Origin: Actinomycetes bacterium
GTDB lineage: Bacteria > Actinomycetota > Acidimicrobiia > Acidimicrobiales > Acidimicrobiaceae
Assembly (NCBI GenBank): GCA_021822605.1
Contig: JAKAQL010000001.1
Span: 83,905 to 142,439, forward strand
Length of the DNA stretch: 58,535 nt
Reading direction: 5' to 3'
Numbering within the stretch: the first letter of the stretch is position 1; each line of letters begins with the position of its first letter. Made by a program: the position numbers and the translations under genes. A model generated the notes under the pieces. The model ran no database searches. It worked only from the letters and a program-made list of their open reading frames with translations, and was not told where the DNA came from. Shown in pieces: positions 1-58,535 of this stretch.

Positions 1-280
1 CCCACCATCAGCTGCAACTAACCAATAACCTCCACCGTTTGGGACCGCTGCCATCCCCACGATTGGCGCATTCAGTGGATGCGCCCCGCCAAGGCCAGTG
101 AGTCCATAGGTGTAGGTGGAACCGTAGAAGTTGGCATCGCCAAAGTCAAAGACCCCACCATCAGCTGCAACTAACCAATAACCTCCACCGTTTGGGACCG
201 CTGCCATCCCCACGATTGGCGCATTCAGTGGATGCGCCCCGCCAAGGCCAGTGAGTCCATAGGTGTAGGTGGAACCGTAG
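1..280. repeat. Perfect 153-bp tandem repeat inside the surface-protein gene
   Basis: Bases 1-127 recur unchanged at 154-280, an offset of 153 bp or 51 codons. Identity ends abruptly after 280, at the boundary with the first, divergent unit. Perfect DNA identity, including third codon positions, points to recent duplication or gene conversion. Confidence 0.85.
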
Positions 281-465
281 GATGGCGCCCCGAAGGCGTA
301 GGTTGCCCCACCGCTACCGGCAAGGTAGTAGCCCGGCCCTGCGGCGGTATTGGTACTGGCGCTGAGTTTTGATTCGCTGAGTATTCTCGATGGAGCCGAA
401 CTCGGGAGACTCAGTAGCGCGAACAACATGACAAGGAGAATCGCAGTCAGGAAGGTGCGACGCAT
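1..465 (-). CDS. Secreted repeat protein, 3' end outside the window
   Basis: The reading frame is open from ATG at 465 to the window edge (155 codons, no stop). The N-terminus MRRTFLTAILLVMLFALLSL is a clear signal peptide: two arginines, a hydrophobic core, then small residues. From about residue 42 the protein consists of about 51-residue units with the core GYWLVAADGGVFDFG followed by GSTYTYGLTGLGGAHPLNAPIVGM. The first unit has one residue fewer. The same repeat family forms the N-terminal half of the CAP-domain protein at 8573-10447. Function is unknown; such repeats probably form a beta-propeller or beta-solenoid-like extracellular module (inference). No strong Shine-Dalgarno sequence precedes the ATG. 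The missing part lies to the left, so a C-terminal catalytic domain cannot be excluded. Confidence 0.8.
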   Translation of the reverse strand, partial: MRRTFLTAILLVMLFALLSLPSSAPSRILSESKLSASTNTAAGPGYYLAGSGGATYAFGAPSYGSTYTYGLTGLGGAHPLNAPIVGMAAVPNGGGYWLVAADGGVFDFGDANFYGSTYTYGLTGLGGAHPLNAPIVGMAAVPNGGGYWLVAADGG

Positions 466-752
466 GTTCTCGTTCTGTCTCGGTTGACACGCCATGGACC
501 TGTTTCCCTTTTGCTGACCTTGGCTACCCGAGCCCCCACTGCTGTGGGCCATTCTAGCGCTCAAGTGCGTGTCTGTTCGGCTGACGCTCTCACGCTATCG
601 ACGGGAATGTTCAGGTCAATCACTGTGCCAGGAGGAGAGTTTATTCAACTGTCGAACTCCTCTTGGATCTGCGTGGCGGTTGCTCAATGCTGCAGAAGGG
701 TGGGTTATGCTTTGATGCTCAGACGGCTCTAGTCGATGGAGGGTGGGATGCG

Positions 753-1307
753 GTGTCGCAGTTAGACCAACTGATCGAATTGATAGAGCAATCCAAACCA
801 CCAGCCACTTTTGGGACCCGTATTATTGCCATTGACGGCCTCGGCGGAGCAGGCAAGACGACGTTAGCGGCTCTTATCTCTGTGGCCCTTGACGACTGTG
901 CCGTGATTCACACGGATGACTTCGCCTCGTGGGAGAACAATCTCGATTGGTGGCAACGTGTTCGCGAGCAGGTGTTAGAACCTCTTATGGCAGATATGCC
1001 AGCGTGCTATCAGCGGTACGACTGGTTGACTCGAGAGCTCGCCGAGTGGATCAAGGTCCCACCTGCCGAGTATTTGATTCTTGAAGGGGTAGCCTCTTCA
1101 CGCCATCAATTTCGAGATGCCCTTGCTGTGACCATTTGGGTGGAGGCTCCTCGCGAAGAGCGACTTAGGCGTGGTCTCGCTCGTGATGGGGAAGAGGCAC
1201 GGGACTACTGGATGCAATGGATGCGAGATGAGGACCGCTATTTCGAATCAGAGCGCGCCGACCTCCATGCAGACATCGTTGTCGACGGGTTGGTTGCCTG
1301 GTCGTAA
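753..1307 (+). CDS. P-loop NTPase, uridine kinase-like
   Basis: This 184-residue protein carries a Walker A motif, GLGGAGKTT, at about residues 29-37. An HTDDF motif near residue 55 resembles the substrate-binding segment of uridine and nucleoside kinases. An LEGV strand resembles Walker B, and an R-rich lid segment (EAPREERLRRGLARDG) follows. The fold is therefore that of the nucleoside/nucleotide kinase family; the substrate cannot be told from the sequence. I chose GTG at 753 because GGAGGG lies 9 bases upstream; an in-frame TTG at 663 and ATG at 687 would add residues with no family likeness. The TAA stop lies inside a perfect palindrome (see 1299-1338). The gene faces a lipoprotein gene across a 40-bp gap. 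Confidence 0.8.
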   Translation: MSQLDQLIELIEQSKPPATFGTRIIAIDGLGGAGKTTLAALISVALDDCAVIHTDDFASWENNLDWWQRVREQVLEPLMADMPACYQRYDWLTRELAEWIKVPPAEYLILEGVASSRHQFRDALAVTIWVEAPREERLRRGLARDGEEARDYWMQWMRDEDRYFESERADLHADIVVDGLVAWS

Positions 1308-1338
1308 CGACCAAAGTTGATGCTGGTCGTAACGACCA
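1299..1338. repeat. Two copies of a 15-bp palindrome between convergent genes
   Basis: The sequence TGGTCGTAACGACCA occurs at 1299-1313 and again at 1324-1338, 25 bp apart. Each copy is a 6-bp perfect inverted repeat around TAA, and the first TAA is the stop codon of the kinase gene. Both are followed by AAGT. Either copy could form a short hairpin or be a two-fold protein-binding site; there is no T-run to make it an ordinary intrinsic terminator. Confidence 0.6.
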
Positions 1339-1347
1339 AAGTGTGCT

Positions 1348-1758
1348 CTATGAAAGCGATCGGCTAAAGGTGTAGTGCTTGCCTTCGAAGGTATAGCTGA
1401 CGGTGACATGGTGGAAGATTCTCGCGTTGCCGTCGACGGTAGTAGGGTCCGAAAGAGTGACGCTGGTGTGTGGGTAGAAGTCCATTGACGCCACTTTGCA
1501 GACTGGGCTACAGGGCACAACCCCAAGTCTGCCTACTCCGGTGGCAGTTCGAGCACCCCAACTTGTCCAGGTTGTGTCAGCCATTAGGAGAGACGAGGTC
1601 GCGCAGTCAAGGATAAAGAACGAGGGCTCACTCAGTCTCTGCTTGGAGCAAGAGAGAACCCAGCCGTGGTCAGAAGGAAGTTCGTGGCTGGCGACGCTGG
1701 CAGAACCACACGCGCTCAGCAAAAGACCAGCGGTTGCCACAAGGAGAATTCGTCTCAT
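1348..1758 (-). CDS. Putative small lipoprotein
   Basis: This 136-residue protein begins with MRRILLVATAGLLLSAC, a short charged start, a hydrophobic core and the lipobox LSAC. It should therefore be lipidated at Cys17 and anchored outside the membrane. The mature part contains four further cysteines (C37, C52, C82, C86), suggesting disulfide bonds, and ends in a strand-rich segment (HHVTVSYTFEGKHYTF). I recognise no family. No Shine-Dalgarno sequence is visible upstream of the ATG, so translation may be leaderless. It converges with the kinase gene at 753-1307. Confidence 0.65.
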   Translation of the reverse strand: MRRILLVATAGLLLSACGSASVASHELPSDHGWVLSCSKQRLSEPSFFILDCATSSLLMADTTWTSWGARTATGVGRLGVVPCSPVCKVASMDFYPHTSVTLSDPTTVDGNARIFHHVTVSYTFEGKHYTFSRSLS

Positions 1759-1890
1759 GATCAGGTTAGCCTAACGCAGTGCACGAGATTTGTCGAAGTG
1801 CGGTACCCAGTTAGATCCATGATTCTGCGCAACATCCCTTGGCGATTGGACGTTCGTTCATTGCGTAGGATGAAATGCTCGGATCAGAGG

Positions 1891-2196
1891 TCACCACCTT
1901 TGGCATTGGGCGCGCACGTTGTTTCCGCCTGCCCAGCGGTCTCGCTTGCGTGGTGTAGCAAGTAGCATGCGAGTCCAGAACGTCTCCATCTCGGGACTGA
2001 GAGCGCGGGAGTTTTGGGAGTCGGCAACCCAGTCTCGAATCTGTTGCCAGCCATAGTAGGCAAATAGCCAACGCCAATCATCGAGCGACCCATCGTTGAG
2101 GACAGTCATCACGACGAGGTTGAAGTGTGTTTTCGTGTCGATATTGTCGGTTCGATAGCGATGAAAAAGGTAACCGAGTGCTTCGGGGAGTCTCAT
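1891..2196 (-). CDS. Small partner protein of an AbiEii-like nucleotidyltransferase
   Basis: ATG at 2196 gives a 101-residue product starting MRLPEALGYLFHRY and containing DDWRWLFAYYGWQQIRDWV, then SRALSPEMETFWTRMLL. This pattern (R-W-L-F...YG...R-x-W-V, then S-R-x-L-S/P...F-W) is typical of small proteins encoded beside AbiEii-type nucleotidyltransferase genes (DUF6922-like; recalled from the family, not searched). As the sequence stands, the frame is fused to the end of the upstream nucleotidyltransferase, because an 8-base G/C run at 2219-2226 removes the stop. With seven bases the upstream gene would end in TGA overlapping this ATG (ATGA). A partner or antitoxin role is inferred. Confidence 0.6.
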   Translation of the reverse strand: MRLPEALGYLFHRYRTDNIDTKTHFNLVVMTVLNDGSLDDWRWLFAYYGWQQIRDWVADSQNSRALSPEMETFWTRMLLATPRKRDRWAGGNNVRAQCQRW

Positions 2197-2893
2197 TGTT
2201 TTTCGTCCGAATTGGGTTGGGGGGGGTTGGCCAAGTTTGACGCCTAACCAGTCGCGAACGAGCGATTGCAAGTCATCCATGATGGCCTCGAACGAGTACG
2301 GTGCGGTTAGCAGAGTGATCGAGTCGTCGCGGTCGATTAAATCGCTATCGTCAGTGAGTTGCCGTAAGAATAGTCGTGAAGAGAAGCCCTCGCCGTAGAC
2401 AATCTGTGCGTCCCATAAGAGGTCGTCAAGCGATATCGTCTGGGTCATGCAGAGTAGCGCGTGTAGATCGAGATATCTCGAGCGACCGCTCTTCGACCGA
2501 TAGTGTAGGCCTTTTGCGTCGCGATATCACGTGGATCTGCAACCCACAATCCGCGCCAACTGAAGAAATCATAGCGATGCTGGAACGGATAGGCCAACAA
2601 GGTAATGGCCACCCCGTCAGCTCGAAACTCTTGCTGTTCAGAAGTTCGAAGGACCCATTCGAACGAATGATTCGGCCTTATGCTGGTTCAAGATCCCTCA
2701 GCTGAGGGAGTCGCCGCAGTTGAGCTTTGGTAAAGAAGTCTAAGTCTCTTGACTGTCGGTGGCCCAGTTGCAGGGCGAGCGCTGTACCCTCCGAGAGATA
2801 AAATACCTGCGAGGGAGACCATCGAGACAGGGCGGCGGCGACGTCAACAACACCCGTTGGCAAAACCGATTCATCTACGGTGTACGGCCGCAT
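2193..2893 (-). pseudogene. AbiEii-like nucleotidyltransferase, broken by frameshifts
   Basis: Reading starts at ATG 2893, with GGGAG just upstream. The first frame gives VFYLSEGTALALQLGHRQSR then DLDFF, the nucleotidyltransferase core with its Gly and Asp-x-Asp metal-binding residues, and stops at about 2678. The family continues in a second frame, over about 2485-2680, with FEWVLRTSEQQEFRADGVAI, LLAYPF, DPRDIATQKAYTIGRRAVARD. It then moves to a third frame near 2480 with YLDLHALL and SLDDLLWDAQIVYGEGF SSRLFLRQLT. A further one-base excess in a G run at 2219-2226 fuses the end to the next gene. The order of motifs matches full-length AbiEii-family proteins, so this was one gene. Either it is decayed or the assembly has three small indels. 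The family acts as the toxin half of toxin-antitoxin or abortive-infection pairs. Confidence 0.75.
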
Positions 2894-3589
2894 CTGCTCC
2901 CTTCGCCAGGTCTGCACACCATGGCAGACACCAGTTCATATGATGGTGTGACGGCGCTAAAACTTGCTTGCGTACCATGTATTCTAACACTCAGGATCGA
3001 TGGGGAAGTAGGTATTCCACGAGACGAAACCTCATCCTGTGTCGATGAACGCCTTCTGAAACTCATTCGCGTTGAGCTGGTCACTGTCATCTTGGTTGAG
3101 CGAGGCGATTCGCATGACGGAGACCGCGACATCTCTATCGTTGGAATGCGATGCTGACACTTTTCGCCTCATCTGACCCTGGACGTAGGGGGTGAGCCGC
3201 TTCGCCGAGCGGGTGCGTTTTGCTTAATGGGTTTACGTCATGATCGACGCTGTTGATCGCGGCACAGTCGGACAGGAGACGATCGCTCTTCTACTCCATT
3301 GGGGTCTCAGTTGTAGTCGACGATCCAGCCCTCAGTGTCTTCCGTCTGTGTAGTCGCAAACTCCTAACATTCTCACCGACTCAACAGTTGGTGACAGGAG
3401 ATAGTATGCGTTCGATGGCGATCCAAAGCGACAAGAAACCCTTGTTTGTGGGTTCTCGCATCGAGGCGGATACTATCCTTGCTAGGAGGCGGTGTTACAT
3501 TGTCGGATCAGGCTTTTGCACTTCAACGATCGCAAAGCCGATCTGTATGGTAACTGGCAGCGTCCGCCGTGTGATGGAAGTGAGCAGAC
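2894..3589. other. Intergenic region upstream of sqdB
   Basis: About 700 bp separate the broken nucleotidyltransferase gene from sqdB. No convincing gene was found; open frames here lack family likeness and conflict with one another. One short minus-strand frame, GTG to TGA at about 3166-3038 (MSASHSNDRDVAVSVMRIA and so on, 42 codons), could be a gene remnant but has no recognisable family. The one strong signal is the stem-loop at 3400-3477. Confidence 0.5.
3400..3477 (+). ncRNA. Candidate structured RNA element upstream of sqdB
   Basis: Nested inverted repeats span 78 nt. The outer stem pairs GATAGTAT (3400-3407) with ATACTATC (3470-3477). A middle stem pairs TCGATGgCG with CGCATCGA, with one bulged G. 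An inner stem pairs AGAAACCC with GGGTTCT around the loop TTGTTTGT. An asymmetric loop of about 13 nt lies between the middle and inner stems. The element ends 112 bases before the sqdB ATG. It matches no riboswitch class I can name. It could be a leader RNA, or the end of an old mobile element. Confidence 0.4.
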
Positions 3590-4771
3590 ATGAAAATAGT
3601 AGTATTCGGTGGCGATGGCTTCTGTGGTTGGCCGACTGCACTGCACCTCTCCTCTCGTGATCATGAGGTGATTATCGTTGACAACCTGTCCCGTCGCAAG
3701 ATCGACGTCGAGATGGAGACTGAGTCACTCACCCCGATCTCTCCGCTCAGCGTGCGAACCAGCGCATGGCAGGAGATCTCCGGTAAAGTCGTTCGCACCC
3801 ACTTTATGGATATAGCCACCGAGTTCGATCGCCTTCGCGCCTTCCTTCTTGAGGAGAGGCCGGACGCAGTGGTCCACTTTGCTGAACAGCGCTCCGCGCC
3901 GTATTCGATGCGCACGATCGATACGAAACGCTACACCGTTGACAACAATATTCGGGCGACTCACAACCTTCTCGCTGCCATCGCCGATACTGAGCTCCCA
4001 GTGCATCTCGTGCATCTAGGGACGATGGGTGTCTATGGGTACGGGTGGTCAGATGACTCTCTCATCCCTGAGGGCTATCTTGAGGTCATGCTTGAGACCC
4101 CGAGCGGGGTTGTCAAGCGCGATATCCTCCATCCCGCAAGCCCTGGGTCGGTGTATCACATGACCAAGACCCTCGATCAGCTGATGTTCGCATTTTATGC
4201 GAAGAACGATCGTATCCGCGTCACTGATTTGCATCAAGGGATTGTGTGGGGGACGCAGACCCCGCAGACTGCAGTGGATGAGCGGCTGATCAACCGTTTT
4301 GACTACGACGGAGACTATGGCACAGTGTTGAATCGCTTCCTGATGCAGGCTGCGATCGGACATCCGTTGACCGTTCATGGGACCGGTGGTCAGACTCGGG
4401 CATTCATCCACATCACTGATACTGTTCGCTGTATCGAGTTGGCGATCGATAACCCCCCGGAGGCGGGGGAGCGTCCTCGAATTCTCAACCAGGTCACCGA
4501 GACCCACCGGGTTCGAGATCTCGCCGCTTTGGTGGCTGAGCGCACCGGCGTTGAGATCGAGTACCTTACGAATCCGAGACTTGAGGCTGACGAGAATACT
4601 CTTCGCGTTGACAACCATACCTTCCTTGAACTGGGTCTCAACCCGACGACGCTCTCGGATGGCCTGATGGCCGAGGTACGTGAGGTGGCCGGGAAGTACG
4701 CCTTCCGCGTTGATGACTCTAAAATCCTTGCCCGCTCCCTTTGGCGAAAGGATATGGGGAGGCGGCAGTAG
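3590..4771 (+). CDS. sqdB: UDP-sulfoquinovose synthase
   Basis: The 393-residue product is a short-chain dehydrogenase/reductase of the SQD1/SqdB family, which makes UDP-sulfoquinovose from UDP-glucose and sulfite for the sulfolipid SQDG. The start MKIVVFGGDGFCGWPTALHL carries the nucleotide-binding GxxGxxG motif in the SqdB-specific GGDGFCGWP form. RYTVDNNIRATHNLL, HLGTMGVYGYG, SPGSVYHMTKTLD (Y-x-x-x-K catalytic pair), GIVWGTQTPQT, and FDYDGDYGTVLNRF follow in family order. Length fits the family (about 390-400). The ATG has GGAAG 10 bases upstream. No sqdX/SQD2-type glycosyltransferase lies beside it in this window, so the sulfolipid pathway must be completed elsewhere or the product used differently. 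It converges on the ArdC-like gene. Confidence 0.92.
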   Translation: MKIVVFGGDGFCGWPTALHLSSRDHEVIIVDNLSRRKIDVEMETESLTPISPLSVRTSAWQEISGKVVRTHFMDIATEFDRLRAFLLEERPDAVVHFAEQRSAPYSMRTIDTKRYTVDNNIRATHNLLAAIADTELPVHLVHLGTMGVYGYGWSDDSLIPEGYLEVMLETPSGVVKRDILHPASPGSVYHMTKTLDQLMFAFYAKNDRIRVTDLHQGIVWGTQTPQTAVDERLINRFDYDGDYGTVLNRFLMQAAIGHPLTVHGTGGQTRAFIHITDTVRCIELAIDNPPEAGERPRILNQVTETHRVRDLAALVAERTGVEIEYLTNPRLEADENTLRVDNHTFLELGLNPTTLSDGLMAEVREVAGKYAFRVDDSKILARSLWRKDMGRRQ

Positions 4772-4824
4772 CGCTCTATCGACCCGCACGGCTATTGTCC
4801 GCGAGATGTTTGTGCCAAAGCCGG

Positions 4825-5607
4825 CTACGCGACATCCTGTGAGATCGAGCCCTCAAGATAGCGTTGGGCTCGGTCGACGATGGCTTCAGCTGTGGCGCGG
4901 ATACGTTCGCCCGAGGTAAGAATGGCTTCGAGTGCCTGAGTGGGTCCTCCCGCCCACTGCATGATATAGCTGAAGGTATACGTCGCACTCTCAATGCCAA
5001 AGGCGTGACAGACCAGATAGGCGATCGATTCAGCCTCAAATTCGGCGATTGCCCGTGTGACACCGAGGTCTCCGTGTAGGAGAGCATGTCCGAGTTCGTG
5101 GGCCAGCGTTTTGGCTTGGTGGCGTGGAGGAAGAGTCGCTGAGATCGTGATCGTTTGGGCGAGATGTGAACAGAGGCCATTGACGCCATCAGGTAGTTCA
5201 CCCCGTGACGCAGTGAACCCGCGATCCTGAGCCACGATGAGCAGGGCCTCGAAGAGTCCCGCTTGATCCTCACCCGTGAGAAGTTGAGGAGTGGCAGGTA
5301 AGGCGGCTCCCGTGGTCTGGCTGATATCAAAGACCGAGACGGTGCGAAAACCGAGACTGCCATCGTCACGCTTGTTTGGTGCGACGATCTTGATGGCTCT
5401 CGAACCTTTGACGACCTGACGTTCGAGCGATTGCCAGGTACGATAACCTGCGACATGGGTGGCGCCGGGGCACTGTCGTGCGATCAGGAGTGCGTTCCGG
5501 GCGCTGTAGGTGCGAAAGCGTGATTGCACCTTGAGGTACTTTTCCCATTCGCCCTCCACGACCAGCGCGCGCAGCGCATCCTCGAGTAACGTGACGGTGA
5601 TCGACAT
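4825..5607 (-). CDS. ArdC-like protein with ImmA/IrrE-type zinc peptidase domain
   Basis: The chosen ATG at 5607 has GGAGGAAGAG directly upstream and gives 260 residues; an in-frame extension to 5715 has no such support. The N-terminal part (LLEDALRALVVEGEWEKYLKV, then FRTYSARNALLIARQCP, GYRTWQSLERQVVKGSRAIK) matches the single-stranded-DNA-binding domain of the antirestriction protein ArdC. The C-terminal half has the zinc-peptidase signature HELGHALLH followed by FEAESIAYLVCHAFG, which supplies the third ligand. ArdC proteins are usually carried by plasmids and conjugative elements, and chromosomal copies are common in actinobacteria. No transfer genes lie nearby. Its job here, protection of single-stranded DNA or regulation by proteolysis, is inference. 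Confidence 0.82.
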   Translation of the reverse strand: MSITVTLLEDALRALVVEGEWEKYLKVQSRFRTYSARNALLIARQCPGATHVAGYRTWQSLERQVVKGSRAIKIVAPNKRDDGSLGFRTVSVFDISQTTGAALPATPQLLTGEDQAGLFEALLIVAQDRGFTASRGELPDGVNGLCSHLAQTITISATLPPRHQAKTLAHELGHALLHGDLGVTRAIAEFEAESIAYLVCHAFGIESATYTFSYIMQWAGGPTQALEAILTSGERIRATAEAIVDRAQRYLEGSISQDVA

Positions 5608-5824
5608 TTCTCTTCCTCCTCCATGTTCTGCAAGAAGCCGTGTTCTTTGAGAGGCCACAGAGGGCGAGGACGCACACCAGCGTCGAACACCACACTTAGG
5701 AACAGACTCTGACAAGTTGGGGCCGGCGAATGAATCCCTCGGAACGATGCTTAAACGATGGAATGAGCCGGGCTACAAATTCGTTAGAGTACAGGCAAAG
5801 CTATCGCGAAGAAAGTATGAAACA

Positions 5825-6979
5825 TTGTCAGCTCGTATCGCACTGATGGGATCCGGTGAAACTGCTCCATCGATGGTCAAGGTTCACCGTGCCCTTCTGG
5901 ACGCGCTTGGGGCACCGGCGCGTGCAGTCCTGATCGACACCACATACGGTTTTCAAGAGAACGCCGATGAGTTAACGGAGAAGGCGCAGAGTTTTTTTGC
6001 TGAGAGCCTTATCACGGATCTCGGAGTCGCCTCGTTACGGCGCGCGAAGGATGCTAGCGCCTTGGAGTTGACGCGCTTTCGGCGAGAATTGGAGGCGGCG
6101 AACTATATCTTCGCTGGACCTGGTAGCCCGAGCTACGCTCTTGGTAACCTCCACCAGGTCGGCGCGGCAAAGATACTCCAAGAGCAGCTAATGCGCGACG
6201 TGACCCTCTGTTTTGCCAGTGCAGCGGCGGTGACTACTGGGCGCTACTCCATCCCGGTCTACGAGATTTACAAGGCAGGGAGTGATCCGTTCTGGCAGGA
6301 TGGACTTAATCTTTTGAGCGTTTTTGGGATCGAAGCCGCCGTCGTCCCTCACTTTGATAACCACGAGGGTGCGACCCACGACACCCGCTTCTGTTATATC
6401 GGCGATCGTCGGTTACGGATGCTTGAGGCGGAGTTACCCGATGGAGTGCCCATCATCGGGATCGACGAACACACCTGCGTGACCATCGACTCTACTGGTT
6501 GCGTCGAGGTTCTAGGAAAAGGCCTCTTGACACTTCGCCGAGATGGACGCGCAGAGGAGTACCCGTCCGGATCGGTACTCGATGTCGACTCCCTTGGGCT
6601 CAGAGGTAGCAACGCACCGATGCGTCAACGGACGACGGTCAGGGAGGCAGATTCTGCGCCACAGCGCTTTCGGGAGGCGCTGGCTGCCTTTCGTATTGAC
6701 CAAGCGATGGAGATGTTGGCGGCCTCGGTCTCTGGCAAGAACGTTGACGAGACGATGTTCATGGTTGGGGAGCTCGACGCGGCGTTAGCGGACCGGTTTG
6801 TCGACCGTAAGTCGTTGCTGGATCCACTTGTACAACTCATTATTGAGCTCCGGGCTAACGCCCGTGCAGCCAAGGATTACGCAGCCTCCGACAAGATTCG
6901 TGACGGCGTGGCGGCGTGTGGAATTCTCCTTGAGGATAGTGCCCAGGGTACAACCTGGAGATTCACAACCTCCGACTAG
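5825..6979 (+). CDS. S51/cyanophycinase-like hydrolase fused to a CysRS-like C-terminal domain
   Basis: TTG at 5825 has GAAGAAAG 9 bases upstream and gives 384 residues beginning LSARIALMGSGETAPS, the usual start of this fold; an ATG at 5717 would add 36 poorly conserved residues. The N-terminal two thirds resemble peptidase family S51 and class-I glutamine-amidotransferase-like proteins: GSGETAP, then AGPGSPSYALGNL, a nucleophile elbow CFASAAAVTTG with Ser about 132, and a VVPHFDN histidine. The final 45 residues (IELRANARAAKDYAASDKIR, then GILLEDSAQGTTWR) match the C-terminal helical region of cysteinyl-tRNA synthetases, although the catalytic synthetase domain is absent. A tRNA-Glu gene follows 16 bases after the stop. 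The substrate is unknown; a peptidase or amidase role is inferred from the fold only. Confidence 0.8.
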   Translation: MSARIALMGSGETAPSMVKVHRALLDALGAPARAVLIDTTYGFQENADELTEKAQSFFAESLITDLGVASLRRAKDASALELTRFRRELEAANYIFAGPGSPSYALGNLHQVGAAKILQEQLMRDVTLCFASAAAVTTGRYSIPVYEIYKAGSDPFWQDGLNLLSVFGIEAAVVPHFDNHEGATHDTRFCYIGDRRLRMLEAELPDGVPIIGIDEHTCVTIDSTGCVEVLGKGLLTLRRDGRAEEYPSGSVLDVDSLGLRGSNAPMRQRTTVREADSAPQRFREALAAFRIDQAMEMLAASVSGKNVDETMFMVGELDAALADRFVDRKSLLDPLVQLIIELRANARAAKDYAASDKIRDGVAACGILLEDSAQGTTWRFTTSD

Positions 6980-6995
6980 ATTAGTTTGGTCCCGA

Positions 6996-7068
<73 letters not shown>

Positions 7069-7403
7069 CTTGAGCGCCGAAGCGCATCTGTCGAATTGCC
7101 TAATCAGTGAACGACGCAGAGTAGTTGTGAGCTCTGGCGTGACGAATCCGGTGCCTCGCTCATCCTCTTGGCTTTTGCTGGGCAGCAGCTGTGAGACGGC
7201 GAACGGGTGACGAGGGGCCTTCCACGACACTCTTGCGGAACCGTGTGGTTCGCGGCGAAGGGCTGCCATCTGTAGGGCCGAAGGTCCATTTTCCTGGCCG
7301 GCCATCCTGAAGCTGATCAGAGCAGACCTACCATGACCTAAGAGGGTAGATGTCTCATTGGGTCGTCGACCTTGGTTAGATCGCCGTACTGGGATGGAGG
7401 TGG
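7069..7403. other. Intergenic region, nothing recognised
   Basis: About 335 bp between tRNA-Glu and the radical SAM gene. Minus-strand open frames here run through the tRNA and are spurious. No repeat, RNA gene or conserved protein fragment was seen. Confidence 0.5.
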
Positions 7404-8516
7404 ATGGTGCTATCCACGACGAAGACTGCGCGAGACGCTCGCTATGACCAGACGCCTCAACTGGTCTTTTGGGAGACCACGAAGGCGTGCCCGCTGGCCT
7501 GCCGACATTGCCGGGCGGATGCAATCTCCTGTGGATTGCCGGATGAACTCACCACGAATGAGGGTGTCGACCTCATCGATCAGATCGCGAGTTTTGGACA
7601 GCCGAGCCCCATCTTGATCATGACCGGTGGGGACGTCATGATGCGTCCCGATCTCGATCAACTGATCACCGCTGCCAAGACTCGTGGCGTGCGTGTCGCC
7701 CTTGCTCCTGCGGTGAGTGGCCTCCTCTCAGAGGAGCGTGCCGAAGAGCTGCGTGGACTCGGTGTGCGGTCAGTCTCCATCTCACTCGACGGGGTTGGTG
7801 ATGTCCACGATCAGATTCGAGGGGTAAATGGCCATTTCGCACAGACTGCACAGGCTATCGATAGGTTGGCGCGCATGGGCTTTACGGTTCAGATCAACTC
7901 GACGGTCATGGTCGATACAGTCCATGAGTTACCTAAAATCGTCGCCTTCCTTGTTGCCAAGGGTATCAAGATCTGGGAGGTCTTTTTCGTGATTGAGGTG
8001 GGTAGAGGCATCTCGATGCTCTCATTGTCTCCCCAGGAGAACGAGGATGTCGCCCATTTCCTCTACGACATGAGTGGCTATGGGCTCGTGGTTCGTACGG
8101 TTGAAGCTCCCTTTTTCCGAAGGGTAGTTCGTGAACGCCAAGAGGGTGGGGGGACCACCGGCCCTCTCTACGAGGATCTCGTCGCCGGGGTGAGGCGCCG
8201 CATCGGCGCCCCAATACATGCCAACCGAGTGGCACTCGCGAGCACTCGCGACGGCAAAGGCATCATCTTTGTCTCCCACAATGGCGACGTCTATCCATCG
8301 GGGTTTCTCCCACTGACCCTTGGTTCGGTGCGTGAACAGTCGCTTGTTTCGATCTATCGGGATAACCCGCTGTTGGCTGACATACGGGGAGCTCGGTTTC
8401 ACGGGAATTGCGGAATGTGCGACTACCGCGACCTCTGCGGTGGTTCACGATCGCGAGCCTTCGCCTCTTTCGGGGATCCTCTCGCCTCCGATCCAGCCTG
8501 TCTGATGGCCAACTAG
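7404..8516 (+). CDS. Radical SAM/SPASM-type enzyme
   Basis: The 370-residue product has the radical SAM cluster motif CPLACRHC (Cys29, Cys33, Cys36). TGGDVMMRPDL (the usual GGEP position, here GGDV), VSISLDG and FTVQINSTVM strands of the partial TIM barrel follow. A cysteine-rich tail, CGMCDYRDLCGGSRSRAF with a later DPACL, should hold an auxiliary iron-sulfur cluster (SPASM/twitch type). This architecture is shared by the AhbC/AhbD/NirJ haem-synthesis group and by peptide-modifying enzymes such as MftC. It seems closest to the TIGR04053-type subgroup (from memory). No peptide precursor or haem gene lies beside it, so the substrate is open. GGAGG lies just before the start; GTG at 7407 is a possible alternative. 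Confidence 0.85.
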   Translation: MVLSTTKTARDARYDQTPQLVFWETTKACPLACRHCRADAISCGLPDELTTNEGVDLIDQIASFGQPSPILIMTGGDVMMRPDLDQLITAAKTRGVRVALAPAVSGLLSEERAEELRGLGVRSVSISLDGVGDVHDQIRGVNGHFAQTAQAIDRLARMGFTVQINSTVMVDTVHELPKIVAFLVAKGIKIWEVFFVIEVGRGISMLSLSPQENEDVAHFLYDMSGYGLVVRTVEAPFFRRVVRERQEGGGTTGPLYEDLVAGVRRRIGAPIHANRVALASTRDGKGIIFVSHNGDVYPSGFLPLTLGSVREQSLVSIYRDNPLLADIRGARFHGNCGMCDYRDLCGGSRSRAFASFGDPLASDPACLMAN

Positions 8517-8526
8517 GGACGACCAA

Positions 8527-8556
8527 AGGGCCGTCGTCTTGTGAGACAACGGCCCT
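8527..8556. terminator. Bidirectional stem-loop between convergent genes
   Basis: AGGGCCGT (8527-8534) pairs with ACGGCCCT (8549-8556), with an extra TCT/AGA pairing near the loop. It lies between the stops of the radical SAM gene and the CAP-domain gene. On the minus strand the stem is followed by TTTGG, a weak T-tract. Confidence 0.65.
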
Positions 8557-8572
8557 CGTGGAGTCGCATGGT

Positions 8573-10447
8573 TTAGGTTTGGGGGTTGGCGCCAGCAGCT
8601 ACTGCCTGGGCCCAGGTGTAGCTATAAGAGACCGTACCGAGCTGTGTGTTGGCAACCTCAGTGAGAACCGTTGCATCTGACTCGAAACCAGCCCAGCCGC
8701 CGAGTGACGATTCGTTGATGGAGGCGGCCCCCATCACCGGGGTATAGCCGCCGGTGTTAGGGACGAGAATGTTACTCCTATGCCCCCAACATCCAGACGA
8801 TGTCGGGCTGGTGCAGGCCAAGTTGCTCGTGTTTCCTGTGCCGCCCCACCCATCGTTATACATCCAGTCATACATGCTCCCAGCGGTGGAGAAGTCCTCT
8901 GCCCAGTTGGCATAGAGCCCGAGCGCCCATGGGCCGGTGGAGAAGGTTGCTTGGGAGATGGGTGGATCGTTGTTGGCGGCGGAGCCTTGTGCCGCCAAAG
9001 TATTGAGCGAGTTCACCAGACCGTAGACCGGCACCAGACCTCTCGAGACCCGTTCTTCGTTCACCAACACAAAGAGCTGGTCAATGGCGGGGAGCTGATA
9101 GAAGTCGTTGGGTAACACCATGGCTGGAAGTCCCTGGTCAGCTCGACCGTCGTTGAGGGCCGCAACAGCGCTCTCCTCGCAGGCGGTGCTGTTGGCGATC
9201 TGTCCACCGTCGACATCGTTGGTACAACTCGAATAATAGTCCGGGTTCGGTGCGATGTTGGCGGTGGGATTGATCAGTGCACTCGCTGGGGGAGGACTCT
9301 GGTGTGAGGTATTCACGTTTGGAGCCTGAGTGGTCGTCGTGTCCATCGCGCCCTGACCAGCACTGCCCTGTCCACCGCTGCCAGACAGCGTATTTCCGGG
9401 CGTCGGCAGGCTTGGCACATCGCCCTCGTTGGGCGCGCTGCCAAAGTTATAGACCGCCCCATCACTTCCGGCTAACCAGTAACCGGTGCCAGCTGGATCG
9501 GCCGCAATCGAGACGATGGGTGCTGGGAGCGAGTGGCTACCGCCAAGGCCGGTGTAGCCGTCGGTCATTGCATCGCCCTCGTTGGGCGCGCTGCCAAAGT
9601 TATAGACCGCCCCGGTTGAAGAGACGAGCCAGTAGCCGTTCCCGTTCGGTGCCGCTGCCCCGCCAACGATCCGACCGTTGATTGGATGACTACCGCCAAG
9701 GCCGGTATAGCCCTGCGTGTAGGTCGATCCGAAGAACTTGGCATTGCCAAAGTCAAAGACCCCACCATCGGCCGCTACAAGCCAATAGCCGCCACCATCG
9801 GGTGTGGGTATGATCCCCACGATTGGCGCGGAGAGCGGATGGGCCCCTGAGAGGCCGGTAAGGCCATCGGTATAGGTGGAGCCCTTGAAGGGCGCACCAC
9901 CAAAGTCAAAGACCCCACCATCGGCCGCTACAAGCCAATAGCCAGCTCCCGTTGGATTCGCTGCCATCCCCACGATCGGAGCAGCCAGCGGATGGGCCCC
10001 CGAGAGGCCGGTAAGGCCATAGGTATAGGTCGATCCGAAGAACTTCGCCGAACCGAAGTTGAAAACTCCCCCGTCCTTGGCTACAAGCCAATAGCCAGCT
10101 CCCGTTGGATTCGCTGCCATCCCCACGATCGGAGCAGCCAGCGGATGGGCCCCCGAGAGGCCGGTAAGGCCATCGGTATAGGTGTTGCCGTCGAAGGCCG
10201 CACCACCAAAGTTGAAGATGCCTCCATCCTGGGCGGCCATGAGATAGCCCTTGCCGCTCGCACTTGCGGTGATGGCCATGATAGGCCAGGCCGCGGTGAC
10301 GCGAGTCTTTACTGTCTTCGTTGCCGATGCTTGCGCGACATGCGCAGCCGTCGAGATCACCGTACTCGTTGCTCCGACCCCGACGAGGCTCAAGCCCCCG
10401 GACATCGCGAGCGCTCCGAGCAGTCTTCCTGCCATCTTTGGCGCCAT
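8573..10447 (-). CDS. Secreted CAP/SCP-domain protein with 51-residue repeats
   Basis: ATG at 10447 follows AAGGAGG with 10-nt spacing and gives 624 residues; a frame extension to 10477 is not supported. Residues 1-45 form a signal peptide with Ala-rich cleavage region. Residues 65-346 hold five full 51-residue repeats and a partial sixth, with the core GYWLVAADGGVFDFG and a GLTGLSGAHPLAAPIVGM tail. A Ser/Gly/Thr/Pro linker follows. The C-terminus (about 445-620) is a CAP/SCP-PR1 domain: VLVNEERVSRGLVPV, LNTLAAQGS, WAEDF, YDWMYNDGWGG, and GCWGHRSNIL with its conserved His. Bacterial CAP proteins are secreted and bind or remodel cell-surface material. The same repeats occur in the gene at 1-465. 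Confidence 0.85.
   Translation of the reverse strand: MAPKMAGRLLGALAMSGGLSLVGVGATSTVISTAAHVAQASATKTVKTRVTAAWPIMAITASASGKGYLMAAQDGGIFNFGGAAFDGNTYTDGLTGLSGAHPLAAPIVGMAANPTGAGYWLVAKDGGVFNFGSAKFFGSTYTYGLTGLSGAHPLAAPIVGMAANPTGAGYWLVAADGGVFDFGGAPFKGSTYTDGLTGLSGAHPLSAPIVGIIPTPDGGGYWLVAADGGVFDFGNAKFFGSTYTQGYTGLGGSHPINGRIVGGAAAPNGNGYWLVSSTGAVYNFGSAPNEGDAMTDGYTGLGGSHSLPAPIVSIAADPAGTGYWLAGSDGAVYNFGSAPNEGDVPSLPTPGNTLSGSGGQGSAGQGAMDTTTTQAPNVNTSHQSPPPASALINPTANIAPNPDYYSSCTNDVDGGQIANSTACEESAVAALNDGRADQGLPAMVLPNDFYQLPAIDQLFVLVNEERVSRGLVPVYGLVNSLNTLAAQGSAANNDPPISQATFSTGPWALGLYANWAEDFSTAGSMYDWMYNDGWGGTGNTSNLACTSPTSSGCWGHRSNILVPNTGGYTPVMGAASINESSLGGWAGFESDATVLTEVANTQLGTVSYSYTWAQAVAAGANPQT
9410..10255 (-). repeat. 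Five and a half in-phase 153-bp coding repeats
   Basis: Units begin at 10255, 10102, 9949, 9796 and 9643, with a partial unit at 9490-9410. The period is exactly 51 codons with no length change. Units 1 and 2 are nearly identical over long stretches at DNA level, for example around 9915-10030 and 10068-10183, while units 5 and 6 have diverged. This suggests recent homogenisation at the N-terminal end. Confidence 0.85.
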
Positions 10448-10463
10448 TTCGATCCATCCTCCT

Positions 10464-10508
10464 TGTAAGCGTCTCAATGCGACTCCAGCGGGGGAGAAAA
10501 CGCTTACA
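10464..10508 (-). promoter_or_regulatory. Leader hairpin abutting the CAP-gene Shine-Dalgarno site
   Basis: On the minus strand TGTAAGCGT (10508-10500) pairs perfectly over 9 bp with ACGCTTACA (10472-10464). The inner arms CTCC and GGAG can also pair. The AAGGAGG ribosome site begins immediately after the 3' arm, so folding could limit ribosome access. The ligand or protein, if any, is unknown. Confidence 0.45.
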
Positions 10509-10928
10509 GTGAGATATATCGGTAGAAATCACGCGCAAACTTGATTACAACTGACAAAAAAACAGAGGGTGGCACCAGCAAAACACAGATAGTATGTGAT
10601 TCATCTTTGGGATCGCTAAAAACGGGGATAAATATCGGTTATTGGGCGTAACCGGTGGAGTGTCGGTTGAGATCGGGGGTTTGCGATGTGTTCTCTTCCG
10701 AACACCAATTGTCGACTGGCGAAAACGGGCTCACGTGCTCCGTCTTGCTAGCGAGTGGCCGAGTGATTCTAGGGAGAAGGGGCAAGGCCAATGAGTGTTC
10801 GGTTGCCCCTAGCTCGGTGCGAGGGGTTGTTTCTCCACTGCAGTTGATTCGTGAACTATCAGGCGGCACCGAGGCGTGATGATTCACTATGGCATGGTGT
10901 GGCTCGCTGGGGTATCTGGCTGGTATTC

Positions 10929-10950
10929 CACCGTGCAGTACTCCACGGTG
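10929..10950 (-). terminator. Possible terminator stem after the MMPL gene
   Basis: CACCGTG (10929-10935) and CACGGTG (10944-10950) form a perfect 7-bp stem with an 8-nt loop, about 50 bases beyond the MMPL stop. No T-run follows on the minus strand. Confidence 0.35.
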
Positions 10951-10999
10951 CAGCGGTCGCCTTTGCATCTGGCGACGAGGAGAAGCGGTTCGTTCTCGC

Positions 11000-13144
11000 T
11001 TAACGAGCCACTGGCACGTCGTTGAGTGACTTCGACGAGACCCCGTTCGCCTCGTTGAATGCTCGGCTGGGCCACCAGGTGGGCACCCACCAGTTCAAGG
11101 GACCAAAGAGCTGAATCAGGGCAGGCACGGCGATACCTCTGATGACGGTGGCATCGACGAGGATGCCGATCCCGAGGCCAGTCGCCAGCACCCGGATGTC
11201 GGTGAGTGGTGCAGAGGCAAGCGAGGCGAAGGCGAGGAACAGGATGATCGCAGCACTGGTCACGAGCTTCCCTGTTCTCGAGAGCCCGTTGACGACCGCT
11301 ATTCGTGTTGAGTGTGCGAGATCGTACTCCTCGCGGATTCTGGTGAGAATAAAGACCTCGTAGTCCATCGAGAGACCGAAGAGGAACGCGAAAATCGAGA
11401 TCGGTATCCAAAAAGTGATGGCACCGGTGGCAGGAATTCCAAAGATGAGTTTGGAGAGATGCCCTGACTGCCAGAACCAGGTGAGGATACCGAAGGTGGC
11501 AGCCAGTGAAAAGAGGTTGACGATCACCGCCTTGATGGCGAGGACGATGCTCTTGAGAGCAGTCGACAACAGCAGGAACGTCAAAACGGCAATGATGCCG
11601 AGCATGAGAGGTGTCTGTCCATAGATAGCGTTGGTAGAGTCCAAGTCGTTAGGCCCGAGCCCGGCCACTCCGATGATCGAGGGGTTGTGGCCGGCGAGTG
11701 CGTCGAGTGCATTGACCGGTGCGAAGTTGGCGGAGTTTACGGTTTCGACATTCGGAATGGCAATGACATCGGCGAGTCCGGTACGGGTGCCCGCCGAACC
11801 ATTTGGGTGCGCGGCAGCAACGATACCGGGCGTTGATCGCACGATGGATGCCACGTTCGTAGATTGCGTTGGGCGTTCAATCACCTCCATTGGCGACAGA
11901 ATGCCGGGGGTGTAGCCTGCGTGGAGGAGCCCATGATAGGTGATAGCCGCTGAGGTCGAGCTTGATTGGCTGCCGGCCTGATCCTGTCCCAGTCGAATGC
12001 CAAAGATCGGTGATGCGAAGACGATGATCAGGGCGCCAGCGATGATCAGGGAGGGCCAAGCATGGCCAGTGATGACCGTGCCGATTCGATGCCAGGTGGG
12101 GGAGCCCCCCTGTGCTATCTTTCGGTGGGGCCAGTCGAGACGTTCGCCGACAAGCGAGAGGAGGACTGGCAAGAGTGTGAGTACGACTGCGATCGAGACG
12201 ACCGGGATCAGCACCCCTCCGATTCCTGTGGATCGTAATAGCGGTACCGGTAGTACGATCAACGCAAGGAGTCCAACGGCGACGGTGATGCCAGAGAGTG
12301 CAACGGACCGGCCAGCCGTCGCCATGGACATCAAGATCGCATCCTGGTTGACAAGGCCGTTGCCGCGCTCTTCGCGCCAACGGGTGACGATGAGTAGTGA
12401 GTAGTCGATTGCGATGCCGAGTCCGATGAGCGAGACGAGAAACTCAACCACAAACGCTACCGAGGTGACGTAGCTGAGGCCAAGCAGGATGAGGAAGGTA
12501 GTCAAGATGGAGACGGTCGCGATCACCAATGGGATAATCGCAAGCAGGGAGGCGAAGACAAAGGCCAAGATAGCCAGAGCTCCTATGCCCGCCACGATCG
12601 TCTCTGCCAAGACACCGAGCCCAGAACTCTTGCCTGCCGAGGCCAGTTGAGCCTCTCCAGTGAGCGCGACATGGAGTGAGGGAAGGTCATGAACAAGCTG
12701 GGCGGTGATCTGGTTTGGCACAGCGGAGGGGGCGAGTGAGGTTGGGGGTCCGCCGAAGAGATAGACCACTTCGTCGCCGCGCTGAAGAAGATCGAGGCGT
12801 GGCGCGTTGAATGAGTCGACAAAGCGAGTAGTGGGATATTGCCTGGCAGTTGCCATCAGGGCCCTAGCGACCGATGCGCTATTGTTGGATTTCACCCCGG
12901 CGATGACGGCGATGGCTGGTGGATTCTGGCCACCGTTACCAAAATGACGCAGGATCTTCTGCGAGGCAACGTAGCCAGGTTGCCCTGGGGTGGCAAAGTT
13001 GTAGCTCAGACGGCCGACAACCCTGCTTGCGCCGAAACCGCCAGCGAGGAAGAGCAGGACCCAGATGGTGATCACCAGCCGGCGATGGGCAAGGACTCCT
13101 TGGCCTACTTTAGTAAAGATATTATTCGGAATAGAATTATTCAC
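11000..13144 (-). CDS. MMPL-family (RND) membrane transporter
   Basis: The 714-residue protein has the MmpL/RND layout. An N-terminal membrane segment (ITIWVLLFLAGGFG) is followed by an extracellular loop and five helices, and then the same pattern repeats. Each half carries the family Asp-Tyr pair in a helix followed by a basic turn: GIAIDYSLLIVTRWREE and GLSMDYEVFILTRIREEYD. These residues form the proton path. Small single-subunit MMPL proteins export lipids or drugs. The start is GTG at 13144, with no clear ribosome site, so the mRNA may be leaderless. The divergent MarR-type gene 42 bp away is the likely regulator. The substrate is unknown. Confidence 0.9.
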   Translation of the reverse strand: MNNSIPNNIFTKVGQGVLAHRRLVITIWVLLFLAGGFGASRVVGRLSYNFATPGQPGYVASQKILRHFGNGGQNPPAIAVIAGVKSNNSASVARALMATARQYPTTRFVDSFNAPRLDLLQRGDEVVYLFGGPPTSLAPSAVPNQITAQLVHDLPSLHVALTGEAQLASAGKSSGLGVLAETIVAGIGALAILAFVFASLLAIIPLVIATVSILTTFLILLGLSYVTSVAFVVEFLVSLIGLGIAIDYSLLIVTRWREERGNGLVNQDAILMSMATAGRSVALSGITVAVGLLALIVLPVPLLRSTGIGGVLIPVVSIAVVLTLLPVLLSLVGERLDWPHRKIAQGGSPTWHRIGTVITGHAWPSLIIAGALIIVFASPIFGIRLGQDQAGSQSSSTSAAITYHGLLHAGYTPGILSPMEVIERPTQSTNVASIVRSTPGIVAAAHPNGSAGTRTGLADVIAIPNVETVNSANFAPVNALDALAGHNPSIIGVAGLGPNDLDSTNAIYGQTPLMLGIIAVLTFLLLSTALKSIVLAIKAVIVNLFSLAATFGILTWFWQSGHLSKLIFGIPATGAITFWIPISIFAFLFGLSMDYEVFILTRIREEYDLAHSTRIAVVNGLSRTGKLVTSAAIILFLAFASLASAPLTDIRVLATGLGIGILVDATVIRGIAVPALIQLFGPLNWWVPTWWPSRAFNEANGVSSKSLNDVPVAR

Positions 13145-13186
13145 TGGTGTTCAATATAGTGGCTGGGTCGGGGCACTAGTGTACCT

Positions 13187-13642
13187 ATGATGACGAACCA
13201 TGCAAGTGATGAGTTGCGCCCTTTTGGTGAGAGCGTCGCCTTCATGCTGTCGATACTCGGGACTATTGAGACGCAGAGTTTTCGAGCCCTGATGACCTCT
13301 CTGTCTCTGGAGCCCCGAAGCTTTGGTGTCCTGCGCGTCCTAGCAGAGGTTGGACCTTTGACCCAACATCGCCTCTCCGAACTAGCCCATGTTCCTGCGA
13401 GCACGCTGGTCGCTCTGCTGGACGATCTTGAAACAGGCGGCCTGATCACCCGCTGTCCGCATCCTGGTGATCGGCGGGCTCATCAGGTGCTCTTGACCAC
13501 GCAAGGTCGTGAGGTGATCGATCGGGCTACCGCGCTCGCCTGGCGCCACGAGGAGGCGATCACAGCCGGTTTTTCATCCGCAGAGCGCCAGGGACTGCTG
13601 GCGGCGCTCTCCCGAATCCTGCAAAATCTTAACGATCAGTAG
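13187..13642 (+). CDS. MarR-family transcriptional regulator
   Basis: The 151-residue protein has a winged helix-turn-helix: FGVLRVLAEVGPLTQHRLSE, then VPASTLVALLDDLETGGLITR, and the wing CPHPGDRRAHQVLLTTQGRE with the invariant D-R pair that contacts DNA. Dimerisation helices flank it. The divergent MMPL exporter gene and the very short shared promoter region suggest that it represses the exporter and itself in response to a small ligand, which is standard for the family (inference). No Shine-Dalgarno sequence precedes the ATG. Confidence 0.9.
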   Translation: MMTNHASDELRPFGESVAFMLSILGTIETQSFRALMTSLSLEPRSFGVLRVLAEVGPLTQHRLSELAHVPASTLVALLDDLETGGLITRCPHPGDRRAHQVLLTTQGREVIDRATALAWRHEEAITAGFSSAERQGLLAALSRILQNLNDQ

Positions 13643-13882
13643 TGGTCTTGTTCCCTGGGATGCTCGTTGCCTAGAGCGGCGACCCGCAGATGCATCATCT
13701 CTCACGTGAACAATCCGATCAGCGTGGAGCTTGGAGGATGCGTCCGATACGGTATGGGCGCCAGTGTAAGGGATGATCAAGGTCTCTGACCGCCAGGCTG
13801 TGGGATCATCAACAGGAGTTCAGGGTGACCCCGAGCACCGTGGTGACCCCAAGAGGAGGCCCTGATCGAAAGCGCCGACAAA

Positions 13883-13902
13883 CCCCGTTCGTGAGGGCGG
13901 GG
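13883..13902 (+). mobile_element. Possible IS605-type right-end hairpin
   Basis: CCCCG (13883-13887) pairs with CGGGG (13898-13902). One frame reads RKRRQTPFVRAGMH, similar to the proline-rich RAGE-type tails that end many actinobacterial TnpB proteins. In such elements the tail coding sequence overlaps the guide RNA scaffold. It lies before the other TnpB remnant, so it would come from a separate or rearranged copy. This is a suggestion only. Confidence 0.3.
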
Positions 13903-13975
13903 ATGCACAGGCGCATACTGAGCCGGATCCCAGGAAGAGCTTCAACCCGTCGGAACCCCGGGCGATGGTGCAGGC

Positions 13976-14750
13976 ATGAGCATCGTGAGACTCAAGGGAG
14001 CAAGAGCTACTCGTTATGGTGCGTCATTGCTCTGACACTCGCTGCGCATGGAGCCTAGCTCTCGAACAACGCAACGACTGGGGACGAGAGCGCCGACAGA
14101 AGATCACCTTCACTGCCCAGGCTCGGGAATGCACCGAAGCCCGCAAGGAGACCTGGTCGAAGGATGGATCGTACCCAGTCCAGCAACCAGGGTGATGAAA
14201 CCTCAAGCGAGCCTTTCAAAACTGGTGGACGAGACCAGATCATTGTTGGCTATTGCCTTAGAGGCCCCACTTGGCACAAGGCCGGTAGCAACGAAACCTG
14301 TGCGATCCGAGACCTGTCTTTTTGACGTATCAACTGTGCGTGAGAACAGGTGTTCGTTCCTAAGGACGGATGAATCGACCTCCGAGTCACCCGCTAACAG
14401 AGAGGCATCGCAACGGTCTCCTCTACACGGGTCAGGAAGGACCGCTCCTGCCGATGGTTTCTCAGTTGCACCCGACCAGCACCACAGATCGAACGTGTGT
14501 ACAGCGGAGCCATCGTCGGCAGTGACCTCGGTGTCACCACGACGCTTGCAACCTCAAACGGACAAGGTAGCAAGTCACCCAAATGGCTCACCAAAGGAGA
14601 GCGTCAACGCAAGAGACGCCGACAGCGCAAGCTTGTCAGACAGATCAAAGGCTCGTACCGTCCCAAGCTCACACAGCAAGCCAAGCTCGAAGCCAACGAG
14701 TCAGGTCGGCGACAAGGCTGGATCTGGAAGGCCCCGGCCGTCAGGTAAGG
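13976..14750 (+). pseudogene. TnpB (IS200/IS605 family, IS1341 group) remnant
   Basis: Fragments of TnpB appear in correct order but in shifting frames with internal stops. These are MSIVRLKGARATRYG from 13976; AWSLALEQRNDWGRERRQK then QARECTEARKETW; LKRAFQNWWTRPDH; a segment like PTWHKAGSNETCAIRDLSF; and RWFLSC. Finally, in an open stretch from 14497, IVGSDLGVTTTLATSNGQ, the RuvC-I motif with its catalytic Asp, is followed by the basic helix KGERQRKRRRQRKLVRQIKG. The gene ends there. RuvC-II, the zinc ribbon and RuvC-III are missing, so it is a dead nuclease gene. Frameshifts, stops and truncation together make sequencing error an unlikely explanation. Confidence 0.75.
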
Positions 14751-14756
14751 TGCATG

Positions 14757-15533
14757 CTACGTGGGGCAGCTGAAGCGCGTCGTGGCGGTGATGAATCGCT
14801 TGACGAGCTGGAAGGCGCCATGTGTGAAGGTAAATTCCAGAGATTCCATGGCGGCAGGAGGCTGGTCTGGATCTGAGTAATCAATGCCTGTCAGCCCTAC
14901 GACTGTAAAGGCGTTCCCATGGATGAACTGAGGACCGCTTGTGTAGCAGTCGACGGTGGAAAGCACTGGCCCGGCGGCCTTGTATGCCGAAGTCGGCGTC
15001 GTTCCAGGTGGGCTTGGCACCGCCCTTGCCTGTTGATCGCCCTGGAGGAGGTTTGAAAAATAGAGGACGCTTGTCACAGAATCATGTTGTAGTGGGCTCG
15101 GTGGAAGGGCGACGAGTGTGCCAAGTAGCTGTGGTTGGGTACCGCCGCTGGTGGGTGGGCCGAATGCCCAAAGCCCGTTGGGCAGAGAAGACGCGTTGAT
15201 GCCACAGTTTGCAGTCACAATTGCGATGGGTGCGTGTGACCCAACGAGATAACCGACAACCGACCCCTGCTCAACGACCTTTGTCCCAGGGTTCACGTGA
15301 CAGTGAGGGAGAAGGCTAGGGTAAGTCACATTCGACCAGTTCACCGCGCTAAAGACTTTAGCGTCAGCTCGATCGGCCGGAGTGGAGGGCGTGGGTTTCA
15401 GCGAGCCGATGGACTTGGCGACCACCGGCTTGGCGTTTGCGGATCCACAACTTGCCAAGAGAATGGCGCTGAGAACGAGAACTGGGGCAAGTGATGTTCG
15501 ACGCACTCTCCAAAGGTTAACCCGTGGTAGCAC
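14757..15533 (-). CDS. Putative lipoprotein
   Basis: The 258-residue product begins with a basic segment and a hydrophobic stretch, APVLVLSAILLASC, with the lipobox LASC, so Cys29 should be lipidated. A Pro/Ser/Thr-rich spacer follows. The rest contains several cysteines (HCH, NCG, DCY, FSC) likely to form disulfides. I recognise no family. GTG at 15533 is the start; GTG at 15506 is possible but has its purine tract too close. Its 5' end lies about 90 bp from the divergent recombinase gene. Its 3' end abuts the TnpB remnant, which raises the chance that this area was rearranged. Confidence 0.65.
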   Translation of the reverse strand: MLPRVNLWRVRRTSLAPVLVLSAILLASCGSANAKPVVAKSIGSLKPTPSTPADRADAKVFSAVNWSNVTYPSLLPHCHVNPGTKVVEQGSVVGYLVGSHAPIAIVTANCGINASSLPNGLWAFGPPTSGGTQPQLLGTLVALPPSPLQHDSVTSVLYFSNLLQGDQQARAVPSPPGTTPTSAYKAAGPVLSTVDCYTSGPQFIHGNAFTVVGLTGIDYSDPDQPPAAMESLEFTFTHGAFQLVKRFITATTRFSCPT

Positions 15534-15618
15534 TGTGAATAGCCATCCATCCTTCAGGTTTAACCGTGCTTCAGCTTCGGGAGCGCGAACTGGGCTGGTG
15601 AGGCCGTCAACGGGTATT

Positions 15619-16488
15619 GTGGTGGGTGTGGGGCACGAGGATTGTTGGCGACTTGAGGATTATCGTTCCTTTTTGGGTTATCTTGCACCGGCGACACAAC
15701 ACCGCTATTTAACCGGGTTGGAGTGGGTGATCCGCTCGGCATCGGAACTGGGCATTGTCGATCCGGCAGATCTCAACGTTCGTGTCGTTCGGCGACTCAT
15801 ATCGAGGCGACAAGCAAGCGGGGTAGCGCGCTCGACGATTCGAACCGATCTAGCCGCCTTCTCTTCATATCTGCGCTTTCGCAACGACCTCAATCTCGCC
15901 CCGCTGAGAGGAGCGCTGGTCAAATCCGGGGCGTCGACCGGAAGAAAGCTTCCCCGTACGTTAGATGAGTCGACAGTTCGCACCACCTTAGATGACCTTC
16001 GAGCTCATCCCGAGACGAACCTGCTGCACTACGCGGTATTGGAGACGCTCTACGACGCGGGGCTACGCGTGGGCGAGCTGGTGCAGCTCGACGGTGAAGA
16101 TATTGACTTTGCAGGCTGTCGAATCTCCGTTCGCAACGGTAAGGGCGGGAAGCCGCGAGTCGTGCCAGTCGCTCGATGCTGCCTTGTGGCCATACAGCGC
16201 TATCTAGAGACCCGGTCTGACCGCTCTTCAGCACTGTTTTTAGGCCCACGGGGCAACCGACTTGGAGTACGGTCGGTGCACCGCATCGTCGATCGGTATT
16301 TTCCCGGTGCGCACCCGCACTCTTTGCGCCACAGTTATGCTACCCATCTCCTCGAAAACGGTGCTGATTTGCGGAGTCTTCAGGAGCTTCTCGGACACGC
16401 TAGACTATCGACAACGGAAATTTATACACACGTGAGTCATGAACGGTTAGCAAAGGTCTATCGGGAGTTACATCCACGAGGCAAGTAG
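15619..16488 (+). CDS. xerC: Tyrosine recombinase XerC/XerD-like
   Basis: The family's catalytic set is complete: Arg in LYDAGLRVGELV, Lys in NGKGGKPRVVPV, HSLRH (His-x-x-Arg), His in LLGHARLSTTEIYTHV and the nucleophile Tyr in the same segment. An N-terminal SAM-like DNA-binding domain precedes it (YLAPATQHRYLTGLEWVI and following). Xer recombinases resolve chromosome dimers at dif, with FtsK (encoded here at 41303) activating them. The open frame extends upstream to 15382 into the lipoprotein gene. The cluster of GTG codons at 15619-15628 before GHEDCWRLEDY is the likely start, giving about 289 residues, the usual size. It stands directly before whiG, as in other actinobacteria. Confidence 0.85.
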   Translation: MVGVGHEDCWRLEDYRSFLGYLAPATQHRYLTGLEWVIRSASELGIVDPADLNVRVVRRLISRRQASGVARSTIRTDLAAFSSYLRFRNDLNLAPLRGALVKSGASTGRKLPRTLDESTVRTTLDDLRAHPETNLLHYAVLETLYDAGLRVGELVQLDGEDIDFAGCRISVRNGKGGKPRVVPVARCCLVAIQRYLETRSDRSSALFLGPRGNRLGVRSVHRIVDRYFPGAHPHSLRHSYATHLLENGADLRSLQELLGHARLSTTEIYTHVSHERLAKVYRELHPRGK

Positions 16489-16496
16489 GGGCTGCG

Positions 16497-17258
16497 ATGC
16501 AAGGTGATGCCGACCTAGACAAGCTTTGGCATAGATACAAAGAGACTGGCGACCAGGCATTACGGGATCGACTCCTCGTGACCTATTCGCCGTTAGTTCG
16601 CTTTGTTGCCTCAAGGGTCGCCATAGGTTTGCCAAACTCGGTCGAACAGGCGGATCTCGCTAGCTACGGCACATTTGGTCTTATCGACGCAATCGAGAAG
16701 TTCGACCTCGATCGCAATATCAAGTTCGAAACCTACGCGATCACTCGAATCAAAGGTGCGATCATCGACGAACTGCGGGCAATTGACTGGGTGCCGCGAT
16801 CGGTTCGTGCAAAGGCCAAGGCGGTTGAGCAGGCCTACGCGAAGCTCGAGGGAAAGCTACATCGAAGTCCAACTGACAAGGAGGTCGCCGCCGAGCTAGA
16901 GATCGAGGAGTCGGAGTTACAGGCGATCTTTTCGAAGATATCCTTTCTAGGGATTGCAGCGCTCGATGAAGTGGTCCTCGGTGGGGAGCGCAACGAGGGT
17001 ATGACCTTGGGGGATACCATCGCTGACCGCAAAGAGAGCGCGAATGGTTCCTTTGAGCAGGAAGAGACTCGTCGAATGCTTGTCGATGCCATTAATCGGT
17101 TGGGTGACCGAGAGAAGATGGTTCTCACCCTGTACTACTACGAGGGCTTTACGCTGGCGGAGATTGGCGAAATACTTGGTGTGACCGAGAGCCGAGTCTG
17201 TCAGATTCATTCGAAGGCGGTTCTGCAACTCCGAGGTAAGCTCGGCGACGTCGGTTGA
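16497..17258 (+). CDS. whiG: RNA polymerase sigma factor of the WhiG/FliA type
   Basis: The 253-residue protein has sigma-70 region 2 (YSPLVRFVASRVAIGLP, DLASYGTFGLIDAIEKFD, FETYAITRIKGAIIDELR), region 3 (LHRSPTDKEVAAELEI) and region 4 (LGDREKMVLTLYYYEGFTLA, then EIGEILGVTESRVCQIH). It lacks the long N-terminal region of primary sigma factors. The IDWVPRSVR segment is typical of the WhiG/FliA group, which controls sporulation or flagellar genes. The position between xerC and rpsB is the standard whiG locus. Its regulon in this organism is unknown. Confidence 0.92.
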   Translation: MQGDADLDKLWHRYKETGDQALRDRLLVTYSPLVRFVASRVAIGLPNSVEQADLASYGTFGLIDAIEKFDLDRNIKFETYAITRIKGAIIDELRAIDWVPRSVRAKAKAVEQAYAKLEGKLHRSPTDKEVAAELEIEESELQAIFSKISFLGIAALDEVVLGGERNEGMTLGDTIADRKESANGSFEQEETRRMLVDAINRLGDREKMVLTLYYYEGFTLAEIGEILGVTESRVCQIHSKAVLQLRGKLGDVG

Positions 17259-17275
17259 TGTTAGCTACAACGTAG

Positions 17276-17324
17276 ACATAGTTGCTCCCGATACATAGTT
17301 GCTCCCGATACATAGTTGCGCCCA
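17276..17324. repeat. 17-bp tandem repeat, nearly three copies
   Basis: ACATAGTTGCTCCCGAT occurs at 17276-17292 and 17293-17309, then a third copy with one change is cut short at 17324. It begins 17 bp after the whiG stop. There are no spacers, so it is not a CRISPR array. Confidence 0.8.
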
Positions 17325-17719
17325 ATGGTTTGTGCGTGCATCCCCTGCCAACAGTGCCCTTTTCATTGAGCCGCTCCCCGTAGAGGCTCAGATACAGAAC
17401 CTACCTCCTGGTGAACTCAATCGTTCGGAACTCCAACCGGTGGGATCAGATCAGTGTTACTGAACGATGATCGCTGTGATGAGGGGTGCTGATTGGGTGG
17501 CATGACCTTGTGGTAACGCAAGAACCGATGCTTGGGCCGGATCACTTTGGGAGATGACTCGCGGCGGTCGGCCACACCCATGAAATCTGGGAACCGTCGG
17601 TTGGAGGATGTGGAATCCCCGGAGCCTCATGCAACACGATCGGTCTCGCCTGGGAGTGACTGTTCTTCGTGTTGGTTGCTGCTAGGCTACTTGAGGCTCA
17701 ATTTCGAGCGAGTAACGGG

Positions 17720-17758
17720 AGTGTCCGACCCACGGTCGGCGTTTGTCGCGAGGACACT
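17720..17758 (+). promoter_or_regulatory. rpsB leader stem-loop
   Basis: AGTGTCC (17720-17726) pairs with GGACACT (17752-17758), enclosing a smaller hairpin GACC-CAC-GGTC at 17727-17737. It ends 25 bases before the rpsB ATG. Ribosomal protein S2 represses its own messenger through a leader structure in many bacteria, and this is the natural candidate here (inference). Confidence 0.5.
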
Positions 17759-17783
17759 TCTCAGTACAACCGATGGGAGGATC

Positions 17784-18515
17784 ATGCCAGATAAACCGCT
17801 AGTAACTATGTCTCAGCTTCTTGAGGCGGGAGTCCATTTTGGCCACCAGGCCAAGCGATGGAATCCAAAGATGAAGCCCTATATTTTTGATAAGCGCAAT
17901 GGGATCTATCTCCTCGATCTGCGTCAAACGCTGCAGGGAATCGATGAGTCGTTCCGATTCGTTCGATCGTTGTCTGCTCGGGGTGGCAATGTCCTCTTCG
18001 TTGGCACGAAAAAGCAAGCCCAGGACGCCATTACCCAGTATGCGAAAATGGCTGGCATGCCCTATGTGAGTCACCGATGGTTGGGCGGTATGTTAACAAA
18101 CTTCCCGACGATCGCCTCGCGTGTCCGCAAGCTTCAAGAGTATGAGCAGATGAAGTCCCAGGGTGACTTCGAAGCCATGCCGAAGAAAGAGGCACTGCTC
18201 TTGCAACGGGAACTCACCAAGCTCGATCTGAACTTGGGTGGCGTTCGCAACATGACAAGGCTACCCGATGCACTGTTTGTCATCGATACAGTGAAGGAGC
18301 ACCTCGCTCTCACTGAAGCCGCCCGTCTCGGAATCCCGGTGATCGCTGTCGTTGATACCAACTGTGATCCGGAACTGGTCGATCACATCATGCCGGGCAA
18401 CGATGATGCCATTCGATCATGCGAACTCTTTACTCGATTGATAGCGACTGCGATTATTGAAGGGAAGTCGAAGGCCGGCGCCGCGGAGCCCGTCGTGGCA
18501 CCGGTGCCAGCGTAA
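17784..18515 (+). CDS. rpsB: 30S ribosomal protein S2
   Basis: The 243-residue product starts MPDKPLVTMSQLLEAGVHFG, with the S2 signatures GHQAKRWNPKMKPYIF, RNGIYLLDLRQT, VLFVGTKKQAQDAI, HRWLGGMLTNF, and PVIAVVDTNCDPE...PGNDDA. ATG at 17784 is preceded by GGGAGG 3 bases upstream and agrees with the family start. S2 is essential for initiation on the 30S subunit. An Ala/Pro-rich tail follows the last helix. tsf follows 47 bp later, the standard rpsB-tsf unit. Confidence 0.97.
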   Translation: MPDKPLVTMSQLLEAGVHFGHQAKRWNPKMKPYIFDKRNGIYLLDLRQTLQGIDESFRFVRSLSARGGNVLFVGTKKQAQDAITQYAKMAGMPYVSHRWLGGMLTNFPTIASRVRKLQEYEQMKSQGDFEAMPKKEALLLQRELTKLDLNLGGVRNMTRLPDALFVIDTVKEHLALTEAARLGIPVIAVVDTNCDPELVDHIMPGNDDAIRSCELFTRLIATAIIEGKSKAGAAEPVVAPVPA

Positions 18516-18562
18516 GTCGATCTGTTCTATGGAATAGGAAAAATCAGAAAGGAAGGCCAAGA

Positions 18563-19360
18563 GTGGCTGAGATTAAGGCTGCGGACGTGCAGGCGTTACG
18601 CAAGCTCACCGGTGCAGGGATTCTGGATGCAAAGAAGACCCTAGAAGAGACAGGTGGTGACGCGGAGCGCGCCGCACAATTGCTTCGTGAGCGCGGTGTC
18701 GTGTCGGCTGCGAAGCGAACGGAACGCGAAAACAGTGAAGGTGCCGTCGCGCTGTCCATGGTGGGGAATCGGGCCGGTGCGCTCGTAGAGCTCAAGTGCG
18801 AAACCGATTTCGTCGCCAAATCGACTGACTTCGTCAATACCGTGAACGAGATCGCTGCTGCAGTGGCGGAACGAGGCGAGCAGGCAGTGACAGAATATGA
18901 GGAGATGATCTCCTCGCTGATCATCACGTTGAAGGAGAATATCTCCTTGGGGCGGATCGTCCGACTCACCGCCGGTGAGGGCGAAGAGGTGTCCGGTTAT
19001 CTCCATGTTCAGGCTGATCGAGGGGTCAATGGAGTCCTCGTGCAGCTGAAGAACGGTTCAGATGAGCTGGCGCACGATATTGCGCTGCACATTGCGTTTG
19101 CTCGCCCAACCTACCTACGCATCGAGGACGTGCCGGCGTCGGTAGTGGCGCAGGAGCGCGAGACGTTAGAGACGATGACGAGAAATGAAGGTAAGCCAGA
19201 GGCGGCGCTCGAAAAGATCGTAGCCGGGCGGCTTGATGGCTTCTATAAGTCCGTCTGTCTCTTGGAGCAGCCCTTCGTGAAGGACGAGAAGCATCGAGTA
19301 CGGGAAGTGCTCGGACAGGCAACGCTCGTCGCGTTCGCTCAGCTCGTCGTTGGCGAGTAG
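18563..19360 (+). CDS. tsf: Elongation factor Ts
   Basis: This 265-residue protein has the N-terminal UBA-like domain (VQALRKLTGAGILDAKKTLE, with DAERAAQLLRERG). The EF-Tu-contacting core follows: VELKCETDFVAKSTDF, then a coiled-coil insertion and HIAFARPTYL. It recharges EF-Tu by GDP release. The start is GTG at 18563 with GGAAGG upstream. It lies between rpsB and pyrH as in most bacteria. Confidence 0.97.
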   Translation: MAEIKAADVQALRKLTGAGILDAKKTLEETGGDAERAAQLLRERGVVSAAKRTERENSEGAVALSMVGNRAGALVELKCETDFVAKSTDFVNTVNEIAAAVAERGEQAVTEYEEMISSLIITLKENISLGRIVRLTAGEGEEVSGYLHVQADRGVNGVLVQLKNGSDELAHDIALHIAFARPTYLRIEDVPASVVAQERETLETMTRNEGKPEAALEKIVAGRLDGFYKSVCLLEQPFVKDEKHRVREVLGQATLVAFAQLVVGE

Positions 19361-19364
19361 CTAG

Positions 19365-20096
19365 TTGGCGACGGCCCAGCCATCGGATAACCGGTGTCGA
19401 ATCCTCCTGAAGATCTCGGGTGAGGCACTCGGAGACGCGTCAAAAGGGCCGCTTGATGCCGTGGTGTTGACCCAGTTAGCTCGAGAACTGGTTGGACTAC
19501 GATCCGAACTCGATGTTGAGATCGCCTTGGTTGTCGGTGGTGGAAATATTTGGCGCGGCACCCACGGTGTGGACATTGGTATTGACGCTCCGACCTCCGA
19601 CAACATTGGCATGCTTGCGACCGTGATGAACGCGCTAGCCCTTCAGAGTGCCATTGAGGCACTGGGGCAGCCAGTTCGACTCCAAAGTGCCATCCAGATG
19701 TCCGAACTCGCTGAGCCGTACATTCGACGCAGAGCGGTTCGCCATCTCGAGAAGGGTAGGATCGTCATTTTCGCAGCTGGGACTGGTAATCCATTTTTTA
19801 CAACGGACACTGCTGCCGCGCTCCGGGCTGCAGAGATTGGTGCCCAGACGATGATGAAGGGCACGCATTCGGGAGTGAATGGAATCTATTCAGCAGACCC
19901 GCGTCTCGACCCCAACGCTACGAAGTATGATCATGTTGGGTATATGGACGTCATCTCGCGAGATCTCAATGTCATGGATATGACGGCAGTGACGTTCTGC
20001 AAGGATCATGGCATACGGGTCATTGTGTTTGATGTGACAAGCCCTGGAAACATCGCCCGCGCGTGGCGTGGTGAAATCGGAACGGTGGTTGATTGA
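19365..20096 (+). CDS. pyrH: UMP kinase
   Basis: The 243-residue amino-acid-kinase-fold enzyme phosphorylates UMP to UDP. Motifs are LLKISGEALG (phosphate loop), VVGGGNIWRG, DNIGMLATVMNALALQSA, GTGNPFFTTDTAAALRA and KGTHSGVNGIYSADPR. The start is TTG at 19365, four bases after the tsf stop. Its TGA overlaps the frr ATG by one base, so translation is probably coupled. Confidence 0.96.
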   Translation: MATAQPSDNRCRILLKISGEALGDASKGPLDAVVLTQLARELVGLRSELDVEIALVVGGGNIWRGTHGVDIGIDAPTSDNIGMLATVMNALALQSAIEALGQPVRLQSAIQMSELAEPYIRRRAVRHLEKGRIVIFAAGTGNPFFTTDTAAALRAAEIGAQTMMKGTHSGVNGIYSADPRLDPNATKYDHVGYMDVISRDLNVMDMTAVTFCKDHGIRVIVFDVTSPGNIARAWRGEIGTVVD

Positions 20097-20668
20097 TGGC
20101 TGAAGAAGTAAATACTGACTTGGTGATCGCTGATACGAAAACGAAGATGGCCAAGGCTCTGGAGCACACCGAAGAGGAATTCGCCTCGGTTCGAACTGGT
20201 CGTGCGGCTCCGGCATTAGTCGAACACCTTATGGTCGACTACTATGGGTCGCCAACGCCGTTGATGACGATCGCCGGCATCGGAGTCTCTGACGCACGCA
20301 CCTTGGTGATCAATCCGTACGATCGAGGGAGTCTCGGAGTCATTGAGACGGCGATTCGCAACTCCGACTTGGGTGTGAACCCGAGCAACGACGGTGCGGC
20401 GATTCGGATCACCTTGCAGCCCCCGACTGAAGAACGTCGGAAGGAACTCATCAAAGTAGTCCGTTCGCGATCAGAGGAGGGGAGGGTCGCAATGCGTGCC
20501 ATTCGACGCAGTGCGCGCCACCAGTTCGAAGTCTGGCAAAAGCAGGGTTCCCTGACGACCGACGATCTCGCAGACCTTGAGAAACAGCTCGAGCAACTGA
20601 CATCGCACTACATTGCAGAGCTTGACAAGGCGTTGGAGACCAAAGAGCGCGATCTACTTGAGGTCTGA
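20096..20668 (+). CDS. frr: Ribosome recycling factor
   Basis: The 190-residue product has the RRF pattern: KMAKALEHTEEEFASVRTGR, APALVEHLMVDYYGSPTPL, then ITLQPPTEERRKELIKVV, EEGRVAMRAIRRSARHQ. It releases ribosomes from mRNA after termination, with EF-G. ATG at 20096 shares its A with the pyrH stop (TGATG). Confidence 0.96.
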   Translation: MAEEVNTDLVIADTKTKMAKALEHTEEEFASVRTGRAAPALVEHLMVDYYGSPTPLMTIAGIGVSDARTLVINPYDRGSLGVIETAIRNSDLGVNPSNDGAAIRITLQPPTEERRKELIKVVRSRSEEGRVAMRAIRRSARHQFEVWQKQGSLTTDDLADLEKQLEQLTSHYIAELDKALETKERDLLEV

Positions 20669-20682
20669 GAGAGGCCGGATCG

Positions 20683-22359
20683 ATGGGTGAAGGCGAGGAA
20701 CGCCACCGGCGAGGGTCCAAGATGGAGTCTGAGGACTCCCTCTTCGGTGATGCGCTTGATCCACAGAAGGATGAGGATCGTACGTTGCCATCTACGGATG
20801 CCTTGCAGCCTGATAACGAGGACGATTCTGACCTTACGATGAGCCTTGACCCTCCCTACAGCGTCGCAGGCACCTCGATGCGACAAGGTGAGGACCCTCT
20901 TGGTGAGGATGCGACGCTCGAATTGCCGGGTTGGCGAGATCCACCGACGGGTGAAATTCCTCGAATCATCGAGGAGCTGGCCGGCGAACCACTTCCTCGA
21001 GTTCACGAGGAGGCTCCAACCAATTTCGACGCCCTCGAGGATGGAGATCATCGGTCTGACCCGAGTCCTGTGGGGATGACGGATGATTTTTTGGTCCCCG
21101 TAGAACCAGTCGCCGGTGATGATGGTCCACTGGGTGCGGGCAGCAATTTCGCTCCAAGGTCAGAGGCGAAGGCGGATCCCTCCGATACGAGTGATGCCTC
21201 CGAGGGGAGGCGGTCCCCAAGCGCCCGGTCTCGTCAGACAACGGGAGAGAGCGTTGCTGACCTGCAGCGCCATCTTGACGAACGAAGGGGAGCGCCTCTA
21301 GGTAGCAGTGATCAGCCGACGAAGGATGATTCGGAGGAGGCGACTGAAACAGCGTCCCTCCAATCACCCGAGACGCCGCATCAAGGCCGTACGCGTCACG
21401 AAGTGATGCGCGCCCGGGGGAGGTCGCCGCGGCGGAGACGCAGTTCTTCTGAGTCGCGAAAACGTCTTCCGCAACAGGACGGCCAATCCGAGACGACGTT
21501 ACCGAAGGATGTGGATGAGGTGAAGCCTTCAGGGACCGATCCTCTGCGCCGCATCAGGGTGGTGCGGACCATCACTGGTATCGTTCTTGCGCTTGTCTTT
21601 CTTGGGGCACTGAAGTTCGGAACCATTTCGACGTTGGTAGTGGTCGTTGTTGCGGTGACCACCGCTGCCGCGGAGGGCTACAACCTCCTCCGACGAGGTG
21701 GTTATCGACCCGCTGCTCTGGTCGGTCTCCTGGCGGTTATCGGATTGGTGGTTGGCGCCTACCTGGCTGGCGAAGATGCCATTGTCCTGGTAATGGTGGT
21801 GGCCATCTTGTTGTCGCTCGTTTGGTTCATGATCCAGCGTCATGGCGAGCAGTTTGTGACCGGTGTGACTACCACCATGGTGATAGTGGTTTGGGTTGGC
21901 CTGTTTGGGGCGTTTGCTGGTCTCATGCTCCGGCATGCTCTCTTTGGAGACGGTGGGTTGGGTCTGTTGATCGGGGCGTTGCTCTGTGCCACCACTGCCG
22001 ATGTCTTTGCCTTTTTCGGTGGGTCCTTGATAGGCAAACATCGACTCGCCCCCGCTATTTCGCCAGGGAAGACGGTGGAGGGAGTTCTCATCGGTGGGGC
22101 CGCGGCGATTCTTGTTGGCGGCTTCGTCCTCCCACTTATTCATCCCTTCACCCTCGAGGCGGGTCTGTTGATCGGTGTGGCGGCTGCCATCATAGCCCCT
22201 GTGGGTGATCTTGCTGAGTCTGCGTTGAAACGCTCGGTTTCGGCCAAGGATTCTTCACGGTTGCTCCCAGGTCATGGAGGTATGCTTGATCGTATCGACG
22301 GGATACTTATTGTGCTGCCAGTCGCTTTTTATCTGTTTCTGAGTCTGCACTTAAGGTGA
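20683..22359 (+). CDS. cdsA: Phosphatidate cytidylyltransferase with long disordered N-terminal extension
   Basis: The last 270 residues form the usual polytopic enzyme, with about eight membrane segments and the signature ALKRSVSAKDSSRLLPGHGG followed by MLDRID; it makes CDP-diacylglycerol from CTP and phosphatidate. Residues 1 to about 285 are hydrophilic, rich in Asp, Glu, Ser, Pro and Arg, without recognisable domain, and end in a basic stretch (RARGRSPRRRRSSSES). The total of 558 residues is about twice the normal length. ATG at 20683 has GAGAGAGG upstream; ATG at 20722 is an alternative. The product feeds the PgsA step encoded at 45934. Confidence 0.93.
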   Translation: MGEGEERHRRGSKMESEDSLFGDALDPQKDEDRTLPSTDALQPDNEDDSDLTMSLDPPYSVAGTSMRQGEDPLGEDATLELPGWRDPPTGEIPRIIEELAGEPLPRVHEEAPTNFDALEDGDHRSDPSPVGMTDDFLVPVEPVAGDDGPLGAGSNFAPRSEAKADPSDTSDASEGRRSPSARSRQTTGESVADLQRHLDERRGAPLGSSDQPTKDDSEEATETASLQSPETPHQGRTRHEVMRARGRSPRRRRSSSESRKRLPQQDGQSETTLPKDVDEVKPSGTDPLRRIRVVRTITGIVLALVFLGALKFGTISTLVVVVVAVTTAAAEGYNLLRRGGYRPAALVGLLAVIGLVVGAYLAGEDAIVLVMVVAILLSLVWFMIQRHGEQFVTGVTTTMVIVVWVGLFGAFAGLMLRHALFGDGGLGLLIGALLCATTADVFAFFGGSLIGKHRLAPAISPGKTVEGVLIGGAAAILVGGFVLPLIHPFTLEAGLLIGVAAAIIAPVGDLAESALKRSVSAKDSSRLLPGHGGMLDRIDGILIVLPVAFYLFLSLHLR

Positions 22360-22376
22360 TGCATTAGAGGATTGCC

Positions 22377-23531
22377 ATGAAATCACTTGCCGTTATGGGT
22401 TCGACCGGTTCAATCGGTCGTCAGACACTTGATCTTGTGCGGCAGGATCCAGGGGCATTTGAAGTCGCCGTTTTGGCGGCGCATTCGAACGTTGACCTGC
22501 TTTGGGCTCAGGTGCAGGAGTTTCATCCACCTGTCGCTGGCCTCTATGATGAAGACGCAGTCAAAGAGTTGCGGAATCGCGTTGATTCCACGGTTTCAGT
22601 GCTGACGGGTGAGGAGCTTGTCGCCGCGGTGACGACGGCCGAGATTGTGATCAACGGAGTGATGGGTTTTGCTGGAATCCGTGTGACCGAGCGCGCATTG
22701 ACGGCTGGTTTGCGTCTTGGACTCGCGAACAAAGAGTCCCTGATTGCTGCCGGAGACCTTGTACTTTCGTTGGTGGCGCTGGGAGGGGACCTGATCCCGG
22801 TGGACTCTGAGCACTCCGCCATCTTTCAGGCCCTGGGACAGTCAAGGGAATTGCCGGCGGGCTTTGCCCAACTGGTCATCACGGCATCGGGTGGTCCCTT
22901 CCGTCAAGTCCCAGCACATCTGCTAGAAAAGGTCACCATTGAGGATGCGCTGGCGCATCCAACGTGGTCGATGGGTCCAAAGATCAGTGTCGATTCGTCG
23001 ACGTTGTTCAACAAGGGACTCGAAGTCATCGAGGCCCACTATCTCTTTGGGGTTGGCTACGATGAGATCTCAGTTGTGGTCCATCCGGAATCTTTGATCC
23101 ATTCGATGGTTGAGTTTACTGATGGTTCAACGCTGGCACAGCTCTCGATGCCTGATATGAGACTCCCGATCTCTCTGGCACTGTACTCGCCATATCGAAG
23201 CAGTAGTGCTCACGGTGCCATCGACTGGTCACAACCGCGGACCCTCACCTTTGAGCAGGTCGATCGGAGACGTTTCCCAGGGTTGGAGCTGGCCTACGAG
23301 GCGGGGAGGCTTGGCGGAGGTGCTCCTTGCTGGATGAATGCCGCCAACGAGGTCGCAGTTGAGGCCTTTTTGGCCTCGAAAGTTGGCTGGCCGCAGATTT
23401 ACGAGGTAGTAGCCAGAACGATGGACAGTTATGAGATGTGTACACCGATGAGTATCGACGAAGTCATAGAGCTGGATCGACAAGCGCGAGTCGTCGCGGC
23501 TGAAAGGGTGCAGGTACTCGCCAGTGTCTAA
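22377..23531 (+). CDS. dxr: 1-deoxy-D-xylulose-5-phosphate reductoisomerase
   Basis: The 384-residue product catalyses the first committed MEP-pathway step, DXP to MEP with NADPH. Motifs are MGSTGSIGRQTLDLV (NADPH binding), GLANKESLI, VDSEHSAIFQ (metal ligands), ITASGGPFR, and HPTWSMGPKISVDSSTLFNK. It overlaps rseP by 8 bp and shares the cluster with ispG from the same pathway. Confidence 0.97.
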   Translation: MKSLAVMGSTGSIGRQTLDLVRQDPGAFEVAVLAAHSNVDLLWAQVQEFHPPVAGLYDEDAVKELRNRVDSTVSVLTGEELVAAVTTAEIVINGVMGFAGIRVTERALTAGLRLGLANKESLIAAGDLVLSLVALGGDLIPVDSEHSAIFQALGQSRELPAGFAQLVITASGGPFRQVPAHLLEKVTIEDALAHPTWSMGPKISVDSSTLFNKGLEVIEAHYLFGVGYDEISVVVHPESLIHSMVEFTDGSTLAQLSMPDMRLPISLALYSPYRSSSAHGAIDWSQPRTLTFEQVDRRRFPGLELAYEAGRLGGGAPCWMNAANEVAVEAFLASKVGWPQIYEVVARTMDSYEMCTPMSIDEVIELDRQARVVAAERVQVLASV

Positions 23532-24846
23532 CCTCGACACCCTGAGTGATGCCGACAGCGCAGAAAATCCAGCCCCTACGCTCGCGGAGGCTCGGTCCTT
23601 TTCTGGCCGACGGTTGATAGAGTTCCTGATCGCTATCGCGGCGATCATCGCCTTCGCCGCCCATATCCACGCGCTCTCGACGCTGGTAGTTGTCGCGGCT
23701 ATCGCGGCGATGATCGTCTTGCACGAGTTCGGTCACTATATCACCGCTCGGCTATCAGGAATGAAGGTAACTGAATTCTTCATCGGATTTGGACCTCGGA
23801 TCTGGTCGATCAAAATTGGTGGGATCGAGTACGGTATCAAAGCGTTGATCGTAGGCGGCTATGTCAAGATCTTGGGAATGACCAATGTCGAGGAGGTCCC
23901 CCCAGAGGATGAGCCGAGGACCTACCGGCAAGCAACTTTTCCGCGCCGGATCCTGGTGAGCGCTGCTGGTTCACTGATGCACTTCATCATGGCTTTTGCT
24001 ATCCTTTGGATTCTGCTTTCCAGCGTCGGGTTCGCCGTTTCGAGTGGAGGGACCTTTATCGCTGCGGTCGCGAAGACTCCCCACATCGAGTCTCCAGCGA
24101 TCGAGGCCCATATTCCAGCTGGGTCCACCGTGGTGGCGGCCAATGGGGTAGAACACCCAAGCACGACGACCTTTGGCAAGATCATCGAAGACAACGCGGG
24201 CAGGCCAGTACACCTTACACTCCAGGTTGGGCAGAGGGTGGTGCATAGAACGGTGGTCCCCGTGAGCGCCGCGGTGTTGGCTCGTACCGATCCGGCCTAC
24301 AAACCACTCCACCAAGCGGGAGTGATCGGTGTGAGCATCGAGACCACCTCTAAAACGGTCACCGATTCGTTCCTCGGTGGTGCAGGTCATGCGGTGACCG
24401 GGTTGGATTCCTTTGCCTGGCAGTCGGTGACGGGCATTTTGGCGCACTTCTCGCCGCATGGCATTGCGACCTATGCCCACGAGGTGATCGATCCGTCGTC
24501 GAACCCAACATCAGCTCGCGCCCAATCGCGCTTTGAGTCACCGATCGGTATCGTCTACCTCGCCAATGACGCGGTGCACTCAGGAATCGCTGCTGTCTTG
24601 GAGTTGCTATTCCTGATCAACGTCTTTGTCGGTGTCTTCAACCTCTTCCCCTTCCTCCCTCTCGATGGTGGCCATGTGGTGATCGCAATCTATGAGCGCA
24701 TACGTTCACGCAAGAATCGCCCCTATCACGCCGATGTCATGAAGCTGATGCCGGTCACCTATGCGGTGTTGACGATCATCCTGCTGATCGGGGTGACGGC
24801 ACTCTATTTGGATATTGTCCATCCAATTGCGAACCCATTTCGCTAG
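23524..24846 (+). CDS. rseP: RseP-like site-2 zinc metalloprotease
   Basis: The 440-residue membrane protein of family M50 has the active site HEFGH in a hydrophobic helix (VLHEFGHYITARLSG). GGYVKILGM follows, then a PDZ-like region (ESPAIEAHIPAGSTVVAANG) and a C-terminal NLFPFLPLDGGHV with the Asp ligand. It cuts membrane-embedded anti-sigma factors or signal peptide remnants. The first 35 residues are a charged cytoplasmic extension. GTG at 23524 overlaps the end of dxr. Confidence 0.94.
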   Translation: MSNLDTLSDADSAENPAPTLAEARSFSGRRLIEFLIAIAAIIAFAAHIHALSTLVVVAAIAAMIVLHEFGHYITARLSGMKVTEFFIGFGPRIWSIKIGGIEYGIKALIVGGYVKILGMTNVEEVPPEDEPRTYRQATFPRRILVSAAGSLMHFIMAFAILWILLSSVGFAVSSGGTFIAAVAKTPHIESPAIEAHIPAGSTVVAANGVEHPSTTTFGKIIEDNAGRPVHLTLQVGQRVVHRTVVPVSAAVLARTDPAYKPLHQAGVIGVSIETTSKTVTDSFLGGAGHAVTGLDSFAWQSVTGILAHFSPHGIATYAHEVIDPSSNPTSARAQSRFESPIGIVYLANDAVHSGIAAVLELLFLINVFVGVFNLFPFLPLDGGHVVIAIYERIRSRKNRPYHADVMKLMPVTYAVLTIILLIGVTALYLDIVHPIANPFR

Positions 24847-24869
24847 GCTAGGAATGAAAGTGAGTTGCA

Positions 24870-25988
24870 ATGACACGTGAACAGGTACTGCTAGCAAAAC
24901 GTCGAGTCGCACGAGCGGTCCAGGTCGGCAAGGTCACCGTTGGTGGGGATAGCCCCATCTCGGTGCAATCGATGACGACGACTAAGACTGCTGATGTCGA
25001 GGGCACGCTGGTGCAGATCTATTCGTTGGCCGCTGCCGGTGCGGAGATTGTTCGTTGCACCTGCAACTCCCAAGAGGCAGCCGACGGACTTCGCCAGATT
25101 GTCCCGCGATCCCCGGTGCCTGTCGTTGCTGATATCCATTTCCATGTGGAGATGGCGCTCGCTGCGCTGGAGTCCGGGGTCGCTGCGCTTCGCCTGAATC
25201 CGGGTAACCTGCGCAAACCTGAAGAGATCAAACTCGTAGCACGCGAGGCGGGGGCTCGAGGCGTCCCCATCCGAATCGGTGTGAACGCTGGCTCGCTTCA
25301 TCCGGACTTTGCCAAGCAGTACGGAGGAATCACTGCGGAGGCGATGGTAGCGTCGGCACTCCATGAGCTCGACCTCTTTCACGAGGTGGGTTTTGATGAC
25401 GTTGCCTTCTCCGTCAAGGCCTCGAACGTGGCGCTGATGATTGCCGCGTATCGCCTTCTCGCACAAAAAGTAGACCATCCCCTCCACCTCGGGGTCACGG
25501 AGGCTGGACCGTTACCGGGAGGTCTCATCAAAGCAACGGCTGGTATTGCTACCCTGCTCGCTGAGGGCATCGGTGACACCATTCGTTACTCATTGACCGC
25601 AGACCCGATCGAAGAGGCGCGAGCAGGGCGACAGTTACTGGAGTCACTAGGCCTTCGTGAGCGCAAAGGACTCGACTTCATCGCGTGCCCGAGCTGTGGG
25701 CGAGCTGAGATTGACGTCGTCGCCGTTGCCACCGAGGCACAGCGAGAACTCGAGAAGCTTGGCTTACCTCTCCAGGTAGCGGTGATGGGGTGTAACGTCA
25801 ATGGTCCAGGTGAGGCGCGTGAGGCCGATATCGGCATCGCGGCCGGCAAAGGGAAGGGTCATCTGTTCATCAAGGGAAAGATCGTAGAGGTCGTTCCGGA
25901 GGCAAATATGGTCGCCGCGCTCGTCGAGGAGGCTCAAGCCATCATGATCGAGGGTGTCGAGGCGAGGCTTAACAAGAAGCGTCGCTGA
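24870..25988 (+). CDS. ispG: 4-hydroxy-3-methylbut-2-enyl diphosphate synthase
   Basis: The 372-residue MEP-pathway enzyme starts with the TIM-barrel segments VTVGGDSPISVQSMTTTKT, ADIHFHVEMAL and RLNPGN. Its iron-sulfur domain follows, with CPSCGRAEIDV and MGCNVNGPGEA supplying the three cysteines. It converts MEcPP to HMBPP. The dxr-rseP-ispG order is common in actinobacteria. GAAAGTGAG lies a few bases before the ATG. Confidence 0.97.
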   Translation: MTREQVLLAKRRVARAVQVGKVTVGGDSPISVQSMTTTKTADVEGTLVQIYSLAAAGAEIVRCTCNSQEAADGLRQIVPRSPVPVVADIHFHVEMALAALESGVAALRLNPGNLRKPEEIKLVAREAGARGVPIRIGVNAGSLHPDFAKQYGGITAEAMVASALHELDLFHEVGFDDVAFSVKASNVALMIAAYRLLAQKVDHPLHLGVTEAGPLPGGLIKATAGIATLLAEGIGDTIRYSLTADPIEEARAGRQLLESLGLRERKGLDFIACPSCGRAEIDVVAVATEAQRELEKLGLPLQVAVMGCNVNGPGEAREADIGIAAGKGKGHLFIKGKIVEVVPEANMVAALVEEAQAIMIEGVEARLNKKRR

Positions 25989-26033
25989 CCTCCTATCTGG
26001 GGCCAGGTTGGTCTTGTGCTAGCCTTGGTTCCC

Positions 26034-27752
26034 ATGCGAACATCTGAACTCGTCTTTAGAAGTCGGCGGGAGGTGCCTCAGGATGCTGAGGCTGCCTCAC
26101 ACAAAGCCTTGATCCGAGGAAATTACATTCGTCGCTTGACCAGCGGCGTCTATAGCTTTTTGCCGCTGGGCTACCAGGTTCTCCGGAACATCGAACACAT
26201 CGTTGAGGAGGAGTTGGATCGAGCTGGTGCGTCTCAGCTCTTGCTGCCCGCACTCCAGCCGGTCGACATCTGGAGGGCGACTGGTCGCATCGACAAGATG
26301 GCGGATGTTCTCTTTCGTGTTGATGGTAAGTCCGGTTCGTTTGTGCTCGGCCCGACCCACGAGGAGGCGGTGATCGAGGCGATGAGCCCCGATATCGAGA
26401 GCTATCGTGATCTACCCAAGCTTGTCTATCAGGTCCAGACCAAGTTCAGGGATGAACCGCGCGCGCGGTTTGGATTGATGCGGACGCGTGAGTTCATCAT
26501 GGCCGATGGTTACTCCTTTGATATCGACCGTGAGACGATGCGTCAATCGTATCAAAGGTTCTATGAGGCGTATCTCGCAATTTTTGCGAGGTTGGGTCTT
26601 CAGGCTGAGCCCGTTGAGGCTGATGCTGGTTCTATTGGGGGAGATGTAAATCATGAGTTTATGGTCGCCTCAAGCATCGGAGAGGATCACTTCGCACGCT
26701 GTGGTGACTGTGGTTATCAAGCAAACATTGAGGCTGCTCGCGCTGGTGCACACCCCCCTGTGGCGGTCGCTCTCGATGTTGAAGCCGTGACCTATTCGAC
26801 GCCCAATGCGCCTGGGATCGAGATTGCGGTGAAGGCCCTACGCGATCTAGGAGCGGAGGTCGAGGTGGGGACTATGTTGAAGTCGATGTTGCTGGTCGAC
26901 GAGACGGGTGCCCGGGTGATCGCCTTGATTCCTGGTGATCGTACGCTGAAGGTTCCCCACGGCATGCGCCTTGCCACCGATGCGGAGATGGCTGGGTTTG
27001 CGAAGGGCTATATCGGTCCTCAAGGTCACTCCTCCGAGGTGCGGGTAATTGCAGACCCCTTGGTCCTAACACGGCCGAGCTGGGCAAGCGGGGCAAACAA
27101 AGAGGGTCATCATAGCGTTGGCCTGCGCGTCGGTGTGGACTTCGAGGTTGATAGCTTTGTCGACCTCGTAGTGGTTGAGGATGGAGATCCATGCCCCCGT
27201 TGCGAAGGCGTCCTGTCGTTGGTGCGTTCGGTTGAGGTTGGTCACACGTTCCAGCTCGGTCTGACCTATTCAGGGGTCTTGCCCCAGGCTCGTTATCGCT
27301 CCTTCGAGGGAGAGGAGTTGCCGTACTGGATGGGCTGCTACGGAATAGGAGTCACCAGGGTTCCGGCGGTGATCGCCGAGCAGTATTGTTCGAGTGATGG
27401 TGATGCAGTGGTCTGGCCAGTAGCGGTCGCCCCCTATGTGGTGAGCATCGTAGGGGTAGGCGCCACCAAGACCAATGAGGTGACTGCGGTAGCGGCTCAG
27501 CTGCATGAATCGATCGGCCAGTCCGGCGTTTCCGTGCTACTCGAGGACCGAAATATCTCGACCGGCGTGGCCATGCGCGATCTCGAGCTCATCGGTTCTC
27601 CTCTTTTTTGTATTGTTGGTGCTCGATCGCTGGCCAAGGGTGTTGTAGAGCTGCGAGACCGGATCCATGATCAGACGATCGAAGTGCCTGTTGAGGAGAT
27701 CGTTGCAACGATCCACACCTTCAGCCGGGATCTCGCATCTGAACGACGATAG
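26034..27752 (+). CDS. proS: Prolyl-tRNA synthetase
   Basis: The bacterial-type ProRS (572 residues from ATG 26034) has the class II motifs SFLPLGYQVLRNIEHIVEEE, FRDEPRARFGLMRTREFIMA (motif 2) and GCYGIGVTRVPAVI (motif 3). The editing insertion occupies the middle (LVDETGARVIALIPGDRTLK), and an anticodon-binding domain ends the protein. The open frame extends to 26016, but MRTSELVFRSRREVP is the family start. No Shine-Dalgarno sequence is evident. Confidence 0.96.
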   Translation: MRTSELVFRSRREVPQDAEAASHKALIRGNYIRRLTSGVYSFLPLGYQVLRNIEHIVEEELDRAGASQLLLPALQPVDIWRATGRIDKMADVLFRVDGKSGSFVLGPTHEEAVIEAMSPDIESYRDLPKLVYQVQTKFRDEPRARFGLMRTREFIMADGYSFDIDRETMRQSYQRFYEAYLAIFARLGLQAEPVEADAGSIGGDVNHEFMVASSIGEDHFARCGDCGYQANIEAARAGAHPPVAVALDVEAVTYSTPNAPGIEIAVKALRDLGAEVEVGTMLKSMLLVDETGARVIALIPGDRTLKVPHGMRLATDAEMAGFAKGYIGPQGHSSEVRVIADPLVLTRPSWASGANKEGHHSVGLRVGVDFEVDSFVDLVVVEDGDPCPRCEGVLSLVRSVEVGHTFQLGLTYSGVLPQARYRSFEGEELPYWMGCYGIGVTRVPAVIAEQYCSSDGDAVVWPVAVAPYVVSIVGVGATKTNEVTAVAAQLHESIGQSGVSVLLEDRNISTGVAMRDLELIGSPLFCIVGARSLAKGVVELRDRIHDQTIEVPVEEIVATIHTFSRDLASERR

Positions 27753-27760
27753 CGACGCGC

Positions 27761-27766
27761 TATACT
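27761..27766 (+). promoter_or_regulatory. -10-like box before the rimP-nusA leader
   Basis: TATACT lies just after the proS stop, 31 bases before the stem-loop at 27797. A -35 match is poor. It would start a leader transcript of about 75 nt. Confidence 0.35.
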
Positions 27767-27796
27767 GGTGAGGGATAATTCGTAGTATTGGGACTG

Positions 27797-27820
27797 CGTG
27801 GGCGTGAGCCCACGTTTTTT
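27797..27820 (+). terminator. Intrinsic terminator/attenuator before rimP
   Basis: CGTGGGC, loop GTGA, GCCCACG, then six T residues form a textbook intrinsic terminator. It lies after proS and 29 bases before rimP. Because NusA, encoded in the following operon, acts on hairpin termination, it may serve as an autoregulatory attenuator as well as the proS terminator. Confidence 0.85.
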
Positions 27821-27849
27821 GTTCAAGTGGATAGGTGAGAGGAGGATGG

Positions 27850-28341
27850 ATGCTGTCAAGTCAGGCACTCAGCGATCTCCTCGATCCGGTGATCGCACCG
27901 CTTGACCTGCGTGTATTGTCGGCCACCTGGCATGCCCAGGTGTTGGATCTTCGGCTAGAGCATTACGACGCATCGGCGCCTTCACTTGACGAGATCGCAG
28001 AAGCATCGAAGGTCGTCTCGGCGGCGCTTGATGATGCCGAAGGGCAAGGAGATGGCACCTATACGCTCGAGGTATCGAGTCCAGGCCTTGAGCGTTCTTT
28101 GATCAGGCTGGCCCATTTTCAATGGGCGACGGGAAGAGACATACGGTTTACGTCGACCGAAGGCGTGGTAGTGGGTGTGCTGGCCCGTGTCATTGATGAG
28201 CACGAACCACAGATCGAGGTCGTCGTAGAAGACGAAACACGATGCTATGCATTGCGAGAGATCGATTCGGCGATGACCGTTTTCAAATGGGGCACGAAGA
28301 AGAGAAACAACGATGGAAGGAGGCAGGTCGATGGCGCGTGA
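27850..28341 (+). CDS. rimP: Ribosome maturation factor RimP
   Basis: The 163-residue product (ATG 27850 after GGAGG) shows the RimP pattern: SLDEIAEASKVVSAALDDAE and GTYTLEVSSPGLERSL, followed by an Sm-like C-terminal domain (RDIRFTSTEGVVVGVLARVI). It assists 30S assembly. Its end overlaps nusA by 11 bp, the standard rimP-nusA arrangement. GTG at 27835 is an alternative start. Confidence 0.92.
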   Translation: MLSSQALSDLLDPVIAPLDLRVLSATWHAQVLDLRLEHYDASAPSLDEIAEASKVVSAALDDAEGQGDGTYTLEVSSPGLERSLIRLAHFQWATGRDIRFTSTEGVVVGVLARVIDEHEPQIEVVVEDETRCYALREIDSAMTVFKWGTKKRNNDGRRQVDGA

Positions 28342-29518
28342 CAACCAGGATTTTATGGATGCCCTTGAGGTAATTGCTCGAGAGAAGGGTTTGACGGTAG
28401 AGACGTTGCTTGAGTCGTTGGCAAACGCCTTGGTTGCCGCCTACAAGCGGATGCCCGGTGCGGCTGATGAGGCCTACGTCGAGATCGATCCGGATAACGG
28501 AGAGATCCGGGTCTTTGGACAGGAACTCGATGACGACGGTAATGTTGTTCGCGAGTGGGAGGATACGCCAAAGGATTTCGGGCGTATCGCTGCACAGACG
28601 GCGAAACAGGTAATGTTTCAGAAGATCCGTGATGCGGAACGTGATCTCAAGTATGAAGAGTATGCCGGGCGCGAAGGAGACATCGTCACTGGCGTCGTCT
28701 CCCAGATGGATACCAGGTTTACGCTTCTCGATCTTGGTAAAATCGAGGCCATCATGCCTCACACGGAATGCCCGCCCAATGAGCGCTACTCGATCGGTCA
28801 ACGCATCAAGGCTTACATCGTGGAGGTACGCAAAACAGCGAAGGGCCCTCAGATTGTCGTTTCACGAACCCACCCAGGTTTGGTAAAGCGGCTTTTCGAG
28901 CTTGAGGTTCCTGAGATCGCCTCCGGGGTCGTTGAGATAAAGGCGATCGCTCGGGAACCGGGTCATCGGAGCAAGGTGGCTGTATGGTCTAACGATGACG
29001 GCGTTGACCCGGTGGGTGCTTGTGTTGGATCACGTGGATCACGTGTACGCATGGTCACCAACGAGCTGATGGGAGAGAAGCTCGATATCGTTCCGTTCTC
29101 CGAGGACGTTGTTGAGTACCTAGAGCGGGCTATTCAGCCCGCCTACGCACTTGAGGTGCGTATCGACGAGGCAGCCGGTTCCGCACTCATCGTTGTCGGA
29201 GACGATCAGCTTTCTCTCGCTATCGGCCGAGAGGGGCAGAATGCTCGGCTTGCTGCGCGCTTGAGCGGTCTCCATATCGATGTTCGTGCCGAGAGTGAGG
29301 TCGCAGCATTAGATCGCCAAGCGGCTGCTGAGGATGATTACCGCGATGATTTCTCCGCACAAATGTTCGATGAGAACATGCCCAGCGACGAGGAAGACCC
29401 TGGAGAACGAGATGATGTGGTCACCGATGCAGATTCGCGTGGCAGTGATCGCGGTGATGAGGATCAAGGGTCGATCGACGCGGCAGTTACCCCAGCTAAG
29501 GATTTTTCCGAGGAGTGA
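28331..29518 (+). CDS. nusA: Transcription termination/antitermination factor NusA
   Basis: The 395-residue protein starts MARDNQDFMDALEVIAREKG after GGAGG. An N-terminal RNA polymerase-binding domain comes first (VIAREKGLTVETLLESLANAL), then S1 (REGDIVTGVVSQMDTRFTLL), KH1 (GVVEIKAIAREPGHRSKVAV, DPVGACVGSRGSRVRMV) and KH2 (LAIGREGQNARLAARLSG). A strongly acidic tail of about 65 residues follows. The proteobacterial C-terminal repeats are absent, as in other actinobacteria. It binds RNA polymerase and influences pausing and termination. Confidence 0.97.
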   Translation: MARDNQDFMDALEVIAREKGLTVETLLESLANALVAAYKRMPGAADEAYVEIDPDNGEIRVFGQELDDDGNVVREWEDTPKDFGRIAAQTAKQVMFQKIRDAERDLKYEEYAGREGDIVTGVVSQMDTRFTLLDLGKIEAIMPHTECPPNERYSIGQRIKAYIVEVRKTAKGPQIVVSRTHPGLVKRLFELEVPEIASGVVEIKAIAREPGHRSKVAVWSNDDGVDPVGACVGSRGSRVRMVTNELMGEKLDIVPFSEDVVEYLERAIQPAYALEVRIDEAAGSALIVVGDDQLSLAIGREGQNARLAARLSGLHIDVRAESEVAALDRQAAAEDDYRDDFSAQMFDENMPSDEEDPGERDDVVTDADSRGSDRGDEDQGSIDAAVTPAKDFSEE

Positions 29519-29520
29519 GG

Positions 29521-29778
29521 GTGGCTCGCGGTCAGCGAGTCGTGGTACGCATGTGCGTTGGTTGTCGGCGTCGGCGCCCAACGTCAGAGTTGATCCGGCT
29601 CGCGGCGTATGGCGGTGATGTCCACCTGCGGGCGAGAACCGGTAGGGGTGCGTGGTTGTGCTCTGACTCACGGAGGTGCGTCGAGGAGACATTCAGGGGT
29701 GGACGTTTGTCGAAGGCACTAAGAATTCCTATACCCCCGGCTAGACTGGCTGGGTTGAAGGACTCCTTTGGTGTCTGA
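29521..29778 (+). CDS. ylxR: YlxR-family RNA-binding protein
   Basis: This short basic protein (85 residues) contains VVVRMCVGCRRRRPTSELIR and GRGAWLCSDSRRCVE, the DUF448/YlxR signatures with paired cysteines. It sits between nusA and infB, its usual place. YlxR proteins bind RNA and, in some species, act with RNase P. GTG at 29521 has GAGGAG upstream; GTG at 29515 is possible. Confidence 0.88.
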   Translation: MARGQRVVVRMCVGCRRRRPTSELIRLAAYGGDVHLRARTGRGAWLCSDSRRCVEETFRGGRLSKALRIPIPPARLAGLKDSFGV

Positions 29779-29856
29779 GAGATCGCAAGGTACAGATTGC
29801 AATGGACTCAGACGGCGTAGGCGTCGAGTCAGTACAGTGGAGGTCAGGTTTCGTCG

Positions 29857-32565
29857 TTGGCTAAGAAGTTACGAGTTTATGAGATTGCGAAGGAGTTAAA
29901 CCTCTCCAATAAAGAGGCACTCGATCTGTGCCTTGCGCTCGGGATAGACGTCAAGTCGCATTCCTCAAGCGTAGAGGAGGCACACGCTGACCGTGTGCGC
30001 CGACGTGCACAACGCGAAGGTATTGGCATCTATGGTTCAGGTGCACAGCCCACTCATGACCAACCGGAAGAGGTGACCGTCGAGGCGACCGTTGCTCCGC
30101 CAGTGGAGCCGACCGTCGAGCAACGCCCCGCGGCGAAGCCAGCGGACGATGAGGATAGGCACGATCTTGCGGCTGTGATCGCACAGGAGTCCGCCAAGCG
30201 CGAGGAGGCCGAGCGGGTGGCGATTGTCAATGCTGGCAAGCTCGCTCGCGAAGCGGCTGAGCCTCAGGCGCCTCCGCGGCCGAGATCCGCTCCGGTGTCT
30301 CCCTCCGGACAACCAATTCCCCCACCTCCTGCGCGTAAGCAGCAGCCCCTCACCTCCTTCTCCGGGCGACCAATTCCGCCTCCTCCACGTCCCTCTGCAA
30401 ACCCTGATCCCCGTGGTCGTAGTAGTCGGCCTGCCCGTCCGCCGCGCGACGGTGCCCGGGGTCCGCTGCCCCCTCGTACGGGCCGACCTGATGATCGGCC
30501 ACCACGTCCGTCGGGGCCGAATGACCGTCCTCCTCGCACCGATCAAGCAGGTGCACGCCCAGGGGCGGGCACGGGACCGTCGACTGGTGGTTTTCGTGGA
30601 TCGCCACCACCAAGAGGTGGTAGTCGCGGTGCTCCGGCACGAGGCCCAGGTGGGCCGATGCCAGCTCCCCGTGGCCGTAGCCGCGGTGGCCCCAAGTCCA
30701 AGAAGCGGACATCGCGCAAAGAATACGAGGAGCTTGAGCCGACAGCGGTCTCGAGTTACATCCCTTCTAGCGCTCCGATACCAGATCATGAAGTCATCAT
30801 CGAGCGTGGTTCGACCGCACAAGAGGTTGGTCCTAAGCTCAATCGTTCGGCTGGCGACCTGATCCGTTTTCTGTTGTTGCAGGGTGAGATGGTGACAGCG
30901 ACGCAATCGCTGTCTGACGAGATGATCGAGCTCTACGCCGCTGAGCTCGGAGCTGAGATCCGTATGGTCGATGCTGGGCAAGAGCAGGAGGCGATGCTTG
31001 CTGCTCGCTATTTGGATGTTGATGAGACTGAGGATGAAGATGCCATCGCACCTCGTCCACCGGTCGTTACTGTGATGGGCCATGTCGATCACGGTAAGAC
31101 TCTGCTGCTTGACCGGATTCGTAACTCCAACGTGGTGGCGGGTGAGGCCGGCGGTATCACCCAACACATAGGTGCCTATCAGGTTGAGCTGCCGGGCGGT
31201 CGTGTGACCTTCATCGACACACCAGGCCACGAGGCCTTCACTGCGATGCGCGCTCGCGGCGCTGGCGTGACGGACATCGTCGTCTTGGTGGTTGCTGCCG
31301 ATGATGGTGTCATGCCCCAGACGGTCGAGGCGATCAACCATGCCAAGGCAGCTGGGGTCCCCATCATCGTGGCTCTGAATAAGATCGATCGGGCCGACGC
31401 GGATCCGAATCGAGTTCTCCAGCAGCTCTCTGAGTACGATCTTGTTCCAGAGAAGTGGGGCGGTGACACGATCGTTGTCGAGATCTCCGCACTCCAGAAT
31501 CTAGGGATCGATGATCTGCTTGAGCAGATTCTTGTCCTGGCTGAGGTGTTGGAGCTCCAGGCTAACCCGACGGGCCATGCACGAGGGACCGTGCTCGAGG
31601 GGCACCTCGACGTCGGCCGCGGCCCAGTCGCAACGATTCTGGTTCAGTCGGGGACGCTGCGAGTCGGCGATTCGATGGTCGCCGGGCAGGCGTGGGGGAA
31701 GGCAAAGGCTCTTGTCGACGATCGAGGGAACAAGGTGGATGTCGCAGGACCATCGGTGCCTGTGCAGGTGTTGGGATTCTCTGAGGTTCCCAGTGCTGGT
31801 GACCTCTTTCGGGTCACCAGCGAAATTGCTAGTGCTCGGGAGGTAGCGGAGTCACGTGAGCAGCGGTTACGGCTCGCGGCAAACGCCAATCGGGCCGTTG
31901 GAAGCTCGGGTATCAAGCTTGAGGACCTGTTTGAACAGATCCAAAAAGGTGACGTACCGGTGCTGAACATCATCTTAAAGGCTGACGTTCAAGGTAGTCT
32001 TGAGGCGCTCGCTGATGCGCTTGCGAAGCTCGCACGTGATGAGGTGGGTCTCGCAATCATCCACAAGGCTGTCGGCGGAGTCACTGAAAACGACGTGGCG
32101 CTCGCCGCCGCCTCGGACGCGCTGATCATCGGCTTCAATGTGCGCCCAGATCGGCGTGCGCGTGAGGCAGCCGAGCTGGCCCATGTTGAGGTCCGTACCT
32201 ATGAGATCATCTACAAGGTGATCGAAGATATCGAGTCGGCGGTGGTCGGCATGCTCAAGCCCGAGTATGAAGAGGTGGTCACCGGTGAGGCTGAGGTTCG
32301 CGAGGTCTTCAGGATTCCTCGAGTCGGTGCGATTGCAGGCTGTTACGTCCGATCAGGTGTCATCACGCGAGGGTCGCACGTGCGCTTCCTGCGTGAGGGA
32401 GTTATCCTATGGAAGGGAACAGTGGTCTCGCTGCGTCGATTCAAGGATGACGTACGCGAGGTCAGCGCCGGTTTCGAATGTGGAGTCGGACTCTCTGATT
32501 TCCAGGATCTTCACGGTGGCGACCTCATCGAGACCTTTGAGCTCCGCGAGATCGCCAGGGAGTAG
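29857..32565 (+). CDS. infB: Translation initiation factor IF-2
   Basis: The 902-residue protein begins with an IF2_N domain ([20 protein letters not shown]). A long Pro/Arg/Gly-rich disordered segment follows (about residues 130-285), common in high-GC actinobacteria. The GTPase core is [30 protein letters not shown], followed by domains II to IV ([39 protein letters not shown]). It delivers initiator tRNA to the 30S subunit. The start is TTG at 29857. Confidence 0.97.
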
Positions 32566-32572
32566 GCCGAGC

Positions 32573-32929
32573 ATGGCCAGTCGAGGTTCACACGGGTACG
32601 AGAGAGTCGACAGAGTTTCGCGGCTACTACAGGAGGTAGTAGCCTGGGAACTGGAGCGCATCGGCGATATCGATGACCGTGTGGCGCTACTAACGATCAC
32701 CGATGTACGTGTTCGTCCTGACTTGCGGTCTGCGCTGGTGTTCTTCGCGTCGCTCTCGGAGGAGGCTCAACTCGCGCTTGATGAGCATCGTATCGAGCTG
32801 CAGGCGGCGATTGCCCGACAGGTCCGCATCAAGCGGACTCCTCAGCTGCAGTTTGTCGTCGATGATGTCTTGGCGAGTTCGGAGGAGATTGAGGCGGTCT
32901 TACGCCGTCACGATCAGCACCTTGGCTAA
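32573..32929 (+). CDS. rbfA: 30S ribosome-binding factor A
   Basis: ATG at 32573 gives 118 residues: RVDRVSRLLQEVVAWELERI, DDRVALLTITDVRVRPDL, RSALVFFASL, then RIKRTPQLQFVVDDVLASSE. This is the KH-like RbfA fold that aids 16S rRNA maturation. An upstream extension of the frame lies within infB. The end overlaps the truB start by 8 bp. Confidence 0.93.
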   Translation: MASRGSHGYERVDRVSRLLQEVVAWELERIGDIDDRVALLTITDVRVRPDLRSALVFFASLSEEAQLALDEHRIELQAAIARQVRIKRTPQLQFVVDDVLASSEEIEAVLRRHDQHLG

Positions 32930-33839
32930 GCGAGCAACAGAGGCGGGCGGCTTCTATGCCCTTGACAAACCGGTCGGCATCACGTCACAGCGGGCACTTA
33001 CGATTGCGAAACGGCAACTAGGCGTACGAAAGGCTGGGCATAGCGGCACCCTTGACCCACTCGCCTCAGGTCTACTGGTGATAGCAGTTGGCTCTTGGTC
33101 ACGTTTGCTGGCCTTTGTGTTGGGTGCGGACAAGGTCTATCATGCGGTCATACGCCTTGGTTTACGTACCGATACCCTCGATATCACTGGGGCGGTCGAG
33201 GGCTTTCAACCCGTTCCATCGTCGATCGGCGTAGACGAGGTGCGAGCTGGGCTTGAGAGATTTCGCGGATCGATTGACCAGATCCCTCCGGCCTTTAGCG
33301 CCTTGAAGATCAATGGAGTCCGCGCCTATACACTTGCGCGCGCCGGTCAAGAGGTGGTTCTTTCACAACGCGCTGTCACGATTCATGCGATCGAGCTCCT
33401 TCATCTCACCCGATCAGGTCCCTTTCTGGATGCGGCGATTCGCGTCCACTGCTCATCAGGTACCTATATCCGCTCTCTGGCCCGCGATCTTGGCGAGACC
33501 CTTGGTATGGGTGCGACCCTCTTTGCCCTCCGACGGGAGTCGATCGGCTCGGTGACACTCGAGTCTGCGAAGGACCCGGCCAATGTGGAGCCAGAGGATC
33601 GACTCCCGCTATCGATGGTCTTTCCTGGCGCTGCTTACTACACGATCGATGGGGAGATGCTTGCGAAGGCCCGCAATGGCCATGCCCTCGATTGTCCGCC
33701 CACACTTGGTGCCTCTAAGGAGATGTTGGTCCTCGCCGATGGCGTTGAGCCTGAACACCAGCGCCTTGTTGGAGTCTACGCTGTCCAGGACGATAAGCTG
33801 GTGCCGTTGCGTGTAGTGCCGCCAGAGGGGACAAGGTGA
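32922..33839 (+). CDS. truB: tRNA pseudouridine(55) synthase
   Basis: TTG at 32922 gives 305 residues starting LAKRATEAGGFYALDKPVGI. The catalytic Asp is in KAGHSGTLDPLASGLL. YHAVIRLG, QIPPAFSALKINGVRAYTLAR and RVHCSSGTYIRSLARDLGE follow. It makes pseudouridine 55 in the T-loop of tRNAs. No Shine-Dalgarno sequence is seen, so coupling to rbfA is likely. It overlaps ribF by 4 bp. Confidence 0.93.
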   Translation: MAKRATEAGGFYALDKPVGITSQRALTIAKRQLGVRKAGHSGTLDPLASGLLVIAVGSWSRLLAFVLGADKVYHAVIRLGLRTDTLDITGAVEGFQPVPSSIGVDEVRAGLERFRGSIDQIPPAFSALKINGVRAYTLARAGQEVVLSQRAVTIHAIELLHLTRSGPFLDAAIRVHCSSGTYIRSLARDLGETLGMGATLFALRRESIGSVTLESAKDPANVEPEDRLPLSMVFPGAAYYTIDGEMLAKARNGHALDCPPTLGASKEMLVLADGVEPEHQRLVGVYAVQDDKLVPLRVVPPEGTR

Positions 33840-34828
33840 TCGAGGTTCTCAGTTCAGAGTCTCCGACGTATACGTTGGAGCGGTCGGTTGTGACGATCGG
33901 TGCCTTCGATGGTTTCCACCTTGGGCACCTTGGTCTTATCGGTGCTGCGAGGGAGGAGGCCACGCGGCTTTCGTTGCCTCTGGTGGTGGTGACCTTTGAT
34001 CAGCATCCATTGAAGATCCTTGCCCCAGAACGCGCACCACGGCTGTTGATGGGTTCGCAGCTTCGACACCAGTTGCTGACCTCTGTGGGTGTCGACGTCC
34101 TGTATCTCCTCCACTTTGATACGGTACGCGCCGCCCAGGCTCCGGTCGACTTCGTGGACGAGGTCTTGGTGGCCACTCTCGGGGCTGTTGGTGTCTATGT
34201 CGGAGAGAACTTCACCTACGGAGCGCGTGGTGCGGGATCTATCTCCGATCTCATCGAACAGGGGGTGTCCCGAGGGTTCTCGGTCCATGCATCCAGGTTG
34301 TTGACCGTCGGTGAATTGATTGAGGACTTGGAGGCGATTCGCCAACTCGGAGAGGACAAAGTGGTGTCTGCGACCTTGATCCGGACCCTCATACAAGAGG
34401 GACAATTGGACCTCGCCAATGAGCTCTTGGGTCACCCCTTTGGGCTTGAAGGAGTAGTGGTAGCTGGTGATCAACGGGGACGCACCCTCGGTTTTCCTAC
34501 GGCCAACGTGGTGGTGGGGGAGGAGTTCGCCAAGCCGCCGGATGCCGTCTACGCGGGGTATACCTATCTTGGGCATCAGCGCTACCCGGTGGCGATCTCG
34601 CTAGGAACCCGCCCGATGTACTACCCTGAGGGTGGGGCTCGGCTGCTGGAGGTCTTCGTGATCGGTGCAGACGAGGACCTCTATGACAGAGAGTTGTGCG
34701 TCTATCTGTTGGCGAAGCTCCGAGAGCAGCAGGTCTTCGATTCAGAGAGTGACTTTCGTCAGCAGATGGAACGCGATGTCCTTGACGCGATCCGAACGGT
34801 CGAGGCCTGGCCGTCTTTCTTGCCTTGA
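33836..34828 (+). CDS. ribF: Bifunctional riboflavin kinase/FAD synthetase
   Basis: The 330-residue protein has an N-terminal nucleotidyltransferase (GAFDGFHLGHLGLIGAAREE, VYVGENFTYGARGAGS, SATLIRTLIQEGQ). The C-terminal flavokinase domain follows (GVVVAGDQRGRTLGFPTANV, YAGYTYL, LEVFVIGADEDLYDREL). It makes FMN and FAD. GTG at 33836 lies in a GTGA overlap with truB. Confidence 0.95.
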   Translation: MIEVLSSESPTYTLERSVVTIGAFDGFHLGHLGLIGAAREEATRLSLPLVVVTFDQHPLKILAPERAPRLLMGSQLRHQLLTSVGVDVLYLLHFDTVRAAQAPVDFVDEVLVATLGAVGVYVGENFTYGARGAGSISDLIEQGVSRGFSVHASRLLTVGELIEDLEAIRQLGEDKVVSATLIRTLIQEGQLDLANELLGHPFGLEGVVVAGDQRGRTLGFPTANVVVGEEFAKPPDAVYAGYTYLGHQRYPVAISLGTRPMYYPEGGARLLEVFVIGADEDLYDRELCVYLLAKLREQQVFDSESDFRQQMERDVLDAIRTVEAWPSFLP

Positions 34829-34833
34829 GGCGC

Positions 34834-34839
34834 TATGAT
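34834..34839 (+). promoter_or_regulatory. -10-like box of rpsO
   Basis: TATGAT lies just after the ribF stop and 67 bases before rpsO. The -35 region is not well matched, so this is tentative. Confidence 0.3.
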
Positions 34840-34867
34840 GATCGCCGTACTCGTAAGTGAAACGTCA

Positions 34868-34884
34868 ATCTGGTGGGTCCAGAT
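34868..34884 (+). promoter_or_regulatory. rpsO leader hairpin
   Basis: ATCTGG and CCAGAT form a perfect 6-bp stem around TGGGT. It ends 8 bases before the ribosome site GAGGAA of rpsO. Ribosomal protein S15 controls its own mRNA through leader structures in several phyla, so it is a candidate regulatory site. Confidence 0.4.
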
Positions 34885-34905
34885 CTAGAAGAGGAATGAC
34901 TACGT

Positions 34906-35163
34906 ATGTCGACTAAGCAAGAGGTCATTGCGAGCTACCAGACCCGTGAGGGTGATACCGGTTCCCCAGAGGTTCAGGTCGCTATTCTCACCGATCGGAT
35001 AGCTCAGCTTACCGAACATCTCAAGGTTCACAAGGGCGATCATCACTCGCGCCGTGGCCTCATGATGATGATCGGCCGACGCCGACGACTTCTCGACTAC
35101 CTGCGCAACCAAGACGTTGAGCGCTACCGTACTTTGATATCCCGTCTTGGTTTGCGACGCTAG
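34906..35163 (+). CDS. rpsO: 30S ribosomal protein S15
   Basis: The 85-residue protein has [40 protein letters not shown] and [13 protein letters not shown], the complete S15 pattern. GAGGAA precedes the ATG. pnp follows 42 bp later, the common rpsO-pnp pairing. Confidence 0.97.
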
Positions 35164-35205
35164 TCGCGTTTGCTCCAGAACAAGCAATCGTAAATAAGGA
35201 GAAAT

Positions 35206-37509
35206 ATGTCGGCAATCAGTGTCGAGCGTCAGTTCACGGGTATGGATACCCTGATTCGTTTTGAGACCGGACTTCTCGCTCCCCAGGCTCATGGAGCCGT
35301 GGTGGCCCAACTCGGTAACACGATGGTGCTCGCCACCGCCACGACGAACAAGCAACCAAAGGATGGGATTGATTTCTTCCCCCTCACGGTCGATGTAGAG
35401 GAGCGGATGTATGCGGCTGGGAAGATTCCAGGCTCCTTCTTCCGGCGGGAGGGCCGCGCGAGTGATCAGGCGATATTGACCTGTCGGTTGATCGACCGTC
35501 CGCTCCGCCCATGCTTTCCCGATGGATTTCGTAATGATGTCCATGTCGTCGTCACCATCCTCGGCGCCGATCTAGCGAACCCGCATGACGTACTCGCCAT
35601 CAATGCATCATCAGCGGCGCTGATGATGTCAGGTATTCCTTTCGAAGGACCGATCGGTGCCGTTCGAATCGCCCTGGCCGCTGATGGACGTTGGATCCCA
35701 TTTCCCACCTACCAAGAGGGTGATGAGAGTTCATTCGAACTGGTCGTAGCTGGACGCATGACCAGCGATGGCTCCGATGTTGCAGTGATGATGGTCGAAG
35801 CCGGTGGGACAGAGTTCACCTGGAAGGCCTACGAGGCCAACGCGGCGGTACCCACTGAAGAGGTCGTTGCAGCGGGTCTTGTCGAGGCAAAACGCTGGAT
35901 CGCCGAGTCGATCGAGTTGCAGAAAGAGCTGCTCTCCAAGTCCACCCCTCGTGAGCCGATGGCATGGACCCCGGTGAAGGATTACAGTGAGGAGATCGCT
36001 CAAGCCGTTGCTGCGAGCGGTCGCGCCAAGCTCGTTACCGCCAACGCGATCGCCGACAAGCTCGAGCGAGCGGCTGCGATCGAGGCAGTCAATGCCGAGG
36101 TTCAAGAGGAGCTTGCCCCACGCTTTGAGGATCAGAGTGGGGCCATCAAGGCTGCGTTGCGATCCCTACTCAAGGCTGTCGTGCGTGACCGAATTGTGCA
36201 TGAGGGTGTTCGCATCGATGGACGCGATACCTCTACTATCCGACCGCTCGCTGCTGCGGTGGGTCTGATTCCCACGGCGCACGGCTCGGGTCTGTTCCAG
36301 CGTGGTGAGACCCAGGTGCTCAACGTGTGTACCCTCGGTATGCCTCGGATGAATCAGCTTCTCGATACGTTGGGCGTGGAGGAGACAAAGCGCTACATGC
36401 ATCACTACAACATGCCCCCGTTCGCCTCTGGCGAGCCAGGCTTCATGCGTGGTCCCAAGCGTCGGGAGATTGGTCACGGTCTGCTCGCCGAACGTGCGCT
36501 TGTCCCGGTCGTGCCGAGCGAGGAGGAGTTTAGCTATGCGCTGCGCCTCGTCTCCGAGGTCCTGAGTTCTAACGGCTCCACCTCGATGGCATCGGTTTGT
36601 GGATCAACCCTATCGTTGATGGATGCTGGAGTACCGATCAAGGCTCCGGTTGGTGGTATCGCCATGGGTCTTATCTATGAAGACGGCAAGTATGTCACCT
36701 TGACCGATATTCTCGGCGCTGAGGATGCCTTTGGTGACATGGACTTTAAGGTGGCCGGAACCCGTGACTTCGTGACGGCTCTCCAACTCGATACCAAGAT
36801 CGATGGTATCCCCGCTGAGGTGCTTGCCTCCGCGCTCAAGCAAGCGCATACGGCGAGAATGCAGATCATCGATGTGATCGAAGCGACGCTTCCCGCCCCT
36901 CGATCAGAGGTTGCAGCAACGGCTCCACGGATCGTAACGATTCAGATTCCGATGGATAAGATCGGTGAGATCATCGGACCCAAAGGCAAGAATATCAACG
37001 CCCTCCAGCTTGACACCGGTTGCGATATATCGGTAGACGATGACGGTACGGTAGGTCGGGTTGTGATCGGCTCCAAGGATGGCGAGATGGTCAAGGAGGT
37101 GCAGCGACGTATCGAGCTGATCCTCAATCCGCCCGAAGCCACCCTCGGTGCAGTGTATGAGGGTAAGGTCGTTGGAATCACCAAGTTTGGTGCCTTCGTC
37201 AATATCCTCCCCGGGCGCGATGGACTTGTTCACATCTCGAAGTTGGGACGAGGCAAGCGGGTCGAGCGAGTAGAGGATGTGCTCGAGCTCAACCAAGAGA
37301 TTGCCGTGAGGGTTGATGAAATCGACCCTTCGGGGAAGTTGGCATTGTCATTGGTCGATGATGATGCCCAGACCGAGGCTCGAGATGCCGGACACGTTCC
37401 GTCGGAGCGGAAGCGTCCAGCTGCTGCGGCTCCCGAACCTACCAATCGTGTCTCTTTCGAGGACTCCTTTGAGTCCGAGCTCGCACGTGAGATTGGTGAT
37501 TTGGGTTAG
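35206..37509 (+). CDS. pnp: Polyribonucleotide nucleotidyltransferase
   Basis: The 767-residue protein has two RNase PH domains (RFETGLLAPQAHGAVVAQLG; GLFQRGETQVLNVCTLG, with the second-core FMRGPKRREIGHG and SSNGSTSMASVCGSTLSLMD). A KH domain (IIGPKGKNINALQLDTG) and an S1 domain (GAVYEGKVVGITKFGAFVNI) follow. It degrades RNA from the 3' end with phosphate. AAGGAG precedes the ATG. Confidence 0.97.
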   Translation: MSAISVERQFTGMDTLIRFETGLLAPQAHGAVVAQLGNTMVLATATTNKQPKDGIDFFPLTVDVEERMYAAGKIPGSFFRREGRASDQAILTCRLIDRPLRPCFPDGFRNDVHVVVTILGADLANPHDVLAINASSAALMMSGIPFEGPIGAVRIALAADGRWIPFPTYQEGDESSFELVVAGRMTSDGSDVAVMMVEAGGTEFTWKAYEANAAVPTEEVVAAGLVEAKRWIAESIELQKELLSKSTPREPMAWTPVKDYSEEIAQAVAASGRAKLVTANAIADKLERAAAIEAVNAEVQEELAPRFEDQSGAIKAALRSLLKAVVRDRIVHEGVRIDGRDTSTIRPLAAAVGLIPTAHGSGLFQRGETQVLNVCTLGMPRMNQLLDTLGVEETKRYMHHYNMPPFASGEPGFMRGPKRREIGHGLLAERALVPVVPSEEEFSYALRLVSEVLSSNGSTSMASVCGSTLSLMDAGVPIKAPVGGIAMGLIYEDGKYVTLTDILGAEDAFGDMDFKVAGTRDFVTALQLDTKIDGIPAEVLASALKQAHTARMQIIDVIEATLPAPRSEVAATAPRIVTIQIPMDKIGEIIGPKGKNINALQLDTGCDISVDDDGTVGRVVIGSKDGEMVKEVQRRIELILNPPEATLGAVYEGKVVGITKFGAFVNILPGRDGLVHISKLGRGKRVERVEDVLELNQEIAVRVDEIDPSGKLALSLVDDDAQTEARDAGHVPSERKRPAAAAPEPTNRVSFEDSFESELAREIGDLG

Positions 37510-37532
37510 CCCATCCCATCCGCTCACAGGTT

Positions 37533-37576
37533 TGAGAAGGGTCGGCTAAGCGGTGAGCTTGGTCGGCCCTTTCTCA
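37533..37576 (+). terminator. Strong stem-loop after pnp
   Basis: TGAGAA-GGGTCGGC and GTCGGCCCTTTCTCA form a stem of about 14 bp with one bulge and a 15-nt loop, 24 bases after the pnp stop. No long T-run follows. Confidence 0.6.
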
Positions 37577-37802
37577 CTTACTGGCGCGTCTGTGCGGTTG
37601 GTCTAGTGCCTGGCTGGCGCAGGAGGTTCCTTCACGAACTGTCTCCGTTCGACGATACGACTGGAGGAAAGGTGACCAACAATGCGATTGAAACTACTCA
37701 CTACAGAGGAGCTGCGACGCAGCCGAGTAGCAGACCCTCCAGATCCTCGAGCAGTCTGGGCCAACAATAGCTAATCGTGTCGAAGCCATGTTGGCCACTA
37801 GC

Positions 37803-38615
37803 ATGGCTGACATGCGAATTGGTGTGCTCGGTGCGGGTGGTAAAGTAGGCTCAAGCGTGTGTCGTGCCGTTCTCGGGGACCCAGAGTATGAGTTGGTCGC
37901 AGCGGTGGATCCAAAACTTTCGGGGATCGATCTAGGGCAGATGCTCGGAGAACAGGCTGCCGGTCTTATCGCCCGTCGTGACGTGGAGTCGTTGATCGCT
38001 GAGGACCCTGAGGTGGTAATCGACTTCACTGAGGCTCGTGGCTCCTTTCATAACCTGTTGAAGTTGGCCCAGGCCGGCATCCCGGCGGTCGTTGGTACGA
38101 CCGGTTTTACCGAAGAGGAGCTTGACCAGTTGCAGAGGGCGTTCGTCGGGGTGGGGTGTATCATCGCGTCGAACTTCTCGATTGGCGCCATCCTGATGAT
38201 GCGATGTGCTGCACTGTGCGCACCGTACTTTGAAGGCGTCGAGATCGTGGAGACCCATCATGACCAAAAGCTCGATGCTCCATCGGGAACCTCCCTTGAG
38301 ACCGCGCAATGGATTGTCAGGGCTCGACAGGCCGCGGGTGAGGGTGGTTTCCCTGGTGATCGAACGAGTAACCTAAAGGTCGAAGGGGTGCGTGGCGGTG
38401 TCGTCGAGGACGAGGTGCGGATTCATTCGCTTCGGCTTCGCGGGGCGGTTGCTCATCATGAAGTGATCTTTGGATCAGCGGGTCAGACATTGACAATTCG
38501 ACATGATTCACACGATCGTGCATCGTTCGTACCGGGTGTACTCCTGGCTGTCGCTCGTGTCAGGAGTCTGGATCGACTGGTAATGGGGATTGATAGTCTG
38601 CTCGGCGGTGATTGA
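37803..38615 (+). CDS. dapB: 4-hydroxy-tetrahydrodipicolinate reductase
   Basis: The product (about 270 residues) starts MADMRIGVLGAGGKVGSSVC, the NAD(P)H-binding glycine loop. The family segments DFTEARGSFHNLLKLAQAGI, VVGTTGF, SNFSIGAILMM, ETHHDQKLDAPSGTS (catalytic His-His and Lys) and GGVVEDEVRIHSLRLRGAVA follow. It acts in lysine and diaminopimelate synthesis. In-frame ATGs at 37788, 37803 and 37812 all lack a good ribosome site; 37803 is a compromise. dapA, the preceding enzyme in the pathway, follows after a repeat-bearing gap. Confidence 0.93.
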   Translation: MADMRIGVLGAGGKVGSSVCRAVLGDPEYELVAAVDPKLSGIDLGQMLGEQAAGLIARRDVESLIAEDPEVVIDFTEARGSFHNLLKLAQAGIPAVVGTTGFTEEELDQLQRAFVGVGCIIASNFSIGAILMMRCAALCAPYFEGVEIVETHHDQKLDAPSGTSLETAQWIVRARQAAGEGGFPGDRTSNLKVEGVRGGVVEDEVRIHSLRLRGAVAHHEVIFGSAGQTLTIRHDSHDRASFVPGVLLAVARVRSLDRLVMGIDSLLGGD

Positions 38616-38625
38616 GAAGGCGATG

Positions 38626-38676
38626 CTTGTGAAGAATAGGGGCTTGTGAAGAATAGGGGCTTGTGAAGAATAGGGG
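38626..38676. repeat. Three exact 17-bp tandem copies between dapB and dapA
   Basis: CTTGTGAAGAATAGGGG is repeated at 38626-38642, 38643-38659 and 38660-38676 with no mismatch. It lies 11 bp after the dapB stop and before the dapA ribosome site. No spacers are present. Confidence 0.9.
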
Positions 38677-38718
38677 CGGTTTATGGTTGACAGAAGAAGA
38701 GAGGAGGAGGTGACGACG

Positions 38719-39642
38719 ATGGAACAACCGATCTTCGGGCAAGTCATCACGGCAATGGGCACACCTTTTGGGGCGGATGGGCGCATCGACGAGGAAGGGG
38801 TGGTCGCGCTTGCGCGCTGGTTGGTGGCCAATGGCTCCGACGCATTGGTGGTGACAGGTTCGACTGGTGAGTCGGGCACCCTCTCGGATGCTGAGCGACG
38901 ACTGCTGTGGCAGCGAGTGCGCGAAGCGGTGGATTGCCCAGTGTTGGCTGGAGCGACCACCAATGACACTGCACACTCGCTTCGTCTGATTGAGGATGCC
39001 CATGAGGTGCGAGCGGATGGCATTCTTGCGGTCACTCCCTATTACAATCGCCCGCCACAGGCGGGGCTGGTGCGTCACTTTTCTGCGATTGCGCAGGCGA
39101 CTTCGCTACCCGTGATGTTGTATGACATCCCAGCGCGCACTGGACGCCGTATTGAGCTGCCCACCATCGTAGAACTGATAGAGCGCTACTCCAATATTGT
39201 CGCGATCAAGGATGCATCGGGTGACATTGTCCGCCTTGCCAAGCTCGTCGCTGTCTTGGGCGACCGGGCGCAAGTCTACTGTGGTGATGATGCGTTGTTG
39301 CTGCCATTTCTGAGTCTAGGAGCAGTCGGAATCGTCTCGGTGGCCTCACACTGGGCCGGAGTTGGTTTCCAAGCCCTGATCGACGCTCTGAAGGGTGGCG
39401 AGGTTGAGCGAGCGGCCAGGTTGAATCGAGTGTTGATCCCTAGTTATGACTTCGAGAGTAGCGAGGCCTATCCGAACCCGGTCCCAACCAAGGCGATGAT
39501 GGCAGAGCTTGGCATCTGTAATGGTTTTACCCGATCGCCGCTGATCGATCCACCGGATGAGCTACGCAAGGAGGCGGCCCAGCTCTATGCAGAGCTGGAT
39601 ATTGCCCTGAAAAATGAGGGAGTGGAACTCGTCCATGAGTGA
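38719..39642 (+). CDS. dapA: 4-hydroxy-tetrahydrodipicolinate synthase
   Basis: ATG at 38719 follows GAGGAGG and gives 307 residues starting MEQPIFGQVITAMGTPFGAD. Motifs are VVTGSTGESGTL, TPYYNRPPQAGLVRHF (catalytic Tyr), YDIPARTGRRIEL and IVAIKDASGD with the Schiff-base Lys. It condenses pyruvate with aspartate semialdehyde. A frame extension to 38683 is not supported. It overlaps rnj by 8 bp. Confidence 0.96.
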   Translation: MEQPIFGQVITAMGTPFGADGRIDEEGVVALARWLVANGSDALVVTGSTGESGTLSDAERRLLWQRVREAVDCPVLAGATTNDTAHSLRLIEDAHEVRADGILAVTPYYNRPPQAGLVRHFSAIAQATSLPVMLYDIPARTGRRIELPTIVELIERYSNIVAIKDASGDIVRLAKLVAVLGDRAQVYCGDDALLLPFLSLGAVGIVSVASHWAGVGFQALIDALKGGEVERAARLNRVLIPSYDFESSEAYPNPVPTKAMMAELGICNGFTRSPLIDPPDELRKEAAQLYAELDIALKNEGVELVHE

Positions 39643-41302
39643 GGTCCTTGCTGCCGACGAGACCGTCTCGGTACGCTTTCTTGGTGGACTGGGCGAGATT
39701 GGGCGTAACTGCCTCGTTATCTCCCAGGGCCGCGATGCGGTGGTCATCGACTGCGGTGTGATGTTCCCGAAGGCAGACATGCCCGGTGTAGACGTAGTAC
39801 TGCCCGACTATCGCTATCTTGTGGAGGCGGATCTCGATCTACACGGGGTCCTGGTGACCCATGGACACGAGGACCACATTGGTGCCTTGCCACACCTTCT
39901 GCGGGAGATTCCGATGCCAGTCTATGGTTCGACGGTGACCATAGCTTTTGCTCGCTCGCGATTGGAGCAGTCAGGAGTCTCGGGCATCCGCTATCGGGAG
40001 ATCGCTGATTACGATTCTGTCAGCGTTGGTCCCTTTCATGTGGAGTTTATCCCAGTCACTCACTCCATTCCTGGAGCGACCGCCGTCGCTGTCTCGACCG
40101 CTCAGGGTCTGATCCTGCACACCGGTGACTTCAAGATCGACCGAACGCCGGTTGATGAGCGAGCATTTGGACTGGATCGTATGGCAACCTTGGGTGCCAA
40201 GGGTATACGCCTGTTGCTCTCGGACTCGACGAATGCGGACGAACCAGGTTCATCGAACTCCGAGAGTTCGGTTGGTCGCGTCCTCACGGAAGTCTTCGCG
40301 GAGAACCAGGACAGGCGGTTGACGGTCGTGTGTTTTGCATCACATCTGCACCGCATCCAGCAGATTATCGCTGCCTGTCATGCCTCTGGCCGGAAGGTCT
40401 GTTTGGTCGGGCGATCCTTGCAGCGCAATGCTAAGTTGGGCCAACAGCTTGGCCTCTTTCCCGAAGGTGCCCTGAATGGGCTTGTCGACGTCGAGGAGAT
40501 CGACAAGCTGGATCCAGCTTCGGTCTGCGTCATCGCCACCGGTAGTCAAGGCGAACACTCCTCTGCACTCCATCGGTTGGCCTTTGCCAACGATCCTTGG
40601 TTCACCATGGGTGATCGTGATACGGTCATCTTCTCGTCGGATACGATACCTGGGAACGAATCAGCTGTGTATCGGGTGATCAACCAGCTTTCACGGCTTG
40701 GCGTTCGAGCGATCTATCCATCGGTGCGGAGGGTTCATTCATCTGGGCATGCACGTCGAGACGAGCTTTCGCTCCTCATTACGTTGGTGCGGCCGGAATT
40801 CTTTATCCCCGTACATGGGGAGTATCGACATCTGGCGGCCCACCGTCAGCTGGCTGTCGAGACTGGTGTGGTGAGCGGACACGCACGCATCTGCAACGAC
40901 GGTGATGAGGTCTTGCTCACTGCGTCAGGTATGGCGATGGGAGAGTCGCAATCGGGCGACTATCTCTATGTCGATGGCAAGGTGGGGGATATCAATGCAA
41001 GTGTGTTGAGAGATCGCCGAAGCTTGTCTGCGGATGGCATCGTGGTCGCAGCTTTGACGATGGCGGAGGGAAGACAGCTTGTTGGCGAGCCCGAGATCTT
41101 TTCCTTTGGATGGGTCCATGACGAGCGAGAAGAAGGACTCTTGCTCGCGATCCGTGACGTGGTCTCAGCCGCCGTTGCGGGTTTGAATCCTGACCAGGGA
41201 GTAAGTCACCTGAAAGACCAGCTCAAGCGTAGGGTCGGTAAGTACATCCGTGAACAAACCAAGCGTCGACCGCTGATTGTCCCGCTCGTGATCGAGGTGT
41301 AG
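39635..41302 (+). CDS. rnj: Ribonuclease J
   Basis: The 555-residue product has the metallo-beta-lactamase motif THGHEDHIGALPHLL, HTGDFKID, SDSTNAD and the beta-CASP motifs, with HSSGHARRDEL and HGEYRHL near the C-terminal part. The C-terminal RNase J domain follows. It is a 5' exo- and endonuclease in mRNA decay and rRNA maturation. ATG at 39635 is within the end of dapA, the common dapA-rnj pairing of actinobacteria. Confidence 0.96.
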   Translation: MSEVLAADETVSVRFLGGLGEIGRNCLVISQGRDAVVIDCGVMFPKADMPGVDVVLPDYRYLVEADLDLHGVLVTHGHEDHIGALPHLLREIPMPVYGSTVTIAFARSRLEQSGVSGIRYREIADYDSVSVGPFHVEFIPVTHSIPGATAVAVSTAQGLILHTGDFKIDRTPVDERAFGLDRMATLGAKGIRLLLSDSTNADEPGSSNSESSVGRVLTEVFAENQDRRLTVVCFASHLHRIQQIIAACHASGRKVCLVGRSLQRNAKLGQQLGLFPEGALNGLVDVEEIDKLDPASVCVIATGSQGEHSSALHRLAFANDPWFTMGDRDTVIFSSDTIPGNESAVYRVINQLSRLGVRAIYPSVRRVHSSGHARRDELSLLITLVRPEFFIPVHGEYRHLAAHRQLAVETGVVSGHARICNDGDEVLLTASGMAMGESQSGDYLYVDGKVGDINASVLRDRRSLSADGIVVAALTMAEGRQLVGEPEIFSFGWVHDEREEGLLLAIRDVVSAAVAGLNPDQGVSHLKDQLKRRVGKYIREQTKRRPLIVPLVIEV

Positions 41303-43567
41303 GTGGCGACGTCTTCGCGAGGAAAGCAAGGCGCAGCGAAGAGATCATCGTCCGCTCAGCGCAAACCGGCTACACGATCTACTTCGGCGCAGGTGCATTG
41401 GTCACGTGAGGCGACGGGACTCGTTTGGATGGTCGGTGCTGTGCTGCTTGGGCTGATAGCGTATTCGGGCTTGTTCGGAGGCCTAGGAAGGGTGCTCCTC
41501 GGCCTCAGTCACGATCTCTTCGGAGTTCTGGCATGGGTGCTTTACTTGGTCGCCGCGGTGATTGGTTTCGCGGTCTTGATGAGATATCAGCGATTACCTC
41601 GACATGCCCTCATCGTTGCGGGTGTGCTGGTGGCAGCCGTCGCTGCGATCGATGCAGCGGTTGAGCTGGGGACAAAAGGGCATCTTGTACTTCCGGGAGC
41701 ACGCTTTGGCGGTGTCGTCGGTGACCTGATCGGTTTTGGAGCGACCACTGTTGCGGGATCGATCGGCGGCACGATCGTACTCGTGTTGATTGGAGCACTT
41801 TGCCTGCTGGGACTACTCGGACTGAGACCTCGGGAGTCGATGGACTGGCTCGTTACACAGGTCTCCGGGTCACGCGAGCAGTCGCTTGCCACCGCTCGGC
41901 AACGGCACACGGAGGAGGAGCCCCCCGCTCGACCGGAGCGAAAGGAGCGACGGAGGCGATCCCGAGGGTCAGGGACGGCCGAGGATGGGCTGGCTCTTGG
42001 CGGCGCTGATCCCTCCGAGACCGCTGAGGCTGTCGAGCCCTCGCCGATACCCACTGAGACGCCGATACCCATCGAGGAGCCTATGCTCAGCGAGGCGCTC
42101 GTTCCTCCCGTCCGAGAGGATGGCCCTTGGCGCCTACCTCCGCAATCGCTCTTGAAGCGGGGTAGCCGTGCCAAAATCGACCGGGCCGACCTCGAGCGAC
42201 GGGGTCGGGTGCTCGAGAGTGCTTTAGGTTCGCATGGGGTGACCGTGAAGGTGGTCAACATGACGGTGGGGCCGACTGTGACGCGGTATGAGCTTGAGCT
42301 AGCCGAGGGGGTCAAGGTCGCACGTGTCCTTGCGCTTCAACGCGATATCGCCTATGCCATGGCCGCGACCGATGTTCGTATTCTCGCTCCGATTCCGGGG
42401 AAGAGCGCGATCGGGGTTGAGGTGCCGAACCGTGTGCGCGAGGTGGTAACACTGGGCGATGTACTGGCGAGTCCGCAGATGGAACGGGCCAGCAAGGTCC
42501 TTGAGGTGCCACTCGGTCGTGACATCTCTGGAACCGCGGCAGTCTTCGACATCGCAGCGATGCCGCATGTGCTGGTGGCCGGGTCGACGGGCTCTGGGAA
42601 GTCGTCGTTGATCAACTCACTGTTGACGAGCCTACTGGTACGCAACACGCCAAGAGAACTACGTCTGATCCTTGTGGATCCCAAAAGGGTTGAGCTTTCG
42701 CAATACAACGCCTTACCGCATCTGCTCACCAGCGTGGTGGTGGATCCCAAGAAGGCGGCGCATGCCCTGAACTGGGCGGTCGATGAGATGGAGCGTCGCT
42801 ATGACATTCTTGCTCATTGGGGGGTGCGTGATATCGTCGGGTATCGTGAACTGATCGCACTGTCAGGGGGGGCGGACGATCCGGATGAGGGACCACCCGA
42901 GGAGCTGCCCTATATCCTGGTGGTCATCGACGAGTTGAATGATCTCATGATGGCGGCACCCAGAGACGTTGAGGATTCAATCTGTCGCATCGCCCAGAAA
43001 GCACGGGCGGTGGGGGTTCATCTCGTGATTGCGACACAACGGCCCTCGGTGGATGTCATCACCGGTGTGATTAAGACCAATGTCCCTTCAAGAATTGCAT
43101 TTGCGGTCGCGTCCCAGACTGACTCGCGAGTGATTTTGGATCAGCTAGGTGCGGAGAAGCTCGTCGGCAAGGGTGATCTGCTGATGGTGACGGCGACGAG
43201 CTCTCAACCTCGACGGTTGCAGGCCCCGTGGGTATCAGAGCACGAGGTGGCCGCCGTGGTCGGCCATTGGCGGCGTCAAGGCACACCCGCGTATCTTGAA
43301 GAACTCGACAAGGTCGAGGACAACGCCAAGCCCAAAAGCGACCTCGCTGCCGAGGTTGACCCTCTCTTCGCGACCGCGGCGCGGCTGATCGTGGAGACTG
43401 GAGCTGGATCAACGTCGATGTTACAGCGGCGTCTGAAGGTGGGTTTTGCTCGGGCGGGACGGTTGATGGACCTTCTTGAGGATCGAGGAATCGTCGGACC
43501 AGCTGATGGTTCGAAGCAAAGGCAGGTTCTCGTTACTCCAGAGGAGCTTGAGGAGCTTGATATCTAA
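41303..43567 (+). CDS. ftsK: DNA translocase FtsK
   Basis: The 754-residue protein has a basic N-terminus and four membrane helices (about residues 35-180). A charged Pro/Glu/Arg-rich linker and the RecA-like motor follow: VLVAGSTGSGKSSLINSLL (Walker A), LILVDPKRVELS, VVIDELNDLMM (Walker B), VHLVIATQRPSVDVITG and RIAFAVASQTDSRVILDQ. A winged-helix gamma domain ends the protein (STSMLQRRLKVGFARAGRLM). FtsK pumps DNA at the septum and activates Xer recombination. GTG at 41303 directly follows the rnj stop. Confidence 0.96.
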   Translation: MATSSRGKQGAAKRSSSAQRKPATRSTSAQVHWSREATGLVWMVGAVLLGLIAYSGLFGGLGRVLLGLSHDLFGVLAWVLYLVAAVIGFAVLMRYQRLPRHALIVAGVLVAAVAAIDAAVELGTKGHLVLPGARFGGVVGDLIGFGATTVAGSIGGTIVLVLIGALCLLGLLGLRPRESMDWLVTQVSGSREQSLATARQRHTEEEPPARPERKERRRRSRGSGTAEDGLALGGADPSETAEAVEPSPIPTETPIPIEEPMLSEALVPPVREDGPWRLPPQSLLKRGSRAKIDRADLERRGRVLESALGSHGVTVKVVNMTVGPTVTRYELELAEGVKVARVLALQRDIAYAMAATDVRILAPIPGKSAIGVEVPNRVREVVTLGDVLASPQMERASKVLEVPLGRDISGTAAVFDIAAMPHVLVAGSTGSGKSSLINSLLTSLLVRNTPRELRLILVDPKRVELSQYNALPHLLTSVVVDPKKAAHALNWAVDEMERRYDILAHWGVRDIVGYRELIALSGGADDPDEGPPEELPYILVVIDELNDLMMAAPRDVEDSICRIAQKARAVGVHLVIATQRPSVDVITGVIKTNVPSRIAFAVASQTDSRVILDQLGAEKLVGKGDLLMVTATSSQPRRLQAPWVSEHEVAAVVGHWRRQGTPAYLEELDKVEDNAKPKSDLAAEVDPLFATAARLIVETGAGSTSMLQRRLKVGFARAGRLMDLLEDRGIVGPADGSKQRQVLVTPEELEELDI

Positions 43568-43682
43568 AGGTGATCGGTCGCTGGGTTGAATCGGTGCAAT
43601 CGATACTCTGTCGGCGAGATGGCTGGATGGATTCATGCTACTCTCACCAAACTGCCTTCCTCGTCGGTTATGATGATGGGCC

Positions 43683-43711
43683 TTGACAAGTACGGACAAG
43701 TCGCGTACAGG
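43683..43711 (+). promoter_or_regulatory. Candidate promoter of the carboxypeptidase gene
   Basis: TTGACA at 43683-43688 matches the -35 consensus exactly. TACAGG lies 17 bases downstream, a weak -10. The gene starts at 43733. Confidence 0.35.
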
Positions 43712-43732
43712 CAGAGAAGATGGAGGACGTGG

Positions 43733-44998
43733 ATGGCGCGCGGTGACCAATGGGTAGCGACAAAGGGTAGTCGGCGGAGTTACTCCGGGCGAAATTCGAC
43801 GATGCTAGCACGGCGTTTGCTCGTTGCTGTGTTGGTGGTGATTCTGATCTTGGGACTCGGCTCGATCGTCCAGCTCGTACGTGGGGTGCCGAACCCGACC
43901 TACACAGCCTCGTTGGCCTCGTCTTCGACCATCCCAGGAACGCCACCTACAGTGGCCTGGCCAGCGCACGCAGAGGCGGCGGCAGAGATCCTCGGCGTTG
44001 GCCTGCTCGGCCAACACGGAGATCTACATGAGACGGAGATCGCCTCAGTGACCAAGATGACCACGGCGTTGTTGACACTGAAGGCGCATCCGATCTCACT
44101 CGGTGAGAGTGGACCCAATCTCACGATGACCCCCCAGGACTACCAGATCTATGTCAATGACAAGAATGCCAACGACTCGGTCGGTGCTATCAGGGAGGGT
44201 GAGGTACTCTCCGAGGAACAGTTGCTCGAACTGCTGTTGATCCCATCCGCTGACAACATTGCCACCGTATTGGCCAGGTGGGATGCAGGTTCGGTCAGCC
44301 GCTTCGTGAACGAGATGAACAGTTTCGCTCAGAGCCTGGGCCTCCATCACACCCACTATGGTGACCCGAGTGGCGTGACCCCGTCGACACTCTCGATCCC
44401 GCGTGATCAGCTCAAGATCGAGGCGTTGTTTATGTCGAATCCAGTCCTCGCCAATATCGCGGCGATGCCACAGGCGACGCTGCCGGTGGTAGGTACGGTC
44501 TACAACGTCAACTACGCGCTTGGGCATGACAACATCGTCGGCGCCAAGACGGGTTCTATCCTGACCGGCAGTTTTGCGATGGCGACACAGATCAAGGTGG
44601 GACAGTCGAATCTGTATGGTCTTGGTACCATCCTCGATGTGGGTGGGGTGGAACCGCTGATCAACGCGCTCCACGATGGAGAGACGATGGCGAAGTCTTT
44701 GCAGACGATTCCTCGAGAGTTAACCGTCCTCCGGAAGGGGCAGGTGGTGGGTTACCTCGATGTTCCAGGATCGAACCCGGATCCTGTGGTTGCAACGGAG
44801 TCAGTGACGGAGATCGGTTGGCCTGGGTTGACGGAGTCCTTCACACCTACGCTCGCCAAGACGGTCTATGGCCTTCCGGCAGGAGCGAAAGTTGGCACGG
44901 CGACGCTGACCGTTGGTGAGCAGCTTAAGATAGTTCCGTTGAAGGTCGCTAATGCCGTCGCGCACCCGTCGATTGTGTGGAGGTTGACCCACTTTTAA
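43733..44998 (+). CDS. D-alanyl-D-alanine carboxypeptidase
   Basis: ATG at 43733 with GGAGG upstream gives 421 residues. A basic N-terminus and one hydrophobic segment (LARRLLVAVLVVILILGLGS) anchor or export it. The S11 active-site motifs are ASVTKMTTALL (Ser and Lys), SADN (the SxN triad) and GAKTGS (KTG). It trims peptidoglycan stem peptides outside the membrane. The position after ftsK fits a role in cell-wall growth or division. An extension to 43586 has no support. Confidence 0.9.
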   Translation: MARGDQWVATKGSRRSYSGRNSTMLARRLLVAVLVVILILGLGSIVQLVRGVPNPTYTASLASSSTIPGTPPTVAWPAHAEAAAEILGVGLLGQHGDLHETEIASVTKMTTALLTLKAHPISLGESGPNLTMTPQDYQIYVNDKNANDSVGAIREGEVLSEEQLLELLLIPSADNIATVLARWDAGSVSRFVNEMNSFAQSLGLHHTHYGDPSGVTPSTLSIPRDQLKIEALFMSNPVLANIAAMPQATLPVVGTVYNVNYALGHDNIVGAKTGSILTGSFAMATQIKVGQSNLYGLGTILDVGGVEPLINALHDGETMAKSLQTIPRELTVLRKGQVVGYLDVPGSNPDPVVATESVTEIGWPGLTESFTPTLAKTVYGLPAGAKVGTATLTVGEQLKIVPLKVANAVAHPSIVWRLTHF

Positions 44999-45016
44999 GA
45001 CAGAGGATGTGACGTG

Positions 45017-45892
45017 ATGGGTTTTAAGAGTGTCCGGGTCCCTGGTTCCTCAGCTAACCTGGGACCCGGTTTCGATACGCTCGCACTTGCTGTGCCACTG
45101 TATTTGACCGCTACGGCCTACCCGTCAGACTCCTTTGTGGTTGAGCTGCGAGGTGAGGGGGCCTCTGAAGTGGTAACCGGGAACCACCTGATCCATCAAC
45201 TGGTTGTCGAGGTTCTCGGCCACGATCGCGTTGGACTCGTGATCGATTCAGAGATTCCACTCGCGCGAGGGCTTGGCTCATCGGCGGCCTTAGTACTCGG
45301 TGTTGCTGGCGCTCTTGGGCATCCAGATCCTCTTGGGGTGGCCCTTGACTTCGAGAGCCATCCGGAGAATGTGGCTGCCTCCTACTGGGGTGGTGGTGTG
45401 GCCGCGCTGGTTGCTCCCAGTGGTCCTGTCATCCGCCGTATCTCAGTTGATCCACTTCTGCGACTAGTCGTCATTATTCCTCCTGATCGACTCGCGACCG
45501 AGGCAGCAAGACGCCTTCTTCCGCAGACGGTAACCTTCGACGACGCGGTCTTCAATCTCTCGCATGCGGTGGTGCTCGCGGCTTCACTCGGCCACGTCGA
45601 AGAGCTGGTACCTGCACTCTTTGAGGATCATTTGCACCAGGACGCACGCGCTGTGGCGTTTCCTGAGTCGAGGCGACTGTTGGCAATGCTGTTGGAGGCT
45701 GGTTGTCTTGGTGCATCCTGGTCGGGTGCTGGTACGATCTGTGTTGGGTTCACCGACCTCGACAGAGTTGACGCGATACATCAGCAGGTCCAGGCCGCGA
45801 TGAGGGGGAGTGGTTTGAACTATGAGGTACGCTCGCTTGCTGTTGATCTCGAGGGCTTAACGACGCTCACGGATGCGGGTGAGAAGCCCTGA
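45017..45892 (+). CDS. thrB: Homoserine kinase
   Basis: The 291-residue GHMP kinase starts MGFKSVRVPGSSANLGPGFD. It has the phosphate loop PLARGLGSSAALVLGVAGAL, HPENVAASYWGG and GCLGASWSGAGTICVGF. It phosphorylates homoserine in threonine synthesis. GTG at 45014 is a possible start one codon earlier. thrA and thrC are not in this window. Confidence 0.93.
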   Translation: MGFKSVRVPGSSANLGPGFDTLALAVPLYLTATAYPSDSFVVELRGEGASEVVTGNHLIHQLVVEVLGHDRVGLVIDSEIPLARGLGSSAALVLGVAGALGHPDPLGVALDFESHPENVAASYWGGGVAALVAPSGPVIRRISVDPLLRLVVIIPPDRLATEAARRLLPQTVTFDDAVFNLSHAVVLAASLGHVEELVPALFEDHLHQDARAVAFPESRRLLAMLLEAGCLGASWSGAGTICVGFTDLDRVDAIHQQVQAAMRGSGLNYEVRSLAVDLEGLTTLTDAGEKP

Positions 45893-45933
45893 TGTGTAAT
45901 CGCCTGTCTCAGAACGGAGTAAACTGATCGCAG

Positions 45934-46494
45934 ATGTCTACTCCTCAGCGCCTCATCTATGGCCCCTCAGCTATAGCCACACCGGCGAACGCTATCACCG
46001 TGTTACGCATCTGCTTTGCCCCGGTGTTTGTGGTGTTGTTGCTGTCGTCACCGAGTTCGGTTGTCCCGTTTTGGCTCTGGGCGGGGCTGGCACTCTCAGA
46101 TAAGGCAGATGGATACATCGCGCGCCGGCAGGGTGTTACTCGTTCCGGTGCGTTTCTCGATCCACTCGCCGATAAGATCCTGGTCTTCGCGGCCTTTGGT
46201 GCCCTCTTTGTTCTTCACCGTATCGACGGTCTTCCGGTCCTCATCATGGGGCTTCGCGAGGTAGCGGTCTCCGTCTATCGCACGCAGGTGCTCGCCTCTG
46301 GTAAAAGTCTTCCTGCGCGCTTGCCTGGTAAACTCAAGATGCTCATCCAGATTTTGGTCATTGGACTGGCTCTGATCCCGTTTGTTGGTCAACACGATCA
46401 CTCTTTGATCAACCTAGGCGCGTGGATCGCTGTCGTCTTTGCACTGGTGAGTGCGGTGCAGTACTTCTTTGACTCCAAGAGTATCAAGGCGTAG
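45934..46494 (+). CDS. pgsA: CDP-diacylglycerol-glycerol-3-phosphate 3-phosphatidyltransferase
   Basis: The 186-residue membrane enzyme carries the CDP-alcohol phosphatidyltransferase motif ADGYIARRQGVTRSG followed by AFLDPLADK, with the metal-binding Asp residues. Several hydrophobic helices complete it. It makes phosphatidylglycerol phosphate from the CdsA product. The pgsA-cinA-recA order is typical of actinobacteria. Confidence 0.93.
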   Translation: MSTPQRLIYGPSAIATPANAITVLRICFAPVFVVLLLSSPSSVVPFWLWAGLALSDKADGYIARRQGVTRSGAFLDPLADKILVFAAFGALFVLHRIDGLPVLIMGLREVAVSVYRTQVLASGKSLPARLPGKLKMLIQILVIGLALIPFVGQHDHSLINLGAWIAVVFALVSAVQYFFDSKSIKA

Positions 46495-46500
46495 CGGTCG

Positions 46501-47772
46501 TTGGAGGTAGCCGTCGTCGCCATCGGCACCGAGCTATTGCTCGGGCAGATCGTCGACTCCAATTCGGCGCGGATTGGACAGATGCTGGCGGCGAATGGAT
46601 TCTCCTCGCACTTGCAGCTCAAGGTAGGTGACAACCACGAGCGTATTGTCGCGGCGCTAGAGTTGGCTCTCCACGACGCTGATGCGGTGATCACAAGCGG
46701 AGGACTGGGCCCCACCCAGGATGATATCACCAGGGAGGCTATCGCGGAGGTTGCCCACCGTCCACTCCGAGAGGACGCTGGCGTTCGTGCGGTGATCGAA
46801 GACCTTTTTGCGCAGCGAGGTCGACCGATGTCGGCTAACAACTATCGCCAAGCACTGGTGCCCGAGGGCGCAACGGTCATCGCTCAGCGGAAAGGCACTG
46901 CGCCTGGGCTAGTGGTTCCTGTCGGGGAGAAGGTTATTTTCGCTCTGCCTGGGGTGCCCTATGAGCTTGATGACATGCTTGCCAACGAGGTGCTCGCCGA
47001 GCTGCGCGCCAGGCGCAGAGATGATACGGTGATCCGATCAAGGGTGTTGCGGACCTGGGGTATCGGTGAATCCCGCCTTGCCGAGCTGATGGCGCCACGT
47101 TTCGAAGAACTTGAGGGCTCCAACATCACCATCGCCTTTCTTGCCTCAGGAATCGAAGGGGTCAAGGTCAGATTTACGGTCAGCACCACCGATGTCGATG
47201 AGGCGATAGCCTTGCTTGATCACGAGGAGGGGCAGGCGCGTCGACTGCTAGGCGACGCCATTTTTGGGGTGGATGACGACACCCTTGAATCGGTAGTGGC
47301 TCAACTCGCTCTTACTCAGGGGGTATCCGTCGCGGTTGCTGAGTCCCTGACGGGAGGGATGGTGGCTTCGCAGCTGGTTCGTGTCCCCGGAGCCTCACGA
47401 TGGTTCCTCGGTGGGATCGTCAGCTACGCTAGCGCCGTCAAAGAGGAGTTGCTAGGAGTTACGACGTCCACTGTGGTCTCCGAAGAGGCGGCCTGTTCGA
47501 TGGCTGAGGGTGTGGCGCGGCTGCTCGGGAGCGAGCTCGGGGCATCGACGACAGGAGTGGCGGGCCCTGAGATCATCGAGGATCAGCCGGTTGGCACTGT
47601 GTGGATTGGAATGAGCTATCGCGGTCGCTCTGCGGCACGCAAGGTACAGCTTCTTGGAGACCGCGAGCGAATCCGCACCTACGCGACGGCAACCGCGCTC
47701 GATCTGGTGCGCTTGACGCTCAGCGGATCGGCACGTGGATTTGGGCTGGTGGGGCTGAACTCGGACAGCTGA
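46501..47772 (+). CDS. cinA: CinA-family nicotinamide-nucleotide amidohydrolase
   Basis: The 423-residue protein has the N-terminal MoaB-like domain (AIGTELLLGQIVDSNSARIG, ITSGGLGPTQDDITRE, GVPYELDDML). The C-terminal CinA domain follows (VAVAESLTGGMVASQLVRVP, GASRWFLGGIVSYASAVKEE, AGPEIIEDQPVGTVWIG). The C-terminal part deamidates NMN. The start is TTG at 46501, six bases after the pgsA stop. Confidence 0.94.
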   Translation: MEVAVVAIGTELLLGQIVDSNSARIGQMLAANGFSSHLQLKVGDNHERIVAALELALHDADAVITSGGLGPTQDDITREAIAEVAHRPLREDAGVRAVIEDLFAQRGRPMSANNYRQALVPEGATVIAQRKGTAPGLVVPVGEKVIFALPGVPYELDDMLANEVLAELRARRRDDTVIRSRVLRTWGIGESRLAELMAPRFEELEGSNITIAFLASGIEGVKVRFTVSTTDVDEAIALLDHEEGQARRLLGDAIFGVDDDTLESVVAQLALTQGVSVAVAESLTGGMVASQLVRVPGASRWFLGGIVSYASAVKEELLGVTTSTVVSEEAACSMAEGVARLLGSELGASTTGVAGPEIIEDQPVGTVWIGMSYRGRSAARKVQLLGDRERIRTYATATALDLVRLTLSGSARGFGLVGLNSDS

Positions 47773-47851
47773 GGTCGTTAGGCGTCGGCAGAGAGAGCAG
47801 GGTAGGAGAGTTGCAGGTAAGGGACCCTAACCGTCGATGCTTCGTTTTATG

Positions 47852-47869
47852 TTCGATCAAATGTACGAA
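47852..47869 (+). promoter_or_regulatory. Possible recA operator/promoter
   Basis: TTCG and CGAA form a short inverted repeat, TTCGATCAAATGTACGAA, 51 bases before the recA start. It does not match the usual actinobacterial SOS box (GAAC-N4-GTTC), so a LexA role is uncertain. TACGAA could serve as a -10. Confidence 0.25.
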
Positions 47870-47919
47870 TTGTCAGAGCTTCGATCTAGTCTGTGGGTAA
47901 GAGTCGACGAGGAGGAACT

Positions 47920-48972
47920 GTGGAACGGGATAAGGCACTTGATATAGCGATCGCCCAGATCGAAAAGCAATTTGGTAAGGGTTCGATCATGCGTATGGGA
48001 GAGGCTCCCCAGATGACGATCGAGTCTGTCTCGACGGGGGCAATGGCGCTTGACCTTGCCCTTGGGGTCGGTGGACTTCCTCGCGGGCGTGTTGTCGAAG
48101 TATTTGGTCCGGAGAGTTCGGGTAAGTCGACACTGGCCCTTCACGTGGTCGCTGAGGCCCAGCGCATCGGGGGCAATTGTGCCTACATCGATGCGGAGCA
48201 TGCGCTTGACCCTGTCTATGCACAAGCCATTGGCGTCGATATCGATAGCCTTTTGATCTCACAGCCGGACTATGGTGAGCAGGCACTTGAGATCTGTGAT
48301 GTTCTCATCAGGTCTGGCTCCATCGATGTAGTCGTTATCGACTCAGTTGCGGCACTTACTCCTCGTGCGGAGATCGAGGGAGACATCGGCGATGCGCATG
48401 TCGGACTCCAAGCGCGGCTCATGTCGCAGGCGATGCGCCGACTCACTGCCAATCTGAATCACACCAACACGCTCGCTATCTTCATCAATCAGCTGCGAGA
48501 GAAGATCGGTGTGATGTATGGATCTCCAGAGGTGACCCCTGGTGGCCGTGCGCTCAAGTTCTACTCGTCGGTCAGGCTTGATATCCGGAAGGTAGAGATC
48601 ATCAAGGATGGCACAGAGATGGTTGGATCACGCACCAGGGTGAAGGTGGTCAAGAACAAGTGTGCTCCGCCATTTCGACAGGCGGAGTTCGATATCATGT
48701 ATGGTCACGGCATCTCCCGTGAAGGATCGATCCTCGATGTTGGTGTGGAGCTAGGCCTGATCAAGAAGGCAGGTTCCTGGTATACCTATGAGGGCGAGCA
48801 ATTGGGTCAGGGACGTGAGAACGTGAAGACATTTCTTGCAGCCAACCCGCAGCTCATGGCTGAACTCGATCAGAAGATCCGTGAAAAGGTGACTGGGACG
48901 GTCGTCGAGGGGTTGACACATGGGATGCTGCCAGCCGATGATGAAGAGGCGTTTTCGGAGTCAGCGAACTAG
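47920..48972 (+). CDS. recA: Recombinase RecA
   Basis: GTG at 47920 follows GAGGAGG and gives 350 residues. Motifs are [20 protein letters not shown] (Walker A), [28 protein letters not shown] (Walker B), [20 protein letters not shown] and [17 protein letters not shown]. It promotes strand exchange and the SOS response. No intein is present. recX, which often follows, is not found here. Confidence 0.97.
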
Positions 48973-49357
48973 CCTCCACCCTCCACGGTAGGATTTGCCC
49001 GTCGTATGCTTGGAGATGGTCGATAGATCTTGTATCATCGGGCCCTGTATGCGTCGAGGGACACTCGCGTTGTTGGCCCTGCTTGTCGGGGAGCCGGCGT
49101 GGCGCTGCGTGAGCTGGAGTACTCACTGGCGGCCGCCGGTGTTTGCTGCTGCGCTCGGGCTAGTTCACCTGACCATGTCGGTCGGCTAGTTCACCTGACC
49201 ATGTCGGTCGGCTATGCGACCTGACGGGTTGCACGAGCGGTGGCGGTTGCTCCGTCGATACTCAAGGTCGTGTAGGGATGAACGTGTCGATATGTCCATC
49301 GCAGGCAGCGACGGTCTCTCAGGTCTCCGTCAGCTAGCCACTAGACTCCCTGGTTAG
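48973..49357. other. recA-miaB intergenic region
   Basis: About 385 bp with no gene recognised. It holds a 26-bp tandem duplication (49159-49210). TAGACT at 49340-49350 could be the miaB -10, which would give a very short leader. Confidence 0.5.
49159..49210. repeat. 26-bp exact tandem duplication
   Basis: Two identical copies at 49159-49184 and 49185-49210, each starting GCTAGTTCACCTGACCATG and ending GTCGGTCG. A degenerate third copy follows (GCTATGCGACCTGAC). Confidence 0.85.
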
Positions 49358-50776
49358 ATGAGAAGTTTCTACGTGAAAACCTTTGGTTGCCAGATGAACG
49401 AGAATGACTCTGAGCGGATTGTCACCCTGCTCCGACGTCAGGGTATGACCCCCGCACTTTCGGAGGATGTGGCGGACGTGGTCGTCTTTAACACCTGCAC
49501 AATACGGGAGAACGCTGATAATCGATTCTTTGGGCAGGTTAACAAGTTACGCGAACGTCGTGCCGTAGATTCTCAGATGCGGATCGTGGTAGCAGGATGC
49601 CTGGCGCAGGGTGAACAGGAGGCGATCTTTGATCGGGCACCTCATGTCGATATCGTGGTCGGTACCCATGCGTTAGGTTCCATCGTCGAGCTGCTCGACC
49701 GCAGTGCCGGCGAGCAGCACGTCATCGATGTCAGCAACACATCCGAAGCGCTCGATCCATTAGCAGATCTCAGCGCTGAGCCTACCGACGGCCATAAGGC
49801 TTGGGTGACCATCCAGACTGGGTGCGATAACAACTGTGCGTTCTGTATCGTTCCCCAAGTGCGCGGAGGGGAGGTGAGCCGACCCTTTCAGGCAGTGGTG
49901 GATGAGGTGCGCAACCTTGCATCGCAAGGCGTAAGCGAGGTAACTCTCTTGGGACAGAACGTTAACTCCTACGGACGTGACCTCACTCGGCGGCTGCGCG
50001 CAGAACAGACAGGTCCGACTGATCGTGGCTACCTGACCGGCCAAGTCTATGTCAGCGGTTCCATAGCGAGAATCCGGCCCCTCTTTGCCGACCTCCTGCG
50101 AGCCGTTGGGGCCGTCGATGGTATTCGTCGTGTTCGTTTTACCTCGCCGCACCCAAAGGATATGCGTGAGGAGACGTTCCGGGCAATGGCTGAGTCACCG
50201 GCGGTGTGCGAGAGCCTTCATTTTCCGTTGCAGTCCGGTAGCGACCGGATACTTGCGGCGATGCATCGCGGATACCGGGGGGCGCGGTTTTTCGAAAAAC
50301 TCCTGGAAGCCAGGGAGATCGTCCCTGATCTCGCGGTGACCACCGATATCATCGTTGGTTTTCCTGGTGAAACCGATGACGATTTTGAAGCGACACTTGA
50401 GTTGGTTGCACGGTGCGAGTTTGATTCCGCCTTTACCTTTATTTATTCCCCGCGTCCAGGAACTGAGGCTGGAGGATGGAGGGATCGTTTTATCGCACCA
50501 GAGGTGATCGCCGAACGATTCGAACGACTGAAGCACGTGACGGAACGCAGCGCTTTTGCCAAGCATCGGGAGCGCGTTGGCCGAATTGAGGAGATACTGA
50601 TCGACGGTCCCTCAAAACGGGATGCGTCGGTTGCCTCCGGACGCACCCGGCAGAACAAGCTGGTCCACCTGGCTGGGGTTGACGGCGAGCGCGAGCGGGG
50701 TTCGTATGTCCAGGCTCGAATTGTGGATGCTAGCGCTCATTTCCTTCACGGCGAGGTGCTCAGGGTCCGTGCCTGA
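49358..50776 (+). CDS. miaB: tRNA-2-methylthio-N6-dimethylallyladenosine synthase
   Basis: The 472-residue methylthiotransferase has the N-terminal UPF0004 domain with three cluster cysteines (TFGCQMNENDSE, VFNTCTIRENAD, VAGCLAQGEQE). The radical SAM motif CDNNCAFCIVPQVRGGEVSR follows, then LGQNVNSYG, FPLQSGSD, TDIIVGFPGETDDDF and a C-terminal TRAM domain. It methylthiolates A37 of tRNAs. It converges on the chemoreceptor-like gene. Confidence 0.95.
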   Translation: MRSFYVKTFGCQMNENDSERIVTLLRRQGMTPALSEDVADVVVFNTCTIRENADNRFFGQVNKLRERRAVDSQMRIVVAGCLAQGEQEAIFDRAPHVDIVVGTHALGSIVELLDRSAGEQHVIDVSNTSEALDPLADLSAEPTDGHKAWVTIQTGCDNNCAFCIVPQVRGGEVSRPFQAVVDEVRNLASQGVSEVTLLGQNVNSYGRDLTRRLRAEQTGPTDRGYLTGQVYVSGSIARIRPLFADLLRAVGAVDGIRRVRFTSPHPKDMREETFRAMAESPAVCESLHFPLQSGSDRILAAMHRGYRGARFFEKLLEAREIVPDLAVTTDIIVGFPGETDDDFEATLELVARCEFDSAFTFIYSPRPGTEAGGWRDRFIAPEVIAERFERLKHVTERSAFAKHRERVGRIEEILIDGPSKRDASVASGRTRQNKLVHLAGVDGERERGSYVQARIVDASAHFLHGEVLRVRA

Positions 50777-50827
50777 TGGGTATGGCACTCGTCCGTATCG
50801 GTCCCCAGGATGTGCATCAGGCCCTGT

Positions 50828-52390
50828 CTACCAGGGTGAGAGGAGCTCATTGAGTTCGGCGCGGTCTGCGTGCCCGTGCTGTGGCGAAGCAGTCGCCGAT
50901 TGATTGACTCGCTTCGCCTGTGTGGTCTCGACCGGGTCGACGACAAGCGGTGCATAACCCAAACGTAACGCTCCCCAATGGAGGCCAGCGACGTAGATAG
51001 GTGCGGAGGCATCCATCATCAAGCGGAACTGGCCGCCACCCATGTCCCTGCGGTAGGTCTGGAGAAGAAACTCGTCTCGGCTGCGGGCGGCATGAATTCC
51101 CGTTGGATCGTCAAAAAAGCGATGGTTACGGCAATGGGCTGCATTCCAAACAGGATCATCGGCGGTCTGAGGGAGTGAGTACTTGAGATTGTGGGTTGAG
51201 AGGTAACCGTTGCGATCGACTACCGCTGCAAAGACCACCGCTGGGGAGTAATCGAGAAAATTCTCTAGAAGATCCTGTACAGTCTGGTCGACGAAGGTAG
51301 AGAAGCGTGTGAGGTGCTGTTGTGGGTTTGTGCCAGGGACCGTCTGATATTGCTCGTCGAAAAGGATATCGATGCTCACTTCGCCGGATGCAAGCGCCTT
51401 CTCGAGTCGTGCCTCGATGATGTGAGCACAGCGTACGACCTCCATTACAAAGGGCGTATCGGTTGTAGCGACGCCAACCTTGGCGCTGAGCTGGACAAGT
51501 GAGTTGGTGCGTTGCATCAGGTGTTCAAGACTTGCCGTTGCAGCATTCAAGTCGTTTTCGGAGTTCTCGACACCGTCGAATAGCGAGAGGAGTGAGTTGG
51601 AAAACAGAACCACCTTCTCGTTGATGGTCCTCGAGAAGGTGGCGATAGCCTCAACACGATGATCGAGCACCTGCCCTTCTTGTTGTGAGCGTTCAATGGA
51701 TCCAGCGACGATGTCGATCGCGTTACGAGCGCGTTCAGCTCCGCGGCGAGCACTCTTGGTTGTCCCGCCCAATTCGTTCACTGAGTCGATCAGAGGGTCA
51801 AGCGTTGTCGAGATCGAGGCAGCTGCATCGATCGCTTGGTCGGCGAGGTCGCGTATTGCATTGGCGATAACGGTGAAGCCAGTCGCGCCGGTTCCAGCTC
51901 GTGCCGCCTCGATATGGGCATTGAGCGCAAGAACGTGGGTCTGTTGGGCGATGGAGTCGAGATGGTGGGCGATTCGCCCGACATCCTCCATCTCCTGCTG
52001 AAGGGTCTCGAGCTGCGTGCTGGTATCGGCAACCCATTTGATCATGTAGTTGACCTCAGAGAGCGATGCCGTCATCTCATCCCGTGACTGGGCAAGCTCC
52101 TGGTTCATTCTTCGGGTAGCGTCAGCGGCGGCCGTGGCATCATCGGAGAGGGAACGGTTACCATCACGGAGATCGCGGGCGGTGAGGGTCAACTCCTTGA
52201 ACAGTTCGACCTGGTTGGTGATGTTGCTGGCGATCGACTCGACCTTCGTAGCTGCCTCGACGACAAGGAGGCCAGTATGTCCGATCTCTTCGGCCATCCG
52301 CTCAATCGTCGCAGCCTGTTCTTGCGTGATCTCTTTACCAGCTGGTACGACATGGCGCGAGGAGGAATGCCTTCGTCCAATGCGAACCAT
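50828..52390 (-). CDS. Soluble methyl-accepting chemotaxis-like protein with C-terminal sensor
   Basis: The 520-residue protein has no membrane segment. Residues 20-290 are a long coiled coil with the receptor hairpin tip HLDSIAQQTHVLALNAHIEA and ARAGTGATGFTVIANAIRDLA, the part that contacts CheA/CheW. After a linker, residues about 345-480 resemble a Cache-like sensory domain seen in other soluble receptors: VFAAVVDRNGYLSTHN, RNHRFFDDPTGIHAARS, LLQTYRRDMGGGQFRLMMDA and SAPIYVAGLHWGALRLGYAP. ATG at 52390 has GGAGGAG 7 bases upstream. No che or flagellar gene is adjacent. The signal is unknown, probably cytoplasmic and possibly redox-related. Confidence 0.85.
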   Translation of the reverse strand: MVRIGRRHSSSRHVVPAGKEITQEQAATIERMAEEIGHTGLLVVEAATKVESIASNITNQVELFKELTLTARDLRDGNRSLSDDATAAADATRRMNQELAQSRDEMTASLSEVNYMIKWVADTSTQLETLQQEMEDVGRIAHHLDSIAQQTHVLALNAHIEAARAGTGATGFTVIANAIRDLADQAIDAAASISTTLDPLIDSVNELGGTTKSARRGAERARNAIDIVAGSIERSQQEGQVLDHRVEAIATFSRTINEKVVLFSNSLLSLFDGVENSENDLNAATASLEHLMQRTNSLVQLSAKVGVATTDTPFVMEVVRCAHIIEARLEKALASGEVSIDILFDEQYQTVPGTNPQQHLTRFSTFVDQTVQDLLENFLDYSPAVVFAAVVDRNGYLSTHNLKYSLPQTADDPVWNAAHCRNHRFFDDPTGIHAARSRDEFLLQTYRRDMGGGQFRLMMDASAPIYVAGLHWGALRLGYAPLVVDPVETTQAKRVNQSATASPQHGHADRAELNELLSPW

Positions 52391-53003
52391 TCATCTCCTC
52401 CTCTATCCGGCTCTCGTTAGCTGATTTCGTCACGACGAGACTGCTTCTTGAGATTTTGTCAGTCTTGCGGGACGCTAAGAACCGATCGAGGACCACCTCG
52501 GATGTTTGCAGGTGCGCTGGGATAATGCGAAGGCTTGTGACCTGATGGTAGGGTGCTCTGCGGCTGTTGCGTTGGGCGAAACAGAAACCCAGCTGCCAGC
52601 ACGGCATCGTGTGGGATCGCACGAGATCGAGGATGAGGAGCAGTCCGAACCCAGTGTGTGATCGACGGTCGGATTTCGTCGGCGACCGTTGCAGTGGTTC
52701 CAGCCACGAATTGCGGCTTTGTGGTGTAACTGTAAAGGTAGGCGGACTCCTTCGCTGTCGATGACAACGTGCCTGCGCTGTCGCTGGGGCGTGCCTGGGC
52801 TGTCGCTGGGCGTGCCTGGGCCTCTTCGCAAGGCTCGCAGCGATCTGGCAAGGTTGCGGGCTTGTTCGACCTGACTACACAGCTCTACGGGGCGGCGTTC
52901 TCACTGGCGATCGCGTGAGAGCAAACTGCTACACTACAAGCTGCGTGGGCCAATGGGGTTAGCTACCCGATTGAGTTCGTAGGCGCGTCGCTAGGGGGCA
53001 TAC
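52391..53003. other. Intergenic region between chemoreceptor-like and formate dehydrogenase genes
   Basis: About 610 bp between divergent genes, so it should hold both promoters. It contains the tandem repeat at 52768-52821. Open frames in several phases show no family likeness. Nothing else was recognised. Confidence 0.5.
52768..52821. repeat. 21-22-bp imperfect tandem repeat
   Basis: The unit CGTGCCTGGGCTGTCGCTGGG occurs at 52768-52789 (with one change and one extra G), at 52790-52810, and as a partial copy from 52811. Confidence 0.75.
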
Positions 53004-53504
53004 TTGGAGAGTGCGAGAAACCAAGTTGGATTCGCGTTGTGGTCCTCGGCCGATGCAGGCGAGATCGTCGACGCTCATGAGGGCGAGCAGGGTAGTCTGC
53101 TCGAGATTTTGGTAGCGTTCCAGCAAAGATTCGGCTACGTCGATGATGAGGCGGTCGACCTGCTTGCCGATCGGCTCAACCTTTCTCGAGCAGAGGTCTA
53201 TGGCGTGGTTACGTTTTACGCAGACCTCAAGCGAGAGCCTGCCAGTGGCCATACCATCAGGATATGCAGAGGTGAGTCTTGCCAGGCCGTGGGCGCCACA
53301 GAGATCGTCGAGGTCGCCGAGCAGGTCTTTGGTGGCAAATTGGGCACGACGGATGACAACGGCGTGGCGTTAGAGCAGGTGTTCTGTCTTGGAAATTGTG
53401 CGCTATCTCCAGCGGTCATGGTGGATGGAGAGCTGATCGGTAGGGTCGATGCTGCGCGCATCCGGGAGCTCGCTGCTCGGTTAGGGGGGTACCAGGGTGG
53501 TTGA
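53004..53504 (+). CDS. fdsG: NAD-dependent formate dehydrogenase gamma subunit (NuoE-like)
   Basis: The 166-residue thioredoxin-fold protein binds a [2Fe-2S] cluster through CRGESC (C-x4-C) and CLGNC (C-x3-C). The family segment LLEILVAFQQRFGYVDDEAV and EVYGVVTFYADLKREP precede it. It is homologous to NuoE of complex I and passes electrons within the FdsGBA complex. The start is TTG at 53004. It overlaps fdsB by 8 bp. The neighbouring formate dehydrogenase alpha gene identifies it as FdsG rather than NuoE. Confidence 0.88.
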   Translation: MESARNQVGFALWSSADAGEIVDAHEGEQGSLLEILVAFQQRFGYVDDEAVDLLADRLNLSRAEVYGVVTFYADLKREPASGHTIRICRGESCQAVGATEIVEVAEQVFGGKLGTTDDNGVALEQVFCLGNCALSPAVMVDGELIGRVDAARIRELAARLGGYQGG

Positions 53505-55071
53505 TCGCAGAAGAGTCTTCGTACCAGGTGATTCGGCGGCACGTTCTGTCGGAGCCGATGAGGTGGCGCGACGGATCACCCAGATCTCAAGTGAAAGAGG
53601 TCTGGAGGTTGAGGTGGTGCGGAACGGTTCCCGGGGCCTTTACTGGTTGGAGCCTCTCGTTGAGGTGGAGACTCCCGAAGGCCGGATCGGCTATGGTCCA
53701 GTCACCGCCGCGGAGGTGGAGGGGCTCGTCGACGTTGGCTTCCTCGATGGAGGCGATCATGCCTTGAAAATTGGTGTCACCGAGGAGATCCCCTATCTCG
53801 CCAAACAGGATCGGTTTAGCTTTGCGGACATCGGTGTGATCGACCCGTTCTCTACCTCGGACTACCGTGCCCACGGAGGATTATCTGGACTGACGAAGGC
53901 GCTATCGATGAGCTCGCAGGAGATCGTCGCCGCTGTGTCTGATTCGGGCTTGCGAGGGAGAGGAGGCGCCGGGTTTCCGACTGGGATCAAGTGGCAGACC
54001 GTCCTTGATGCAGTGGCGGACGAGAAGTTCGTCTGCTGCAATGCTGACGAAGGCGATAGCGGGACCTTCGCAGACCGGATGGTGATGGAGGGAGAGCCAT
54101 TCCTCTTGATTGAGAGCATGGCGATAGCCGGTGTCGCCGTCGGCGCGAGTGTCGGCTATGTCTTTATCAGATCTGAGTATCCCGATGCTCTCTCCGCTAT
54201 GCGGCGTGCGGTCGAGGTTGCATACGAAGAGGGTTGGCTGGGTTCGGACATCCTTGGCTCCTCTTACCGTTTTGATCTGCACGTCAAGTCCGGTGCAGGC
54301 GCCTATATCAGCGGTGAGGAGATGGCGATGCTCGAGAGCGTCGAGGGGAGGAGGGCAGTCGTGAGGGCCAAGCCACCGCTGCCAGCGATCCAGGGACTTT
54401 TCGGCAAGCCGACACTGGTGAATAACGTTCTTTCCCTCATTGCGATTCCGAGGATACTGACTGGAGGGTCGAAGGAGTACCGAGAGCGTGGTTGTGCGAG
54501 ATCGCGTGGCACCCAAGTATTTCAGCTGGCTGGCAACGTGGCTCACCCGGGAATCGTTGAAGTTCCTTTCGGTATTACGTTGCACGAGTTGCTCTACGGT
54601 TTTGGCGGGGGATCCAGGAGTGGAAGACCGATCAAGGCCGTTCAGGTGGGCGGACCTTTGGGTTCCTATATCGCGGTATCGGACTTCTCAATGAAGGTGG
54701 ACTACGAGACCTTCGCGCAGGCGGGAGCCATGGTCGGTCACGGCGGGATTGTGGTCCATGACGACAACACTGACATGGGGAAAATGGCGAGGTTTGCGAT
54801 GGAGTTCTGTGCTGTGGAGTCATGTGGGAAGTGCACTCCGTGCAGGATTGGTTCGGTGCGCGGCATGGAGGTGATCGACCGGATCCTAGCCAAGCACGAT
54901 GTTCTGGACAATCTTCGCCTGCTAGATGATCTCTTAGAGACGATGACGGACGGGTCATTGTGTGCAATGGGTGGTCTCACGCCGATGCCGGTGAGGTCCA
55001 TACTTAAGAACTTTTCAGCCGAACTCGGTATCGACTCCATTGACTTGGTCGAGATCGGGCGGGTCGTGTGA
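53497..55071 (+). CDS. fdsB: NAD-dependent formate dehydrogenase beta subunit (NuoF-like)
   Basis: The 524-residue flavoprotein has an N-terminal thioredoxin-like region. The FMN/NAD-binding core follows (LRGRGGAGFPTGIKWQTV, CNADEGDSGTFADRMVMEGE, SGAGAYISGEEMAMLESVEG), then SLBB. The [4Fe-4S] motif is ESCGKCTPCRIGSVRG with a further Cys in DGSLCAMGG. It reduces NAD with electrons from formate. GTG at 53497 overlaps fdsG; fdsA follows after 16 bp. Confidence 0.93.
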   Translation: MVDRRRVFVPGDSAARSVGADEVARRITQISSERGLEVEVVRNGSRGLYWLEPLVEVETPEGRIGYGPVTAAEVEGLVDVGFLDGGDHALKIGVTEEIPYLAKQDRFSFADIGVIDPFSTSDYRAHGGLSGLTKALSMSSQEIVAAVSDSGLRGRGGAGFPTGIKWQTVLDAVADEKFVCCNADEGDSGTFADRMVMEGEPFLLIESMAIAGVAVGASVGYVFIRSEYPDALSAMRRAVEVAYEEGWLGSDILGSSYRFDLHVKSGAGAYISGEEMAMLESVEGRRAVVRAKPPLPAIQGLFGKPTLVNNVLSLIAIPRILTGGSKEYRERGCARSRGTQVFQLAGNVAHPGIVEVPFGITLHELLYGFGGGSRSGRPIKAVQVGGPLGSYIAVSDFSMKVDYETFAQAGAMVGHGGIVVHDDNTDMGKMARFAMEFCAVESCGKCTPCRIGSVRGMEVIDRILAKHDVLDNLRLLDDLLETMTDGSLCAMGGLTPMPVRSILKNFSAELGIDSIDLVEIGRVV

Positions 55072-55087
55072 GTCTTCGTGAAGGGAT

Positions 55088-58000
55088 GTGGAGATGACGC
55101 TCATAAAGGAACGTGACTTCGGTACGCCGGCGGTGACTTCAGGGAAGGAGGTCGGCATATCGGTAGATGGGTTTGCGATCCGAGTTCCTGAGGGGACCTC
55201 GGTGATGAGGGCGGCCGCGCTGGCGGGGATCGATATTCCAAAACTGTGCGCGACCGACTCGTTACAGGCTTTCGGATCTTGCCGACTCTGCCTGGTGGAG
55301 ATTGAGGGCAAGAAAGGCACTCCCTCCTCCTGCACTACGCCAGTTGAGGATGGGATGGTTATCTCGACTCAGACTCCCAAGCTAGAGAAACTCAGGCGTA
55401 ACGTGATGGAGCTGTACATCTCCGATCACCCTCTTGAGTGCTTGAGCTGTGCCGCCAACGGGGATTGTGAGCTCCAAGACATGGCAGGACTCGTCGGTTT
55501 GCGAAGCGTCAGGTATGGTTTGGAGGGGAAAAACCACTTTGACGCCGAGAAGGACGGATCGAACCCTTACTTCACCTTTGAACCAGCCAAGTGCATCGTC
55601 TGTTCGCGGTGCGTGCGCGCCTGTGAGGAGATTCAGGGGACCTTTGCGTTGACGATTGTTGGCAGAGGGTTCGATTCCAAGGTCGCTCCAGGCCCCTCGA
55701 TGGAGTTCTTTAGCTCCGAGTGTGTCTCATGCGGAGCATGTGTGCAGGCATGTCCGACTGCGACTCTTGAGGAGAATTCAGTCATCGAACATGGCCTTGG
55801 CAACCGCACCGTTTTGACGACCTGTGCCTACTGTGGCGTCGGGTGCAGCTTCAAAGCCGAGATGCGAGGCGACCAAGTGATGCGGATGGTCCCCTACAAG
55901 GATGGCGGGGCCAACGAGGGCCACTCCTGCGTCAAGGGGCGATTTGCGTGGGGGTATGCGACCCACAAGGACAGAATCCTGAAGCCGCTCGTGAGGGAAT
56001 CGATCCGCGAGCCTTTTCACGAGATCTCATGGGGCGAGGCGATCAACTATGCAGCCACGAAGTTCAAAAAGATTCAAGAGAAGCACGGTGTTGGCTCGAT
56101 AGGCGGCATCACATCCTCGCGCTGTACGAATGAGGAGGTCTTCGCCGTCCAGAAGATGATTAGGGCGGGATTTGGCAACAACAACACTGACACCTGCGCC
56201 AGGGTGTGTCATTCGCCAACCGGGTTTGGCCTGAGCCAGACCTTTGGAACCTCAGCCGGGACCCAGGACTTCAAGTCAGTGGAGAATGCCGATGTTGTGC
56301 TGGTGATTGGGGCGAACCCCACAGATGCCCATCCGGTCTTCGCGGCGAGGTTAAAGCGACGCCTGCGGGCTGGAGCGAAGCTTATCGTGATTGACCCTAG
56401 GCGGATCGAACTCATCAAGTTTCCACACGCAGGTGCGGCCTATCATCTCCAACTTCATCCGGGGACGAATGTTGCCATGATCAACGCGTTGTCACACGTC
56501 GTGGTCACAGAGGGATTGCTCAACCAGCAGTTCATTGACGAGCGCTGCGAAGAGCGTGACTTCATCGCTTGGCGTGAGTTTATCGCCGGAGAGGAGAACT
56601 CACCCGAAGCGCTCGCGCAGGTGACGGGCGTTGCTCCGGAGATAGTTCGCCAAGCGGCACGACTCTATGCCAAAGGGCCGAACGGCGCTATCTACTATGG
56701 CCTCGGCGTGACGGAGCATTCCCAGGGATCGACGATGGTTATGGGGCTGGCCAACCTTGCCATGGCGACTGGAAATCTGGGCAGATCGGGGGTGGGCGTG
56801 AACCCCCTTCGTGGTCAGAACAACGTCCAGGGCTCATGCGACATGGGATCTTTTCCCCATGAGTTTGCTGGCTACCGACATGTGAGCGACGATGCCGTAC
56901 GCCATGTGTTCGAGGAGGAGTGGGGCAAAAAGCTCGACAACGAACCCGGCTTTCGAATACCAAATATGTTCGACGCTGCTCTTGAGGGTACCTTCAAGGG
57001 CATGTTCATCCAAGGGGAGGACATCGCGCAGTCAGACCCTGACAGTAGTCACGTCAGAGAGGCGTTGGCGAATCTAGAGTTCTGCGTCATACAGGATCTG
57101 TTCTTGAACGAGACAGCGCAGTACGCCCACATGGTACTCCCGGGTACCTCGTTTCTCGAGAAAGACGGTACCTTCACGAATGCAGAAAGGAGAATGAACA
57201 GGGTTCGCCCGGTTATGGCTCCAAAGTGTGGAAAGCATGAGTGGGAAGTTGTCAGCGAGATCGCCACCGCCATGGGATACTCGATGCACTATAACAACGC
57301 TGGCGAGATCTTGGACGAGATTGCGAGGACTACTCCTGCCTTCTCTGGTGTCAGTTTTGAGAAGCTGGACAAGTTGGGGAGTGTCCAGTGGCCCTGCAAC
57401 GACGCCGCACCCGAGGGCACGCCTATCATGCACGTTGGCACCTTTGTGAGAGGTAAAGGACGGTTTATGCGGACACCGTTTGTGGCGACACCTGAGAAGA
57501 CGACGAGACGCTACCCCTTGATCCTCACCACCGGAAGGATTCTGACGCAGTACAATGTGGGGGCTCAGACGCGACGTACCGACAACGTCGCCTGGTCTCG
57601 GGAAGACCTGCTGGAGATCAATCCAATCGATGCCGAGGATCGCGGCATCAAGGACGGTGATTGGGTTCTGATGGCCTCTCGAGATGGTGAGACACGGCTT
57701 AGAGCCCTGTTGACCGAGAGGGTGCCACAGGGGGTTGTCTACACCACCTTCCATTATCCGAACTCCGCCGTCAATGTCGTCACGACTGAGATTGCCGATT
57801 GGGCCACCAGCTGTCCGGAGTACAAGGTGACCGCTGTTCAGGTGAGATTGCAGACGGCTGCTTGGGACGGAGCTAGGGCGGAACGTTCGCATGGCGAGCA
57901 GGTGCGAGTAGCTGCTGGGGAGTTGCGAGATGACTTGGTGAGAGTCGCAAATCAGGTCGGGGCCAATTTTGCCCTCTACTCACACGAGGAGGCCGTCGCA

Positions 58001-58138
58001 GCGATAGCAGATCACCTCAGACGTTTCTGGGCACCATCTATGAGGGCCGAGTTCATGGAGCATCTCGATGACAACAGGTTGGATTCCGTCGTCGTGGAGG
58101 CTGGAAACAGGTTGAAGGTTCTCGCGCAGCCCGGCTAG
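55088..58138 (+). CDS. fdsA: Formate dehydrogenase alpha subunit, with FdsD-like C-terminal fusion
   Basis: The 1016-residue molybdoenzyme begins with a NuoG-like iron-sulfur region: CRLCLVEIEG, the His-Cys cluster HPLECLSCAANGDCELQ, and two ferredoxin-type clusters (CIVCSRCVRAC, CVSCGACVQACP). The molybdopterin part starts CAYCGVGCSFKAE. NNTDTCARVCHSPTGFGLSQ supplies the molybdenum ligand as Cys, not selenocysteine. The bis-MGD domains and a C-terminal D-domain (LTTGRILTQYNVGAQTRR) follow. Residues about 944-1016 (DDLVRVANQVGANFALYSHE, VAAIADHLRRFWAPSMR) match the separate FdsD subunit of Cupriavidus- and Rhodobacter-type complexes. It oxidises formate to carbon dioxide. No fdsC/fdhD chaperone gene was found before the window ends. 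Confidence 0.93.
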   Translation: MEMTLIKERDFGTPAVTSGKEVGISVDGFAIRVPEGTSVMRAAALAGIDIPKLCATDSLQAFGSCRLCLVEIEGKKGTPSSCTTPVEDGMVISTQTPKLEKLRRNVMELYISDHPLECLSCAANGDCELQDMAGLVGLRSVRYGLEGKNHFDAEKDGSNPYFTFEPAKCIVCSRCVRACEEIQGTFALTIVGRGFDSKVAPGPSMEFFSSECVSCGACVQACPTATLEENSVIEHGLGNRTVLTTCAYCGVGCSFKAEMRGDQVMRMVPYKDGGANEGHSCVKGRFAWGYATHKDRILKPLVRESIREPFHEISWGEAINYAATKFKKIQEKHGVGSIGGITSSRCTNEEVFAVQKMIRAGFGNNNTDTCARVCHSPTGFGLSQTFGTSAGTQDFKSVENADVVLVIGANPTDAHPVFAARLKRRLRAGAKLIVIDPRRIELIKFPHAGAAYHLQLHPGTNVAMINALSHVVVTEGLLNQQFIDERCEERDFIAWREFIAGEENSPEALAQVTGVAPEIVRQAARLYAKGPNGAIYYGLGVTEHSQGSTMVMGLANLAMATGNLGRSGVGVNPLRGQNNVQGSCDMGSFPHEFAGYRHVSDDAVRHVFEEEWGKKLDNEPGFRIPNMFDAALEGTFKGMFIQGEDIAQSDPDSSHVREALANLEFCVIQDLFLNETAQYAHMVLPGTSFLEKDGTFTNAERRMNRVRPVMAPKCGKHEWEVVSEIATAMGYSMHYNNAGEILDEIARTTPAFSGVSFEKLDKLGSVQWPCNDAAPEGTPIMHVGTFVRGKGRFMRTPFVATPEKTTRRYPLILTTGRILTQYNVGAQTRRTDNVAWSREDLLEINPIDAEDRGIKDGDWVLMASRDGETRLRALLTERVPQGVVYTTFHYPNSAVNVVTTEIADWATSCPEYKVTAVQVRLQTAAWDGARAERSHGEQVRVAAGELRDDLVRVANQVGANFALYSHEEAVAAIADHLRRFWAPSMRAEFMEHLDDNRLDSVVVEAGNRLKVLAQPG

Positions 58139-58535
58139 CCCTTGAGAAAGGGTGGGATGAGGGGCGTGCGACTCCGGTGTTGGGGCGGCTGCTTGACGGG
58201 TTCCAGGCTTGGAATCCCCGAAGTTCACAAGGCAGGAAATTTCTCTTCCGCCACAGTAGATCCAGCTCCAGGCGCGCCCCCTATCGGCGTATGTTGTCGA
58301 CGCGCATCGTGCATCTGGCGGACGCCTAACTCGAAGTTTTGAGAGTCCTTAGGATCGGCGGGTTGTCGATGAGCATCCATCGTTGGGCTGGTCATCCTAG
58401 TTGATCGCACCGATGAGGTGGGCCGTAGCTGTCGTCGGTCGAGCCGCATGGAACGAGAGCCGCACGGAACGAGGGCCGATTGACGCGGCTAGGACTCTGC
58501 TGAACTACCCCTACTCGTGTAACCGGAGGGAGATC
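58139..58535. other. Region downstream of fdsA, nothing clearly coding
   Basis: About 400 bp. No frame shows FdhD, MobA or other expected formate dehydrogenase accessory features. A 16-bp imperfect tandem repeat lies at 58443-58474. GGAGGGAG at the very end could be the ribosome site of a gene beginning outside the window. Confidence 0.45.
58443..58474. repeat. 16-bp imperfect tandem repeat
   Basis: GCCGCATGGAACGAGA (58443-58458) is followed by GCCGCACGGAACGAGG (58459-58474), two differences. Confidence 0.6.

Follow-up and report, generated by a model that had tools for sequence, protein, structure and literature searches.

MshC and CysRS*, which like the tail described below derive from cysteinyl-tRNA synthetase (CysRS), keep the synthetase core, and the editing activity of ThrRS-ED is established; CysRS itself is, to our knowledge, usually described as needing no editing. 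CysRS* lacks the anticodon domain, and the passages on CysRS in a review of synthetase paralogues name only CysRS* and MshC (PMC9437257 for both). ThrRS-ED joins a hydrolytic editing domain to the ThrRS anticodon-binding domain (PMC8762117), and MccG, an S51 enzyme of clade V associated with microcin C immunity, cleaves the linkage of an aminoacyl group to a nucleotide (PMC9239234). In the account of E. coli CysRS given in PMC12684709, R427 and D436 hydrogen-bond G34 of tRNA-Cys, W432 stacks on this base and R423 contacts it through water, and the major cysteine identity elements are described as the anticodon GCA and U73 (PMC9976931).

The family described here, unstudied and widespread across bacteria, unites an S51 hydrolase fold with an anticodon-binding domain of the tRNA-Cys type. 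It keeps the half of CysRS opposite to that found in MshC and CysRS*, and shares with ThrRS-ED the architecture of a hydrolase plus a synthetase anticodon-binding domain, with no synthetase core in the fusion protein; it differs from ThrRS-ED in the hydrolase fold and the putative tRNA, and its deacylation is only predicted. With the anticodon domain of CysRS (PF23493; residues 411–461 of the E. coli enzyme) the tail has sequence, predicted fold and G34-contacting residues in common; unlike in CysRS, it sits on a hydrolase without the synthetase core, behind helices of no demonstrable homology. A search of the open-access literature, which leaves most subscription papers outside its coverage, turned up neither a paper on an S51–CysRS-tail fusion nor any factor that delivers a hydrolase by reading the anticodon of tRNA-Cys. 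A database domain name such as "CysS/YqeB C-terminal domain" presumably exists for the tail, and the domain, perhaps with the fusion architecture, may be visible in InterPro. The window, by which we mean the whole 58,535-nt stretch of DNA that was analysed, carries the following features of this locus:

5825–6979, forward strand: the whole gene, 384 amino acids, S51-type hydrolase plus CysRS-type tail (TTG start; AlphaFold2 model)
5834–6583, forward strand: S51 (peptidase E/cyanophycinase) domain, residues about 4–253 (profile and predicted structure)
6218–6220, forward strand: Ser132, predicted nucleophile, in SAAA, equivalent to PepE Ser120 (94 of 94 homologues; aligned with 6nqc and PepE)
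6350–6352, forward strand: His176, predicted catalytic His, in PHFDN, equivalent to PepE His157 (94 of 94 homologues; aligned with 6nqc and PepE)
6386–6388, forward strand: Arg188, at the position of PepE Arg171 (Arg in 89 of 94; PepE alignment)
6467–6469, forward strand: Glu215, third triad position, equivalent to PepE Glu192 (PepE alignment)
6641–6820, forward strand: helical segment between the S51 and tail domains (helices in predicted models; CysRS homology test negative)
6821–6964, forward strand: CysRS-type anticodon-binding domain, residues 333–380 (sequence, profiles and predicted fold)
6851–6892, forward strand: Arg343, Arg347, Tyr352 and Asp356, equivalent to E. coli CysRS R423, R427, W432 and D436 (alignment and published contacts)
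6996–7069, forward strand: tRNA-Glu(UUC), downstream of the fusion gene (ARAGORN and Rfam)

The gene ends with a stop codon at 6977–6979. Three homologous loci (L007, L010 and L011) have an ATG at the position equivalent to the TTG at 5825, which backs the TTG start, and in a sister genome (L005) the frame closes before 5717; on these two grounds the longer frame from 5717 was rejected as the gene. The AlphaFold2 model of the fusion protein has a mean pLDDT of 92.5 and a pTM of 0.82. For comparisons within the family, loci L001–L102 were reduced to 97 by removing two other proteins (L002 and L003) and three duplicates (L023, L024 and L031); the 94-row alignment further leaves out the short L014, L017 and L100, alignment A1 (93 rows) also L064, and alignment A2 uses 57 of the tails.

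The predicted model has the S51 fold, residues 1–259 matching S51 structures, and the S51 half aligns with 6nqc (Z 25.2, rmsd 2.6, 229 residues), the cyanophycinase 7uqw (Z 24.8) and PepE 1fy2 (Z 21.0). By profile the assignment is borderline, PF03575 giving 24.0 bits for the 384-residue protein and 23.7 bits for the 420-residue frame around a cut-off of 23.9, and 10 of 93 family members reach this profile at E 1e-3. The S51 peptidases (peptidase E, CphB and 6nqc, the last from an acI-B1 actinobacterium) thus have the same fold (Z 17–25), and the window protein has Ser, His and Glu at the triad positions and an Arg at that of PepE Arg171, which we take to be the binder of the Asp side chain; in contrast to these peptidases, the family lies at about 20% identity, has its own motifs and an added CysRS-type domain, and varies at the third triad residue. 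That position is Glu in 64, Ser in 17 and Gly in 13 of the 94 homologues, all 30 Ser or Gly rows bearing record titles of Chloroflexi/Chloroflexota or Limnocylindrales; heterogeneity at this site is already described for S51. The family-specific, strongly conserved motifs are GSGE, GFQENAD, GPGSPxY, PVYEIYK and HDTRFC, and because of these motifs the substrate is probably other than a plain Asp dipeptide; apart from TR and PHF, the aligned PepE has none of the last four.

These features bear directly on the possibility that the protein is a tRNA-regulated or tRNA-localised peptidase, whose S51 domain would cleave a small acidic peptide or metabolite while the tail senses or places it, as in a sensor of cysteine starvation or translation. 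Such a peptidase would account for the alignable PepE triad and for the arginine kept at the Asp pocket, and the S51 members described as characterised are mostly dipeptidases; a pocket lined by GFQENAD, GPGSPxY, PVYEIYK and HDTRFC instead of the PepE residues speaks against it, and we regard it as unlikely, if a serious contender.

For the tail, a C-terminal domain of 47 residues, sequence alone gives a match to CysRS 1li5 (E 7e-7), and the CysRS model TIGR00435 matches the fusion protein only at model positions 421–464 of 466; CysRS models match no other part of it, and the class I synthetase core is absent. Pfam CysS_C (PF23493) scored 24.0 bits in the genome search, above its cut-off of 23, and in separate scoring 19.1 bits for the whole frame and 22.4 bits for the tail alone, both below it; at E 1e-3 this profile passes 80 of 93 members, the window protein lying above E 1e-3 in the same run. 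Despite these run-to-run scores around the cut-off, profile and fold together identify a domain of the CysS_C type. The comparison with random sequence that the first-pass annotation had asked for favours the tail: a profile built from the family tails finds all 29 CysRS of our comparison set (28 from carrier genomes plus that of E. coli), scoring up to 63 bits, whereas none of 290 shuffled CysRS exceeds 5.7 bits and no unrelated frame exceeds 10.5 bits. For the tail against CysRS hhalign gives 99.5% (E 2.5e-23). The tail model fits chain B of 1u0b to 1.4 Å over 51 residues with 47% identity, and it is on these two values that the weight of the structural comparison rests, the tail's Z of 8 being modest; Foldseek likewise has 1u0b as its best match (E 1.6e-3, none under 1e-3), and VIA-align places above Z 5 only two CysRS, 3sp1 and 1u0b.

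An origin from the whole C-terminal half of CysRS was also considered (profile 286–411 against CysRS 329–459, E 4e-12) and was not upheld. With a separate profile the inter-domain helices found one of the 29 CysRS, equal to the decoys, and hhalign gave 13% (E 0.002); about 45 residues is therefore the correct extent of the homology. The first-pass annotation, which had read an S51-like hydrolase with a Ser nucleophile followed by about 45 CysRS-like residues and no synthetase core, accordingly holds in both halves, with Ser132 as the predicted nucleophile and upstream helices of no demonstrable CysRS ancestry.

That annotation had also suggested that the tail may bind tRNA, and the conservation of the residues that contact G34 in CysRS (PMC12684709) supports this. 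The positions of Arg343, Arg347 and Asp356 are identical in 94 of 94 homologues, and that of Tyr352 is always aromatic (Trp in 53, Phe in 28, Tyr in 13); the equivalents of CysRS R439 and D451 are likewise kept in all 94. In the 29 CysRS, the columns of R423, R427, W432, D436, R439 and D451 are kept in 27, 23 (with Lys in the other 6), 29, 29, 29 and 27. Across the family the C-terminal hundred residues have a mean pairwise identity of only 40%, and contact residues that are invariant at such a level argue that the tail would still read an anticodon with G34. tRNA binding by the tail is thus a step that the sequence supports well, if by inference. Conserved tail residues could in part serve folding. 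Ala426, Gly446 and Gly455, absent from the description of G34 contacts in PMC12684709, are invariant in the 29 CysRS and kept in 88, 83 and 88 of the 94 family members. This pattern weighs against the idea of a tail that has lost anticodon reading and serves as a generic module for binding RNA or protein, since the RNA-touching columns are invariant while some structural columns have relaxed; a small and reusable fold, the missing homology of the upstream helices and a tail-less relative (L100, below) would agree with such a module, which we nevertheless consider improbable.

Because the ancestry of the tail is CysRS, tRNA-Cys is the best candidate ligand; this specificity is suggested by ancestry, and many tRNAs carry G34. 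The host tRNA-Cys is ordinary, with anticodon GCA, U73 and an encoded CCA (tRNA typing covered 30 loci and, of the 41 tRNA matches in the host genome, four regions). The anticodon-reading residues are kept at least as strictly as in CysRS and in several phyla, which points to an unrecognised tRNA-Cys-dependent reaction, and the protein is probably an enzyme acting on tRNA-Cys or on the group attached to it.

The design of ThrRS-ED and the chemistry of MccG together lead us to think that the protein holds tRNA-Cys and clears its 3′ end. Our preferred reading, tentative and held at somewhat less than even confidence, is accordingly that of a serine hydrolase which targets tRNA-Cys in trans and acts at the 3′ end of the tRNA. 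The C-terminal CysRS-type domain would grip the anticodon loop of tRNA-Cys (GCA) at G34; the N-terminal S51 domain would use Ser132 and His176 to hydrolyse a bond at the opposite end of the same molecule, the likeliest being the ester that links an aminoacyl (or peptidyl) group to A76. We infer each of its elements (tRNA binding, tRNA-Cys identity, catalytic activity and a 3′-end substrate), and what the predicted hydrolase would cleave is a guess. In a narrower and rather improbable form, the protein would be the first aminoacyl-tRNA deacylase of the S51 fold, a quality-control enzyme clearing wrongly charged or damaged tRNA-Cys; an acidic group may be what it clears, as the acid-binding arginine of PepE seems to be kept as Arg188, and cysteine oxidised to the sulfinate or sulfonate, an aspartate look-alike, may be an example of such a group on tRNA-Cys. 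The prediction is clean and can be taken to the bench, namely specific binding of a G34 anticodon and hydrolysis that depends on Ser132.

The same anatomy, an anticodon reader and a hydrolase possibly reaching the 3′ end, would serve equally for a peptidyl-tRNA-Cys hydrolase or for rescuing dropped-off peptides still on tRNA-Cys. An anticodon held by the tail could not be read on the ribosome, so that such an enzyme would need peptidyl-tRNA that has already dropped off, and the neighbours in 97 loci, clustered by a rough method, include no link to rescue genes; we think this quite unlikely. Detoxification of the MccG type, in which a nucleotide antibiotic mimicking cysteinyl-adenylate would be destroyed and the tail would be a remnant or a locator for tRNA-Cys or CysRS, draws on the precedent of an S51 serine hydrolase fold that cleaves an aminoacyl-nucleotide (PMC9239234). 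The third triad residue of MccG is Asp196, whereas the 94 homologues have Glu, Ser or Gly there and never the clade V Asp, and the account of MccG in PMC9239234 mentions no anticodon domain such as the fusion family has. A hydrolase of small molecules needs no anticodon reader, and contact residues kept in 94 of 94 would then be unexpected; this explanation appears very unlikely. In the preferred reading, that of a hydrolase aimed at tRNA-Cys, the tail would be in use as an anticodon reader.

The distribution of the family is broad and patchy. In 35 of 41 near and wider relative genomes the query finds a match at E <= 1e-3, CysRS tails and other S51 proteins being counted as well. Of 198 sampled genomes of the host order, 83 match the family profile, as do, patchily, 29 of 296 sampled across the phylum, 28 of these 29 with the tail. 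A scan of genome contigs detected 132 stretches encoding relatives, and the best 80 of the 132 come from Actinomycetota, Chloroflexota, Eremiobacterota and Dormibacterota, with single MAGs labelled Acidobacteriota and Bacillota. Four of 72,556 records in a plasmid collection contain the family, the two annotated homologues there both being labelled "hypothetical protein", and a search of a phage collection and of viral contigs found no member.

The tail is present in 124 of 128 distinct family loci. Two of the four loci lacking it are cut by contig ends (L014 and L017), one is a contig-edge fragment (L135), and one, from an uncultured actinobacterium (L100), has a complete S51 half: a 269-codon open frame at 945–1751 with 47% identity over that half, which keeps the active-site motifs including HDTRFC and the family motifs with small changes. 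The tail is absent there in any frame, though the next gene follows; by eye, this next frame resembles a ferredoxin-NADP reductase. The active site of L100, retained with no tail attached, means that the hydrolase can occur apart from the anticodon reader, and this is what speaks most against a reaction in which the tail is obligatory; a pocket kept in a tail-less protein is also what a peptidase with a tRNA-independent substrate would lead one to expect. An idea taken from L135, that HDTRFC is tied to the presence of the tail, was rejected, as L100 keeps this motif. A search of the phylum sample that used only the S51 fragment of L135 matched the very 29 genomes found before, and the tail count is therefore no artefact of tail-based selection. 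In a quick tree (unrooted, no bootstrap), one branch with an SH-aLRT of 82 separates 42 fused tails from 29 tails of CysRS, and the pairwise identities of the S51 and tail halves correlate (Spearman 0.70). The split and the correlated halves would fit one old fusion inherited as a unit, with moderate support.

A mycothiol-related role, which the first-pass annotation had raised since MshC too is CysRS-derived, fared less well: carriers without MshC exist, and the tail is not MshC-like. Among NCBIfam models the MshC model (TIGR03447) has no match to the fusion protein, and with no synthetase core either, the protein is ruled out as a CysRS or an MshC. In the host genome PF23493 at E <= 0.01 matches only the fusion gene and CysRS; the match of the MshC model listed for this genome lies on contig C29, and that MshC-like gene is not matched by PF23493. 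In three carriers of the Eremiobacterota type (G372, G373 and G376) the sole match of the MshC model at E <= 1e-60 is CysRS. In the phylum sample 29 genomes exceed the MshC cut-off, and the fusion family occurs in none of them; of 46 other carriers, 17 lie above that cut-off. At a threshold of at least 340 bits, chosen by us, an MshC-model row is found in 24 of 29 carriers against 54 of 267 non-carriers of the phylum sample, uncorrected for kinship; the checks of carriers covered 46 and thirty genomes. MshC-like genes thus loosely co-occur with the family, which may reflect an association, and mycothiol is not needed for the family.

Both ARAGORN and Rfam confirm the tRNA-Glu gene that the first-pass annotation had placed within 16 bp; it lies 16 bases past the stop codon. 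In 27 of the 128 loci a same-strand tRNA-Glu starts no more than 164 nt past the last sense codon (L014 and L017, among the 128, have no downstream sequence), and in L074 it overlaps the fusion gene by 11 nt. The carriers of this synteny in the host order belong to its own family (f1) and five others, and to them are added loci of Acidimicrobiaceae or Acidimicrobiales (L044, L057 and L085), MAGs titled "Actinomycetes" (L043, L050, L074 and L090) as well as L052, a record titled Acidobacteriaceae with a tail that groups with Acidiferrimicrobium; three families of the order (f7, f18 and f19) and the Acidimicrobiia MAGs L070 and L093 have no tRNA-Glu within the flank examined. As the synteny is limited to part of one order, tRNA-Glu was rejected as a functional partner. 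tRNA-Asp and tRNA-Phe directly follow tRNA-Glu in L020 and L057 and come no more than about 1 kb after it in L011, L013 and L018; in the host they are at 78285–78449 of contig C100, about 12 kb upstream of tRNA-Glu at 90900–90972, so the tRNA cluster has been rearranged. ARAGORN also calls a 99-nt tRNA-Pro at 43873–43971 of the window (reverse strand), inside a long frame at 43586–44998, which is probably a false call because Rfam finds only tRNA-Glu in the window.

Clustering of neighbours across the 97 loci used greedy longest-frame calls in GC-rich DNA and is weak; this rough method revealed no translation genes in a conserved operon with the family. Among the largest clusters, nos. 0, 1, 2 and 4 consist of the family itself or of frames overlapping its gene, no. 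3 covers nine loci with mixed strand and distance, and no. 6 covers six. Ten neighbour representatives were typed: a GFO/IDH oxidoreductase is the commonest (six loci), epimerase, DnaE, PAC2, ClpS, luciferase-like, CtaG, Rce1 and cytochrome bd types each occur in at most five, and one has no match. PADLOC matched no defence model. The divergent neighbour at 4825–5715 of the window (reverse strand) combines an ArdC N-terminal domain with an M78 (IrrE) peptidase domain, presumably a plasmid-type anti-restriction architecture, and this cluster lies upstream of the family gene in five loci. Past the tRNA-Glu, a radical SAM protein with a weak SPASM domain is encoded at 7404–8516 (forward strand), followed at 8573–10477 (reverse strand) by a large protein with GYWLVAADGGVFNFG-type repeats and no Pfam match at E 1e-3, whose gene contains four copies of a 43-nt repeat, two of them identical and 153 nt apart.
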